This document shows positions 1 to 64,000 of a stretch of 64,000 nt of DNA, piece after piece (within the stretch, counting starts at the first letter, position 1; every line of letters starts with the position of its first letter). The translations under genes and the position numbers were made by a program. The notes under the pieces were generated by a model that was given only the letters and a program-made list of their open reading frames with translations, was not told the origin of the DNA and searched no databases. This stretch comes from Choanephora cucurbitarum (lineage: Eukaryota; Mucoromycota; Mucoromycetes; Mucorales; Choanephoraceae): contig JAIWNI010000008.1 of assembly GCA_025331435.1 (NCBI GenBank), positions 248,001 through 312,000 of the forward strand. Reading direction: 5' to 3'.

Positions 1-370
1 TCTCCACACTCTGGCTATAGTACTTATCCATTGATGTCAATGATGAAAGATCAGTATGCCAATTACGTTGTTCAGAAGATGCTTGATGTAGTCGATGGTG
101 CACAGCGTGATCTCTTGGTAGCCAAGATCAAACCTCATCTTCAAGGCTTAAAGAAATATACATACGGCAAGCACTTGATTAGCAGTAAGTCAGGTTGTAT
201 TTCATTAATTACAGAGGCTGATTAGAAATTGAATAGCATGCTTAGAAGTGGAGAAACAAATGGCTTTGAATAAACCAATGAACACTCAAGATGCCAGTTC
301 AGTTGTTGTGGAAACACTCAATGTCAAACCTTCTCATTCCAATACCTCTCTTTCTAATTCATCCTCTTAA
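1..370 (+). CDS. Pumilio/PUF-family RNA-binding protein, C-terminal end (5'-partial)
   Basis: The window opens inside a PUF-repeat protein. The visible peptide contains the last-repeat signature [17 protein letters not shown] and then YTYGKHLIS, the conserved end of a Pumilio homology domain. PUF proteins bind UGUA-type motifs in mRNA 3' UTRs and repress or localise the transcripts in the cytoplasm. The reading frame is open from base 1. An intron at 185-245 (GTAAGT...TTAG, phase 1) joins HLIS to KVEKQMA, which matches the usual KHLI-KVEK continuation, and the protein ends after a Ser/Asn-rich tail at the TAA at 368-370. Without splicing the frame reads through to a stop at 223-225. The N-terminal part lies outside the window. 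The family call is firm; the paralogue is not determined. Confidence 0.9.
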
Positions 371-736
371 TATAGCTACCCAATTATTCTACGTATATCT
401 TTTCTCTCCCCCTTTCCTTTCTTCTCTGTAACTTTCCACACCTCTTTTACTGTTTAGATATTTTTACAAGCACGCTTTCTTATCCTCCTCTCTCTAATAC
501 ATATATATATATATATATGTATACATCTATCATATACGTGTATATATATACATATATATCTCAATCAACCATCTTATGCTCTCTACCATCTCTTCAATCT
601 TTTGTTTTTTCCTTCCTCCCTTTTCTTGAACTAGATTGTCATATATTCTTTTTGAAAACCATATCTACATATCTTATTTCTATCTATAGTCTTCTCCCTT
701 ACATACAACATATTCTAGAACATACAAACAAAGCTT
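371..736. other. Convergent 3' UTR region with TA-rich tract
   Basis: This is the gap between two converging genes, the PUF gene (+) and SPT7 (-). It is pyrimidine-rich on the plus strand. A run of TA/CATA repeats lies at about 499-560 and includes long TATATA tracts. No coding signal is supported; the open frames here are low-complexity. Confidence 0.6.
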
Positions 737-3718
737 TTAATACAATTCTTTTTCTCGAGTACGTTTCTTTTGTTCTCTAAACGTTTTTTGCTTTTGTCTC
801 TCTCTCTTCCTTTTCTTTTTTGTCTCTTCAAATCCTTCTTTAGCATCGCGTTTTCGGTTAGGTTCAAGAGCCGAGCGATGATGTACAGGTGGATATCGAG
901 GGCGTCGTTTTCGGTTACTGTATTCATCTTCTATTCGATCAGGCTGCTCTTGATACCATGGCTGTAATAAACCAATCCATTGTGATTCATGTGTCACAGG
1001 TGTAAATTTAGGAGGTGGATGATACTTGAGTTCTATGATGGATTCAGTTCTCTCTCTCTCTCTTTTTTTTTTCCTTTATGTTTTTTTTTTTTTACCTTTA
1101 GAAGGAGGTGTGAATTGTTTGATTTTGGCTGTATCATGACCAAACCAGAGTTTTGGGGGTATTTGTGATGATAGATGGCTTAATCCTATCTCCTGAAAAC
1201 CAAAATAATCTTCTATAAAATCTTTTCCAAATAAACCACTATAAAAAGATATAAGTCATAATGGCCTTATAAGAACAGTAAGTCTTACATGGTAAAGGCA
1301 TCTTCTTGATCCGCTTGCTCAAACAGAGTAGATTCTGAGCCTTCTGGTGACTAATAGAATAAGAAGAAGAGAAAATATGTTATCTATTCTAGATAGATAT
1401 TCCTGTCTTTCTTTTTTTCCTTATAGACAACTTACATCCATCAGGTCTCGATAGGTGTGTTCTAACTTCTCTTTCAGCTGGCCCAACTGCTTTCCATAAT
1501 GCTCAATACCATCGATATAATGATCCAGATCATCTAATTGTTCAACACCATGATCATGTAAGACATGCAACAAGACTTCTTCTCCCGACATTTTCTGATG
1601 ATAATCATCCCAATATTGTCGCAGTGATTTAGACATAGAAGATAGTCGTTCTGCCATCAATTCAGTCAGAATTTGCATTGGTTTTGTCTGTGCTCCTTCA
1701 AATCCAGCATGAGAGAGCAAATGAACAATGGCGTGTTGTAATAGGCCATCAGCTGCTTCTTGAGTCAATTCAACTTGAGATGTTCCCTTTGGTTGCGATC
1801 GAGTCAAACAAGTTGCTTGTTCATCTAAAGGCATATCCAGCTTTATTTGATTGTGAGCTTGAATTCTGTAAACTAGAAATAGAACTTACAGGTATATCAT
1901 AAAGTACAGACTTGCATTTGTTGTGGATCATGCGAATGTCGGATAAGCGCTCTATATTTTGATGTAGTAAGGTATTGAGACCGTCGGAAGGACATTGGGT
2001 AAGCGATAATGTACTAAAAGAAGGTCTTTATACCAAAAAAAAGGTCAGTTTCTTTTCTTTTCTTTTTTTTACCAATAAACTTTTTAATAAATGACTTACA
2101 TTGGTTCTTCTTCATCCTCTGAGTCGTTAAGTAGGAGGTCTACAGGCAGACCATCGATATCAGGTAAACCAGGCACCATATTATACTCAGGTAAGAACAA
2201 ATCGTCACGCTCTTGATCAGGTAAATTGGTTCGGTCATGAAGTCGCTTTGAAAAGAATCCGTCCTGTTCATCTTCAGAATCTAGATCAGAAAGCAGTGCC
2301 TCTGCATACTCTTCAGGTCCGCGCATGCCTTCATTCCTCTCCATCCATTTGACAAAGCCAAGACGGCTGGCACGTATCAATCGCTTGACATGATCAGGCT
2401 GATGATGCATCAGCTCCATAACAGCATGTCGCTCTATATCAAAAGGTGAAGTCTGAATGGCATTACGCTCTCCAAACGCGAGTTGATATTGTCGTTCTGT
2501 TTCCCATGTTAGTCTAGCTCTTGTCTTGTGTGTTGTCTCAACCCAGACAGATTCTCGGCTATCTAATGCACTAGCCTCAATTGTTTCCATCGGCGACTTC
2601 TTTGCCTCTCCTTCTTCCTCTTGTTCTTCTTTACGTGTAGGTTGACTGTGAGCAGAGATCTCTGTCAGAGGAGAGTCATACGTCCCTTGTTGTTTATCAG
2701 ACGTTATGTGATCCTCTGACTCTGACTCTGACTCTGATTCTACCTCTTCTTCTTCTTCTTCTTTTTGTTTTCTTGGTTTCTTTAGTTCAATATCAGGCAC
2801 ACGTACTAAAAGACGATCGGTTTTACGTCGCATGGCTACCGCATGCTTTCGGTATTCGCTGGAGGGGTTTGTGTTGTATTCAAGACAATTGTCGTAGATC
2901 AAGTAGAGATCGCGTGCAAATTCTTTCTTGCTTCTATATTCGGCCTGTTTCAGCTTTCGAGCCATGGTACCGAGATCCATAGGTTCCTTGATGACATCAA
3001 GGTAATCAGGTGCTTCTCTTTTGCTGACTTTGGTGAGAAATGGAAATGAGTGTTCGGTATAGTTTCTAAGGTCATTCAGCACTCTTTCGCATGCCTCATA
3101 AAGTTCTTCTTGCGGATCTTTCTCGTTTTCTTGGAACTTTGATTTACTGGACTTGACATCCAAAAGCAGTTGACAGAGATCGTGATCATTTAGGCTGGTT
3201 TTATCTCTGTTGTCCACAATACCTTTCACGAGATATTTCAGGTCAACGGTATCAAGCTCTTTCAACAGACCTAGCTAGATTTCTGTTTAGGTCAATAAAC
3301 AAAGAAAAAGAAAGGAAAAGCAAAAACTTACTTTTCTTTCCAAGGAAGTGCTGGATGGCTTTTTTTGTTTTGTTGCCTTTGCCTCTGCTGCTGCCTTTTC
3401 TTCCTGTTCCTTTTTTGACTGTGCCTCTAACAGAAGCATAGCATGTTGATCAAATTCAAGCGTGTGATAGGTATCAAACAAAGGTACAGCTGTATAGGAA
3501 GAGTTGAGGTTTGGTATAAGTTGTTCCATTAATGCGACACGTACAAGATAGACTGTGTGTTGATCTGAACAATTCATAAACTCTTGCCATGCTTCAAAGG
3601 AACCGAGTGCCTGAGTAAGATGATTTTGTTGGTCTTCTGTCAAGTCTAATGTGTTGGTTTTTAAGCATTGTTTCGCTAAGTCATAGAGCTTCTGGGGTGT
3701 CATAATATTGTGTTGCAA
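737..3718 (-). CDS. SPT7: SAGA complex subunit Spt7 (bromodomain plus histone-fold)
   Basis: Spt7 is a structural subunit of the SAGA histone-acetyltransferase coactivator in the nucleus. Seven exons can be read: 3718-3332, 3274-2100, 2013-1890, about 1786-1436, 1350-1289, 1238-1096 and 1032-737, giving about 845 residues in one frame. Exon 2 encodes a bromodomain with core FPFLTKVSKREAPDYLDVIK and the acetyl-lysine pocket region YDNCLEYNT, followed by acidic Glu/Ser repeats. Exon 4 encodes a bromodomain-associated histone fold beginning ELTQEAADGLLQHAIVHLL, the segment that pairs with Taf10 in yeast. Exon 6 has the conserved Spt7 tail (DFIEDYFGFQEIGL). The C-terminus is Lys/Arg-rich. The acceptor of exon 4 (CCAAAG, 1787) is inferred only from phase and is the weakest junction. 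The orthology call is strong. Confidence 0.88.
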
Positions 3719-4833
3719 TTAGGGTTTGTTGATACATAAAGACAAAAGAAAGCTGTTCCTCTTACTTCTTTCTTATGTACAAACAAATGTTCAAGACAAT
3801 AGGTACGCACTGACTTTTGTTATTTTTTTAAGAGAGAAGAAGAGAAAAAGCAACCAAGAATACTATAGTTCAGATCCTGATACAGTTGTTTATTCTCGAC
3901 TGTTTTTTCTGGGATTTCTCAAATAAGCTCAATTACTTCTTTTTAGGATAATGCAAAGAAGAAAAGAGAAAGAGCAAAAGAAAAAAAAAACTTTCTTTAA
4001 CTTTTTTTTTGAAAGTCCACAATAGACTTTTTTGTACTCTTTTTTCAGATTTCGTTAGTCTCCTTTTTAGACAATATGTACCTATTGCTAACACTCTACA
4101 ATTGCTTCTTCTAAAATAAGCAGATCCTTCAACACAAACCAAAATCATATAATATGCACCATGTTTTCTCCTTGAAGCTTTCGGATCAAAGTATTGTTGT
4201 CATCATTATTGATCAAATGTCTGTGATTACATTTGGAACCTATCTATAACGTTAAGCATCTGTCGATAGCAACAATGAGCGTACAGCTCCCTTCTTTTTT
4301 TCATACCTAGTTCAAGCATACTTAGCTTTTTTTTGACAATTATGCTCTTTATGTCATTGCCAGAGCTTGTTGAGAAAAGCCGTCTTTTTTTTTTGATGAA
4401 GAAAAGGTGGCGCCCCCTTTTGCTTATATTCATCAATTCAAGAGCAATATAATTGAAGGTCGTTATGGTAAATTTCGATACCATTCATAACTGAATAAAG
4501 AGTAAACCATTCAAGGCTTGTGGAATCAACTGAGCACATACATTTGAAAAAGAAACTAAACTATCATGCATAGAGTCATATCTACTGAAGTATTTTAGAC
4601 ATTCACCTTCGTAAATAAGGGAAGTTTTTGTCCAATCATGTTCTTACTACCACTTATGAATGAGTATTTTTGGATTCAAAATTGCGTTATTTTCTCGAAA
4701 TCAGATTGTTCCTAGACTTTGAATGGTTCGTATTTGGCCAATCATGATTAGGCGATGTTTCAAAAGAGATAAGACAAGCGATGAATAATCATCATCCTTT
4801 CTTTCTCTTTCTCTTCTTTATTTCATTTCTATC
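3719..4833. other. Intergenic region between divergent SPT7 and bZIP genes
   Basis: About 1.1 kb separate the start of SPT7 (-) from the start of the bZIP gene (+), so both promoters should lie here. It is AT-rich with several poly-T and poly-A runs. Small open frames on the minus strand (3933-4148, 4227-4484) have no recognisable protein features and I do not call them. Two CCAATCATG motifs are annotated separately. Confidence 0.6.
4632..4746 (+). promoter_or_regulatory. Pair of CCAAT boxes upstream of the bZIP gene
   Basis: The 9-mer CCAATCATG occurs twice, at 4632-4640 and 4738-4746, about 200 and 95 bases before the bZIP start codon. CCAAT is the binding core of the Hap2/3/5 (NF-Y) complex. 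The exact repetition including flanking bases suggests a real element, but function is inferred. Confidence 0.4.
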
Positions 4834-5349
4834 ATGTCTTATATCTCCTCTCTTAACTTACTTGGTGACGACTCCCCAGTACCTCTTTCGGAAGAATCTC
4901 TAAATGAAGAGCTCACACTCTGGGCCAACGCACAATTCACTTTTGACACAGAGCCTGGCACAGCAACAAATGACAACTTCAAAACACAACTACTCCATAC
5001 TCTTAATGAGCTTGTTAATCCACCAAATGAAAACAGGTCAACCATGACTGATTATCTAGATCTCACACATACATCATCTCCTGTTGCACCCGCAATAAAC
5101 GAAAAGAAACGCAAAGAAATAGATGAATCTACAGAGGCAATTGAAGATAAAAGAAGACGCAATACAGCTGCTTCTGCTCGATTTCGCATGAAAAAGAAGC
5201 TAAGGGAACAAGCACTTGAACGTACAGCGAAAGAAATGACAGAGAAGGCAGAAGCACTTGAAAAAAGAGTACTTGAACTGGAGAAGGAAGCTAAATGGCT
5301 TCGTGCTTTAGTCGTTGAAAAAGATCCTGCATTGCTTGAAAAATCTTAA
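4834..5349 (+). CDS. bZIP transcription factor, Cys-3/Met28-like
   Basis: A single-exon gene of 171 residues. The basic region RRRNTAASARFRMKKKLREQ (about residues 107-126) carries the N-x2-A-A-x2-x-R pattern of bZIP proteins. It is followed by a leucine zipper with heptads through about residue 160 (LEKRVLELEKEAKWLRALV). The variant NTAASARFR with following KKK is typical of the fungal Cys-3/Met28/Atf4-like branch, which controls sulphur or amino-acid metabolism genes. The N-terminal 90 residues are acidic and Ser/Thr-rich, as expected of an activation region. The ATG follows a pyrimidine-rich leader. The target pathway is inferred from the basic region only. Confidence 0.85.
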   Translation: MSYISSLNLLGDDSPVPLSEESLNEELTLWANAQFTFDTEPGTATNDNFKTQLLHTLNELVNPPNENRSTMTDYLDLTHTSSPVAPAINEKKRKEIDESTEAIEDKRRRNTAASARFRMKKKLREQALERTAKEMTEKAEALEKRVLELEKEAKWLRALVVEKDPALLEKS

Positions 5350-7049
5350 TTTATAAATCAACTTGCCCAATTTTTTTTTTTACGCTTTTGATCTTTATTG
5401 GCTTGATCGATGTGTTTAAAGAGAAAGGGTTGAAAGGACTTTTTTTTTAAAAAAAAAGAATTTATCTTGCGTTAGTGATATGTTCTAAAAACTGAAGAGT
5501 TTCTGTGATGAGAGGACAATGCCTTCTCAAGTAGATCAATGTCATAGCATCAATTATCGGATGAAAAGAATGACAAAGTATCTCAAAATTGTACTTTTGA
5601 CACTTTTAAAGATTGCAGTTACAGCAGTCGCTCTATTTAAGAGTGTTCCTGTTCTTAAGAAATACACTCTTACATTGAGCATACTCTCACCTCATACGCT
5701 CTTAAATCGAGCGATTTTTGTATCTAGCTTAATTACAGTCATCCCCCGATTTAGGGAACGGTTTTGGTTCCCTCGACACCGTTCCCTAAATCAAAGTTGT
5801 TCCCTATTTCTCAAAGCAATAGCAGGGAATATTCAACATTAAACGAACGTCGGTTCCCTTAAAGACTGTTTCCTAAATCAAAATCGTTCCCTATATTTCG
5901 TTCCCTAAAACGGGAAATGACTGTACTCTAATCTTCAGCATCAAATCTCCAGCTTGATTCGATAGCTCTTTTTCAGTAGATGCTTTGCCTGTTTTCATTT
6001 TAGTGATTGGCTTTATTTTTTCAGACATTTGAAATAGGGGACATAAAACGCAGTTTATTAGGTTCACTTGGTTGCTCATTCTGTAAATCAAGAAAAAGAA
6101 GAATTTGCAACGCTTTCTTTAGACTTAGAGCACAGGAATCTTATAGGCTCTATCTATTACACCTTGAGCTATCAAATTGTCAATCTAACAATGAAAGCGT
6201 TGGACGACTGGTCCAATGTCGTATAGAAAGTACTTTTTTTCGATATCCTGTCATGTTCTTGGACCGGCAGGAAGAGGTACATACAAAAATAGAGAGCACC
6301 AAAAGAGACCAATAAAATAATAGAAGGTAAGAAGAGCAAAAAAAATGATAAGGGAGCTGTGACATTGTAATCGATAGAGCATATGATAAATCTTCAAAGC
6401 AACCAGAATTGTGATTGTTTTTAATTGTTGCTGTACTATCTCATTAATGTTATTTTTCTTGAGGCCACTATGTAACAAAATATCCTATTTCTCAGCAGTT
6501 TGATAGTGTTCAAGGTTTGCATGAATTAGATAGCTGATAGGACTTTTGCTTAGAAGTGGTCATTCAAAAGAATCTTTGTTTAGTATCTTTCTCCTCATGT
6601 TGCCATTGGGATTATTTTTGAAGTTGAAATATATACACTCTCGACGCATCAATTGGATTTCAAAACCCTATGTGTTTCTTAGTAATTTACATATTAGGAA
6701 CAAACATGTTGCACTTTTCTTTTCTTTTTTGTATCGTTGTCTCTTCTTATCCATATTATCAAAGCAAACTGTTCATTTCACTTGATTGAAGTTCTTTTTT
6801 TGTCTTCTTTTATCAAAGCAATAATGCATAGAAAAACTTAAACTGACAGCCTTACATAGGCTTGCTGAAATAAGCCTGCAGCACAATCATTTTACAAAGT
6901 GCAGCTGAGGTACTAATTCCATTAATGGGTATTTGTTAAATCAAAAAGGATTTACGCGTCAATTGTTGCATTTAAAGAAAAAAAAAATTTTTTTTCTTCT
7001 TTCTTTCTAATCTTGCATAGTCTTCTTGTTAATAGAGTCATCTAGACTG
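5350..7049. other. Intergenic region containing a MITE
   Basis: A 1.7-kb AT-rich stretch between the bZIP and TMEM209-like genes. The only structured element I see is the MITE at 5736-5923. The short open frames here (for example 6007-6315 and 6546-6785) look like chance frames, with no domain, signal peptide or splice-supported extension. Confidence 0.55.
5736..5923. mobile_element. Tc1/mariner-superfamily MITE with 25-bp TIRs and TA target duplication
   Basis: A 188-bp non-coding element. The left end CAGTCATCCCCCGATTTAGG and the reverse complement of the right end, CAGTCATTTCCCGTTTTAGG, match over about 25 bp with four mismatches and continue with GAACG on both sides. TA dinucleotides flank it at 5734-5735 and 5924-5925, the target-site duplication of Tc1/mariner/pogo elements. 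The interior repeats variants of GTTCCCTAAATC on both strands. It has no coding capacity, so it would move only with a transposase supplied in trans. Its TIR shares just CAGTCA with the Tc1 element at 24.8 kb, so that transposase is probably not its partner. Confidence 0.75.
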
Positions 7050-8844
7050 ATGATCACATTAACTTATTCATCGCATAACTCTTATATTATATTATCCAAC
7101 AGTGCATTACTGCTTGGCATTTACTTTGTCAATCACTGTGCTGAAGCCTGGCATCTCAGATTACTTCAATATGTCCTTAGTTTACGTCTAGTTGTGCTCT
7201 TTGGTAAATGAATGACACTCACTCCCAAGATATGTAAATACACAAAATAACTTATTTGTATTCAGAATACGGTCTTTCTCTGGTTAGTTTAATCAATATT
7301 TGGTATGCTTCTCGAGGTATCAAGAATCCTTTCTTGTCCCCTTTTATCTTACCTATTCAACAATACTGCTTTGGTAAGCGCACTTTTTTCTTTTTTCTTC
7401 CAAATAATCCTTCATTTTAACCGATAACTTTCTTAGGCCCTGGTCCTCTTTTAGTTGGACTTTGTAAGTTTATTCATGGAATTCAAGAAGGTAATTAGAT
7501 CAGAATGATACAATTAGTCTATATTAACGTTGTTTGTATTTAAAGCATTCAAATCTTCAAAGAACAAGACACCTATTGTACCTGTTGAGCAGCAGTTAAA
7601 CGATACATCAGCTAAGGCAGCAGAAGACAAACTCATCAACTTGTTTGCACAGAGAGATCCACCTGCTCAATTCAGAAAAGACTTATTTAAAGACATTATC
7701 TCCACTACATCTATTACTCCATTTACAGTCAAAGCACCCACTTCTATTACAACAACAGCAACAACAACGACTACTACTGCTGCTCCTGTTGTACCTGCAG
7801 CTATCACTACTAGTACCACTGTACCTACGAATACAACACCTATCAATTCATTATTTGCTGTTGTTGGCGAACCAGTGAAGACAACAGAGTCTGTGCTTAA
7901 TTTACCCGTAGAATCGTCTTATACTGCTCTTGATAAGCCAGCTGATGAAGCACAAGAGAACACACTCAAATTGGAATATACACCTTGTATTCGACCTCCA
8001 CTTAAACCCTCTCAACATCGCGAACGTCTTTTATGGTTTTTATCGCCCACACCTGAAGTTGTAGAAGACTTCAGAATTGAACAGGTAAATGCAAGGATAC
8101 AGCGGCATTTTTCTTGTCACTTAACTTGCCTCATTAGATGATTCAAATGGAACAAACTTGGCACAAATTCAACGATCGTAATTCACGCACACTTCACGAT
8201 AAAATGACACATGTAAGTAACTCAAGTAGGACAGGAAAGAAAGAAAAAAAAAGGGCTAAGCTTGTTACAAATAGATTCTGTTAACCAAAATGTTAAAACC
8301 TTTGGCTGAATCTATCGAAGAACACGAAAAAATCCTTGCATCCATAGGTCGTAATTTAGCAAACTGCCCCTCCAGTGTAGCCATGCTTTCTATGATTTTG
8401 TCTGCAGTAATGTATATGGATATCCTTTACACTCGATTTGCGTCTATTAACTGATTATGATAGAATACCACCTTGGCTTTCAATATGCCTGAAATCGATT
8501 CATTTATCAATGTAGGAGGTTCTTCTCGAGTTGAAATGAGACAATATGTCATTGATCGTATCAAAGAACTGGCTTCAAGTCCTCGTATGGCTGCCTATCG
8601 CTATGTATCTCAAATCAAGGACATGCCTACAGATGCTGAGATCATCATGCATATTTTCAACCAATACCTAAGTCTGAAAGAACCTTATGCTATTCCTCCC
8701 CTTGTGCCTGTGGAAGGTGACCTATTCAAGTTCTTGTTGATCTATGTCAAGATTACACCTGAGTAAGTATCACCATTTAAGAAAAAGAAACGTTAGCTTA
8801 ACCTTATCTTATCTACTACTAGATTGGACCATTGGCGACTATAG
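7050..8844 (+). CDS. TMEM209-like integral membrane protein
   Basis: Eight exons (7050-7203, 7266-7373, 7437-7463, 7546-8084, 8138-8212, 8275-8406, 8464-8762, 8823-8844) give 451 residues with every junction in phase. The N-terminus has two hydrophobic segments (SALLLGIYFVNHC and SLVSLINIWYAS). A Thr/Ala-rich linker follows, then the conserved C-terminal block with RQYVIDRIKELASS and DMPTDAEIIMHIFNQYL. These match metazoan TMEM209, where QYVIxRIKELA and LPTDSAIIMHxFCTYL are hallmarks. TMEM209 is a nuclear-envelope protein reported to associate with the nuclear pore. The first ATG in frame before the first membrane segment was taken as the start. The family call is good; function in fungi is inferred. 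Confidence 0.78.
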
Positions 8845-8936
8845 ATGCTCATATAGCTATGTATGTGCGTGTGTGTATATTTTCTTTTTAAAATAAAATA
8901 TCCTTCTTTTTTTTTTCTTTTTAAATACTAACAAAA

Positions 8937-10148
8937 ATGAAACGATGGTTACATACAACACCATCTATTTTTCATCCTAGAGGATTAACGCGAACAGAAA
9001 ACCGATTTGGTCAATTTCAACGATTGGTACCAGCTTCATTAGCCACGACAGATGTCAGTCAGATACCACGTCGATCAATACCTTCATCGATCTTGAAGCC
9101 ACCTTATGCTATTCAGGGTTCATCTTCCAACTGGGGACCTGATCCAGCCGTGATCAAGTCAGAAGATGAGAAAGACAAAATGCGTGCCGCAGGTCGATTG
9201 GCAAAGAAAATCTTGGACTTGGGCTCCACCATGTGTCAAATAGGAACAACAACTAATAGCATAGACGAAGTGATCCACCAAGCAATTGTCGATCATGGCG
9301 CTTATCCCTCTCCCTTAAACTACATGGGATTCCCAAAAAGTGTTTGTACCTCTATCAATAATATCATTGCTCATGGTATTCCTGATGATCGACCTCTTGC
9401 GGATGGCGATCTGATCAATGTTGATGTGACTGTAAGTGAATCTTTTGTAAGAAAATAACCTGTTAAAAATCAAATAAGGTGTATTTAGATGGCTTCCATG
9501 GCGATACATCAGCCACTTTCTTAGTCGGCCAAGTAGACGAAAAGGGTAAAGCATTAGTAGAATGTACAAAGGAAACATTAGACAAAGCTTTGGCTGTATG
9601 TGGACCAGGTGTGCCTTACCGTGAAATTGGTCGTGTTATTTGGTAAGGAAAATGTGATCTACAAGTCAAATTGAGTTGAACTAAATAGAATAAACTAGTG
9701 ACCATGCATCTCGGCATGGGTTCTCAGTATCTAATGAGTTATCAGGACATGGTATCGGTAGAGAGTTTCATAGTTTACCTTTAATCTATCACCATGGTAA
9801 GAGCTCGTATCTGTTATGAAAAGATTGAAAAGTAAAAGTCTCATACCTATTGTAGTTAATCATGAAGAAGGTGTCATGTTGCCAGGCACAACATTCACCA
9901 TTGTAAGCCTCCTCCTTTTAGAAGCAACTATGTTTAACAAAGATTGTGTATAGGAGCCAATCTTATGTCAAGGATCAGCAGCTGGTATAATGTGGCCAGA
10001 TCAATGGACCATATCCACTGTAGATGGTGGTAGAAGTGCACAATTTGAACATACAGTAAGTCCTGATAGTTATTCAATGGGTACATGACTAATTGCTTCC
10101 GACTAGATTGTCATTACTGAAGATGGTATAGAGATATTCACTGAATAG
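8937..10148 (+). CDS. Methionine aminopeptidase type 1, mitochondrial-type
   Basis: Six exons (8937-9431, 9479-9642, 9699-9796, 9856-9902, 9954-10055, 10107-10148) give 315 residues. The enzyme removes the initiator methionine from new polypeptides using two divalent metals. All five metal ligands are visible: Asp in INVDVT, Asp in [10 protein letters not shown], His in [10 protein letters not shown], Glu in EPIL and Glu in SAQFEHT. The N-terminus ([16 protein letters not shown]) is basic and Ser/Thr-rich with no acid residues for about 18 positions, as in a mitochondrial presequence. The Zn-finger and SH3-like region of cytosolic Map1 is absent. This fits the organellar MetAP1D-like form. 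The start is 93 bases after the TMEM209-like stop, in the same orientation. Confidence 0.9.
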
Positions 10149-12863
10149 AACAAATAGCTAGAGAACCTCATTTTTTTATAATGCAGTTAATAGATATCTT
10201 AAGCTAGCGTTACATAATGTTATGATTCAATTCAGTGATGTGTCTGGGTATAGTAACACATATCTCACAGTGTGGGCTGCAAATGAGTATTATGTTGTCT
10301 GTACTGACAAGCAAGACGACAAGTTCTTGACTTTGCAAGTTCTTTTTATAATCTTACAGCGCCTCTTCATAACGAAAAGACTAGGAGTTTGTCTTGCTTG
10401 TCAATAACTAGTTTGATAATGCTAATATTTTTGTACACATAAAATCATTCACAGTGTATGAAGCAGACATTAGGTACATTGATGGCCGTGAGGTCGTAAT
10501 AAGAAGAAAAATGTGTCACAAAGATATATTTATCTTATACAGATCCATTGTTTCCTTTGGCAACACTTCACTTAAGATAGTGCCAATTGCTGACTCAGAA
10601 AGGTATAATAAACAGAATCTGTTAGTGGTGCTATTGATATCGATTTAATGATTATCTTTTACTCTGCTATTTCAGCTCGAATGTAGGTAGCGTGTGAATT
10701 ATCAACTAATGACGAATCAGAACAGGCTATACATAGCTGATGTGTACAAAGAGCTAAAAATAATCATTCTGATAGAAAAAGACCTGCATCGTTTACTTTC
10801 GGTGTCCCAAAACTAGGGTCCACAGGGCGCATTGCATTTGATTTTTATTCTTCGCAAATAAGCTTTAATACAATACACTACCACCAATAAACAAGCTAAT
10901 ATTCAAGAATGATAAAGAGATCTTGTCCTGCTGATTTAAATTCTTAAGGCTTCTTTGTTCTGTTCTGTTTTTATCTGAATTTTTATTGTTCAGCAATCAA
11001 ATTTTTGTACGGAGCACAGACCACCCCAAAATTAGCCGCCGAGTCATTCTTACCTAATACTCGCTAGTGTTTGATTCAGTAAAACGAGCTTGTATGAACA
11101 GAAATTCAGAGTAAGGTACATTTAACACGAAGAAATAAAAACGTGCCTTTAGTTTTATAACTTCCTATCATGCTGTTTTGATCTAACTAAACAAAACGTA
11201 TTCAAACGACACTTTAACCAAATGGCACGAATCATAGTTCTTCTCTCCAAATTGGCTTTGCGCGGTCTTGACAATAATAAATCTGCTTTGACTCTTCTGT
11301 AAAGCTGGCAGAATATATTAGGACTGAAAGTACTAATATAAATTGCGGAATCTGTAATCAATCTAAAACAAACTAAATGCTGTATGATGTATGTCATAAG
11401 ATACAACGTTTTTTCTTGCTTCCAACATAGAGAGTTATATACTGTTGATAGCTGTAGCGCCACCTTGTTTAAGCATGATCTTACCATTACTAACAACGAT
11501 CTGTTTCTCGTAGTGCGTTTTGTTTGTAGTAAGAAAGAAAAATGACATCCAATCAATCATTTATATCATGACTTTCTTGGAAAAAAATTCCTTGGTCGTT
11601 GATTGCATCTTAGTGGTTTCTCTGTGGTCTATTGAAAGAAGACAGTGTTGTGATTTGACAATTGTATGTTTCCTTTTAGTTTTTGTATGCAGACACAAAT
11701 CTTATCAATGCTTGAAAATCTAATTTTAACTGCACCCATTTAGATAGCTTCCCTCTTTGTTTTTGTATCGTTAACCTCTATTGATCAGTTGTTTTATTAC
11801 CTTCAATCTGTTTACTGATAACTAGCTCAACTGCCATTTTTTCCATCTTTGTTTTTCCTTTTATAGACAATGTCCTACAAATCAAAACTTTCAATACATA
11901 AAAATAAACGCTTATGCTTAAACACTACAAGGTGCTCCCTTGACTATAGGAAGGACAATCAACTTCAACACTAGGATCAATTGGGCTGGTAGCAATCATA
12001 TCTCGAAAAAATTTGACATTGAGACTCATTTCGACTTTGGCATTATTGTGATCTTCTAATTTGATATCTGCATCACTCTTTTCATCATTAAGGCTCAATG
12101 TTATCAATCAACAATAGTTCGAATTGACTCAAAGTTCAAGTAATTGTGTTATCAAATTATGACGGGAGTTTTTTCGCTCACTACCGCTGTGTCTTCAGTC
12201 TACCCTAAAGAAGAGCTAAGTCCATATCATAGCGAAATATGAGCTTCAGAACAGCTTTTATCTTCTAAATTTGATTTTCCATAGAAAGACTAGTTCAGAA
12301 CAGAAATAAAAATTGTACGAAAGTGAACCGAGAAACTTAACGACTCTATAGAAAAGTAAACGGTTAGAGAGAAACGACTCGGCGAAAGGCAGAAGCTTCG
12401 AAACTAATGGCTCTCGTGTTATTTACTAATCTATACATCTTCTGTGTCTTTTATCTCTCCTTTCTGACATGAGTCGATATATCTTTTGTATTGATGCTTG
12501 TTATCTTTCCTTCTTTTTTTAAATTTCAAAAATTTTAATTGTTCCTAATAAAACCCAGTTACCCCTATTCTTTGGGCCTTCAAAAGCCTATCTTCGATAG
12601 AGCCTATATTATATCCATTCTGACTACCAAGCTATAATAGATAGCTATTTTTTTTATTTTAAGTGAAGATATTGTTCACGCAGCAATGCTAAAGTAGCCG
12701 ATAATGGTTGTTTAAACACTATCTTCAATCTGGTTTGACCATCACAAACCATTCTATATCCTAACTTGTGCGACACTGATCCCTTAAAGTTTCCGGTTAA
12801 CTTTCTCTGTTGTGTCCGAACAATTTTTGTGCTTTTCTCTTTCTCTTTTTCTTTACTTTTTTC
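10149..12863. other. Long intergenic region, no supported gene
   Basis: A 2.7-kb AT-rich stretch. Small open frames occur (10222-10407, 10454-10648, 11155-11556 on minus), but none shows a domain or consistent splice extension. The only segment with protein-like composition is a minus-strand frame at 11925-12107, listed separately. No inverted-repeat ends were recognised. Confidence 0.5.
11925..12107 (-). other. Possible exon or gene remnant, unrecognised
   Basis: A 60-codon minus-strand frame with balanced, hydrophilic composition (for example SDADIKLEDHNNAKVEMS and SPIDPSVEVDCPSYSQG) that looks more like real protein than the neighbouring chance frames. I cannot place it in a family. It could be a last exon of a decayed gene whose upstream part (beyond 12107) is not visible, or a chance frame. 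Confidence 0.2.
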
Positions 12864-14186
12864 ATGATCACCATCTTACCTTCTAAAGTGAAGTTACTCC
12901 ATTTCCCTAAATCGCACTTGCAACATGTAACGCATGCTATTGTCAAGTCCTGCCTTTTCAAAAATATTAATGAGTAATAAGAACCGTATTTTGTGTCTAT
13001 TGAATATATTCTGATCAGTCTATAGTGAACAATACTTTTTCTCTTTCACAGAAAACGCTTATGAAGTTTCGATTGTAGCAACTAAAGATATTATCGATAA
13101 TGACTTTATACCTTTACTTGTTATGTCTCAATGCCTTGAGATGCGTACATCAAACAATCTCTATCGCGTACTACAAGTAGACGATGAAGGCGGCCAAGGT
13201 AGAACAAACCTTATCTTTTCGTATCTTTAATTTTAATTTATCTTTATCTAAGATACTAGCGGAAAGCGTATCAGTGATTTGTCCTGTCCGTTAGCTAAGA
13301 GCAAATTTTCTATTTTCTACATGTCTACCTATCAAACTGACTTTGTATTGGTGAGTCATATTGATCTATAGTAGCAAGTCTTGACTAAGAAAACAGAAGG
13401 ATGCATAGATCAAGGAACAAAGATTGAACAGAGCAGTCGAATTGCTGAAAGAACACAAGTTTGAATTCGATCAGGACTCCGTTGAACAATTCTTGGGTGG
13501 ATCGCCTTTATCTGTAACACAAGAGAACAATAGACTGTCTATTCTAAGTGAATCCTCTGCTGTTCTGGAGGAGGATTTCGAGAAATCTGTTCTAACAGAT
13601 GAACTTCGATGTGTTGGTCTAAACCCACACTATCGCTCTGATTGGTCAATGACCATTCTTAAGATCCTGTCTTATCCAGAGCTCATTTCGGCCTCAAGCA
13701 AGTAAGCGTGCATACTTCTGATTTCCTAGTGCAGGCCACTTATCAATCATCTTAGGTCAGAAGAAACTCGGTTCTTTTCATATACAGCCACAAGCGATGG
13801 TATCTCGTTGATTGCTAATCAAGCCATTCTAAATCTATTCAACCAGGATGCCATTTTTCAAGATGAAGAGTCGCAGACATACCGTGTTATACAAGTCAAC
13901 TTAGCAGGATCTAACCTTGACCGATGTGGTATTGTTTGGTCTATTTCTCATCCATTAGCTACGGAAGCTTCTATCAATCTATTGTACCTTAGTACATTTA
14001 TGAGTGCTAATATATTGGTAAAGTCATTTCTTGTTATATTTGTTTCAAGAGGGAAATGCTTTTTTATTAACTTTGTTATAGGTTTCTTCTGATGATCTCG
14101 GTAGAGCTGAAAAGATTTTAGTAGAAGATCTCGAAAATATTAAGGGCATGCTTGCAGAAATAGTGTTGGAGCCTACAATGGAATAA
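12864..14186 (+). CDS. CASTOR/GATSL-like ACT-domain protein (putative amino-acid sensor for TORC1)
   Basis: Exons 13052-13198, 13253-13350, 13409-13701, 13756-14017 and 14082-14186 join in one frame; a first exon from ATG 12864 (ILPSKVKLLHFPKSHLQ) is likely but its donor is not resolved by phase. The peptide SIFYMSTYQTDFVL closely resembles the CASTOR1/2 segment VFMLSTYQTDFILV. The later DRCGIVWSISHPL and YLSTFMSANIL match the second ACT pair, which in CASTOR reads ECGIVAQISEPL and YISTFKFDHALV. In animals CASTOR1 binds arginine and releases inhibition of GATOR2 upstream of TORC1. A role in nutrient sensing is an inference from the family; ligand residues were not checked. Confidence 0.72.
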
Positions 14187-14332
14187 AGCATAAAAGACTT
14201 GTCAAATGAGAAAGAGAGGGGAAAGATACATTCCTTTGATGATTGCATTTTTTTAGAAAAAAGAAAATACCATCAACATTCTCTTTCTTTGCTTTTTTTT
14301 CTTCTTTTTGATTCAAAATAAACCTAAAGGCA

Positions 14333-15127
14333 ATGGCAACAGCAGCTACCTTAATTGTATCTAGTGTTGATTCTTTTATCAATAAATCTGCAACCACCAT
14401 TGTACCAGATCAGTTACCCCCTTCGCCCCCTACAACAGCAACACAAGGAGATGTACAGGTGGAAGGCAATCGCTATTTAAGTTATATAAAGAAATTCAAG
14501 CAAGAGAGACTATCGGATATAAGGCCATTATCTGATTTTTTTGATAGAAATCGTTTCAAGCTGACCAGTTCATTTGAACTCGTGTCACAAAGATGGAGGT
14601 GAGCAAGGCATTATTCGTGTTGCATTTCTCTACAAAGGCTAAATTCTGTATCATGTTTGTATATAAAGTTACAATTTACAGTACTTTTCGTCCAATTATC
14701 TACTAATTATGCTTTGCTTGGCCATGTATGCCGTGTAAGTGACACAATGTTTTCTTGTGTAATACAATGGGCGTGCATTAACTTGAATTTAGGTTGACCA
14801 ATTGGTTCTTATTGTTTACAATGGCATTCATCTATGGAGGGTTTCACATGATTTTGAAGCTAAGCCAGTCAGGCTCATTTACTATAGGAGGTAGGGTGAT
14901 GTCAATGCCCACAGTCTATGCAACATATGCCCTTGGGTCATTCCTCTTGTTGCTTGTTTCGGGAGCTACACATACGCTTTTTTGGATTATTGGTAAATGG
15001 TTTAATGGACAAAAAATCAGTTTGAATTATAACAAAATTCTCAGGTGCGGGCGCATTGATCATTTTATGCCATGCTGCTATTCTTGAGCCTGGATTAGAA
15101 GGAGATTTTGCAGATGTTCAAGTTTAA
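14333..15127 (+). CDS. PRA1-family protein (prenylated Rab acceptor)
   Basis: Four exons (14333-14598, 14669-14734, 14793-14992, 15045-15127) give 204 residues. Domain order fits PRA1/Yip3: a hydrophilic N-terminus, the block RPLSDFFDRNRFKLTSSFEL just before the membrane region, then hydrophobic pairs (YLLIMLCLAMYAV and LTNWFLLFTMAFIYGGF; FLLLLVSGATHTLFWIIG and ALIILCHAAIL). PRA1 proteins sit in Golgi/ER membranes and interact with prenylated Rab GTPases during vesicle transport. The C-terminus is acidic (EGDFADVQV). The gene starts 146 bases after the CASTOR-like stop, same strand. Confidence 0.8.
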
Positions 15128-16518
15128 TGGCTTCTAAGATATTGAAAAGAGCTACTTTGATTCATATAGCTTGATGCAAACAACTGCTTTATTTAGAAAG
15201 AAAAGTCTTTTTTGGAATAAATCTTCTCTTATCTGTTTCCTATAGTTTCAACTCGTTTTTTTTGTTACAAAGTATTAGCGAAAAGGATCTTATTACCATT
15301 GATCGCTACGAAGGCAACACTACAGACAAATGGATTATTTAACCTGTCATCTTTGGCATATACTGTAAAAAGAGAAGACAATCAGCTTTTAAGAGCAAAC
15401 AGGCTCTATCAGAAATGCCAAGAATAATGACTATCTGCGTATCCCAGTGAGACAAGTAATCGTTTTGTCATGTTTCTTTTTCTGTACAAGTATTCTTTTA
15501 AGATAGCTTATGTTAGTCAAGTTCACACCCTGTTCGTCCTTTTTTTTTTGTTCAGATTGTAAGTCGTCAGTTGTGAATGGCCATTTGCTGCAATCTATCT
15601 CACTCGATGATACTTAACATAAAGTTGTAGAACTCAAACAAAAAGTAGGCAATGGTACTACACATATCTTCCAAGCCATTTAATTGACAAGAGGCATAAC
15701 AAAGTATGTTTTGACATGTTTGTTGTACCACTGATAAATTCAAGTGTGTATTGTATGTCAATCCTCGATACCATACCTTCATATAGCTCTAATTCAACAC
15801 GCCCGGAATATGTTTTTCCATGGGTAAATGTATACTAAAAAAAAGTAGGAGACATTTCTGTTTCAATCCTCAAAAAGAAAAAGAAAAAGGGATTTTGCTG
15901 AACCAAGTGTCATCTAGAAAGAGAACACTTAGAACATTAAGCTAGCTATGTACCTTCTAAGCAACGAATTAGCTTTGCTAATTAAGCCTTGTATTTTTGT
16001 ACTTCAATACAAGTTTTCTGTCTTGATTTTCAAACAGAAAAATAGTTGCTACTGTTAGAAAATCAAGTTACTGTTTTCAGCCACCTTATAAATTATCAGA
16101 AAAAAGTAAGGGACAGCTTGCACTAATTCGGTAGGATTCGAGCCCTTAAACTGACTCAATCCATATTCACATTTCTTTTTTCTCCTTCAAACCTATTTCG
16201 TCTTACTCATCCCTATTTCCTATAAAAAAAGGCTCTCGGAAAAAAGAAGTTGGGCTACTAGGAAGAGAACTTCACTAATAGTTTATAAAGACCATATTCA
16301 AGTTCAGCAATTTCCCCTTTTATGAGAAGTCTTTTTGCTGGCTGTGTAGCACTGACTTCAGCAGTATTTATATTTTTATTTTATTTTTAGCCTTTTTTTG
16401 TTTTTTTTCTTACTTTCCAACGTCGTCATAGTTGCATCGAGAGAAGTCCATCTATAAAAACACTTTGTTACTCTCTTTTCTCCCTCATCTTCCTTTTGCA
16501 TAAACATATACTTTCTCA
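15128..16518. other. Intergenic region with two short hairpins
   Basis: A 1.4-kb stretch upstream of the phosphatidylserine decarboxylase gene. Two adjacent perfect inverted repeats lie at 15988-15995/16006-16013 (CTTGTATT/AATACAAG) and 16022-16030/16059-16067 (CTTGATTTT/AAAATCAAG). A competing stem TTTTCTG/CAGAAAA overlaps the second. No gene is supported. The region just before 16519 is pyrimidine-rich, as expected of a leader. Confidence 0.45.
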
Positions 16519-19500
16519 ATGACGGAGACAAAGCAGGAATTGATATTCAAGGTAGACATCATCGAAGCACGCAGCTTGAGTAAGGATGATGAGGTAATTT
16601 AGCTAATTGACGCCATTTGACTCGAAGTAATAACCTTTACTGTATCAACAGGTCGTTCATCCTTATGCACAAATAACATACGGTGGCATAAAGCATAAAA
16701 CAGATACAATCAAAAAAACTCAACAGCCTAATTGGAATTGCTCCTTTGAATTCGATCTAAATGACATTTTGAGCCATAAGAGAAGAGCCCGCTCTCTGAA
16801 GGACCATGGCTTGACTTTGTCCATCTACAACAAAGATAGGTTTACCTCAGTCTTTTTGGGCCAAACTCATTGGTCACTTGAAGAATTGTTTTCAGGCCAG
16901 TCTGTTGCATACGAAGAAAACTCAGTAGAGTATCAAAATAAAAAATGTGATCGTGTAACTTGACGGCTAAATTCATTTTACATATCCATGTTTATTAGGC
17001 TAAATGGCATCCGTTGTCTCATGTACGTCATCACAAGCGATTTCGCTTAAGAAAGAGACGAGAAGACACAAGTGCTTCTGAGGCTGAGCAAGCCGAAGTC
17101 CATGTACGATATGGCCTCATTGGAAAACATGATCAAACAGCGGAGAATATAGCCGCCGAATGGCAGAATGTGCTTAGCATGCTTTCTGTGCAAGAGGTGC
17201 CCTCTCCGCCTGAATTACAGTCAAGCTCGAGCACCAGTTCAGCCAATCAAGAATCGAGAACAATGGTCGAAAATTCATCTACTCTTTCTGTCAGCAGTAC
17301 CAATACACCAAAGACAGCAAGGCCCAGAAGAAAACTTCGAAGCAAATTCAGTCGACGTGGCAAGTCCCAGAAACGAGCCGGCTATTATTCCAGATTTCTC
17401 TCAAAGGTTACTGGTGTAACGTTTTTAGAGATTGAAAGCGCAAACGATCTACCACCTGAGCGCAATCTCACTCGAACCGGATTTGATATGGATCCTTTTG
17501 TAATTGTGACCTATGGTGTCAACACGTTCCGTACAAGCGCCATTCGTCACAACCTGAACCCTGTATGGAATGAAAAGCTCTTTTTCCATGTCAGAAGCTC
17601 TCAAGAGAATTACAAAATCAAGTTTGCTGTCTATGATAAGGACAAGTTCTCGAGCAATGACTTTGTTGCCTCTCAAGAAATCAAATTGTCTGATATTGTC
17701 AACAAGACTTTAGAATCAGCTGAGAAGCCTGTCGAACCCGAGAATATGGATGGCGATCATACACCTGCTGATGAGATTGATCGCAACATGGCTCGCTATT
17801 CTATACCCCTCACCTTAGCTAGACCTGACAAATGGCCTGAGCTTCAACCTAAATTGACAATCCGTGCCAAATTTGTGCCTTATGTTGAGATCAGAAAGTT
17901 ATTTTGGACTGCCCTTGCCAAAACATGTGATGCAGATAGCTCAAATACAATGAGTAAATTAGAAGTTCAGACCATGTTAGAAACACTGGGATCCAACATT
18001 TCGGAATGCACTATTGACAGATTTTGGAAGGAGAACAATAAGGACCTATCAGAAGACCTAACCATGGACGAACTCGTCAACAGTCTGGAAGCCCTCCTGC
18101 TCGATTTAGATGAGCGACAGAAACGAGTAGATGTCAATGCCCTGATTGAGTCTGGACAGGATGTACCTAAGGATATAGCCAATAAGAAGCTGTCCAATCC
18201 TTTCTTCCCTAACTCTTCAGACGATGAATCTGTTAGCGAGGCAGTAGGCTCAAGTGATACAGAAGATGATTACGATTCTGATATGGGTTACGACAGCGTA
18301 GAATATGACGAATCTATCTCTACTTCGCCTGAGACACCTGATGAAGCAGATTATGAAGTGCTAGCCGAAGCAGATGGTGTACAATATGTAGATGATTCAT
18401 TAGAGTCCTTAAAAATTCATGAAAATGAAAAGCAACACGAACACAAAGATCACAACGCTCATCTTGCTAAAGAAAAGCTCATTCATCTGACTGAATGTCC
18501 TATCTGTCATAAAACTGACCTTACAAAGCGAATGCAAATGGACACCATCACTCATGTTGCTATTTGTGCAGCCAATGATTGGACCACTGTAGATCAATTT
18601 TTGATCGGCAACTTTGGTAGTGAAGCACAAGCGCAAAGAAGATGGTTCGTCAAGCTTGTTAGTAAAGTAGGCTATGGTAAATACTCTGAAGGAGAGGTAA
18701 GTTGTGTTCTGGTTGATTTTCTCCCTCTCAAAGCGAGTTCTTACTCTATGTTGATGACAGAACAATGCCAACATTATTGTGCAAGATCGCTCTACTGGCT
18801 TGTTGATTGACGAGCGTATGAGTGTCTATGTCCGACTTGGTATGCGACTTCTCTACAAGGGCAAGAAGACAGGCATCCATACAAAAGCAGGTAAGTAATC
18901 TTTCTATAAAACAAAAGATTAAGGACTTAACTTTTATATTCTCAGCTCATCGTATTTTGGCCAACATGTCAATCAAACAAGGACGTCGATTCGACAACCC
19001 AAATTCTGTTCGTGAAATTGCACCTTTTATCAAGTTCCATCGATTAGATTTAAGCGAAGTATTAGAGCCTATAGAAAACTTCAAGACATTCAATGAATTT
19101 TTTTACCGTAAATTAAAACCTGGATCACGTCCTTGTGACAATCCCGAAGACAAGCGTGTTGCCGTTAGTACTGCTGACTGTCGTATGATGGCTTTCCCTA
19201 CAGTAGATGATGCTACTCGTATCTGGATCAAAGGTGTCGAATTCAGTCTTGCTAAGTTATTGGATGATGAAGAGGAAGCCAAAACATTTGAAGGAGGTGC
19301 TCTGGCCATCTTCAGACTTGCCCCTCAAGACTACCACCGATACCATTCACCTGTAGATGGTACTGTCCGTAAGATTCACCATGTGAAGGGAGAATATTAT
19401 ACTGTCAATCCTATGGCTATTCGAACCACATTGGACGTCTATGGCGATAACAAGAGAGATGTTGTCTATATGGATACTGAAGTCTTTGGGCGAGTCGCCA

Positions 19501-19791
19501 TCGTATGCATTGGTGCCATGATGGTTGGATCCATTGTTTTGACAGCTAAAGAAGGTGATTATTTGGCAAGAACAGATGAACTTGGCTATTTTGCATTTGG
19601 TGGAAGTACTCTTGTTGTGTTGTTTGAAAAGGACTCTATACAATTCGACACTGATTTGATTGATAATGCTAATCGTTCACTAGAAACTTTGGTAAGCTTT
19701 CCTTCTTAAACTTACATTCAGATCAATTTCTTTCTAACATTGTTTTGTCTTTTAGGTACGCGTTGGTAACCATATTGGTGTACACCCATAA
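16519..19791 (+). CDS. Phosphatidylserine decarboxylase, PSD2-like, with C2 domains and EF-hand
   Basis: Six exons (16519-16593, 16652-16954, 16999-18696, 18761-18890, 18946-19691, 19756-19791) give 995 residues. The enzyme converts phosphatidylserine to phosphatidylethanolamine. Domains in order: a C2 domain at the start, a second C2 domain ([30 protein letters not shown]), an EF-hand loop [12 protein letters not shown], an acidic linker, a C2HC-like zinc motif (ECPICH...HVAIC), and the catalytic domain. The catalytic domain has [10 protein letters not shown] and the self-cleavage site [13 protein letters not shown], where cleavage at G-S generates the pyruvoyl group. GGST rather than LGST is the form seen in the C2-containing endomembrane class, as opposed to mitochondrial Psd1. 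No mitochondrial presequence is seen. The call is strong. Confidence 0.92.
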
Positions 19792-19988
19792 GAGAAAAAC
19801 GATACCAATATAGACAAAGGTTTTCGGAAGCATATTGAAACAATAAAATCTTTTATTTTTTTCAATACAGTCATTTTAACGCAGATACATCAAACAGTCA
19901 AAAGGATGATAGAGAAGCCATTTATGTACATTTGTTTTTTTTTTCAAAAAGAGAGGAAGGATATAAGCATATGTATATACAAAAAATA

Positions 19989-21087
19989 TTAGTACCATCC
20001 ACTTCCTCTAGCTACAGCTTGAACACTTTCTCTAGTAGGAATGATAGATTCAGTGATGGAATAGGTTTCGATAATTGCCTTATAATCGTTCATATCAATT
20101 CCCATAATAATCTGCTTTTTGCTGACCACATCCTCTATACTTTCTACATTGAGTACTTGTCTTAAGCCCAAGATAGGCTGCCCAGTGGAATCGTCAATAC
20201 CAACAACGCCCGATCTTGCCAAAAAGGAAACATAGAAGATATTCTCAACTGTTTGAGAGAATGATTCAGGATTAGTAACAAACTTAAAATAATTGATAGG
20301 CTGAACTTCAGTCAAGATCTTGTAAATTGCGTTGACGTTTTTTGAAGTTTCATTTTCTTGTTTCTTAATGTCTCCTTCCTTCAATTGTTGAGGTCGAACT
20401 AAATCCTCTTTGTTCTTTGTAAGTCTTGTGGTTTTAGTTCGGTTGACCTGCTTCTTCTCGACCATCAGAGGGCCAAGCAAAAAATCTGTTGTATGAGCTT
20501 TTTTGCTAAATTTGGTAGCAATTTTACCCAAATGCTCCCAATCTAAACGCTGTCTATATATGTGCTTTGGACCATTTTCTGAAGCTGTTATAATTTTGCT
20601 CACAAATTCATCTAAAGTCACTTCATTCTCTTGTCCAATAGACATATTCTTGACTTTTTGTGTATTGATATCAGCTGTTATGGCCATGAATCTAGAGTCA
20701 AGAACGGCTTCTTGTGTATTTTTGACTAAAAGAGCAAGGTTAAAAGGTAGCTCGTAAAAAGACATTAGATCTAGGGCTACCATTTTCAAACAGAATGTTT
20801 GATTTGCTAATGATTTGATATAGCTTGTCACCTCGATCTTGAGCAACCAGTTCACGACGACTTTCTGTTTGTTGAATCAATCTGTTAAGTCATTGTGTGT
20901 CTTGTCCATTTCAAGACAAAGAAAGGACTATACCTAAGGTGGTGCTGGTTAAGTTTCTGTACTTAACACGCAAATCGCGACGCTCTTCTGCACTTTGATT
21001 TGGGTCATAAAGTTGTTTGTTTATTTGAGAATAAAGGACTTCATTGACTTCATTAAGTCCAGGATCTTTTGTTGCTTGAGTAGACAT
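19989..21087 (-). CDS. NSE4: Nse4-like kleisin of the SMC5/6 complex
   Basis: Nse4 bridges the Smc5 and Smc6 heads in the DNA-repair complex. The last exon (20725-19989) carries the conserved C-terminal winged-helix block INYFKFVTNPESFSQTVENI and the N-terminal kleisin segment TQEAVLDSRFMAITADI. Exon 2 (about 20871-20781) encodes QTESRRELVAQ and FEN. Exon 1 (21087-20934) begins MSTQATKDPGLNEV and includes VKYRNL, like the QYREL segment of the family. The exon 1/2 junction could not be made phase-consistent with a GT-AG pair that keeps VKYRNL, so either the true junction differs or there is a small lesion. The gene converges on the PSD gene with about 200 bases between stops. Confidence 0.82.
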
Positions 21088-21961
21088 GATTTTTAGAGTA
21101 AAGGAAAAATATAAAATAAGTCACGAATAGCGTATTTCTTTTCTTTTTCACTCCTAGAGAGATTTCATCTAAATATGGTAATAAAGTGTACAAAAATCTG
21201 AATAATGAATGGCAATTGGATATAAAAAAAACTTTGTGTAATTCACGTTTAGACGGCGATTTGAGACAAAAGGAGCTTCAAAATACCAAAAAAATGGTTT
21301 TTATTGGTTGTAATGGGTAATTTGGGTTTCAAATGACTTAACAAAAAAATTGAAAAGGATTAAAAAAAGTTATGCTGATATTACAAAATCATCAGCCAAA
21401 GAGAAGCAAAAATGGAGCTATTAACAACTCTAGTGTTGTCAATAAAGGAGCTAGTATCGAGTACATGTATGGTATGATCTATATCACATACAACTGCTTG
21501 ACCAGGGCTGAAAGTATCTAATTGAGAGAAAAACTGGGTGTAATCCAATTCAGTCAATAAAAAATCCTAAGACAGTTAAAATCTTAAGACAATATCTTTG
21601 ACTCTATAATCTTTCAACATGACACACTCATAGCAGGTTAAGCTCCTCTGTATAATAAATATAAGCTTCATTTCGCTTTGCTGCAATAAGGAACAGATCT
21701 CTAACTTTGCTCGTTCAAGCTTGCTCTAGTAATGTCAATGTCAAGATGTGTTGGTAAGTTTGATTTTTACTTCAAAAGTATATCGATCACTAACGCAACT
21801 TTATTACATAGACTGATATGTGTGCTATCTCGCCTATGGTCTTAATGTAAGTAGTACTCTGATTAGAAAAGTTCCATTATTTACACTTTCCTTTAAGTAG
21901 ATTATTCTGAACTCTGTAATATCTCTGCCACTGTAAAAGTCAATTAGCTACCTATAGATAG
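21088..21961. other. Intergenic region at the left edge of the transposon island
   Basis: AT-rich sequence upstream of NSE4 (-). No gene is supported. It contains poly-A and poly-T runs and a few isolated splice-like sites, but no open frame that can be extended. Confidence 0.45.
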
Positions 21962-22154
21962 CAGCTCGTCGCCAAGCATCAGATGGTTACTACTGGAAAG
22001 TAGATACCAGGGTGGAATAGATTGTCCTAAGATATCAAGTAGGCGGGTTATGGCTACAAAAGCCTGCTGGCTGCCTGCGTAGTATCTAGGGTCAATTCAT
22101 TCCACCCTGGTTTTTATTTTTCAGTGGTAGCCATCCAATGCCTAGTGGCAGCTG
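21962..22154. repeat. Foldback (long imperfect inverted-repeat) element
   Basis: The 193-bp segment is almost entirely an imperfect palindrome. The left arm starts CAGCTCGTCGCCAAGCATCA and the reverse complement of the right arm starts CAGCTGCCACTAGGCATTGG. Both arms share ACCAGGGTGGAAT and continue pairing over roughly 95 bases with about 70-75% identity by eye. The transcript would fold into one long hairpin. The flanks (GATAG and AATTT) show no obvious target duplication. It is most likely a MITE or foldback transposon relic; a hairpin-RNA source is an alternative. Confidence 0.6.
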
Positions 22155-22433
22155 AATTTACTTTAAGTTTTAAGCCAATAAAAAGTCATATTTCTATGTA
22201 ACCACCCAATTCTAAATGAGGAATCTAATCCCCCACCACCCCCAGTAAATCTAACCCATATTTGGCTTATTCCAAAAAAGGAATCTTATGAGCTCCCGAC
22301 GTTACACAGCTGAATTTGAAAAAACTTCGCTAGCAGTGTACCGGTACAATTACTTTTTTTGCTTCAAACATCATTTTCATATGGGTTGTGGGGCATCGAT
22401 ATTCTCAGGTTCAAATTTCGCCATACTTTTCCG
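22155..22433. other. Non-coding spacer in the transposon island
   Basis: Short spacer between the foldback element and the broken family gene. It includes a C-rich segment (ATCCCCCACCACCCCC at about 22230). No gene is supported; the plus-strand frame overlapping 22288-22548 is antisense to the family gene. Confidence 0.4.
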
Positions 22434-24289
22434 TCAAATGCCCATCCAAACACGTCTGCCACGAGATTCACGCCAGTTGCTTTTTTTTTGTAAGATAGCC
22501 ATGCTCTCTTCACAAGCAATGGACAAGAGTTTGGCATTCAATGATTGAGGAACCGCGCTCACTAGTCGCACAGGTTGCCGAGAAGCAGTTCCTTTCGGAG
22601 GTGTGTACCAGGTGTCCCGTTGCGGAGAGCTATCCTGCGTTGCTGATGTCATTTGTGCCTTGGGTCGATTCAGTGATTTTAATTGCTTGTTGCTGATGAA
22701 GTGTTCCATGACAAAGTTGACTGATTTGAGGACTTCACGGTGAAATGTGAGGAGATCTACCATTGTTTTTTCAAACTTGATCAATTCAGCGGTGGATCGT
22801 GGTAACATGATATCAAAACGTGGTAGAGACCTTGATCTGATAGATGTAAGGAGAAAATCAGACAAGATGGTCCCATAATTTGCACACCCCATGCTGTGCA
22901 GGGGCGCGATTCATAGTGTACCAAAGACATCATTCCATCAAGATCGTCCTTAACTTCCCGATTGAGCTTTCCCTCGTCTGCAATAATTTTGTCGTCATTT
23001 GCACTGTTACAACAAGCTTCAACTGAACATACATCAAATTCTAAACCACCTTGGTGAACGACAAATCGCAAATCGATTTTGAAACCTGTCACATTTGATG
23101 CACCTGGGTAAAGTTGTTGCTTACAAGCAGTGGAGAATGGGAATGTAGTTTCGCCAGTTTTGATCTGTATGTTGGTGCCAGCATGGAACAGCTTTCTAAA
23201 CAGGGGGAGCCAAATGTACGCGACGTAGTCAGTTTCAGAGATCATAGTAGTGGGCTTGACTTGGAGTAAATCAGATTCCTGATCCAGTAGATTCAGTACA
23301 TGTTCGAAAATTTGGAGAGAAGGCATAAGGCTGGTAGAATGGTGCTTGCCATAGATTTTGTACAGATAAAGTAGTCCCATTTTGATGTTAGAGGTCTGCT
23401 TTAACGTGGCATCGATGACTTTCAAGGTTGTGCTGAGGGTAGGATTCAGTGGGGAAGTATCTGGGATGCGATGTTTGTTTTGGAATAGTTGGTTGATTTG
23501 TTGCCATTCTGCGGATGTAAAAAGCTTTCGCTGAGAAGTGTACGATTGATCAACCAGATCCAAGATCGACGATAGGCCATTGGACATAATCTTTCGCTGT
23601 CGCGAAGATAGGGGGTTTCCATGCTTATATTGGTCATGTAAGTTGGTTGCCTCCCGTTTGATAATTGTGGCAATGGATAGCTTAGTAGTGTCGCAGACAA
23701 TACCATCCGTTTCAACTACTTCTGAGAAGGGGGGTGATGACATTGCATTGGTTTCAAGAATAGGGACGGGTGAATGCAATAGTCCTGATTTTGTGGGCGA
23801 GAACAGCGATGGTGGCGTGTCATTAAGCTTCGGAGCAGATGATAAGCGTCCTGAGGGTGTTGATGGTGATGTATCTGTGGCATGCTTTGGTGAGTTTTCT
23901 GTTTCAGTTAACGGATTGGATGTGGATGGCAATGAATCACTAGATGATTCTTCTTCAGATAAAGATGGAACTTTCAAGTGTGAAGTTGATGATGATAAGT
24001 TTATAAGTCGTTTTTTGGACGAAGTCGAAGCTGGCGATGATTCCTGCAGTCGTTTGGTGCTTATTGACGATTGCTCAAGTTGTTTAGAATGCTGTGACAT
24101 CAGTGAGCTTTCGATACTAATGATGCTAGTTTCCAATTTTGTTTGCGACCTCTGTCGATCGACAATATCTTGTTGCAAAGCAATGGCATGATTGTCCCAA
24201 AAGTAATTGTTGATGACGTCCTTTTTCGCGTTGCTTAGCTGTTTCTTGACTCGTGACACTTCTCTCATTATCTTGGTATTGATAAACAA
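22434..24289 (-). pseudogene. Frameshifted member of an unnamed, probably lineage-expanded fungal family
   Basis: Two overlapping minus-strand frames form one protein. Frame 1 (24289 down to about 22820) has a basic N-terminus, a Ser/Pro-rich middle and a compact C-terminal region with GFKIDLRFVVHQGGLEFDVC, EGKLNREVKDDLDGMM and PCTAWGVQIMG. Frame 2 (from about 22820 to 22434) continues with FDIMLPRSTAELIKFEKT. The switch falls at a T4 run on the coding strand (near 22818): one extra T would give an uninterrupted HVFDIM. I recognise the layout (glutamate after a hydrophobic strand, a KLxREVKD helix, then GxQIxG and a final LPRS block) as resembling repeated uncharacterised genes in mucoralean genomes, but I cannot name a function. 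It may be a real pseudogene or a single-base assembly error. Confidence 0.5.
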
Positions 24290-24654
24290 GTAGAGGGTAA
24301 CTCAGCTAACCAATGCTTGGCTTTGCAATGGCAACAAATTCTATTCATCCTTCCTAACTCCAATGGCTTCATGCGATGAAGTTGAGAAATGTAGGCTGCT
24401 GGTAGTTGCTTCTTTCGTCCCCTTCTTCGACCATCATCAGCTTCGTTTTCTAATCTAGTGGTGGATTTCATTCTGCCGATATTGCGAGTACGTTCCTAAA
24501 TATCAATAATAAAGCATTTAGTCGATCTTGACGTTGTATAGAGATATATGAGATTATCCAAACTTACTCTACAATCATCACAGGTCTTGTATCTGGAATT
24601 TGAGAATGTCTTTTGTTGAACGCAGCAAGAGCAAAATCTAACTTCAGCGGGCAT
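24268..24654 (-). pseudogene. Orphan Helitron-type N-terminal zinc-finger exons
   Basis: Exon 1 (24654 to about 24568) starts MPAEVRFCSCCVQQKTF and has two CxxC pairs (CSCC, CDDC). A GTAAGT donor leads to exon 2 (from about 24495) with ERTRNIGRMKSTTRLE and then LGRMNRICCHCKAKHWLAE. The pattern C-x2-C-x-A-x-H/K-W-x-x-E just after an LGxM segment is the zinc-finger that precedes the Rep domain in eukaryotic Helitron proteins. No Rep or PIF1 helicase follows; the frame stops at 24268 and the next frame belongs to the unnamed family. It is likely a truncated Helitron start or a chimeric gene that borrowed it. The exact link between the two minus-strand units is unresolved. Confidence 0.45.
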
Positions 24655-24783
24655 GATAACGATCTAATATGTAAACTTGTAACGAAGTAAAGAAGAAAAA
24701 GCAAAAGAAGAAGGAATAAGAAAGTAGACTATTTAATTTTTTTCCATTAGTTTCCGCAATTTTCGATTGATCAGAAGGCGAAG

Positions 24784-24793
24784 GTCACGTGAC
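24784..24793. promoter_or_regulatory. Perfect palindrome GTCACGTGAC (CACGTG E-box)
   Basis: A 10-bp perfect palindrome containing the bHLH site CACGTG, about 130 bases upstream of the minus-strand ATG at 24654 and 45 bases left of the Tc1 element. In fungi such sites bind Cbf1/Pho4/SREBP-type factors. The site is visible; the role is inferred. Confidence 0.35.
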
Positions 24794-24837
24794 TATAAAT
24801 TAATTTTTCTCAAATTTCAGTAATATATGTTTTGATA

Positions 24838-26170
24838 CAGTCACCCAAAGAAAGTTTTGTGGGATTTCAAAATCCGAAAACTATTGATGAAGGTTCCTCC
24901 TTCGAACATTACTATACAAACTCTTTTTATTTCTAATAAACTGCAAATAAAAACAATTAGAATGTCTCGCTTGACTCCTGAAACAAGAATTAAGATTGTT
25001 GAACGCAAAAATTTAGGCCATTCCTACGCCCAAATAGCTCGCGATCTCCAACTTTCACCTGAAACTGTAAGACGAACTTGCCACAACTTCGAATCTCGAG
25101 GTACCGTTCACTCTTTGAAAGCCTCTGGACGTCCAAAAGCGATCAACGATAGAGTTAAGGTTATCTTGAAGAGAGCTGTGAAGCAAGACCGGACTAGAAC
25201 ACTTATGCAACTCCAACAGGAGTTACCTACCAAAGTTTCCACCCTCACCATCTCCAAGGCACTTCATGAGATGAACCTCAGAAGTAGGGTAGCCACAAAA
25301 AAACCTTTTATAAGTGATGTGAACAGAGCAAAGAGGCTCAACTTTGCAAAACAGCATAAGGATTGGACAGTTGACCAGTGGAAGCAGGTCATTTTCTCTG
25401 ATGAGTCTTCATTTGAGGTTGGTAAAGATCCGAAGAAGGTAAAAGTATGGAGAGAACCCGGGGAGAGATACAAACCAGAATGCGTGCAACCATCGTTTAG
25501 TAGTGGTAGGACTACCTACATGGTATGGGGTGCTATTTGTGGTGATAGGAAGTCGCGTTTGGTGATTTTCCCCATACATAAGGTGAAATCTGCAGAGATG
25601 ATCCAGTATGTCTATCAACCGGTGTTGCTGGACTTTTATCGAAGTGTTCCCGGCGCTGTTTTGATGGAAGACAATGCACGACCACACACATCAAAAGAGT
25701 CCAGTAGTTGGAAAATATCCAATGGTATTGAGAAGTTATGCTGGCCTCCTCAATCACCAGATCTCAATCCTATTGAGAATATATGGATGAGAATGAAAGG
25801 ATTCTTCCATGAAGAATGGATCAACTTTCGTGGAAGAAAAAACCATGAAGATATGCTCCACGATGCTTGGAACAAAGTATCTATAGATGAAATCAATCGG
25901 CTCATTGAAAGCATGCCCAGGCGCATGCAAGAAGTGATTAATGCTAAAGGGGGCCCTACAAAATATTAGTGCTCTAATAAAAACATTTTAATATATTGAA
26001 TACATTTCTTTTGTTTCCAAAGCAAAACTGAAGTTTACATTCAAGGATATTTATTCTTAAATTGTGAGTTGCTTAATGACTAAACGAAAGTTTTAAGGCT
26101 AACATAGTCATGATCGTTGAGAAGACCATGTCGGGTTTTGAAATCCCACAAAACTTTCTTTGGGTGACTG
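24838..26170 (+). mobile_element. Tc1-type DNA transposon, apparently complete
   Basis: A 1,333-bp element bounded by TA at 24836-24837 and 26171-26172. The left end CAGTCACCCAAAGAAAGTTT and the reverse complement of the right end are the same, and the match continues through TTGTGGGATTTCAAAA with one mismatch soon after, so the TIRs are at least 36 bp. It contains one uninterrupted transposase gene. The near-identity of the ends and the intact frame suggest recent insertion. It lies inside an older minus-strand coding fragment. Confidence 0.9.
24962..25969 (+). CDS. Tc1-family transposase (DD34E)
   Basis: A 335-residue intronless transposase starting MSRLTPETRIKIVERKN. The N-terminal half holds two helix-turn-helix motifs (SYAQIARDLQLSPETVRR and TLTISKALHEMNLRSRVA) that bind the TIRs. 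The catalytic triad is complete: Asp in VIFSDESSFEV, Asp in LMEDNARPHTS and Glu in SPDLNPIENIW, with 34 residues between the second Asp and the Glu, as in Tc1 elements. The frame is open upstream of this ATG into the TIR, but that part is non-conserved leader. No stop or frameshift is seen, so the enzyme may be functional and could act on the deleted copy at 47.8 kb. Confidence 0.92.
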   Translation: MSRLTPETRIKIVERKNLGHSYAQIARDLQLSPETVRRTCHNFESRGTVHSLKASGRPKAINDRVKVILKRAVKQDRTRTLMQLQQELPTKVSTLTISKALHEMNLRSRVATKKPFISDVNRAKRLNFAKQHKDWTVDQWKQVIFSDESSFEVGKDPKKVKVWREPGERYKPECVQPSFSSGRTTYMVWGAICGDRKSRLVIFPIHKVKSAEMIQYVYQPVLLDFYRSVPGAVLMEDNARPHTSKESSSWKISNGIEKLCWPPQSPDLNPIENIWMRMKGFFHEEWINFRGRKNHEDMLHDAWNKVSIDEINRLIESMPRRMQEVINAKGGPTKY

Positions 26171-26171
26171 T

Positions 26172-26331
26172 ACATATTGATTGATAAATGCATTGGCAAG
26201 TCTATCAAGGTCTTCGCCCATGTATATATGGCATGAACGCTTGCTGGTAAACTGCCTGCGAGAAAGGCTTTCGTCATAGGATGTGATGTTCCAGTCGGTG
26301 CATGCATTCGATTTCCAATATTCTACGAGGG
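26172..26331 (-). pseudogene. Coding fragment interrupted by the Tc1 insertion
   Basis: After an intron-like acceptor (CTCGTAG, about 26332 on the minus strand) an open frame reads EYWKSNACTDWNITSYDE and later EDLDRLANAFINQYV up to the Tc1 edge. If the element and one TA are removed, the frame continues on the other side (minus strand below 24838) for about a dozen codons to a TAA at about 24803. A possible upstream part near 26500 (MSKRNKTNKNSE) does not join cleanly. It is probably a relic of an accessory gene that was the Tc1 target. Coding status is inferred from composition only. Confidence 0.3.
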
Positions 26332-26677
26332 AAAAAGAACAGGAGGTTATTTGTTTGATGTTTTTTTTAACTTTTGGTTTTATGAAGTGAGTAAAATACC
26401 ATAATTAACAAGGCTGTCCTTCAAATGGAGTCACATAATCCCATGGTCATCGTTTTCGCTGTTCTTGTTGGTTTTGTTGCGCTTGGACATGATCCCGTTT
26501 TTAAACTGCAAACAAAGCGAAAGTAGCTTTCGCGATTTTTTTTACAGGAAGAGCTCTTAATTTTGATTGGTAAATGGCTTAGTGGGCGTCATCGTTCTTT
26601 TTTTAGCCAACAAACAAGAAAAAAAATTTTTTTTCTCATCTTAGCCTCACAACATCCTTGACGACATCTTTAACGCG

Positions 26678-26980
26678 CTACTGTTTATCTGATGCTTGAT
26701 CAGTTTTACAGTAAACACCTGCCCCATAGCGGAGAAATTTCGAGGGCCTTTTGTACGCATTTGCAACGCCTTTGGAGTGGAAGCCTACAGATAAGTCTTG
26801 GACAAGTTGGAAAGTGATGTCCGTTTGGTTCCAGTTTATGCTCCTGTCCAACTGATGCTTCATCAGTTTTACAGGAAACACCTGCCCATAGCGGAGAAAT
26901 TTCGAGGGTCTTTTGTACGTATGTCCAACACCTTTGGAGTGGAAGTAAACTGATGAACCAACATGGACATTTTGGGGCAT
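26678..26980 (-). repeat. 163-bp tandem duplication within a small degenerate ORF
   Basis: Two direct copies of about 97 bp lie at 26691-26788 and 26854-26950, 163 bp apart. On the minus strand each encodes FHSKGV followed by YKRPSKFLRYG. Copy 2 continues QVFPVKLMKHQ; copy 1 has one extra G in a G run, which shifts its frame to AGVYCKTDQ. The minus-strand frame (100 codons, starting MPQNVHVGSSVYFHSK) spans both copies. I do not recognise the family. The repeated protein module suggests a once-coding sequence now decaying. Confidence 0.4.
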
Positions 26981-27457
26981 TTCTTGCTACCACGTAAGGC
27001 ACAAATATCAAAGTGTGATAATGGTTGCTTATTTACTCTTTTTTTTTTTATTTCTGATTGAGAAACTAATTGGGAACGAGGGTCATTGTAAAAGAAAAAA
27101 AAAAGGAAAGTTTGCAACTCTGTCTCTCGGAATTGTCCCTCCTTTCCTGTTTCTCAATGATTTATTTTGTAAGCGAAAGCAATGTCAAAGACTATGATCA
27201 TGACCAATAGCAACAAATCGTAGTCAAGTACTAGCAGAATTGCTTTAGGTGTGATACTTGAAGCAATCATATCAACACGTTGAACGCAAACTACAAATAC
27301 TTGGAACTGGCCAAATTACTGCTGTGAACCTCTTATGTGTCGCCGTTGTGATATATTTTTAACTAAACTTCCGGACTTCCTTTGAATTTTATCATTGTTT
27401 TCCCTTATATCAAGCACTCCCTCTAAGACATTACATTTAACATAAACGAATTTCGTA
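26981..27457. other. Non-coding spacer in the transposon island
   Basis: AT-rich sequence between the tandem-repeat ORF and the IS630-like transposase. No supported gene. The 3' end of the IS630-like element should lie here, but I could not recognise its inverted repeat because the other end is also undetermined. Confidence 0.4.
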
Positions 27458-28453
27458 TTAAATTGGCGTTTTATTCAAGCATTCATCAAACTTTTCAACA
27501 GAATATTTGCAAAATCCTAGAAGATCTCCAATAAGAATCTGATTGCAAGCCATTTGAATCCTGGTTGTCAGGGTCTCTTCTTCCAAAAGCTGTTCTCTCT
27601 TGAGTTTGCTTTTGCAAACAGACCAAAATTGCTCAATTGGATTCAGTTCTGGTGAATAAGGCGGGAGGTATACACACCGATATCCACGGTTTTCTATATA
27701 CTTGCGGATGTCCTCGTGTTGGTGGATAGGCGCATTATCCATTACAATATAATTGTCGTTGAACATTTCGTGCCTGTCTAATACATCCATTGTGCTCGAT
27801 AGGAAGTTAAAGTAGTGGCCCGTGGCAGTTCCACGTTTACTGGTAGTCTTGTCGACGGCTCTGCTGCCTGTCGTCTTGCGCTTTTTGGATGGAGTCATTG
27901 CCTTTGGACGTCGCACCGATACGCTCACAACACCAAATGGGGAGATTGCACCGAGAATGGTTGTTGTTATCGCTCTGGTTTTTGGTACCTTGACAATTGC
28001 ACGAGAGCCTTTTTTAGACCAAGCATACGAACGCTTCCTGTTGATGTGGAACGCTGCTTCATCTACGAACACACAATTGCTCAGATAGTCCATGTCGGTT
28101 TGCAGCCACTTTGTCACCCAAGCATGTCGATCTTCGATTTTTTCCGGACTGTTTCGTTCGACTGATTGAAAATGAGCTCGCTTCAGGCTAATCTTGCATT
28201 TTTTGGTCATGAAATCGTGTAATGCACTTTTCTTGATGTCGAGGTTTGCAAACTGATCCGTTGAGCTTGCCATGATCTCGTCCAGCACAAGTGATGGCTT
28301 TTCATCGATCAAATCAACCAGGAATTTTTGGTGTTCTTCGACTAGCTTTGGTGGCCGTCCTGGTGGTCTACCGCCACCCACATTTCTCACGATCTGATCT
28401 GTTGGTTCTTTTTGATCTTTCTGAACCCAATACTGCGCTGTTCGTGGTTTGAC
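27458..28453 (-). pseudogene. IS630-like (DD34E) transposase gene, split by the MULE
   Basis: A minus-strand frame of about 330 codons runs from the MULE edge to 27458. It includes a Gly/Pro-rich linker (GGGRPPGRPPKL) and a DDE domain with Asp in VFVDEAAFHI, Asp in IVMDNAPIHQ and Glu in SPELNPIEQFW, 34 residues apart. The frame has no stop and extends upstream to KPRTAQYWVQ, part of a helix-turn-helix, with no start codon before the MULE inverted repeat. The missing upstream exon is found beyond the MULE at 32889-32940 (minus strand ANDFLRARKN). Joining the two sides with a single GTC gives a continuous frame. The gene is disrupted but otherwise looks intact. Confidence 0.8.
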
Positions 28454-28595
28454 GGGTTGGCTATATTCACCTCACAAGAATTTCCTTTTTGGGAGTTTAC
28501 ACCTCACTTTTTATTTTCGCCCAATCATTTATCTTTATTTTGTAAATTTTGGTACACCCCATATTTTCCTCCCCTCACTTTTTCTACACACCTCA
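28454..28595 (+). repeat. MULE left terminal inverted repeat (142 bp)
   Basis: Matches the reverse complement of 32747-32888 at every position I compared. It contains four CCTCAC motifs (28470, 28502, 28573 and, crossing the inner end, 28591), several followed by T runs; these are candidate transposase-binding repeats. The GC-poor interior may hold the promoter for the element's gene. Confidence 0.85.
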
Positions 28596-28730
28596 CTTTT
28601 TTTCATTATAAAACATCGTATTTCCATTTTAGTTAAAAAGCATAATTTGGTATGTTTCTGTTAAATATCTATAGTCAAAATTGTTATTTTCTGACCTACT
28701 GTCAAATTAAACTAAAGAATAATACACAAC

Positions 28731-30890
28731 ATGAGTTTTGCTACCTTCACTCCTGCTATAGGGCTAAAGTTCGACACTCTCGAAAAATTCGTTAGTGTAT
28801 GTCAAGACTATGCCAAGTCTAAGGGATTTGTCGTTTCTGTTGCAAATTCCATGACAAGCACAGCAACAAAGAGGCGCCGTTACTGTGAACTTAGATGTGT
28901 TCGTTCTGGTAAATACAAGACAACAAGCGATTTCCCAGCTAAAAGACAGAAGATGAGCATTAAATGCGACTGCAAGTACCGTATTCGAGTCAAAGAAACC
29001 GAAAACGATTGGGTTATCACTCATTTTGATGACTGTCATAATCATGGAGCTCTTGAAATTAATGAAATCCAGACCTTCTCAAGAGCTAGACAGTTAGACA
29101 AAAAGCAAATGCAAACTTTTCTTGACCTAGCATTTACTGATGCAAGCAGTGCTTCAATTTCCAGGATGGTATCTGATCCAGAGAACAACAAGATTGTCTT
29201 GAAAAAAGATATACAAAACTTGAGAGCTCAAGTAAAAAACTCTCTTGACGATGGTGAAAGTGGTGAATCCCTGAGACCTTTCTTAGCTCTCTTGGAAGAA
29301 AAGGATTACATAGTGTCCAAAAAAAAACCAACACCAAAGGAGAGCTGACACATTTGTTTTTTGCTCCTACTGCAGCTGTCGAAATGGTAACATTATGCTG
29401 CATGAAATTAACAGATTTGCAAAACTAATTTTTCTTAAAACTTTGTTATTATCTCTTCAGGTTGAAAGATGCTCAGAGGTTCTTATTGTTGACGCAACCT
29501 ACAAGAGTAATATGTATAAGTTCCCTCTGCTGAACGCTATAGGTATCAACAATACCTATGGAGATCATTACAATAAGAACACAGTAAACAATCGATCTCT
29601 AATGAATTTCCAGATTGGACTTGCTTGGTCTATTGATGAGACAACAGAGAGCTATTCTTGGTTTTTTGAACAGTTAAAAAACAAGGTGAAGATTATACTG
29701 AACTTTTTGAAACTTCCTCATTTACCTAAGACTATTGGCTTTCTAGATCTATTTGGAAAAGAATTGTGTCCCTGATGTTATCATGACAGATCGGGACAAA
29801 GCTGTCCGTGCCGCCGCCGCTGAAGTATTTCCTTCAAGCAAAAAGATGCTCTGTGCTTGGCATATCATTGATAAAAACTTGAAGGATAAATGCAAGAAAT
29901 CCTTCAATAACACAAGAAACTTTGAAGATTTTGTTGATCTTGTATGGGGATTGCAAAGCTGCAAGAACGAAGAGATGATTAGCGTACATGTAGCAGCAAT
30001 TCAAAAGCATTGTGTATTGCATTCTCACGAAGCCTCGAAGATCATGCAATACACAGAAAGTCTTATGAAAGAAAAAGAATGTTGGATAGCCTGTTTTGTA
30101 GACAGCTTTCCACATTTAAATACCTACACCACAGGCCGTGTAGAATCTCAGCATGCTGCTCTGAAAAAGGGGCTGTTCACTGCTGTCTCTTTTGAAAAGG
30201 CATTCAATGTCATGCATGATGCATTGTTGGGCCAAAGGGCACATCAGCAAAGAATGACTGCCAACAGCAAAATGCAGCTTCTCCCATTCATGACCAGAGA
30301 TAAACATTTTGATGAGGTTAAGTACAAGGTAAATATAGACTAGCCGAGCTACAACGATTTTAGATCCACGTCTTTACTAGATGCTAAACAGAGTAAAATA
30401 GATTACTTCAGCTGCAATTAACCTCTTGAAGACGCAAATTGTGCTTTATCATGAAGAAAAAGCAAATGGTAGGCAAAAGGTGTGCAGTGGAAGATTCAGA
30501 AGTATCTACAAGCTTCCTTGCCGACACGAATTTGATGTTGAAAGTCCCAACATGCCTATCAGCTTGCAGTTAGTTGATAGGCGTTGGTTCGTTTCTAGCG
30601 ATGTAGACAAGGAGGTGGAAGACATGTGTCCAGCCGTGACAGAAAGCCAACTAACTGACTCGGCAGGTATTAGCACTCAAGATGTGAATTCCTTAGTGAC
30701 CAGCGCCCTCTACAAATTGGAGCATGTTTTGAACACTTGTGATGACAAAAGCCGCAAGATGTATATTGTCAAGCAGATTGAAGAATGGTACAATGAGTCT
30801 GAGAAATCAAACTCTCAACCCATTCTCAAACCTAGTTCCCAATTAAAGAGCATAGGCACGTTTTCATTACTTATGTTAAGCTTGCATTGA
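28731..30890 (+). pseudogene. MULE transposase with FAR1-type DNA-binding and SWIM-like regions (frameshifted)
   Basis: Exon 1 (28731-29386) has a FAR1/WRKY-GCM1-like zinc region with paired cysteines (CELRCVRSG, CDCKYRIRV) and HNHG. It continues to LTHLFFAPTAAVEM only after a +1 shift at the A9 run 29319-29327. Exon 2 (29461-29685) has EVLIVDATYKSNMYKFPLLN and the QIGLAWSIDETTESYSWFF block. Exon 3 (29747-30328) has PDVIMTDRDKAVRAA and LCAWHIIDKN, the Asp and CxxH of MULE transposases. Exon 4 (from 30402) has VCSGRFRSIYKLPCRHEF, a SWIM-like C-x-n-CxH motif. Introns are GT-AG and short. If the A run held ten bases, exons 1-3 would be one frame. The C-terminal boundary near 30860 is uncertain. 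Confidence 0.75.
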
Positions 30891-31100
30891 CATAACTCTA
30901 GATGATAAAGTATTCGAGAAGACCACAAAGAGGGATCCTCTCAAATTTGAAAGAGATCAAATGAAACAGAAGCAAGTAGTAAAGAAGAACGTTGAAACCG
31001 CAAGAAAAATACACCAGGCAATCAAAGGTATTGTAAAGCTTCATGTAGATATTACTAATAGTAGATCTAACAATATTGCAATGCAGCTGGAATTACAAGT

Positions 31101-32051
31101 GCAGATGGGTCTCCATTGCCTTCACCAATTCGCCAATCGATTCCATTCAACATGATTGAAAATGTCGTTGGATGGAAATATGTAGTGCCAAATGGAAACT
31201 GTGGCTTTCGTGCTGTTGCTGCAGCTGTTGGACTTGGAGAAGAAGAATGGCAAAGTGTGAGAAAAACTCTGTTAACAACATTGAATTCAAACAGAGCGTT
31301 ATATTTGAAGTATGTTTGCTATCAATCTGTTGAATGGTTTGACTCGTTAAGTGTGAGCTTAGAATCTAATGATAGCCCTTGTGGCATTCAGCACTATATG
31401 CAAATGCCCTCAACAGGTAAACTTACATTGAACTTTATGATTTAAGCATATACATGACTATTTATTAGGCTATTTGACAAGCAATGCCTATCAAAGGTCA
31501 GTTGTTTTTTTTCAAAGGCAACAAGCGTAACATTCTTCCCTGATTGTATGCAAAACAGTAACTCTCCTGTAGTATTAGCTTTGCATCAGCCTGATAACGG
31601 GAGTTCATCTCTCAATCACTATTACCAGCTCGTACTTCAACCTGGAAGCCCTTGGCCTGAAACAATTTTCAACAACCACCAGTATTGTTCTGAAGCCAAC
31701 TTTGCTTCATGGCAATCACTTTACGAGCCGCAATTACCAAATAAAACTAATAAGTGTACCGAGTATGTTGGAATTGATACCCGTCTCGGTACCACTAACT
31801 CAACACAACCACTACAACCAACACAACCAACACAAAAAATTGCCATGTATGCAGGAATTGATACCCGTCATGGCAAGAAGCAACCAACATTCAAAATTCC
31901 AAAAAGAAAAGAATTTGAAAAAGTTACCTTACCTCCATGCAAGTACGATTCCGTAATCGAAGACTACACTGACATCAATCCTCAATGTGATTTCTGTGGA
32001 TCGGATTTCGAAGGTGAAGCTCTTCAATTGTTGATGCAACTTGAATATTAA
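31101..32051 (+). pseudogene. OTU-type cysteine protease region carried in the MULE (frameshifted)
   Basis: The first segment (31101 to about 31415) contains VVPNGNCGFRAVAAAVGLGE, the OTU catalytic-cysteine motif. The usual D-G-N-C reads N-G-N-C here. After an intron ending TTATTAG (about 31468) the frame reads YLTSNAYQRSVVFF and then must gain one base at the T8 run 31505-31512 to continue SKATSVTFFPDC. The second segment (31548-32051) has VVLALHQP and LNHYYQLVLQPG, consistent with the C-terminal OTU histidine. It then has a duplicated YxGIDTRxG motif and ends QCDFCGSDFEGEALQ. OTU enzymes remove ubiquitin-like modifiers. OTU regions fused to transposases have been seen in other elements, so this is part of the element rather than a host gene. 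Confidence 0.65.
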
Positions 32052-32692
32052 AAATACTTAAAAGAAAAAGAAAGACCATTCAAATATTTGAAATCCAAGC
32101 AAAAACACCTATCAAATGCAGCTTTGGCCTACTGTAAGGTTCATGCAATGCATGACCTTCAAAAAAAGTTAAAAGAAATGAACCACCCTGTCGATCTTTT
32201 GGAGAAAATTAGCCTTGAAAACATAGATGACAGGATAACCAGATGTTTGAAGCTTATAGAACAAGATGATGAAAACGGTCTAGCCAACTTGATGTATAAT
32301 TCATACGAGAACTTTATGTCCAGAATCAAGGAGGAGGGATTCGTGCACACCTATCGGCACTTAGTTATTGCTTCTAAAAGAAGCACTTATTTGGTATTTT
32401 TAGTCTCATTGATAACTAATTGCAGAACTCTAAACTTTTTTTTTAGCCAGGATACTATGGAGATGATGGGGCAAGCCTGATCTATAGACAGGCATTAAGA
32501 AAGGCAAAATTGAAATCAGATCGAAATTTCAATGACACTCTTCGCTTTTCTCTTGTTCCTGCGGTAGGAGTTTTGTTAATTGCAGAGGACTTGTACGGCA
32601 CAAAGCCAAAATATGACGATAACGAAATTAGTTGTGCATATATGATTATGGACTTTACAACTAATAGCTTATATCACATAAAATTAGAATAA
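32052..32692 (+). pseudogene. RTC4-like domain segment at the MULE 3' end
   Basis: In the same frame as the OTU segment but after the TAA at 32049-32051. It reads ALAYCKVHAMHD (the F/YCxxH motif that pairs with the preceding CDFC), DLLEKISLENIDDRI, and FMSRIKEEGFVHTYRH. An intron (32394-32446) leads to PGYYGDDGASLIYRQAL, SLVPAVGVLLIAEDLYG and a C-terminus at 32692. The order CxxC, CxxH, PGYYGxxG, LVPxxxxxLIxED is that of the fungal RTC4-like domain, named after yeast restriction of telomere capping 4; its molecular role is poorly known. Either the stop is a nonsense mutation in a long OTU-RTC4 polyprotein or this is a separate decayed gene. Confidence 0.55.
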
Positions 32693-32746
32693 AGATTTAT
32701 ACAAAGTATTGAAAACACAAATCCGCATCAGCAACCCAAAGAAAAA

Positions 32747-32888
32747 TGAGGTGTGTAGAAAAAGTGAGGGGAGGAAAATATGGGGTGTACCAAAATTTAC
32801 AAAATAAAGATAAATGATTGGGCGAAAATAAAAAGTGAGGTGTAAACTCCCAAAAAGGAAATTCTTGTGAGGTGAATATAGCCAACCC
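32747..32888 (-). repeat. MULE right terminal inverted repeat (142 bp)
   Basis: Reverse-complement partner of 28454-28595, with no difference seen by eye. It is followed directly by GAC and the other half of the interrupted IS630-like transposase gene. Confidence 0.85.
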
Positions 32889-33632
32889 GACGTTTTTTCT
32901 GGCTCTTAAAAAGTCATTGGCAGTGAACTCTAAAATTTCAATGCAACAAAAGCCACTGATACATATTCTTTAATGAAGAGGATTGACATTTCAATTTGTT
33001 CTCATGAAAGGGAAAGAGGGTTGTTTCAATATTATTCTTTTTCTCAGAACATAGTAAATCAATAAGCACTGTGTTGAAGACATAACTAGTGCAGCTACTT
33101 GAAACTGTCTGCATGTATAAAGAATGTCAAGAGGACTGCTTGTTGCAGCATAACCCCTCTATGATCACACTAGATGATGATATACTTCAGGCTTATTCTC
33201 GACAAAACTAGAGATGTTGTTCAAGTGGAAGAGAGATGAAAATCCCGCTCATACATTTCTGGACGATATCATTAGTTGTATGACTAGCGAGGGAGACTGA
33301 GTTAGGCTATATATACTCTTGCGCCTCTACTTGGCTTTCATTGACACCACTTTAGATATGAAGGATTAGAAAATATTTTCTAAACAAAATGAATACAGCA
33401 CATTAAAAAAAAACTTTTATTGTTTACAACCAATCAATAAGCCTAATTTTGAATAAAAAAAATTTAAAAATCATACTACACTCCTAACTTCTGCAATTTT
33501 TCTTTCTTTCTCTTTTACATAAAGACCAAATTCTTTTTTGCTCTTCTTGCTCTTCTGCTCTCACTCTCTTCTTTAACTTCGATTAAACACATCTATAACC
33601 GCCTTATATTAACTGTTAATCCACGAAAAAAA
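32889..33632. other. Right edge of the transposon island and promoter of the GYF gene
   Basis: The first ~50 bases (minus strand) are the displaced exon end of the IS630-like transposase. The rest is AT-rich with poly-A at 33404 and 33457 and a pyrimidine-rich leader (CTTCTTGCTCTTCTGCTCTC) about 85 bases before the GYF start codon. No other gene is supported. Confidence 0.5.
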
Positions 33633-35257
33633 ATGACTACTGCTAACATGAATCCCGGTTCTGAATGGTAAAATAAGAATGGTTTTCTTGACAATAGTTT
33701 TAATAATATTTTCTTTTACCATTCATGATTGCAATAGGTTGCGTAACACCTCTACTTTGTCCAAGCACAATGGCTCCTCTAACATGTTAGAAACCTTACC
33801 TTTTGAGCAACAATCATCAGACTCGCTTAGATATTCTAAAGAATATATGCTTGAATTGTACAAGCAATCCTATCCACTCCCTCCTGACTTTCAGCAGCAC
33901 GAATATGCAACAAGCCAAGAGCCTATTGCTCCTTTAGCTTTCGAGGAGTTGACAGAAGCTGAAAAGAAGGTACAGAGAAACAGACTAAACGGATGATATA
34001 GACAAACCACTAATTGACGTTTGCCTTGCGTACACAAAACAATCAATAGCTTCTTTCTGGACCTGTCCACTCGGAAGCCTCGCAGCGTCGCGTTGACAAG
34101 TCAAGATATCGCAATGACATGTATGGAAACAGCCCTTTGCAAAGTCCTGCAAATGAGAACGATCCCTCCGGTAATCGCATGGGTGGACGTAAAGGTAAAT
34201 TATTGAAGGAGAGGTTTTTTAAAAAGAGGAAATACTGATCTTGCTTAAAGCTCGTACAGGCGATTACTTTTCAAGAGATCAGTCTTTGAAGCAGCGTTCT
34301 GAAAATGGTAAGAAGAAAAATTGGGAAAAAAAGATACACGTCATTTTAACCCTTTTTTTTATGCGTCATAGAAACGCCCAAGAGACGCGATCAGCACGAT
34401 GACTATCAGTCTTCAGAAGGACCTTCTTGGACTAGTAAGGAGCCAGTCTTCAACAACAGCAACAGCAATGGTGGGGGTTTGTTTCATGACAGCGCACTTG
34501 ATCCCATACCTTTTAAGCCTGAAAGTTTGTTTGGCTCGACATTGTCCTCATCACCTGCTGGTAGTGTCTCTCGCAAGCCAGAAGATATTAAGTGGTTTTA
34601 TCGCGATCCTTCTGGACAAGTGCAAGGCCCTTTTGGAGCACAAGAGATGCAAGACTGGTACAAGGCAGGCTTCTTTACTCCTTCTCTTATGCTGCACCGT
34701 GATGACGAGACCTTATTCGAACCTCTGGCAGTACTTATTCAAAAAGTTGGTAGTGACGACAAACCATTCTTGATGCCTCGTCGTGCTTCGCCACCCAGTC
34801 ATTTGTTTCTCCGCAATGACAGCAATAGCAATAGTGGCAACAATAAGTACATGCCATTTTCTCCCAACAATTTGCCTTCTTCTCCTGGGGGCAGTATTAT
34901 TGATAGTTTCTTGAGCTCAACCAGTGCTAGCACGACACCTCTTTATCAAAGTCCATACAATGCCAGCAGTTCTTTGTTGCGTGATTCGCGCTGGAACCCT
35001 GCAGGAACAGGCGTTGACCAACAGTCTACCAATGCTAGCCTCGCCTCGCCCTCTTGGCTTAACACAACCGGATCAGATATTTTTGGTAACACTACACCTC
35101 TTGCTAGTCCTTTAGCTACCCATTTTGGTCAACAATCAACCATGAACCCAATGTTTGGTGGTGCTAGTGCTCCTTCAACTGGCTTGTTCGATTATGGTCG
35201 CACAAATAATGACTTGTTGGAACAACAGCAATACAATTATATGATGCACCAAAAGCT

Positions 35258-35290
<33 letters not shown>

Positions 35291-37085
35291 GCAACAACAA
35301 TTTCAACAAGTACCTCACTCTCCATTCCAGACTACATTCCAACAACAGCAACAACAGCAACAGCAACAACAGCCACCACTCCAAGTATCTGAAGCATTTC
35401 AGCATGCTGCTCTTGAAAATATGCAAGGCGGCACTTCGAGTGTAATGAGTAGCAATCATGCCTCACCAGTACTACGAGCTAATGTCTTGGGTGGATGGGG
35501 TTCTGCTCCCGGAACTCCTATTGGCACAGATGTCCCTGCTAGTCCTTGGGGTTCTATAGTCTCAGCTGCTATTCCTGCAAAGATATCTGAAGAATTACAG
35601 GCAAAGGCACCTGGTGCCCAATCACCTAGAGCCCCCTCTTCTCCCAAGAAGAGTATTGAAAAGCCTGCCGCTCCCACTCCTGCTCCTACTCAATCCACTT
35701 CCACACTATCTGCTTCTGTTTCTTCCCCAATTCCTGCCACAATCGAGCCAGATGTTGCCCAACCTTCTGTCAAGGCTAATACCACCCCTGCTTCGGCTAC
35801 CATTCCTGCTCCTGCTCCTGCTCCTCAACCAGCACCTATTATCACTCCCATTAAGCCATTAGTCCAATCATTTGCCGAAATTCAATTGGAAGAACAACAA
35901 AAGGCTGCTGCTGCCAAGGCTGAAGCTTCAGCAAACAAGAAGAAGACAAGCTCAAGCTTAGTTAATGAACAAGAGAGCCCTCGTTCATCTACTGAAAAGA
36001 AACCTGCTGCTAAGGCATCAGTTCCTACTCCCATAACTAGCAAGCCTGTTGTCTCTTTGCGTGAAATTCAAGAAGAAGAGCTTCGTTTAGCTGATGAAAG
36101 AAAAGCAAAACAAGCTAAGGCTACCGTGGCTACTCCTAGTTGGGCAGCTTCCAACAACATTCCTCTAAGCAGCACCACAAGCACCACTTGGGCACAACCT
36201 GCTGCTCAAAAGCCTTTGTCTCTGAGAGAAATTCAGGAGATGGAAGAGAAGGAGGCTAACAAGAAGGTCTCTTCTGCTGCTTACTTGGCCAAGCAAGATG
36301 CTTTAGCTAATGCCACTCCCAGCACCCTCTCTTGGGGTGTCGTTGTTCCTAAAAATAAGCCATCTGCCTCAGCTAACAACAATTCCCAAACTACACCTAC
36401 TCCTCCCAACACTTCTTCTATGTCTTCTTCTACAAGCACCAGCGCTCCCTGGGCTGCTCCTAGTGGACCTAAGAAAACCTTAAGAGAAATTCAACAAGAA
36501 GAAGAGCTGGCAATGAAGAAAAAGAATGCTAAGGCAACAAAGACTGCTGCCGCCGCTGCCGCCGCCGCTGCTGCTGCTGCTCAAGCTAGCACACCTTCAA
36601 AATCATTCACTGTTTCCTCTGTCTCTACTCCTGAAGAAGGATGGACTACAGTCACCAATGTTCGTGTACCAAAACCTACTCCTCCACCTGCTCCAGTCGT
36701 TAATACCCCACCTGCTCCTACACAACCTGTTCAATGGACACCTGTCAAGAAGCCTGTGGCAACTGCTCCCAAATCTAGTGGACCTAGTGAAGATTTCCGT
36801 CGTTGGTGTCGCAAAGCTTTACGTGACCTCAACTCAGGTGTAAACCAAGACGAAATCATGGATATGTTGATCTCTTTCCCTGTAGATGCTAGTGCTGCCG
36901 AAATTATTGAAGACGTCATTTATGCAAACTCTTTGCGTATTGATGGTAAAAGATTTGCACAAGAATTCATGAAGCGTAGAAAGGCCGATATGGCTGGTCG
37001 TACCGATATTGTTACAGCTGGTCTTGAAGAAGAAGACGATGACGACTTTAAGGTGGTTCAGAAGAAGGGAAGAAAGAACAAATAA
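33633..37085 (+). CDS. GYF-domain protein (Smy2/GIGYF-like)
   Basis: Five exons (33633-33667, 33738-33969, 34050-34194, 34251-34307, 34372-37085) give 1,060 residues in phase. The GYF domain reads KWFYRDPSGQVQGPFGAQEM then WYKAGFF, matching the W-x-Y-x-D-x3-x-QGPF consensus that binds proline-rich PPG-phi ligands. GYF proteins of this class act in translational repression and mRNA decay, or in ER-Golgi transport. Downstream are Ser/Pro-rich stretches, two poly-Gln tracts (about 35261-35310 and 35339-35373), three copies of a SLREIQ-E-E or TLREIQ-like motif, a poly-Ala tract (about 36546-36583), and a conserved C-terminal helix region (EDFRRWCRKALRDLNSGVNQ) with the tail KVVQKKGRKNK. The call is strong. 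Confidence 0.9.
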
Positions 37086-37245
37086 GAATCCCTTCTCTCT
37101 CCCTTTCTTTCTCATCCTTCACTATAAATGGATAAATAATCCTCCTTGTCCTAATAAAGAAATTATTTGTCCTTTTTTTTTGTATTTTATTGCAATTATT
37201 TTTTCTTCTTTCTTTTCTTTTCTTTTTTTTTCTCCCTCAACTCAA

Positions 37246-38725
37246 ATGAACTTTAATATCTTCAAAACTAAACAAAAGACGCCTCACGACCTTGTTAAGC
37301 ACGTCAAGGATGCTGTTTATAAGTTAGACGGTCCTGACAGACGCAAAGTAAAGAGGAAAATACGTGTATGTGACTGAGTGTTGACTTTTTTGTAGGCGAC
37401 CGAAGAAATTTCTAAATACTTAGTTCTGATGAAAAACATATTATATGGAGAGGATGGTGTGTGTGTGCTTTACTTCATTGTTTTCATCGAACATAATTAC
37501 AATGCATTGAAAAGGGATTGCTGACTCTTATCTGCATAGACCATGAACCTAGCCCTGACCTTGTTGCACAATTAGCACAAGAAGTGTATAGAACAGATTT
37601 GCTACAGCTGCTAGTCTTAAATATTCAAAAATTCGAATTCGAGGTACACAGCAAATGTGCTCTAGTTTGTATGTCTTGCTTATGAAACATGCATTTTTTT
37701 TGTGAATGCATTTAGGCAAAGAAAGATGTCGCACAGATTTTCAATAATCTCTTAAGGAGACAAATCGGCTCACGCTGGCCTACTGTGGAGCATCTGTGTG
37801 CTCGTGAAGACATTCTTTTCAATTTGCTAAACGGGTAAGAGGAAAACAAAGCACCATCATGAATACGCGTTTAGAAAAAAAAAGTCGTGACTGACGTTCT
37901 GTATATTTTCTTATTGTACTAAAGCTACGAGCAACCTGAAGTAGCCTTAAATTGTGGTTTAATTCTGCGCGAATGTATTCGACATGAAGCTTTAGCCAAA
38001 ATCATTCTATATTCGCCCAAGTTTTATCAATTCTTTGATTATGTGGAAATGAGCACGTTTGATATTGCTTCTGATGCATTTGCTTCATTCAAGGAAATCC
38101 TCACGAAACACAAACCCGTGGTGGCTGACTTTTTAGAAACCAATTATGATGAGGTTAGTTCCTTTCTTTTTTGAGCAGAAAGAAACATCTAATTTACAGT
38201 GCTCGATTAGTTCTTTGATCACTACAAGAGATTGTTACAATCCGAAAACTATGTTACTAAGAGACAGTCTTTGAAGGTAAGAAGGTTGAGAAATGGATGA
38301 AAGGATGGAGACATAATGAGAGATTTAGTTGCTAGGTGAAATTCTGCTAGACAGATCCAATTTCACTGTGATGACCCGTTACATTAGCAGTGCAGAGAAT
38401 CTAAAGATGATGATGAACTTGCTTAGAGACAAAAGTAGAAACATCCAGTTCGAAGCATTTCATGTGTTCAAAGTCTTTGTTGCCAATCCACACAAGACTC
38501 GACCTATTGTGGATATTTTGGTGAAAAATCAAGAAAAACTTATCAACTTCCTTGGTAATTTCCATAATGATAGACAAGGTAACCAAAAAAGAGATAGTTT
38601 ATGTTTTATTGTATTGTTGACCGCAATTTTGTTTCTTGTTTTTTTTTTTAGAAGATGAGCAATTCAATGACGAAAAGGCTTTTCTCATCAAACAAATTCA
38701 AGAATTACAGCCTATGCAGGATTGA
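37246..38725 (+). CDS. Mo25/Hym1 family scaffold protein
   Basis: Eight exons (37246-37365, 37396-37456, 37540-37643, 37716-37834, 37925-38153, 38211-38276, 38329-38578, 38652-38725) give 340 residues, the usual Mo25 length. Diagnostic segments are [60 protein letters not shown] and [17 protein letters not shown]. Mo25 is a helical-repeat scaffold that activates germinal-centre/STE20-like kinases; yeast Hym1 works in the RAM network controlling polarity and cell separation. All junctions keep phase. The start follows a poly-pyrimidine leader 160 bases after the GYF stop. Confidence 0.95.
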
Positions 38726-38840
38726 AAAGAGCAATCCCATTGAAAGCTGCTTTTTATTTTTTTTATTGATACGAACAACAGGATAAAATGTAGAGTAATG
38801 GAATAAGTGATTAAGGCGCTTTTCTTTAAGATGTTGTTGT

Positions 38841-40811
38841 TTACATGTTAGCTTTAGCAAGATCAATGAGAGCCTTGGCTTTGGCAGGAAGTTCGGGGTT
38901 ATAAACCAAGTTATTAAGTGCTTTTACAAATTCCCAGCCCTTAGGAAGGCTCTTAATGGGATAATCTAAGATGGGAGGGATAGGAGTCTTTAAGCCAGGA
39001 ATACGATCAACAGTTATGGCTTTAGGGACACAAAGACCACGAAGACCTTCAATACCACTGAATCGACCATAACCAGAGATACCAACACCGCCGAAAGGTA
39101 GACTTTGACACAAATAATTTGAGGCAAAGTCGTTTACATTGGACATACCAACCTTCAAACGCAAACACATGCTTTGAGCTAAAGCTTTATCAGAAGAGAA
39201 AACAGAAGAGCCAAGACCGAAAGGGCATTCGTTAGCAATACGAAGAGCATCCTCAGAGCCTTTGTGCTTCATAATGACCATGATGGGAGCAAAAGCTTCA
39301 TTGTTAGCAATAGCCATGGAAGTAGTCACATCCACAAGCAGAGTAGGCTCAAAGTATTGACCATTTTTGTGAACAGGATGATGGAATCGCTTACCACCAC
39401 GTAAAAGACGAGCGCCTTGGCGGACAGCATCTTGAACAAGTTCTTCCAGTCTTTCAAATTGGTTGCCCATTGTCATAGCACCACAGTCAACGCCTTCACC
39501 GTCAACCAAAACGGATCCCTGACGGAGCTTGCTGATACGTTTGTCCATTTCATCTACTACAATATCATATATTTCTTCAGCAACGATAATTCTTTCAATA
39601 CCGACACAGTTTTGACCACAGTTCTGGAATACACCACGCATTAAAACAGGAATAGCTTGCACCAAGTCAGCATCCTTCATGAGAATAACACAGTCTTTAC
39701 CACCCAATTCTAATACACAAGGAACAAGGTAGTCAGCGGCATTGCGCTGTACCAGCTTGCCTACTTCAGGGGAACCAATGAAAGTAACATGATCAACACC
39801 ACATCGAACAACCTCTTCACCAACATCAGCAAAGCCATTGACAAAGTGGACCAAATCAGGATCGAAGCCATTAACAGACAGACAAGTCTTAATAATTTGT
39901 TCATAGTAGCGAGAAGACCAGGCAACATATTCTGAGCACTTGACAATAATACCGTTACCAGACATTAAAGCAGAAATAACAGGACCAATAGCATTATGAA
40001 AAGGGTAATTCCAACTGACAAGAGCAGATACAACGCCCATTGGCTGATAGACAACCTTTGCCTCTTTGTAAATCATCATCAAGCCAGGACTACGGTAGTC
40101 ATCCATTAAAACGTCCTCACCATTGTCAATTGTCCAGCGTAATTTAGCGCATGTTGTAAGTACCTCACCCAACGAAGCATCAATCACTATTATTGGATAG
40201 ATAATTAAATAAACAGGGCATCTAAAGAAGGTTAAGACACTTACTTGTTTTACCGGTATCTCTGCAGTCAGCTCGACAAATGGCCTCTTGGTTTTCAACA
40301 ACAAAAGCCAACAAAGATCTGAGCACGGCACGACGTTGCTCGAATGTAGTTTTAGCCCATTTCACTTGAGCGGCCGCAGCGCGCTTGTAACAGTCTTGTA
40401 CTTGTTCAACAGAAAAAGAAGGAATAGTGGCAAGATGATAGCCAGTTGCAGGATCATAGCAAACAATGTTTGAAGGATCACTAGAATTCTATATAAATAA
40501 AACAATAAAGGCCTCAGTAAAACAAGCATCAAAGTTTCTTCTTCAACTTACACGAATAACAGGGTTTTCAAGAACTTTTCCTTTCCACTTAGGATCGGTG
40601 GCTATTATAAGAATAGTTTAACAGCTGACACTTTTTTCGAAGGCTTTGTCATATGAGCTTTTATTTGCTACTTTACTGCGTTTTTACCTTCTGGGGCAGG
40701 AACCGTGAATTTTTTAGGAGAAGGTGTAGACAACCAATTTAATAAGAACCAGCTTACAAGTGCCCCTAAACCAACAGAGGCCCATTGTGTGAGAGTCAGA
40801 TCCAGCGCCAT
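38841..40811 (-). CDS. Aldehyde dehydrogenase, Msc7-like, membrane-anchored
   Basis: Four exons (40811-40688, 40601-40552, 40488-40245, 40186-38841) give 587 residues. The N-terminus (LTQWASVGLGALVSWFLLNW) is a hydrophobic anchor. The catalytic core has SWNYPFHNAIGP for the cofactor fold, FIGSPEVGK for NAD binding, ELGGKD with the general-base Glu, and FQNCGQNCVG with the nucleophilic Cys. The long C-terminus (IKSLPKGWEF) and N-terminal anchor match the fungal Msc7 group rather than cytosolic ALDH. The enzyme oxidises aldehydes to acids with NAD(P)+; the substrate cannot be read. It converges on Mo25 with about 115 bases between stops. Confidence 0.9.
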
Positions 40812-42945
40812 GAAAAGCGGTTCTAAGAATTAACTGAAAAAGAAAGAAAAAGGGGGAAAACAAGAATTGCTGTCAACAGAACCGTTGAAGTAATTTTCTG
40901 GCTTTTAACTAAGCTCTGACTTGGGTTACACGATTTATTTTAGATCAAGAAGGCCTGCTTCTGCTTGTATCGGAAGCCTCTAAGCTGTGATGTGTGCTAA
41001 CGAGTTCTCTGAAACTATGTCTGTGGCTCTGCTACTTTTTTTGTTGAAACAGTCTTACAGTTTTCAGTGGGTCACAATGGCTAGTGTAACACTTTTGTGT
41101 TTATTTGAAGAGCCATGAAATGTTTGGTTTGATGCTTTCCTATAACAGCTATATGGAATACATGTCATTGCCTGCGAGTTTTGATGTGCCATGCTTGAAA
41201 CTATAGCTTATTACTATTTCCAACGATTGATATGATGGTTTAGGTACTACTTGTAGCAACTCATAAGAGAGTATAGATAAAAGAAAACGCAAATCTATAG
41301 GGTCTACTGATCAGTCTTGTAATTCGTCAGTGATTGCTGTAAGAGTCTGACAAGTAGGTGATTGTAGTCTTCTAATGATTTCTTTTGGCACAAGTTTTTC
41401 TTGCCCTGAAATAGCATCAGTATTTACAACACTTCTTTGAACTACAGTTATAGTTTGAGTAGCATCGCAGCCGATGAAGAAAAATCATGAATCAAAACAC
41501 TTCAGTAGCATCCAAGTAATTCAAAAGTACGATAGAACAACTAATTCTCAGCATTGAGCGAAACAGGTATAAAGCATCTTCGATTTTACGGAGCAATTTG
41601 ATAGTATAGCCGAACTGAATTAGTTTTACTGCATTTGTCAAGGTGACTGACACCTCAAAGATCGTTAAGTTGTCTTTAACAAAATGCCATTTAATGTATT
41701 TGAACTTTGATCGAAATGATCAACCTTACGTTCAAAATCTTGAAAGCTTTTTTCATTACTTTGATTAGTATGTTGTTAGTAGCAAAGTGCTGGTTTTTTA
41801 GACTGCTTAAAACGTCATACATCCTCAAATAAGCAATAGAGTTTAGTGGTTTGTAAAATACTTAGTGTATCAATATGATTTTAGTATCATTCTCAAGCTT
41901 CAACATACAAAAGCAAAAGTTGAAGCCAAATATAGACTACAACATGAGATGGTAGATTCTTCTCTTACATGCACGTCATAAATGCTATTTTAGGACTGGT
42001 TCATGGATTGGTTAGAGAACAATGAAGGTTTATTGGAGCAAAGTTTAATAAGTACTCAAAGCTACCCAAGATAAATACTTTTATTTCTCTCTATGGCAAT
42101 ATCTATTAGAAACAGGTGATATTAGAGCAGGTCTGGATTATTCTTTACCGTTCCATGCATTTGGTAGTAAGACGCAATGACTCTAAATTCAGGTGGCCTG
42201 AAGTCTTTGTAATCATTTGCGCTACCTATAGTCTTGTGATCAGGTACTCAGTTTCAAGTATACTTGTTATTCCGTAGATACACTTCGACTCCCTTTTTGT
42301 ATGCATAATATACATAACATATTTTAACATTTTGAAGAACAATCCCTTAATTCATGGCTCCTTCCCTTTTATATGTGTATTTTCTTTTTTTTGTGTTTGA
42401 TAATTTGTTTGCAGAAAATCTACAATTGCACACTCTAACCTCATGATTTCGTTACTATTCTGATTACATTTTAGGCATAGCGAATATACATATATCGAAA
42501 TATGTGTGGCTATAAATTCATATATGTAAATATAGAAGCGAATATGTCCTAATTGTAATTCTAACTTTGAGAGAGACAAACTCGTCCAATCATCCTTGCA
42601 AATTAAACGTCTTCTATACGCATCCCTTACTACCTGTCTCCTTTCCCTTTTTGTGTATGAAGACTCTTTACAAAGAAACCCCCTTTCCTTTCAACTGAAT
42701 GAAAGAAAAGCGCTCAACCCCGTCTTCAATAAGTTAACGTTTCTTTCTTGTCTTCTTTTTTATATTACTTTTCTTCTTCTTCCTTCTAATTTGTAAAAAG
42801 AACACAGTCTAATTCTCTGATATATCATTGTATTTATTGTAGGAAACAAAACCTCTGTTTAACCATAAGAAAGAAAAGTAATATATAAATACAAAAAAGA
42901 AAAAAAAGTTCATATTAAAGTATACTAATGTAAACTGCTTATTAG
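40812..42945. other. Intergenic region between divergent genes
   Basis: A 2.1-kb AT-rich stretch between the divergent aldehyde dehydrogenase and membrane-protein genes. No frame longer than about 75 codons and no inverted-repeat element was recognised. Pyrimidine-rich tracts at 42740-42790 and an acceptor-like TTATTAG immediately before 42946 suggest a leader, possibly with a 5' UTR intron, for the next gene. Confidence 0.5.
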
Positions 42946-45075
42946 ATGCCAGAAGAACCCATTCCGATTTGGGCAATAGCCATTATTGCTGTAGTTACTT
43001 TTACTGTCATCATTATACTTTTTATTCATATAAAGAAAAGGCGCAATAATAGACTGTCAGTCTATGCTCAAGCAGATGAAGAAGTACAAGAGAAGCGATC
43101 AGTATCTGAGGAGTCACTTCAAACACTAGTGACGCAAAAGCACAAGTCGTCCCTATCTTCAAAAAAGCAATCTATTGATCTGACAACCGTGCCAACACCA
43201 CCTTTGCCTGTGCTGACAAGAAAATTGACCAAGCATAACAATGAAGGACTGTCTGCTGTAAAAGATTGTCAAAGCACCCTGCCTGCATTTGCATTTTCTC
43301 AGCAAGGATTTTCAGATAAGACGGAAGTGAATGAGGTAGACTTAAACACAATCAAATCTACAGACGAGTTTGTGGCTATTGAACTTAATGATCCTACTGA
43401 GTCAACTAAAGCCAAATTATCGCTTGAAGCCTCAGTTATGCAAGAAGAATTAAAAGCAACTCGTTTTCCTATCGAAACAAATGCGAATTACATCAGCAGT
43501 CGATCTAATTCCATTGCACGCTCAGCATCTATAAAGCATCATCGACTCTCTGCTTCAGGCGATACAAGTGATGAGAAACGCAAAGTAAAATACGGAGCCC
43601 CACGCTTTCACAGTGTTCGTGGATTAAAGAGCAATGAGCATCTCACTATTACTTCAGGATCTATGCGTCGTTTTGTAAGGGAAAGTATTTTGGTGGACGA
43701 CAAAAAAGAGCTGCCTTTGCCTTCGACAGCTGCCATTGTATCGAATTCAAGCACTTCAAGAAAGCCTTCAACAAATACGAATATATTGGATATCGCTGGT
43801 TGGTGGGACACTTCAGATGCTGATACAAGTAATCTAAGTGACAATTCGCCCCTAAATATTATCAAGTCTAGTGAAGATAGTACCCTGATTCCGCAGTCTC
43901 CTCCTCAGTATCGCGCATCCCTTTCTAACTCTGTTTTCAACGGTACACTGACCAGATCGTCTGTACCTGACGCAGCGAATGCTCTGTCGCGCCAAAGTTC
44001 GACCAAGAAATCAGGGGCTTCAGGAACATTAGGAAAAAGCACTTTGAAGAGTATCACAACCAATGCAACACAAAATGTCAACCGCTCAATCAAATCTCTT
44101 TTTGACTCCTCCAGCAAGTCAACTAATGATGGCAGCCAAAAGATGGAAATCAATGACCTGCTCGTAGAAAACGTACAAGAAAGCTCTAAGACGCAGCAGA
44201 CCGATGATGCTGACCAAATGGCTGATGTCGCACGCAATAGCTATGGCCACAATTTACTTCAAGAAATGCCAGAATCTTCTGCTAAATACGCTCTCTCGGA
44301 TGAGGAAAATAAGAAAGCTTCTCGCCTGCTTGAGGACGATGCTTTTGTAAATAACAACTCAAGCGAAATCAATGATATTCGTTGCCTGCTACAACCTGCT
44401 TGGGATACCAAAGCAATTCAGAACAAGAACTCTGGCATTGAAATTACTTCTAATTCTCCTCAATCAGATTCAAATTCAAAAACGATACCTTCTATGTTGG
44501 AACAGCAGTCAGATACAAGGATGAAAAATGAGAAATGTATTTCAGAAAATCAAGAAGCCGCAAATTCTCTTTCGGTTCCGCCTTCTCATGCAAGTACTGA
44601 TTGCTTCAAAAATCCAACCCCCACACATCAACTTCAACAAACTATCTATAGAAATGACCGTACAAAGCCCCAAAAAAAGCATGAATCCTTCCGATTCTCT
44701 TCGACCTCTTCAGCGATTATAAGCGATAGCAACGTTTACTTCCCTTCACCGCAGCAGAGCAGTTTTGATAGCATTAGATATCAGAGTGAAAATAGCAGCA
44801 GTAACAATAGTACAGCTACTGCTGTACGTCTCAGCTACAGCATGACAAATCAAACGTGGAATGGACGTACCAACAAAAGCACACCAAGACCTTCTGTTAT
44901 GCAAATCGAACAACAATTAAAGGATGAACAAAGAAGCGAACGCGCTTATTACAGCACCATGCAAAAAGGACGAAAAGTGCGAGGAAGCATACCATGGCCT
45001 AATGTTAGACAAGACAAGACGCCTGCTCAAATTGAACGTGATAATTATTTGGAGGGAAAGTACTCAGAAGTGTAA
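42946..45075 (+). CDS. Single-pass membrane protein with long disordered cytoplasmic tail, unrecognised
   Basis: A 709-codon open frame. Residues about 7-28 (IWAIAIIAVVTFTVIIILFI) form one membrane segment followed at once by HIKKRRNNR, so the long tail should face the cytosol. The remaining about 670 residues are Ser/Thr/Asn-rich with no recognised domain and contain many SxS and basic-Ser clusters typical of phosphorylated scaffolds. The C-terminus has a compact block (RGSIPWPNVRQDKTPAQIE) that looks conserved. The codon ATG directly follows an AG acceptor-like site, so an upstream exon coding an extracellular part could exist; I did not find one. I do not recognise the family. Confidence 0.7.
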   Translation: MPEEPIPIWAIAIIAVVTFTVIIILFIHIKKRRNNRLSVYAQADEEVQEKRSVSEESLQTLVTQKHKSSLSSKKQSIDLTTVPTPPLPVLTRKLTKHNNEGLSAVKDCQSTLPAFAFSQQGFSDKTEVNEVDLNTIKSTDEFVAIELNDPTESTKAKLSLEASVMQEELKATRFPIETNANYISSRSNSIARSASIKHHRLSASGDTSDEKRKVKYGAPRFHSVRGLKSNEHLTITSGSMRRFVRESILVDDKKELPLPSTAAIVSNSSTSRKPSTNTNILDIAGWWDTSDADTSNLSDNSPLNIIKSSEDSTLIPQSPPQYRASLSNSVFNGTLTRSSVPDAANALSRQSSTKKSGASGTLGKSTLKSITTNATQNVNRSIKSLFDSSSKSTNDGSQKMEINDLLVENVQESSKTQQTDDADQMADVARNSYGHNLLQEMPESSAKYALSDEENKKASRLLEDDAFVNNNSSEINDIRCLLQPAWDTKAIQNKNSGIEITSNSPQSDSNSKTIPSMLEQQSDTRMKNEKCISENQEAANSLSVPPSHASTDCFKNPTPTHQLQQTIYRNDRTKPQKKHESFRFSSTSSAIISDSNVYFPSPQQSSFDSIRYQSENSSSNNSTATAVRLSYSMTNQTWNGRTNKSTPRPSVMQIEQQLKDEQRSERAYYSTMQKGRKVRGSIPWPNVRQDKTPAQIERDNYLEGKYSEV

Positions 45076-48000
45076 TTTTGATAATCATGCGATATACTTT
45101 CTATATGCAATAAAACATGGTTCCTCTTTGTAAAAAAAAAAAAAAAAGAATGATGCTTTTTCGCTTTTAGTGAGGAATGAAAAAAGATTAAAAAAAAAAG
45201 AAGCCCCTTATTAAATTGGTGATCATGTTTGTAACAATCTCAGTTGCCTCCGCTCCGGCTCTTGATGAGCTTTACTTGTTTCTTGTTACTGGATGACGTT
45301 CATTTGACAAAAAATGAGAGTTCTTTTATTGGGACAAGTTCAATAAAGTGGAGCCTATTGTATTAAAGTTTGTAATTTATAGGTTTCTAGCCGTTACGTG
45401 CTTAAAAATAGCTACAGGAATGGTCAAGAAACATATAGAGCATATCTTTGACACAACAACCGAATTCAGTATTGTTTTAAGAAGAAAATAAACTACGAAA
45501 CACTCCTTAGGAATTTAAAAACTTCTCATTTCCATGTATGCAATAAGCGTTGATTGTATGATGTATTGACCCAAGTTCTAAAAATTTCACTCCCAAAAGA
45601 TACACTCTTAGGGAAAAAAAGGGACAACTAAAATGCCTGCATATTCAATAACAATCATGCTCTCTATTTGTTAAGTACCATTTGCTTTGGCTATGCTAGA
45701 TTGCATTTTGATTTCTAGTGGCTACTCTGCTTTTGATAAAAAGCTAAATCTCGATTTGAACACATTATTTGATTGATGTGCTTCTGTATTCTAGTATATG
45801 AAAAATTCAATCACCTTGTAATGCTGCAGTGCAAATTAAGAGTGTGTGATTAAATAGAGATAAAGATCTGTAACAATATTGTTGGTTAGCGTTCCTGCTA
45901 TGATGCTTGACGCTCTTTTTATATGATAGTGATACATTTTCATTTTCATTTTCATTTACGTATGGCTTCTTTGAGACAAGATATCAAACTATTCTCTCTT
46001 CGTTCAGCATACAATTTTGCTTTATCTATTAAAGACCGTTCAACTAGCATTTGATTACTTTGTTTTTTTTTGTCATGTAAAATTATAACAAGAAGTTCGG
46101 GCTGCTTGAAGGATGACAAGTTCTCTATTTAAAGATATCTTTGATTTGATAGACAAACAAACAAATTGTGTGTTGCGAAAAAATTGCAGCAACTTTTCTT
46201 TTCTCTCCTTGTGACAATGACATCTTCAAGTCCTTTTTTCAAAATTGAATGACTGATTTATGACACCTATTGTAGTCTTTTCACACTAACATAAGAGGAA
46301 TAAGCATATGAAGAGAGCAAATGAAGGCTTCATAAGAATAAATCAAGGAGATAGAATATTGTTAATCAGAGACATGTTCTTTTTTCATGAGCACATCAAA
46401 TTCAAAAATGATATATATCGAAATCTCATTCTGTCATTCTGTGCCTCTAAAAAGGATGAGAAAAGGGAGAGAAATAAGAAAGGAACTTTACTTGGATTTG
46501 ATCTTAGAGCGCGAAATGTTCTTTTGTTGAGATTGTTTCTTTCTCCTTTTGCTACTTTTACGCTTTGCCGTATCCCAATCAATTACATTCAATGAAATGC
46601 AGCTTTTGAGGAGTGCACTCATTTTTTGTTAATTTGGGGCATACTGCTAGTGCCTATTGATCTTTTTATCTTTTTGCTACTTTAAAGCTTAAATTCCGTT
46701 TGCTATATTAGGTTGATTGTTTATTTTTTTGATATTAATAGATCGCCCATTTTTTTCCTGCAACAATCTTGAGGAACAAATGATATGTAATGAGTATCAA
46801 AATAGACTCAATTTTACGCAACAGGAATTTGCATTTCTCCTGTAATAGCAATTAACAGTGGCTATGCTTCCGATACGGAATCAGTACACAACATTGAATT
46901 ATACCATAGGGAGATAGACGAGCTTTATTAACACCAATTCTTGAGTGGAATTAGGCTGAGTGCTAAATTTTATGAAAGAGAGGTGTTGAACTATGCAACA
47001 GTAAGTTGGAATGAAGTTCATAGAAAAAACTAAATTCAAAAGTTTAAAAGAGAAGGACTTGGCAAAGTAACTAAAGACATTCTGTTTGTAGTTTCTACAG
47101 ATGATCAGTAATTGCTCTATCAGTAGCAAACAAACAAAAAAAGAACAAGTTTTGATGCAATCAGGAGTCATGAGAATGCGTTCCCTAGTCTCTTTCATTA
47201 TAAACTTTGGCCATTTTAGAGACATGTAATGTGTCATAATTCTGGTTTTCAAAAAAAAAATGAGACGCAAGCATGACTCTCATGTCTAGAAATGTTTGTG
47301 GTTACTGCTAAATCAACAAAGTTTCAACACCTTTCCTTATCAACAAAATAGAAGCCTAACTTGATACTAGTCATGTGTTATTCTTTTCCAGAACAAGCTG
47401 TGTGTACAAGCTAAAAGTGATCTCTTTGGGATCAGCCTTTTTCTCTATTTCAAACCTTGACGAAGACAAATACCTGCGTTGACTCAATTTTTTATAAGTA
47501 CACACTCACACTCACTTTTACAATTGCATTTACATTGTTCCGATGTGTATACTAGTTCCAACGAAACACAGATAAAACAACTGATAGAAACAAGCATAGC
47601 AACAGCCTCTTAGTTGCTTTTCAAGACAGGATTCTCGGCAACCAGCACTATTGCCCAACCAGTTTACTTTATGCAACTTCTTGTCTTCGCTTGGCTGAAG
47701 ACATGTTTACGTATGAATGTGTTGTGCCTAGATCCTTAAAAAGAAGAAAGGATCGGATAGGTTTGTACAGTCAACCAAAGAAAGTTTTGTGTGATTTCAA
47801 ATCTCGAAATATTTTTGATGAAGGTTCATCCTTTAAACATTGCTATACAAACTCTTTTTATTTCTAACAAGCAACAATAAAAAGAACGATTAAAATGTCT
47901 CGCTTAACTCCTGAAACAAGAAGTAAGATTGTTAACATAGTTATGATCGTTGAGAAGACCATGTCCGAATTTGAAATCACATAAAACTTTCTTTGGTTGA

Positions 48001-48614
48001 CTGTATATTCGTTTCAATACACTTGTTTATCTTGAATGATATGTTTCAACCTTTTGAAAAGCTACAAAATGGCAGCGAGCCATTTGATACTGATCAATGT
48101 AACTATACAGTCTGAATCTAGCAATGTTTTCATTGTTTCCTGTTGCTGATCAATTCTATAAAGTCTGGATGCGGATTAGTGCAAGTCCGCAATTCAAGTG
48201 ATTACTTTTAATCCTCAGATTTCATTGAGTTTCAAAATACAGATTGTGTGATGTTTCATTGCGCTAGGAACGTTTGAAAATTGTTTTTAACTTTGTCAGT
48301 TTGATAGTTCTCTTGATTGCAAATGGTATGTTAGCGACCAAATTATCTGACGCATAAATTGCTTCTAGATTCAATGCAGGCGAGAAAAATGAGACGCAAG
48401 AATAGAGAAGAGGAGATAGTATGTACTTTTCTCGGTACCTGACAACGTTAAATTTACAAAGCCCGACATGAATTTCAATTATTTTTTTGCTACTTTAACT
48501 TTACTTTTTTTCTGTAACTAATCTTTCTTTTTCTCTTTCTTTTTTTAAACTGGAGAATTGTAAATAAGCCTAAGAGCTAACCTATATTTTTTTTGTACAA
48601 ATAAGAGCGCAAAC
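45076..48614. other. Long intergenic region containing a deleted Tc1 copy
   Basis: A 3.5-kb AT-rich stretch. It holds the Tc1 deletion derivative at 47768-48003 and a short ATTTTC repeat at about 45935-45957. Open frames at 46308-46595 (+) and 46899-47270 (-) have no domains and are not called. The last 150 bases before 48615 are poly-T/pyrimidine-rich, as expected of the myosin leader. Confidence 0.5.
47768..48003 (+). mobile_element. Internally deleted Tc1 derivative (236 bp)
   Basis: Flanked by TA (47766-47767 and 48004-48005). The ends read CAGTCAACCAAAGAAAGTTT on both sides. The left part aligns with the full-length element from its TIR through the start of the transposase gene (ATGTCTCGCTT, then ACTCCTGAAACAAGAA), and the right part aligns from AACATAGTTATGATCGTTGA to the right TIR. 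About 1.1 kb, corresponding to roughly 25002-26099 of the complete copy, is missing. It retains both TIRs and is a candidate substrate for a transposase in trans. Several base differences from the complete copy show it is not its direct recent offspring. Confidence 0.88.
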
Positions 48615-51600
48615 ATGTCAAACAGTGCTCATCAAGCAGTAGAAGTTTACACTCAAGGCACAAAAGCTTGGTTTGCAGATGACAAAGAAGCCTGGGTGTC
48701 TACAACATGTGTCTCAAACACAGTAGCAGGTGATAGTGTCCGCATCGTGTTTCAAAGTGACCATGACGATCAAGTAAAGTATTTCGATATTATATGGTAG
48801 TTAGTATACTCTTACCTCTTACACTGGTTTTGTTTAAAACAAAGGAATATGTATTTGAATCGACGCTTACAGAAGTTGAAAAAAACGGAGGATCCGCACT
48901 TCCTCCTCTCCGTAACCCGCCCAAGATGGAATATACAGATGATTTGACCAACCTGAGTTACTTAAATGAGCCTGCAGGTAAGTCAATAAAGAATTCCATG
49001 AGTTGTTGCTAATGCATTTCTTGTTTAGTATTAAATACTATCCGCACACGTTATATGCAACGACTGATATATACCTATTCAGGTATTGTACTGATTGCTG
49101 TCAATCCTTTTGACCGCGTTGCACTATATGAACCTGATATTGTTCAGCAATACTCTGGCCGAAGAAGAGGTGAATTGGAGCCTCATTTGTTTGCCATTTC
49201 AGAAGATGCATATCGTTGTATGATTCGTGAACAAACAAACCAAACAATTGTAGTATCCGGAGAAAGTGGTGCTGGTAAGACTGTTAGTGCCAAATATATC
49301 ATGCGTTACTTTGCTACTGCAGATGACCAAGAATCCATGAGCAGAAAACAGAAATCAAGTAGTGGTGGCATGACAGAGGTAGAAGAGCAGATCCTAGCTA
49401 CAAATCCTATCATGGAAGCCTTTGGTAATGCAAAAACTACAAGAAACGATAACTCTTCTCGATTTGGTAAATATATTCAAATTGAATTCGATGATGCTGC
49501 CAATATTGTCGGTGCAAAAATCAGGACCTATTTATTGGAAAGATCACGTTTAATCTATCAGCCTGAGACAGAAAGAAACTATCATATTTTCTATCAGGTA
49601 ATTTACAGAAAAAGTTGAAAAGGTGGAAAGGAAGAAGCTGACTGAGGAGCTTTTATTTGAAAGCTTTGTGCAGGTATACCTCTCTCCGAAAAGAAAGAAT
49701 TTGAACTAGGTGACTACACTCAGTTCCATTATTTAAATCAAAGTGGAACTGGCATTATTCCGGGTGTGGACGATGCTTCCGAATTCGAAATAACACAGCG
49801 CGCTCTTTCAACTGTTGGTTTGTCTGTCCAGATTCAATGGAAAATCTTTCGTTTACTGGCTGCTCTGTTACACTTGGGTAACATCAAAATTACTGGCCGT
49901 GGCGATGCTATGTTATCTGAAGATGATCCAGCCTTACTGACTGCTACTCGACTATTGGGCATCAAGGCAACCGATTTTAGGAAATGGATCGTCCGCAAAC
50001 AAATCGTTACTCGTTCCGAAAAGATTGTTACCAACCTCAGTCCTGCTCAAGCACATGTTGTTAAAGACTCAGTGGCAAAATATGTTTATGCCAATCTGTT
50101 TGACTGGCTTGTAGCTGTGACAAACGAAAGTTTGTCATGTTCTGATGCCAATAGAGTGGCTAACTTTATCGGTGTACTTGATATTTATGGTTTTGAACAT
50201 TTCAAGAAGAACTCTTTTGAACAGTTCTGTATCAATTATGCAAATGAAAAGTTGCAACAACAGGTAAAACCAACGGAGGATCAGGATACTATTTCTTTAT
50301 TGGCTGACTTGTCTTTTCTCTCCCTTTTTTTTTCTTTTAGTTCAATCAACATGTTTTCAAACTAGAACAAGAGGAATATGTGCGTGAAAAGATCAATTGG
50401 ACATTTATTGAATTTAGTGATAATCAAAAATGTATTGAATTGATTGAAGCCAAACTTGGTATTCTATCGCTTTTAGATGAGGTAATGAAAAAATGTCAAG
50501 GGCTAGCTCAGACAAACTTACGCTCATTTTCTTTCAAAAAGGAATCACGTTTACCTTCAGGTTCAGACCAAGGATTTGTTCAAAAACTTTATACCAACTT
50601 TGATAATGCCAATTTCAAAAACTGTTTCAAGAAACCTCGATTTTCCAACAGTGCATTTACCATCGCTCATTATGCCTTGGATGTTCAATATGAATCAGAG
50701 AGCTTTATCGATAAAAACAAAGACACTGTACCTGATGAGCATCTCTCACTCTTGCAGGGTTCCGAGTTTGACTTTTTGGTAGAAGTGCTTGATACAGCCG
50801 CCGCCAGTAATCCTGCACCTGTTGTAAGTTAGAACGAGAAGAAACTTTTTTAGACAGATTTGCTAACAAAAGCATTGCGTTTATTAGGCTGAGACAAACA
50901 AACGTATGAGTATGATAGCCAAAAAGCCTACATTGGGTTCAATCTTCAAACTGTCACTTATCAACTTGATGGACACAATCGGAAGTACCAATGTGCATTA
51001 CATTCGTTGTATCAAACCTAATGAAGCCAAGATTGCTTGGGAGTTCGATCCTAATATGGTGCTTTCTCAATTACGTGCCTGTGGTGTTTTAGAGACTATT
51101 CGTATCAGTTGTGCGGGTTATCCTTCGCGTTGGACATTTGAAGAGTTTGCTGATCGTTACTTTGCTCTCGTCTCCTCAAAGCATTGGGATCCCAAAAACA
51201 AGCCTGATGTACGTGAGCTTTGTTCAGTTATTCTCGAAAACTCAATCAAGGATGAGGATAAATTCCAAGTGGGTACAACAAAGATTTTCTTCCGTGCAGG
51301 TCAATTAGCCTATCTTGAAAAACTGCGCTCAGATCGCTTCAACGAATGTGCTATCATGCTTCAAAAGAACATGAAGCGATTCATTTACCGTCAGCGTTAT
51401 GTACGTACCAAAGAGTTGGCTATCCAGATACAATGTGTTGCTCGTCGCAAAGTTGCTATTGCAAAGACTCAAACATTACGTGAGGATAAGGCTGCTATCG
51501 CTATTCAGAAGTATTGGCGTAGATACAAAGCTCGCAAGGAATTTATTCAAAAACAAGCATTTATTCTCAAGTTACAAACTGGTAAGTTTGAATCTATTGT

Positions 51601-53969
51601 CTCCTTTTTTTGGGTATTTATGTCTAATTTGCTTCTACTTTAGCTTGTCGATCCTGTCTAGCCAAACGAAACCATGTCGCTGTACGTGAAAACAACGCCG
51701 CTATTACCATCCAAAGATTAGTTCGTGGTTGGTTTGCTCGAAAAAGCTATAAGGCACAGCGTCATTTCATCATTCATATTCAGTCATGCATTCGTCGCAA
51801 CATCGCACGCAAGCAACTTTTCCATTTACGTTCTGAGGCACGCTCTGCCAGTCATTTCAAAGAAGTGTCTTATGCTCTTGAAAACAAGGTAGTCGAGTTA
51901 ACACAGACATTAACAGCCATCCGAGAAGAAAAGAAGAGTGCTCAAGACCGATCTGTTCAACTGGAGGCACAAATCAAGACATGGATGGACAAATTCGAAA
52001 AAATGGAGCGCCGCGCCAAATCATTAGATGAGCGGTTACAAGAACCTACTGTACCTCAAGAGCAATACGACACACTTCAGAATGAATTTAATACACTAAC
52101 AGCCGATCATCGTGCCACAGTAGATAAAGCAAAGAGTCAAGAAAAGGAAATCACTTTATTAAGGACTCAACTGGAGACTGAAAAGCAAGAGACATCCAGC
52201 TTGCGCAAACAATTGGAAGAGGCAGAAGAGCGATCCAAGAACGCAACTGATGAGTCAGAAGTGGCTGAATTGCGCAGTCAACTCTCTGCACTCAAAGTGC
52301 AGCTCTCTCAAGCACTCAACACGCCTCGTCGTCAACAGAACAACAATGGAGGATTGCGCGCTCTTTCACCAGCACCTGGCTTGCGCAACCTTTCTCCTTC
52401 ACCTAACCGCGCATTTGATGAGCGTCAACGTAGTCGATCACCTCATGGAGGCCTATACCCAACTTCAACACTTAGTTCTGAAATAACTCCTCAGCCACAA
52501 CAGCGCAAACCTCGACGCAACAGTGCTGCTGACATGGACAATCAACGAATGAAGAGCTCACTCGATGCTATCAGAAGCACCGAAAACCTGGGCAAGAATC
52601 CTCGCCCTACCTCTATCGATCACTTTGGTGCTTTGATGGGTGCTAAGACGTCAGGGGGCCTTACTGGTACTGTAGATGAAAACCCAGAAGATGAAATCCA
52701 TGCACTTTTGCGTAACGAAGAGTCCCTTCAGGAAGAAATCCTTCATGGACTCATCAAGTCTGTCAAAATGCCATTGCCTACTCTTCAGAATCCACCTTCG
52801 CAAAAGGAAATTCTATTTCCTTCTCATACCATCAGTATCTGTGTCAATGAAATGTGGCATTTGGGCTATCTTCAAGAATCTGAACAACTTTTGTTTGCTG
52901 TGATGGATACCATTCAGAAGCAATTCCTTAGCTTTACTGATGAGGATGCTGTTGTGCCTTGTACCTTTTGGTTGACTAATGTGCACGAATTGCTGTCTTT
53001 GATCTGTATTGCACATGTTGAATTTGAACAAGAAGTGTTTCAAGATAAACGTAAGGCTGTTAATCGTAATGACTTTAACAAGCTTATGGATACAATCAAG
53101 TTTGAAATGCAATGTTTGGAAGACAATATTTATCATGCCTGGATGAAGGAAATCAAGAAGCACCTGAGCAAGATGGTCATCCCAGCTGTTGTTGAAGGCC
53201 AGTCTTTACCTGGTTTTATCACAAGCGATAACGGCCGTTTCTTCAACAAGCTCTTGATTGGTTCTTCTCAACCTAGCTACTCTATGGATGACTTGCTCAA
53301 CTTCTTAAATAAGGTCTGGCGTACAATGAAGTGTTACTATATTGAACAATCTGTGGCAACACAGGCCTTGACTGAGCTTCTTAAGCTGATTGGTGTGACA
53401 GCCTTTAATGATTTGTTGATGCGAAAGAACTTTTGTTCATGGAAGCGTGCTATGCAGATTCAATATAACATTACGCGTATTGAAGAATGGTGTAAGAGCC
53501 ATGATATTCCCGAAGGAGCATTACAGCTCGAGCATCTAATGCAGACTACCAAGTTGCTTCAGTTTAAGAAGGCTACTCTAGAAGACATAGAGAACATCTA
53601 TGACGTATGCTGGATCCTGTCACCTACCCAGATCCAGAAGCTTATCTCACAATACTACACAGCTGACTATGAAAATCCCATTAAGCCTGAAATTCTAAAA
53701 GCGGTGGCCTCTCATGTAGTCAGTGGTGATAAAAGTGATGTGCTATTGTTAGATTCCGTCTCAATTGACAACACCTCAAATCCATTTGAGGTACCTATTC
53801 CAAGAAATACCCAACCTGAAATCTATCTGCCTTCGTGGGTAAGTCTCTCGATTGTTGATAACCAATACTTTACTAATACTTTACGAAGCTTAATTTGAAA
53901 CGACTTCGCCGTTTGATAGGATTAATACAGCAAAGCAATGCATCCTCACTTAAAGACCCTGTTGCTTAA
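48615..53969 (+). CDS. Class V myosin heavy chain
   Basis: Nine exons (48615-48773, 48845-48977, 49029-49597, 49664-50263, 50341-50481, 50542-50823, 50888-51581, 51644-53838, 53889-53969) give 1,617 residues in phase. The motor domain has the P-loop GESGAGKT, switch-1 NDNSSRFGK, switch-2 DIYGFEHF and YIRCIKPNE. About six IQ motifs follow (for example [14 protein letters not shown]), then a coiled coil (from about [16 protein letters not shown]), a Ser/Pro-rich linker and a C-terminal DIL cargo-binding domain ([32 protein letters not shown]). The last exon encodes [15 protein letters not shown]. Myosin V carries vesicles and organelles along actin to growing tips. The call is strong. Confidence 0.95.
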
Positions 53970-54398
53970 ACGTCATACCACATTTCTATGCGATATTAAT
54001 AGAAACCAAACAAAAAAGAAGAAGGGATTTTAAACCCTTTTTGTTCGTAATCTTAATATAGCTCAATACTAGTTGTAATAAAAAAAACTGACCATTTATT
54101 ATCAACTTCTTTGTCATCACAATATTTGTCTTGGCTATAGCAAAATCTGAAAAAAACCCAACCACTTAGCACGCACCACTCAATATTGTTCTTAATGAGG
54201 AAAGAGGTCAGAGAGTGAGAGGGTGGGTGGGGGAATCTTTTTAGCGTCTGAGTTTATTTGAGCTTTTAGTTAAAAGAAAGAAAAAAGGCCTCTTTTGTAC
54301 AAATTATCTTTTAACTGAGTTATTTTTTTTTTTGAATTTCTCAGGTCTTATTCATTTTTGGTTGCTGTGCTATTTTATCTCTATTTTAAATTCAAGCT
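53970..54398. other. Intergenic spacer between myosin V and Zn2Cys6 genes
   Basis: A 430-base spacer with a G-rich segment (GAGAGTGAGAGGGTGGGTGG) at about 54213 and poly-T before the next gene. No gene is supported. Confidence 0.45.
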
Positions 54399-57375
54399 AT
54401 GAGCAGCGACGAAGCAGTGCATAAAAGACAACGTGTGAGCCGTGCGTGGTAAGTAGTATATATGCATATCTTCAAGTTCTCAAACGACTGTTGAACTAAC
54501 ACCTTGTTTTCTAGCGATCTGTGTCGAAAGAAGAAGATAAAGTGCGATGGTGCTGCCCCCATCTGTGGTAACTGCAAAGCTTTTCAGTTAACATGTTCAT
54601 ATCAAGACACCACTAAGAAGGTAAGCCATTGTGAATATCTGAAGAAGTACGAGTGTGTTCTGATTTATCAATTGTGTGGTTCCCTTATAGAGAGGTCCTC
54701 CTAAAGGATATATTGAAGCCATAGAGAATAGACTGCATAAATTAGAAGGCTACCTACAAGACATTGTTGTTCCTGATGACGACATTAGAACCATTGAACT
54801 TCTGAAGGAATTAAGGGCACCATTAGAGACTTCTTCAGGAGAGACCATTGAAGCTCGGCCTCAACGCAGACAACGGCGCCGCCAAACAAAACCAAATAAG
54901 GCCGTGACACATGACTCATCCATCTCTGGTCGCCTCTTTACGGATAGCCCAACTGCTCTAAGTCATTCTGATTTTGATGATCTTAGCCAATCTCATATCA
55001 TTGGATCTTCCCCCTCCCCTCCTCCTCAATCTTATAGAAGCAACAGTGGTCATGAAGATCCAAGTGGTTCGTTGACAATGGAAGAAAATGGTCTTGTTCG
55101 TTATCTGGGTAAATCGTCTGGCTTTTATTTGCTCTCAAACAGTCGAACCTACCAAAATGGTGCCTTCAACTTCTCTGGCTATATGCACAAACGCAAAACA
55201 TTTTCTGAGGATGAGGATAGCTCTGGTGAGCGAGAAGATTACCCAATGAGACCAGAAAAGCGACATTTAGTGGACCCTCTAGAATTACCACCTAAAGACT
55301 TGTCGGAGCATCTCATTGTTCTTTACTTTACTCATTTTTATCCGGTCTTGCCCCTGTTTTATAAGCGCAGATTGAATTGTACCGGGTCTTCACCTGTATC
55401 TCCTCTCTTATTGAATGCTATCTATGCTATTGCCTCTCGTATGTCTCCTGATAGACGTGTTCGGTCTGATCCAAACATACCTGAAACTGCAGGTGATATC
55501 TTCTTTGAACGTGCTCGTTGTCTCTTGGACGAATATTATGACACACCTCGTATCTCTACTGTTCAAGCTCTCTTGTTGATGTCAAGTCACCAGATGGGTG
55601 CTATGAAGGCGGCTCGTGCCTGGCTCTATAGTGGTATGGCCTTTCGGATGGCGCAGGATCTGGGTCTCAATAGAAATTGTGATCACTGGAGTATATTACC
55701 TGAAGAACGCGAGCACCGTAAACGTGTCTTTTGGTGCTGTTATGTTGTGGACCGTATTACCAGTGCCGTTTATGGTCGTTCGTCTAACTTTGAAGAACGC
55801 GATTGTGATGTGCCCTTTCCTTCTATAGACGATGATGAACCAATTAAGGCTAAGGACAACTCTTCCAGGCCACCTGCTAGCCTATTACAGGTTTTCATTG
55901 AGACAATTAAAGTCTGTGACATCCTAGGTCATGTGCTGCAAAATATTTACTATGCCAATGCCAAATATCACACCAAAGACTCACAGCATCTTGATTATAT
56001 TCTGACTACCCTCAACCGCCAACTGTCTGAATGGCATAGTTGTCTGCCAGAATCCCTACAGTATCATCCACCAAACACTCAGAATGGTGAAGAGGGACCA
56101 GACCCACCTTCTGCTATCTGCCAACTTCATCTGATTTATCATACAACCATGATCTTACTCCATCGATCGTTCATACCTGGACCTACTCAGAAGCATTTGC
56201 CTATTTCCTTGCCATCCTATAAATTGTGCGAATCAGCAGCTACCTCTATTCTGGATATTGTCAACATCATGCTCGGTGAAGACCATCTCAGATACATGTA
56301 CAACTTCTCGGTCTACTATGTCTTCACTGCTGGTATTATCTTCATCAAGTTGGCATCCTCAAGCGATGCGGGTAAAGCATTTGATGCAATGTTGAACGTG
56401 AATCGTATCATGCGTGCATTGGATGAGCTTGAACATACTTGGATGAGTGCAGCTAGATGCAGTAATATTTTGGGCGAATTAGCTGGTTTGCGCGACATCA
56501 AATTAGAATGCAACAAATATGTTCCCAAGAATGTCTCTAAATCAAGCCCTCCTCCTTCGATTGCTGTCCCCAACTCGCCTGTTCTCAATAACAACAGCAC
56601 TCTGGTACAGAAGGAACCAAACAGTTCGTCATCTTATGATCCTTCCAACAATACATGGAACAGTCAACAAGAACAAGCAGCAATGAACCAAGGCAACTAC
56701 CATACTGGCTTTACGGGTGCGCAAATTCCTATTTCTTCCGTTAGACGATCTATTGAAGACAATGGACAAGAAAGACAGACAAGCTATGATCTATCACCAT
56801 CATCCTCATCTCCATCATTATCAGGATATCAACCTGTTATGGCTCAACATCATCAGCCATCTACTTCTTCATCTTCCATGTCTTCATCAACTAACTATTT
56901 CGATATCAAACCGGCCACTGATCCTTTTGAGGCTCCTGGTATCATACCAAACACTGAACCACAAGGCTTTGATATACTGGGCACAGCATTTTGGGGTATG
57001 CCAACTTCTTTGGATACAAATGAATGGGACAATTATTTTGGTACTATCTCAAAGCAAGATAAAGCAGATTCTGGCTATACATTCAATTCAGAAGCATCAA
57101 AGGCATTACAAGATCATGCTGCTTCGTTCATGTTTCGCTCCATGCCTCAAGATCATCAAAGACAGTCTTTAACAACCTCCATTACCTCTTTAGAAATGCC
57201 CAAATCTCCTTCACAAAGTATCCTGTTTGGCTTCCCAGACGAAAGACATCAAAAAGAATCTCAAAACACAGTGTTGGTCTCTTCCCCCAAGTCAATCACT
57301 CAATCTTCTTTTGTTCTTCCACCCCTTCCTTCTCTCTCTAACTCACATACTCAGAATGATGTTCTTTACTGGTAG
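54399..57375 (+). CDS. Zn2Cys6 fungal-specific transcription factor
   Basis: Three exons (54399-54448, 54515-54620, 54691-57375) give 946 residues. The N-terminal binuclear zinc cluster reads CDLCRRKKIKCDGAAPICGN then CKAFQLTC, with all six Cys; its first Cys codon is created by the first splice. A linker and short coiled-coil (AIENRLHKLEGYLQDI) follow. The middle holds the fungal-specific regulatory domain (DLSEHLIVLYFTHFYPVLPL, RMAQDLGLNRNCDHW, ERDCDVPFPSIDDDEP). The C-terminal 300 residues are Ser/Gln/Pro-rich. The protein should bind CGG-type DNA sites in the nucleus. The regulated pathway cannot be told from the sequence. Confidence 0.92.
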
Positions 57376-57537
57376 ACAAAGACATCTATTATGTACATAT
57401 TCCCCTCCTCAGTTATGCCTTCCTTTTATTTTATATTTTTTTATACGAATTAGACAATTATGATGTATATATAGATTATGTATGAGTTTCATTCTTTATT
57501 ATTAATTATTAAACGAACTTTACCCTTATGGAATTAT

Positions 57538-58398
57538 CTAGAGATTATATAAGTTTTGAATTTGACTCGTTGTCCATTGACCAAATGCCTTGTGTACTTT
57601 AGCTTCGGGATGGAAGGAATCCCAAAAGAAGTGCTTGGAAGGATCAGAGCAGATAGTAGTATTTCCAAGACCATAAGAACAAGGACCATTCGTTGTGCTT
57701 AAGCCAAGGCTTTCTGGTTTAGCTAACTGTTGTACAAACCAACTGTTGTCATCCAAAAACTTAAGGTCAACATTCGTCACTTGTCTCTTTAACTCTTTTT
57801 CAACCAGGGTATTGTATTCAAGAATGAATTGCTTGATGTCGCTCTTTTCACTATTGGGCGAAACAGGCCATTGGTCAAAGGGAGGTACATTGAGAACCAA
57901 GAAGTGTTTAGCATTGTACTTTGTGATAAGCCTCTTGACACCAGCGATCATATTCTGCACTACCTTTTCTTGGTTGTAGTTCTGATTAACAACAGTGTAT
58001 GGACCCAATTTGAGAATAGAGGCAAGGTCGTTATAGCCAATGAAGATAAGATACAAGTCGTTTGATGTTCCATTGACAGGAACGGTGTTAATCTGTTGAA
58101 GTAAACCTGGCACAGTATAATCACTAAATTTGACATAGACATCATCACTGTCTGTAGTTGCACCACTGTAGGCATTATTTAGCACTTTATGATTAGGTAG
58201 ATTATTAGCGACATATTCCAGCCAGGTAGGACCATTTGAGAACCGTCCTTTGTAATTAGGAGGAGAAGGGGGGAAGCTACTGTGCTGATAGACATTGCCA
58301 TTGTCCGTAAAGCTATCACCATAAGCAATAATTCTATCAATGGCAGAAACAGCAGTGAATGCAACAAAAGAGAGAGGAGCAAGCGAAAGAAGCTTCAT
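57538..58398 (-). CDS. Secreted GDSL lipase/esterase
   Basis: A single-exon gene of 286 residues. The first ~19 residues (LLSLAPLSFVAFTAVSA) form a signal peptide. Block I is AYGDSFTDNGN with the nucleophile Ser, block III is FIGYNDL with the oxyanion Asn, and the C-terminal DSFHPE supplies the catalytic Asp and His, so the SGNH set is complete. Conserved GRFSNGPTWLEYVAN is typical of the SGNH-plant-lipase-like group and CE16 acetylesterases. N-glycosylation sequons are present (NGT, NTT). It probably acts outside the cell on plant acetyl esters or lipids. The stop lies about 160 bases from the Zn2Cys6 stop (convergent). Confidence 0.92.
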   Translation of the reverse strand: MKLLSLAPLSFVAFTAVSAIDRIIAYGDSFTDNGNVYQHSSFPPSPPNYKGRFSNGPTWLEYVANNLPNHKVLNNAYSGATTDSDDVYVKFSDYTVPGLLQQINTVPVNGTSNDLYLIFIGYNDLASILKLGPYTVVNQNYNQEKVVQNMIAGVKRLITKYNAKHFLVLNVPPFDQWPVSPNSEKSDIKQFILEYNTLVEKELKRQVTNVDLKFLDDNSWFVQQLAKPESLGLSTTNGPCSYGLGNTTICSDPSKHFFWDSFHPEAKVHKAFGQWTTSQIQNLYNL

Positions 58399-58676
58399 TG
58401 ATAGTAAGTATATAGAAGAGCTCTCTCTAGAAAGACAAAAGGTAAATCATAGGAAAGAAATCGCCTCTTTTATATGAGCTGTCTTATAATAAAAGAATGA
58501 TCGATCTTAATAGCAAATTTTACATGGGCTTAATTAGCCCGTTTTTAATGCAGCATATAACTTTAGATCGGGAATAAATGTTTTAAGTTCAAATAAGAAA
58601 AAGCGACATACAGGGTGTGTGTTGCCTTTTTCGTGAGGAAGCAAAGACAATGAAATTATATTGATTGTCTCCAGTG
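58399..58676. other. Spacer between GDSL gene start and RING gene end
   Basis: About 280 bases upstream of the GDSL gene (-) and downstream of the RING gene (-). AT-rich, with ACAAAAGG-type promoter-like sequence but no clear motif. Nothing else is seen. Confidence 0.4.
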
Positions 58677-59885
58677 TCACTGATCTGTAGGGAAGGTACC
58701 CAAGTCATTCAAATAACCCAGTTCCTCAGCTGATTCTGATGGATGAAAGTTGCCAAACAGTGTGTCAATGTCTACATTCAATCAATATCCTGACACTGAA
58801 AAAAGAAAAGGGAAAGATTAACTTTGCCGGCTTATACCTCTATTTAACTGATCAATAGGCTCTGTTGTTTGTTCATCCACGGTTGAGCGACTATAGAAAT
58901 CAAATAAGCATCATTTACAGTTTTTGGGAATACGCCTACCATATCGGGCACGATGAGTTGACATGTAACCATTTAGTGATACATTCACTGTGGTACTTGT
59001 GCTCACATGGTAAGACACAAAGATCCAAAGCTGAGGTAAAATGTTCCTGACAAATGATACATTCTTCTTGAATATCTAAAAAAAAAGTCAGAGGCGCAAA
59101 AGCTTAAATTTAAACATGTTTCTGTATTTATAGATATATATGTACCTGGATCATTTATTGCCAAGCGAATCGTCTTTAAACGAGATATCATATTCTCATA
59201 TTGCTGTCCTGATCGGCTATTGCTACACAACCAATACGCGTTCAGACAATAAAATGGATACTAACAGCACCTATAGCCTTACTTTGTTCGGGATGAGAAT
59301 AAAGACTGTGCTTGATGTAATTCGTTCGCTCGTATGCGGTCATACAGAGAACTAACTCAGTATGTCATTTTGTAATTCTTATCCATAGACTTTCTTTTCA
59401 ACCTTACCTCAAAAAGTCTTCAGTCGATGTGAATGTGGGTGCGTCATTGGGTATTCTATCTCGCGCTTCTGTATGCAAGACATCAGGTTGGCTTACAGCC
59501 CCATAATTTGCGAGCAAATGTTCTAACAAGTCCCTTTCCTCGGTATCCAACTCATCCTCTGCTTCGTTTATATGGTCTAAGAGAGAACTCATATCAGCTC
59601 ATCTATCGTATCATCCAAGTCAAGATAAAAGCTGTTTTTTTTTACATATGAATATATCTTCTGTTTCGCTTTCGTCTTCCTCCTCATCCTCCTCATCGTC
59701 TTCATCGTCAACTAAGGGTATCTATTGAACAATTCGCAATCAGTCTACGCTTCTTGTCTAATACAAATATAGAAACTCACCGAGTCTACCACTGTGCAAC
59801 CACATACTGAACAAGTGGCTATAGGTGCCCAGTGCACTTGTCTTCGTACTTGACAGTTATAGCAATAGAAGTTTGTGGTCAACAT
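58677..59885 (-). CDS. RING-H2 E3 ubiquitin ligase, RNF126/RNF115-like layout
   Basis: Seven exons (59885-59781, 59721-59646, 59576-59408, 59222-59146, 59075-58940, 58890-58838, 58771-58677) give 236 residues in phase. The N-terminus is a four-cysteine zinc ribbon (FYCYNCQVRRQVHW, ATCSVCGC) followed by a highly acidic stretch (DDEDDEEDEEEDE). The RING-H2 finger reads CIICQEHF ... LPCEHKYHSEC ... SSCPIC, split by an intron just inside its last Cys codon. N-terminal zinc ribbon plus C-terminal RING-H2 is the arrangement of RNF126/RNF115 ligases, which ubiquitinate misfolded or trafficking proteins. An upstream in-frame ATG (60014) exists, but MLTTNFYCYNC is the better start. Confidence 0.85.
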
Positions 59886-60046
59886 AGTCTGAGTTACAAA
59901 CGAGATAAAGTAGCCAGTATGAAGAGGCTTGAAGAGAACAGAGGAAAAGTCGACTAAGAACAGTTCAGCAGAATGTTCAATCGTGATGGAAAGAGAATGA
60001 ATCTTGAACAACAAACAACTGGCTAAAGCTGTTACTGAAATTGTGT

Positions 60047-60052
60047 CACGTG
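60047..60052. promoter_or_regulatory. CACGTG E-box in the divergent RING/SET promoter
   Basis: GTCACGTG lies in the 237-base gap between the divergent start codons at 59885 (-) and 60123 (+). Such a site is bound by Cbf1/Pho4/SREBP-type bHLH factors in fungi and could serve both genes. The motif is visible; regulation is inferred. Confidence 0.4.
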
Positions 60053-60122
60053 CCAGTCTGTCGATTTGGGTGGAGTTTCTTGTATCTATTTTTCAAGATT
60101 TTTTTTCTTGATCCTCTTCTCC

Positions 60123-61548
60123 ATGACTCAATCAGAACTGAATTCAAGTGTACCTGACTCTAATGAGACTTCGGAATCAGATTCCGCTAAGCGCGTAAAG
60201 CGTCTTTTACCTATTGATGATAACGATAAGGTTGCCTTCAAACGATCAAAGTCAGCTGCCCAACCTCGCTGGCATAGTCAGTCTTACATGGTATTTTTAG
60301 CCTTGCGTCAACATCCAGAGAGATCTCTTCCTCGTAGAGAGCTGATCAATGCTGCCTTAGCTCTTGACAAAAAGATCAGTGCAGAGTTGGGCTTACCTAG
60401 AGTATTTCGAGGTCGAGTAAGTAATTCAGCAAAGAGCGTGTGTTCATTACTTACATTAAGGTTATTAGACGCCTGGTAATTCAGCTTCAGCTATTTTGAC
60501 ATATAACAATGATCGTTATTTTATTCCATTTAAACCAGAAGGAAGCCGTTCCATGCATTTCAGATTGGCTTATGAGCCTGGCGATGTAAATCATGCAGTG
60601 GCTGAATATCAAAAGTGGTGCAAAAAGCTAGCTGAACATGATTGGCCTTATTGTTTTGGTGTACCCAAAGAGACACCGTTGGTTTCCACCTATCATACAC
60701 CTCAATCAGAACTCAATGAACTTGTTGTGCCTGATTGTAATACTGATGGAGAAGGCGATTGCGTGTTGGACTCCAAGAATAGCTCTACTGATCAATCTGT
60801 ACAACCACTCCCTTCAAGTCCGTCACCATCTACAGAAGAAAATAAGCAACAAGATTCACCTACTGAAGAAACTACAGAGCTAAAGGAGAAGGAGCTAGAA
60901 AGCAAAAAGCAATCTTCACCCTCAATAAAGAGTAAAGAAGAGGAATTGAAAAAGAAAATGGAGGAAGCACCTGTCTATACGCTGGATCAACTTGATCTAA
61001 CAGGTGTTCCCAAATCATGGGATGAAGTTGTCTATGTGGCTCCTTCTCGTATTCCAAATGCAGGCATGGGCCTCTTTGCTAAACGTAAAATACCCTTCAA
61101 TGTTCCTGTTGGATTCTATTTTGGTGTGCCCATGACAGAAGATGAATTCGACTCACTAAAAGATCGTGTCGGTCGCTCTTCTCAGTACTCCATTATGTAT
61201 CGCAAAACTGTATTGGACGCAACAGACGATGAGGGTGAACCTGTGACAGATCAATCAAGCCCTCGCTTCTGTCCTTTTCACTTTATGAACGAAACTGACT
61301 GGAAGCACGCTAATGTGGCCTTTGTGGAAGGTGCAGTTGTAAATCAAGTGATCTGTTGGACACGTAAAGAGATTCAAGCAGATGAAGAATTATTGGTATG
61401 GTATGGTGCAGACGTTAATAGACATTGGAATGAAGAAAAACAACAAAGTGAAGATCAGAAAGCAACACCCCCTGTTGACCAACAAGTGGATAAGCCTATT
61501 GCTGTGCAAAAGAGTGACCCTCAACAGGTTCCAAAGGATCAAGACTAA
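60123..61548 (+). CDS. PR/SET-domain protein
   Basis: Two exons (60123-60416, 60469-61548) give 457 residues. The N-terminal third is basic and has a compact block (YMVFLALRQHPERSLPRREL) that may be a winged-helix-like fold, then a Glu/Ser-rich linker. The C-terminal SET region reads GMGLFAKRKIPFNVPVGFYF, FMNETDWKHANVAFVEG and EIQADEELLVWYGAD. ELLVWYG in place of the usual GEELxxDYG is characteristic of the PR/SET subclass (PRDM-like). A catalytic NHS-type motif is not evident, so histone methyltransferase activity is uncertain. Its start faces the RING gene across a short shared promoter. Confidence 0.85.
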
Positions 61549-61550
61549 AC

Positions 61551-61553
<3 letters not shown>

Positions 61554-61641
<88 letters not shown>
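61554..61641. repeat. (AC)44 microsatellite
   Basis: An uninterrupted 88-base AC repeat that begins only five bases after the PR/SET stop codon, within its 3' UTR. Both strands give long artificial open frames through it. The length suggests it is highly polymorphic. Confidence 0.95.
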
Positions 61642-61642
<1 letters not shown>

Positions 61643-61818
61643 TACACTGTAAATAAGTTGAGCAAAAATCAACAATTATTATTTATTCAATAAATAACAA
61701 AAAAAAAGAAGCATTGGGAAAAGAGAGAGAAAAAAAGGGGGAATATAACAGAACATATAAAGCAAAAGAAAGAGATATGTCTATGTAAAGGAAAAGAGCG
61801 AATTGAAAGAAAGATCAT

Positions 61819-62679
61819 TTACTTTGGTACTGGCAGAGTCTTTTGTGGAATCTCTGGTAGAAAGTCTTTCTGTGCAAAAGAAGGTGACGCCATGGGTGAA
61901 TATGAAGACATAGAAGATATATTAGAGGATTCAGAAGAAAAAGGATTCCACGAGCTTGAGGAAGCTCTTCGTGGGGCAGGAGAGGGCAATGGGGAATCCG
62001 GAGCTAAGGATGATGTCTTCATCTTAAAGGATGATGTGATTTTCTTCAAAAACCCTGGTGATAACAGAGAACTGCTCTCGCTATTTGAGGAAGACAGATC
62101 TTGTAACTTCAAAGAAGGCACACTCTTCTTTCTCCTTGCGAACATGGACTTCTTGAACTTCATTCGAGCAGGATCTGTTGCAAAAGGAATGAACGCATTG
62201 ACCCGAAGTAGTTCAACTACTGCATTAGATGCTGGACTTAGCAAGTTAGGATGATAGAGTCTCTGTGTTTGGTATAAATGAAGTAATTGATGACGTATCT
62301 CAAATGGGATGTTGATCTCTTGTGGGGCATCATTAAAAACAAATTCTCTTAGGATATAGTCGAATTCTCTCTTCAACATTTCAAAATGTAATCGATTCTG
62401 GTTTGACAGGTGTTGGGCTGATGTATCAGAAAGATCGAAAGAAGTGTCCCCAAAATAAAGATTGCAGAGTGATTTATACTTCACTGTTGCTTGATAAAAC
62501 AACAAGTTCTCGCAACAATATGTCGACTTCAAGTAATCCGAGAAATCCTTTAAACTGAACGGTGATGGTGCCTGATTGCTTAATACTACTTCCAAGGTAA
62601 GGCCTTCAGGTAAGCTATTGGATTCGATTGGACCATCGTCTAGGCTTTGGTAGTTTTTGCTAGCCATATCTAAAAACAT
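61819..62679 (-). CDS. RGS-domain protein
   Basis: A single-exon gene of 286 residues. Residues about 36-175 form a regulator-of-G-protein-signalling domain: FSLKDFSDYLKSTYCCENLL then FYQATVKYK, LKREFDYILREFV and a final segment VVELLRVNAFIPFATDPARM. RGS proteins accelerate GTP hydrolysis by G-alpha subunits. A basic patch (KFKKSMFARRKKS) and a Ser-rich tail of about 100 residues follow; the patch could bind membranes. A second ATG 12 bases downstream (MASKNYQ) is an equally good start. The small size without DEP or membrane segments resembles short fungal RGS proteins. Confidence 0.88.
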   Translation of the reverse strand: MFLDMASKNYQSLDDGPIESNSLPEGLTLEVVLSNQAPSPFSLKDFSDYLKSTYCCENLLFYQATVKYKSLCNLYFGDTSFDLSDTSAQHLSNQNRLHFEMLKREFDYILREFVFNDAPQEINIPFEIRHQLLHLYQTQRLYHPNLLSPASNAVVELLRVNAFIPFATDPARMKFKKSMFARRKKSVPSLKLQDLSSSNSESSSLLSPGFLKKITSSFKMKTSSLAPDSPLPSPAPRRASSSSWNPFSSESSNISSMSSYSPMASPSFAQKDFLPEIPQKTLPVPK

Positions 62680-63697
62680 GTCTTGTTCCTTCTTCTTTAA
62701 GCAATAACAGAAAGGAAATAAAGAAAGAGTTAATCCGTGAAAAAAAAAATAAGCGCTACTAAATAGAGTGAATTGTAAGACAATATTTTCATTGTACTAC
62801 CGTTGTTGAAAATTTTCTCAGTTTTTCTTCTTCTAATGGCATTGACTGTCTGGATTATTCCTATGCTGCCGAAATGGGGATTATCCGCACTGGGTATCTA
62901 TATATATATATCACCTGTTTCTTACTCTGTTTAAAGACATGACTTTACTAATGAAAACATGGGTTTCATGTATTCTATTGCAACAAAAAAAAATAAAGAA
63001 AGTCAGTAAAAACCACTACCTTGTGAAGAGATCAACCCTCTTTTTTTCTTTTCTCTTTTCTTGTTCTTTAAATTTGTCTCTCCTCTTCAAAGTGCACTGA
63101 CGCTGGGTTTATACTAAAGAGACATCAAATCACAAAAAAAAAAGAGAGAAATCCTTGTAACACCTATCTTGATTTGGTCCTGAAATGAAAGGTTGTAATA
63201 GTTACACGCTATCATAAAAAACGCGTCGCCCTAAACAAGATGTTACGAAATGAAGGAAAAAAGTATATGAATCGATCTCCTCAAACAATTAGCCAATTAA
63301 TCTAACAACACTATGCGATTACAATCAATTCAACAAATTAGCAGTAATATTATTGCTCTTTTTTTTTACCATTGAGCGGGATGTTTTAGCGCGGTATTTG
63401 GTCTACAAACTGTATTGACGAAATGCTCTAAAGATATGAAGTTCTTGTATTACAAGCATTGCTGTAATATTTTAAGGTTCAGGAACAAATAAAAAATAAG
63501 CTAGGTAATTCTGGTCTCGAGTTACAAAAGGACATAGCTTTGTTTTGTCTTGCACTTGTGTTTCGCTTTCTATTCAGAAGCGCCGTTCTACTAGATCATA
63601 GCACTGCCTTGTATTGCTTGTCTTATGTATCTTTTATTGCCTTAACATAGGCTAATTTATCAAATTAGATGTTAGTTGGCGAGCGTTATTAGAGTGG

Positions 63698-63728
<31 letters not shown>

Positions 63729-64000
63729 TTTTATAGCTTGAAAATAAGCAAGATGTCATACTCTGCTGTAATAAATCAATATGTTCTACTCTGTATTGAA
63801 GTGAATTTAGATTCGTCATCGTTCATTTAGCCTGTAGTTAAGTTATCGGCTAAACATTTTCCAGGAATAGATCAGATGCGATCAAAACACCAAAGGCCGG
63901 CCCGATTTTTTCAACAAATATATGTTCATGATTTGTATTTGTACATACAAACTACAATTTGCTATAGGCTTCATTCAATTTTTCTGCACCAATCGATGCC
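62680..64000. other. Terminal intergenic region with (TA)n tract
   Basis: About 1.3 kb upstream of the RGS gene (-) to the window end. AT-rich, with poly-A/poly-T runs and an uninterrupted (AT)14 tract at about 63698-63725. No gene is supported. Confidence 0.55.

What the first reader, a model, noticed from the sequence alone, without database searches (positions are those of the whole stretch)
28454..32888. MULE whose transposase is followed by OTU-type and RTC4-like regions inside one pair of long inverted repeats
Seen: 142-bp inverted repeats enclose, on one strand, FAR1/MULE/SWIM segments, an NGNCGFRA OTU motif and an RTC4-like CxxC/CxxH/PGYYG region. Known: MULEs can carry protease domains (OTU or ULP types). 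An RTC4-like region linked to an OTU region inside a MULE is something I do not recall. Inference: the element may carry a ubiquitin/chromatin countermeasure module, or has captured a host RTC4-like gene.
Basis: partly seen in the sequence, partly recalled or inferred. Interest (0 to 1): 0.82.

Follow-up and report, generated by a model that had tools for sequence, protein, structure and literature searches.

The report
Fungal MULE transposase with RTC4 tail
A jumping gene in the mould Choanephora cucurbitarum appears to encode its transposase as one long protein ending in a ubiquitin-protease-like part, which is usual for such elements in this genome, and in a relative of a fungal telomere-linked domain (RTC4), a combination we have not seen reported.

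Summary
Window 28453-32889 is a DNA transposon with 151-nt, 99% complementary ends. On the + strand lie FAR1, MULE transposase, a SWIM-like motif, an OTU-like region and an RTC4-like region. A 99.4% identical sister copy gives an eight-exon, GT-AG model of 1,180 residues with one frameshift; splicing is predicted, not observed.

All 7 of 7 family copies found with OTU sequence also carry RTC4 sequence. The OTU part is ordinary here: outside this family, 42 of 64 OTU-like loci follow a MULE domain on the same strand. RTC4 is the unusual part: genome searches found it in this family, a diverged relic and one host RTC4 gene. A domain-only host RTC4 profile scores it at 35.3 bits, shuffles at most 9.1. 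It keeps CxxC, CxxH and PGYYGxxG and shows modest signs of constraint. It is too diverged to be a recent copy of the host gene.

Every copy read is broken, and no convincing target-site duplication was found. How RTC4 would help transposition is unknown; a role at the excision break is my guess. Verdict: a real, stable new domain combination in a known kind of transposon.

The parts
28453..28603 (+). left terminal inverted repeat (CGGGTTGGCTATATTCACCTC...)
   Evidence: same outer end at unrelated flanks of other copies
32739..32889 (-). right terminal inverted repeat
28731..29386 (+). exon 1: start codon, FAR1 DNA-binding domain; frame shifted in this copy in an A-run relative to sister copies
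   Evidence: boundaries carried over by hand from the 99.4% identical copy C47, L012
29461..29685 (+). exon 2: first part of MULE transposase domain (VDATY)
29747..30328 (+). exon 3: second part of MULE domain (TDRDKA, LCAWHI) and RVESQHA
30402..30855 (+). exon 4: SWIM-like motif (by eye); 5' splice site reads GC in this copy, GT in C47
30902..31027 (+). exon 5: linker
31087..31416 (+). exon 6: OTU-like region, presumed catalytic Cys codon at 31200 (NGNCGFRA here and in C47, DGNCGFRA in C37 and C311)
31469..32393 (+). exon 7: rest of OTU (His codon 31617, NHYYQ), low-complexity linker, RTC4 CxxC (31986-31997) and CxxH; this copy has a T-run frameshift (shared with C47) and a stop codon of its own at 32049
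32447..32692 (+). exon 8: RTC4 core, PGYYGxxG, LVPxxGxxLIxxD
27461..28471 (-). Tc1/mariner-like DDE_3 transposase ORF abutting the left end; its frame runs into the TIR (neighbour, not part of the element)

Best explanation
It is a degenerate copy of a once-autonomous MULE-transposase DNA transposon of Choanephora cucurbitarum whose single spliced protein runs FAR1 - MULE - SWIM-like - OTU-like - RTC4-like. Shown: the anatomy, the constancy of the OTU-RTC4 tail among copies, RTC4 homology, and modest signs of constraint on the RTC4 segment. Predicted: the splicing into one protein. Inferred: FAR1 binds the TIRs, the MULE domain cuts, the OTU part removes ubiquitin from the transposase or nearby chromatin, and the RTC4 part is a zinc-stabilised helical module that tethers the complex to, or dampens signalling at, the chromosome break.
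For: TIRs. Phase-compatible GT-AG exons give one frame through FAR1, MULE and the first half of OTU in C47, then after one frameshift a second frame to the end. MULE and FAR1 profiles. OTU tail homologous to those of other MULEs in the genome (E 1.7e-5) and placed like them. RTC4: domain-only host profile 35.3 bits, shuffles at most 9.1; hits the host gene at E 4.4e-4 genome-wide; keeps 17 of 27 residues invariant in 27 host proteins (60 shuffles: mean 6.2, maximum 11). pN/pS in RTC4 0.32 (C47-C37) and 0.47 (C47-C34), while the linker gives 3.0 and 1.5 in the same pairs; binomial P for RTC4 0.04 and 0.02. A diverged relic at C319 keeps 50 residues of the RTC4 region beside a TIR-like end. Another Choanephora assembly has a predicted protein of the OTU-RTC4 part (P0003).
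Against: No RNA evidence for the splicing. Every copy read has breaks. Neither OTU nor RTC4 passes Pfam's cut-off. The whole-protein host RTC4 profile does not find the full-length element protein (-2.7 bits), and hhalign gave 13%. No convincing target-site duplication at 6 both-ended copies, unlike a second MULE family here. For OTU the constraint test is not significant (P 0.06 and 0.25); pairs with C31 give 0.6-1.1 in RTC4 on 74-75 poorly aligned codons; MULE between window and C47 gives 1.36 on 13 changes. P0003 as predicted lacks the His of CxxH and the PGYYG stretch; P0002 ends before PGYYG. Nothing tests the biochemical roles.
Confidence: 0.66

Rival explanations
1. Two genes, not one: the MULE transposase ends after the SWIM-like exon, and an OTU-RTC4 protein is a second gene of the element, as in MULEs with an accessory second ORF.
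For: Public gene models cover only the OTU-RTC4 part (P0002, 291 aa; P0003, 299 aa), each starting with a methionine inside exon 7.
Against: Exons 4, 5 and 6 join in phase with GT-AG introns. In other families the OTU-like match and the MULE match are reported with the same open-frame length (980, 993 and 1,006 aa at C279, C337 and C246), so they appear to be one frame. P0002 and P0003 look like automatic predictions on broken copies.
Confidence: 0.2
2. A passenger: the RTC4 piece was picked up by the MULE (as MULEs pick up host gene fragments) and has no role.
For: MULEs are known to acquire host gene fragments (PMC6446971, abstract passage); all copies read are broken.
Against: It is in the C-terminal frame, in 7 of 7 family copies with OTU sequence, in part in a diverged relic and in another assembly; pN/pS below 1 in the two usable pairs; CxxC/CxxH kept.
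Confidence: 0.18
3. The RTC4 likeness is chance or convergence in a helical, lysine-rich sequence.
For: Pfam score below the curated cut-off; hhalign against the host profile gave only 13% probability; whole-protein host profile -2.7 bits on the full-length protein; long branch.
Against: Domain-only host profile 35.3 bits on the segment and 28.8 on the full protein, against at most 9.1 in 3,000 shuffles; collinear CxxC, CxxH, PGYYGxxG and LVPxxGxxLIxxD. hhalign was fed a two-row alignment, one row lacking parts of the domain. (Odds lowered from 0.05 because.)
Confidence: 0.03

Closest known systems
MULE with C-terminal OTU-like region, a common MULE form in this genome (e.g. C13:167967-171788, 101-nt TIR)
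   Same: MULE domain, SWIM-like motif by eye, OTU-like region downstream on the same strand, long TIRs
   Different: at C13, the one other family whose DNA after OTU I read, the OTU frame ends about 170 nt before the element's end, which leaves no room for RTC4; A-run target-site duplication
Ginger1 transposons with C-terminal OTU or Ulp1 domains (PMC2836005, passages)
   Same: transposase with a ubiquitin/SUMO-protease-like tail
   Different: Gypsy-integrase-type transposase; no RTC4 mentioned in the passages seen
Plant MULEs with ULP1 domains (cited in PMC2836005; otherwise recalled)
   Same: MULE plus cysteine-protease tail
   Different: ULP1, not OTU; RTC4 not recalled there
MULE-Mucorales, group 5 of PMC6446971 (table passage)
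   Same: Mucoromycota MULE with SWIM
   Different: listed with 40-bp TIR and 10-bp TSD; OTU and RTC4 have 0 occurrences in that main text; phylogeny not compared here
Host Rtc4 (C347:414810; homologues P0004-P0040)
   Same: CxxC...CxxH...LPGYYGxxG...LVPExGxRLIxxD order
   Different: free-standing protein; only RTC4 precomputed in its 37 homologues; 19-26% aligned identity to the element in 8 rows

Membership tests
MULE (Mutator-like) transposons | MULE transposase domain | tested here: met
   PF10551 E 2.6e-17 over positions 1-98 of 99
MULE (Mutator-like) transposons | FAR1/WRKY-GCM1-type DNA-binding domain | tested here: met
   PF03101 E 5.6e-12
MULE (Mutator-like) transposons | SWIM zinc finger (frequent, not universal) | tested here: inconclusive
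   no Pfam SWIM match; degenerate motif by eye
MULE (Mutator-like) transposons | long terminal inverted repeats (frequent) | tested here: met
   151 nt, 99%
MULE (Mutator-like) transposons | 8-11 bp target-site duplication (typical) | tested here: not met
   5 of 6 both-ended copies show no direct repeat; the sixth (C24:425450) only an offset 7-mer with one mismatch. Two of the six share their immediate flanks and one lies in an inverted duplication. The C13 copy of a second family shows one. The element is therefore filed by its transposase, not as a canonical MULE insertion
OTU cysteine proteases | profile match PF02338 | tested here: not met
   no match up to E 1, 5 and 10. Not filed as a Pfam OTU member; described as OTU-like
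OTU cysteine proteases | catalytic DGNC and downstream His | tested here: met
   PDGNCGFRA in C37 and C311, NGNC in the window and C47; NHYYQ
OTU cysteine proteases | similarity to solved OTU domains across Cys to His | tested here: inconclusive
   OTUD5 3pfy E 0.0077, query 36-155; AlphaFold model unusable at pLDDT 35
RTC4 domain (PF14474) | profile match at the curated Pfam cut-off | tested here: not met
   19.1 bits against 23.7. Hence called RTC4-like
RTC4 domain (PF14474) | homology to RTC4 proteins of the same order | tested here: met
   domain-only profile of 27 Mucorales proteins: 35.3 bits, E 9.7e-9 for 24,736 sequences; 3,000 shuffles at most 9.1
RTC4 domain (PF14474) | CxxC, CxxH (presumed zinc ligands) and PGYYGxxG, in order | tested here: met
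RTC4 domain (PF14474) | Rtc4 function (telomere-linked genetics) | not testable with these tools
   PMC6162548 passage: function of Rtc4 unclear, genetically linked to telomere maintenance

The most novel reading that the evidence does not exclude
A transposase with a built-in RTC4 module: the transposon carries its own version of a telomere-linked fungal protein, so that the transposase, its OTU protease and the control of the broken chromosome end travel as one protein. This would be a first direct link between RTC4 and the handling of DNA ends.
Probability: 0.2. Interest if true: 0.75.

Novelty: new variant of a known kind. Interest (0 to 1): 0.5.

Why it matters
The function of RTC4 is unclear (PMC6162548, passage). 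A natural fusion to a transposase and a protease-like domain is a functional hint: it suggests a nuclear, DNA-end or chromatin role for RTC4 and gives a defined protein with which to test it. It also bears on the open question of why unrelated transposases repeatedly gain ubiquitin/SUMO-protease tails (discussed for Ginger in PMC2836005, passages).

Tried and rejected

Literature: searches are listings; none showed a paper linking RTC4 to a transposon. I opened passages only of PMC6446971, PMC9370660, PMC2836005, PMC11069148 and PMC6162548. 'RTC4-like' or PF14474 occurs in none of the papers held. The library lacks most subscription papers. Work on WRKY-GCM1/MULE domain architectures (Babu et al. 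2006, recalled) was not seen.
Full report
What is there. The window lies in a 33.4-Mb, 357-contig assembly. A public protein whose contig has the same length as the window's contig (545,302 bases) is named Choanephora cucurbitarum EDC96DRAFT_323904, so the genome is very likely that mould. At 28453-32889 two arms of 151 nt, 99% complementary, bound 4,135 nt.

Gene model. The window copy is broken: a frameshift in exon 1 against its sisters, a GC splice donor after exon 4, a T-run frameshift in exon 7 shared with copy C47, and a stop codon in exon 7 of its own. Copy C47 (L012), 99.4% identical, reads through eight predicted exons with GT-AG introns: FAR1, MULE, linker and the first half of OTU form one frame, then comes one frameshift, and the rest reads to a stop just inside the right TIR. 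With the frameshift read as X the protein is 1,180 residues. Splicing is predicted, not observed. C47 lacks its left TIR in the assembly (contig start).

Copies. A DNA search with the left end gave 20 matches in the genome, a lower bound. Coding copies are the window, C47, C37, C311 (split by a DIRS-like retroelement, named by eye), C31 (homology ends near the contig end), C34, and C113, which was found by protein. All 7 of these 7 have OTU sequence and also RTC4 sequence; C113 has only the second half of OTU, and C31 only the first 57 residues of the RTC4 query. Every one carries breaks. Short elements with the same ends but no coding match lie at C61 and C24 (two places); single ends lie at C13, C295 and C124; C325 has an end plus the start of the gene only. 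A relic at C319 has 50 residues of the RTC4 region (25 of 50 identical) with a TIR-like end beside it (75% over 73 nt). Another Choanephora record with a different locus prefix holds P0003, 76% identical over 70% of the 500-residue query; as predicted it lacks the His of CxxH and the PGYYG stretch.

The OTU part is ordinary here. A search with the OTU-like region of another MULE of this genome (C13) gave 79 matches at E up to 1, merged to 68 loci; 46 of 68 have a MULE-domain match 0-4 kb upstream on the same strand, and none has a MULE match within 4 kb in another arrangement; 22 have none nearby (both lists are lower bounds). Four of the 46 are focal copies, so 42 of 64 are others. The focal family's OTU is found at E 1.7e-5. 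By sequence the closest solved structures are OTUD5 (E 0.0077 and 0.12); the C13 region's own best matches are OTUs at E 0.17 and 0.69 (that 6dx5 is a viral OTU is recalled). Pfam does not recognise the focal OTU. Ginger1 transposons also end in OTU or Ulp1 domains, and the authors suggest a role in repair during or after transposition (PMC2836005, passages).

The RTC4 part is the unusual one. Pfam sees it below its cut-off (E 0.0016). A profile of the RTC4 region of 27 Mucorales proteins gives 35.3 bits (E 9.7e-9 for 24,736 sequences) for the segment and 28.8 bits for the whole element protein; the best of 3,000 shuffles has 9.1. A profile of the whole host proteins is weaker: 18.9 bits for the segment, shuffles at most 8.6, and -2.7 bits for the full-length element protein. 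It keeps 17 of 27 residues invariant in the host set, including CxxC, CxxH and PGYYGxxG; 60 shuffles gave a mean of 6.2 and a maximum of 11. Searching the genome with it returns this family, the C319 relic and, at E 4.4e-4, the host's own RTC4, the only Pfam RTC4 match in the genome. The Pfam search missed the element itself, so other diverged RTC4 copies could also be missed. All 37 homologues listed for the host gene have only RTC4 precomputed. Against: hhalign 13% and an unplaceable branch.

Selection. Between C47 and C37, pN/pS is 0.33 (MULE), 0.60 (OTU), 3.0 (linker) and 0.32 (RTC4); between C47 and C34 it is 0.56 (MULE, on 191 of 680 codons), 0.44, 1.5 and 0.47. The binomial P is 0.04 and 0.02 for RTC4, 0.25 and 0.06 for OTU, 0.0001 and 0.08 for MULE. 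These are small counts on broken copies. Pairs with C31 give 0.6-1.1 for RTC4 on 74-75 codons where its alignment is poor, and near-identical pairs have too few changes (window-C47 MULE: 11 against 2, ratio 1.36).

An anomaly. No direct repeat of 5 bp or more flanks the window, C311, C37, C61 or C24 (218847) copies, and only an offset 7-mer with one mismatch flanks C24:425450. C61 and C24:218847 share the same immediate flanks and probably count once. The C37 copy lies at the centre of an inverted duplication (598 nt each side, one mismatch), which may be an assembly artefact. A second MULE family at C13 has an A-run duplication, so the method can find one, though an A-run is an easy case.

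Mechanism. The likely picture is a transposase that carries its own protease and RTC4 modules. Rtc4's function is unclear; it is found in cytosol and nucleus and linked genetically to telomere maintenance (PMC6162548, passage). A rust fungus is reported with 45 RTC4 proteins (PMC9370660, passages); whether those belong to transposons was not tested. I therefore propose, as inference only, that RTC4 works at the excised chromosome end.

Verdict. A real and stable new domain combination in a known kind of transposon, with a weak mechanism and no intact copy seen.

Noticed in passing
window 27461-28471 (-) and 24836-25966 (+): Two Tc1/mariner-like transposase ORFs (DDE_3); the first abuts the element's left end and its frame runs into the TIR, so the MULE may have inserted in it. 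Its left-flank DNA was found only once in the genome.
   Followed up: partly
L010 (C37) flanks of 599-4946: The C37 copy sits at the centre of an inverted duplication, at least 598 nt per arm with one mismatch: assembly artefact or fold-back event.
   Followed up: partly
L009 about 1206-5455: A DIRS/Ngaro-like retroelement (reverse-transcriptase-like and recombinase-like ORFs, named by eye) splits the C311 copy inside RTC4.
   Followed up: no
both-ended copies of this TIR family: No convincing target-site duplication at six copies, unusual for a MULE.
   Followed up: partly
L056/L077 (C13:167967-171788): A second MULE family with 101-nt TIR, OTU-like tail and copies 97-100% identical over the stretches compared, the C13 one beside an A-run: may be recently active.
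   Followed up: partly
C201:204329, C223:307376, C314:166922: Three further PGYYG codon matches outside this family and the host RTC4, not examined; chance is expected at that rate.
   Followed up: no
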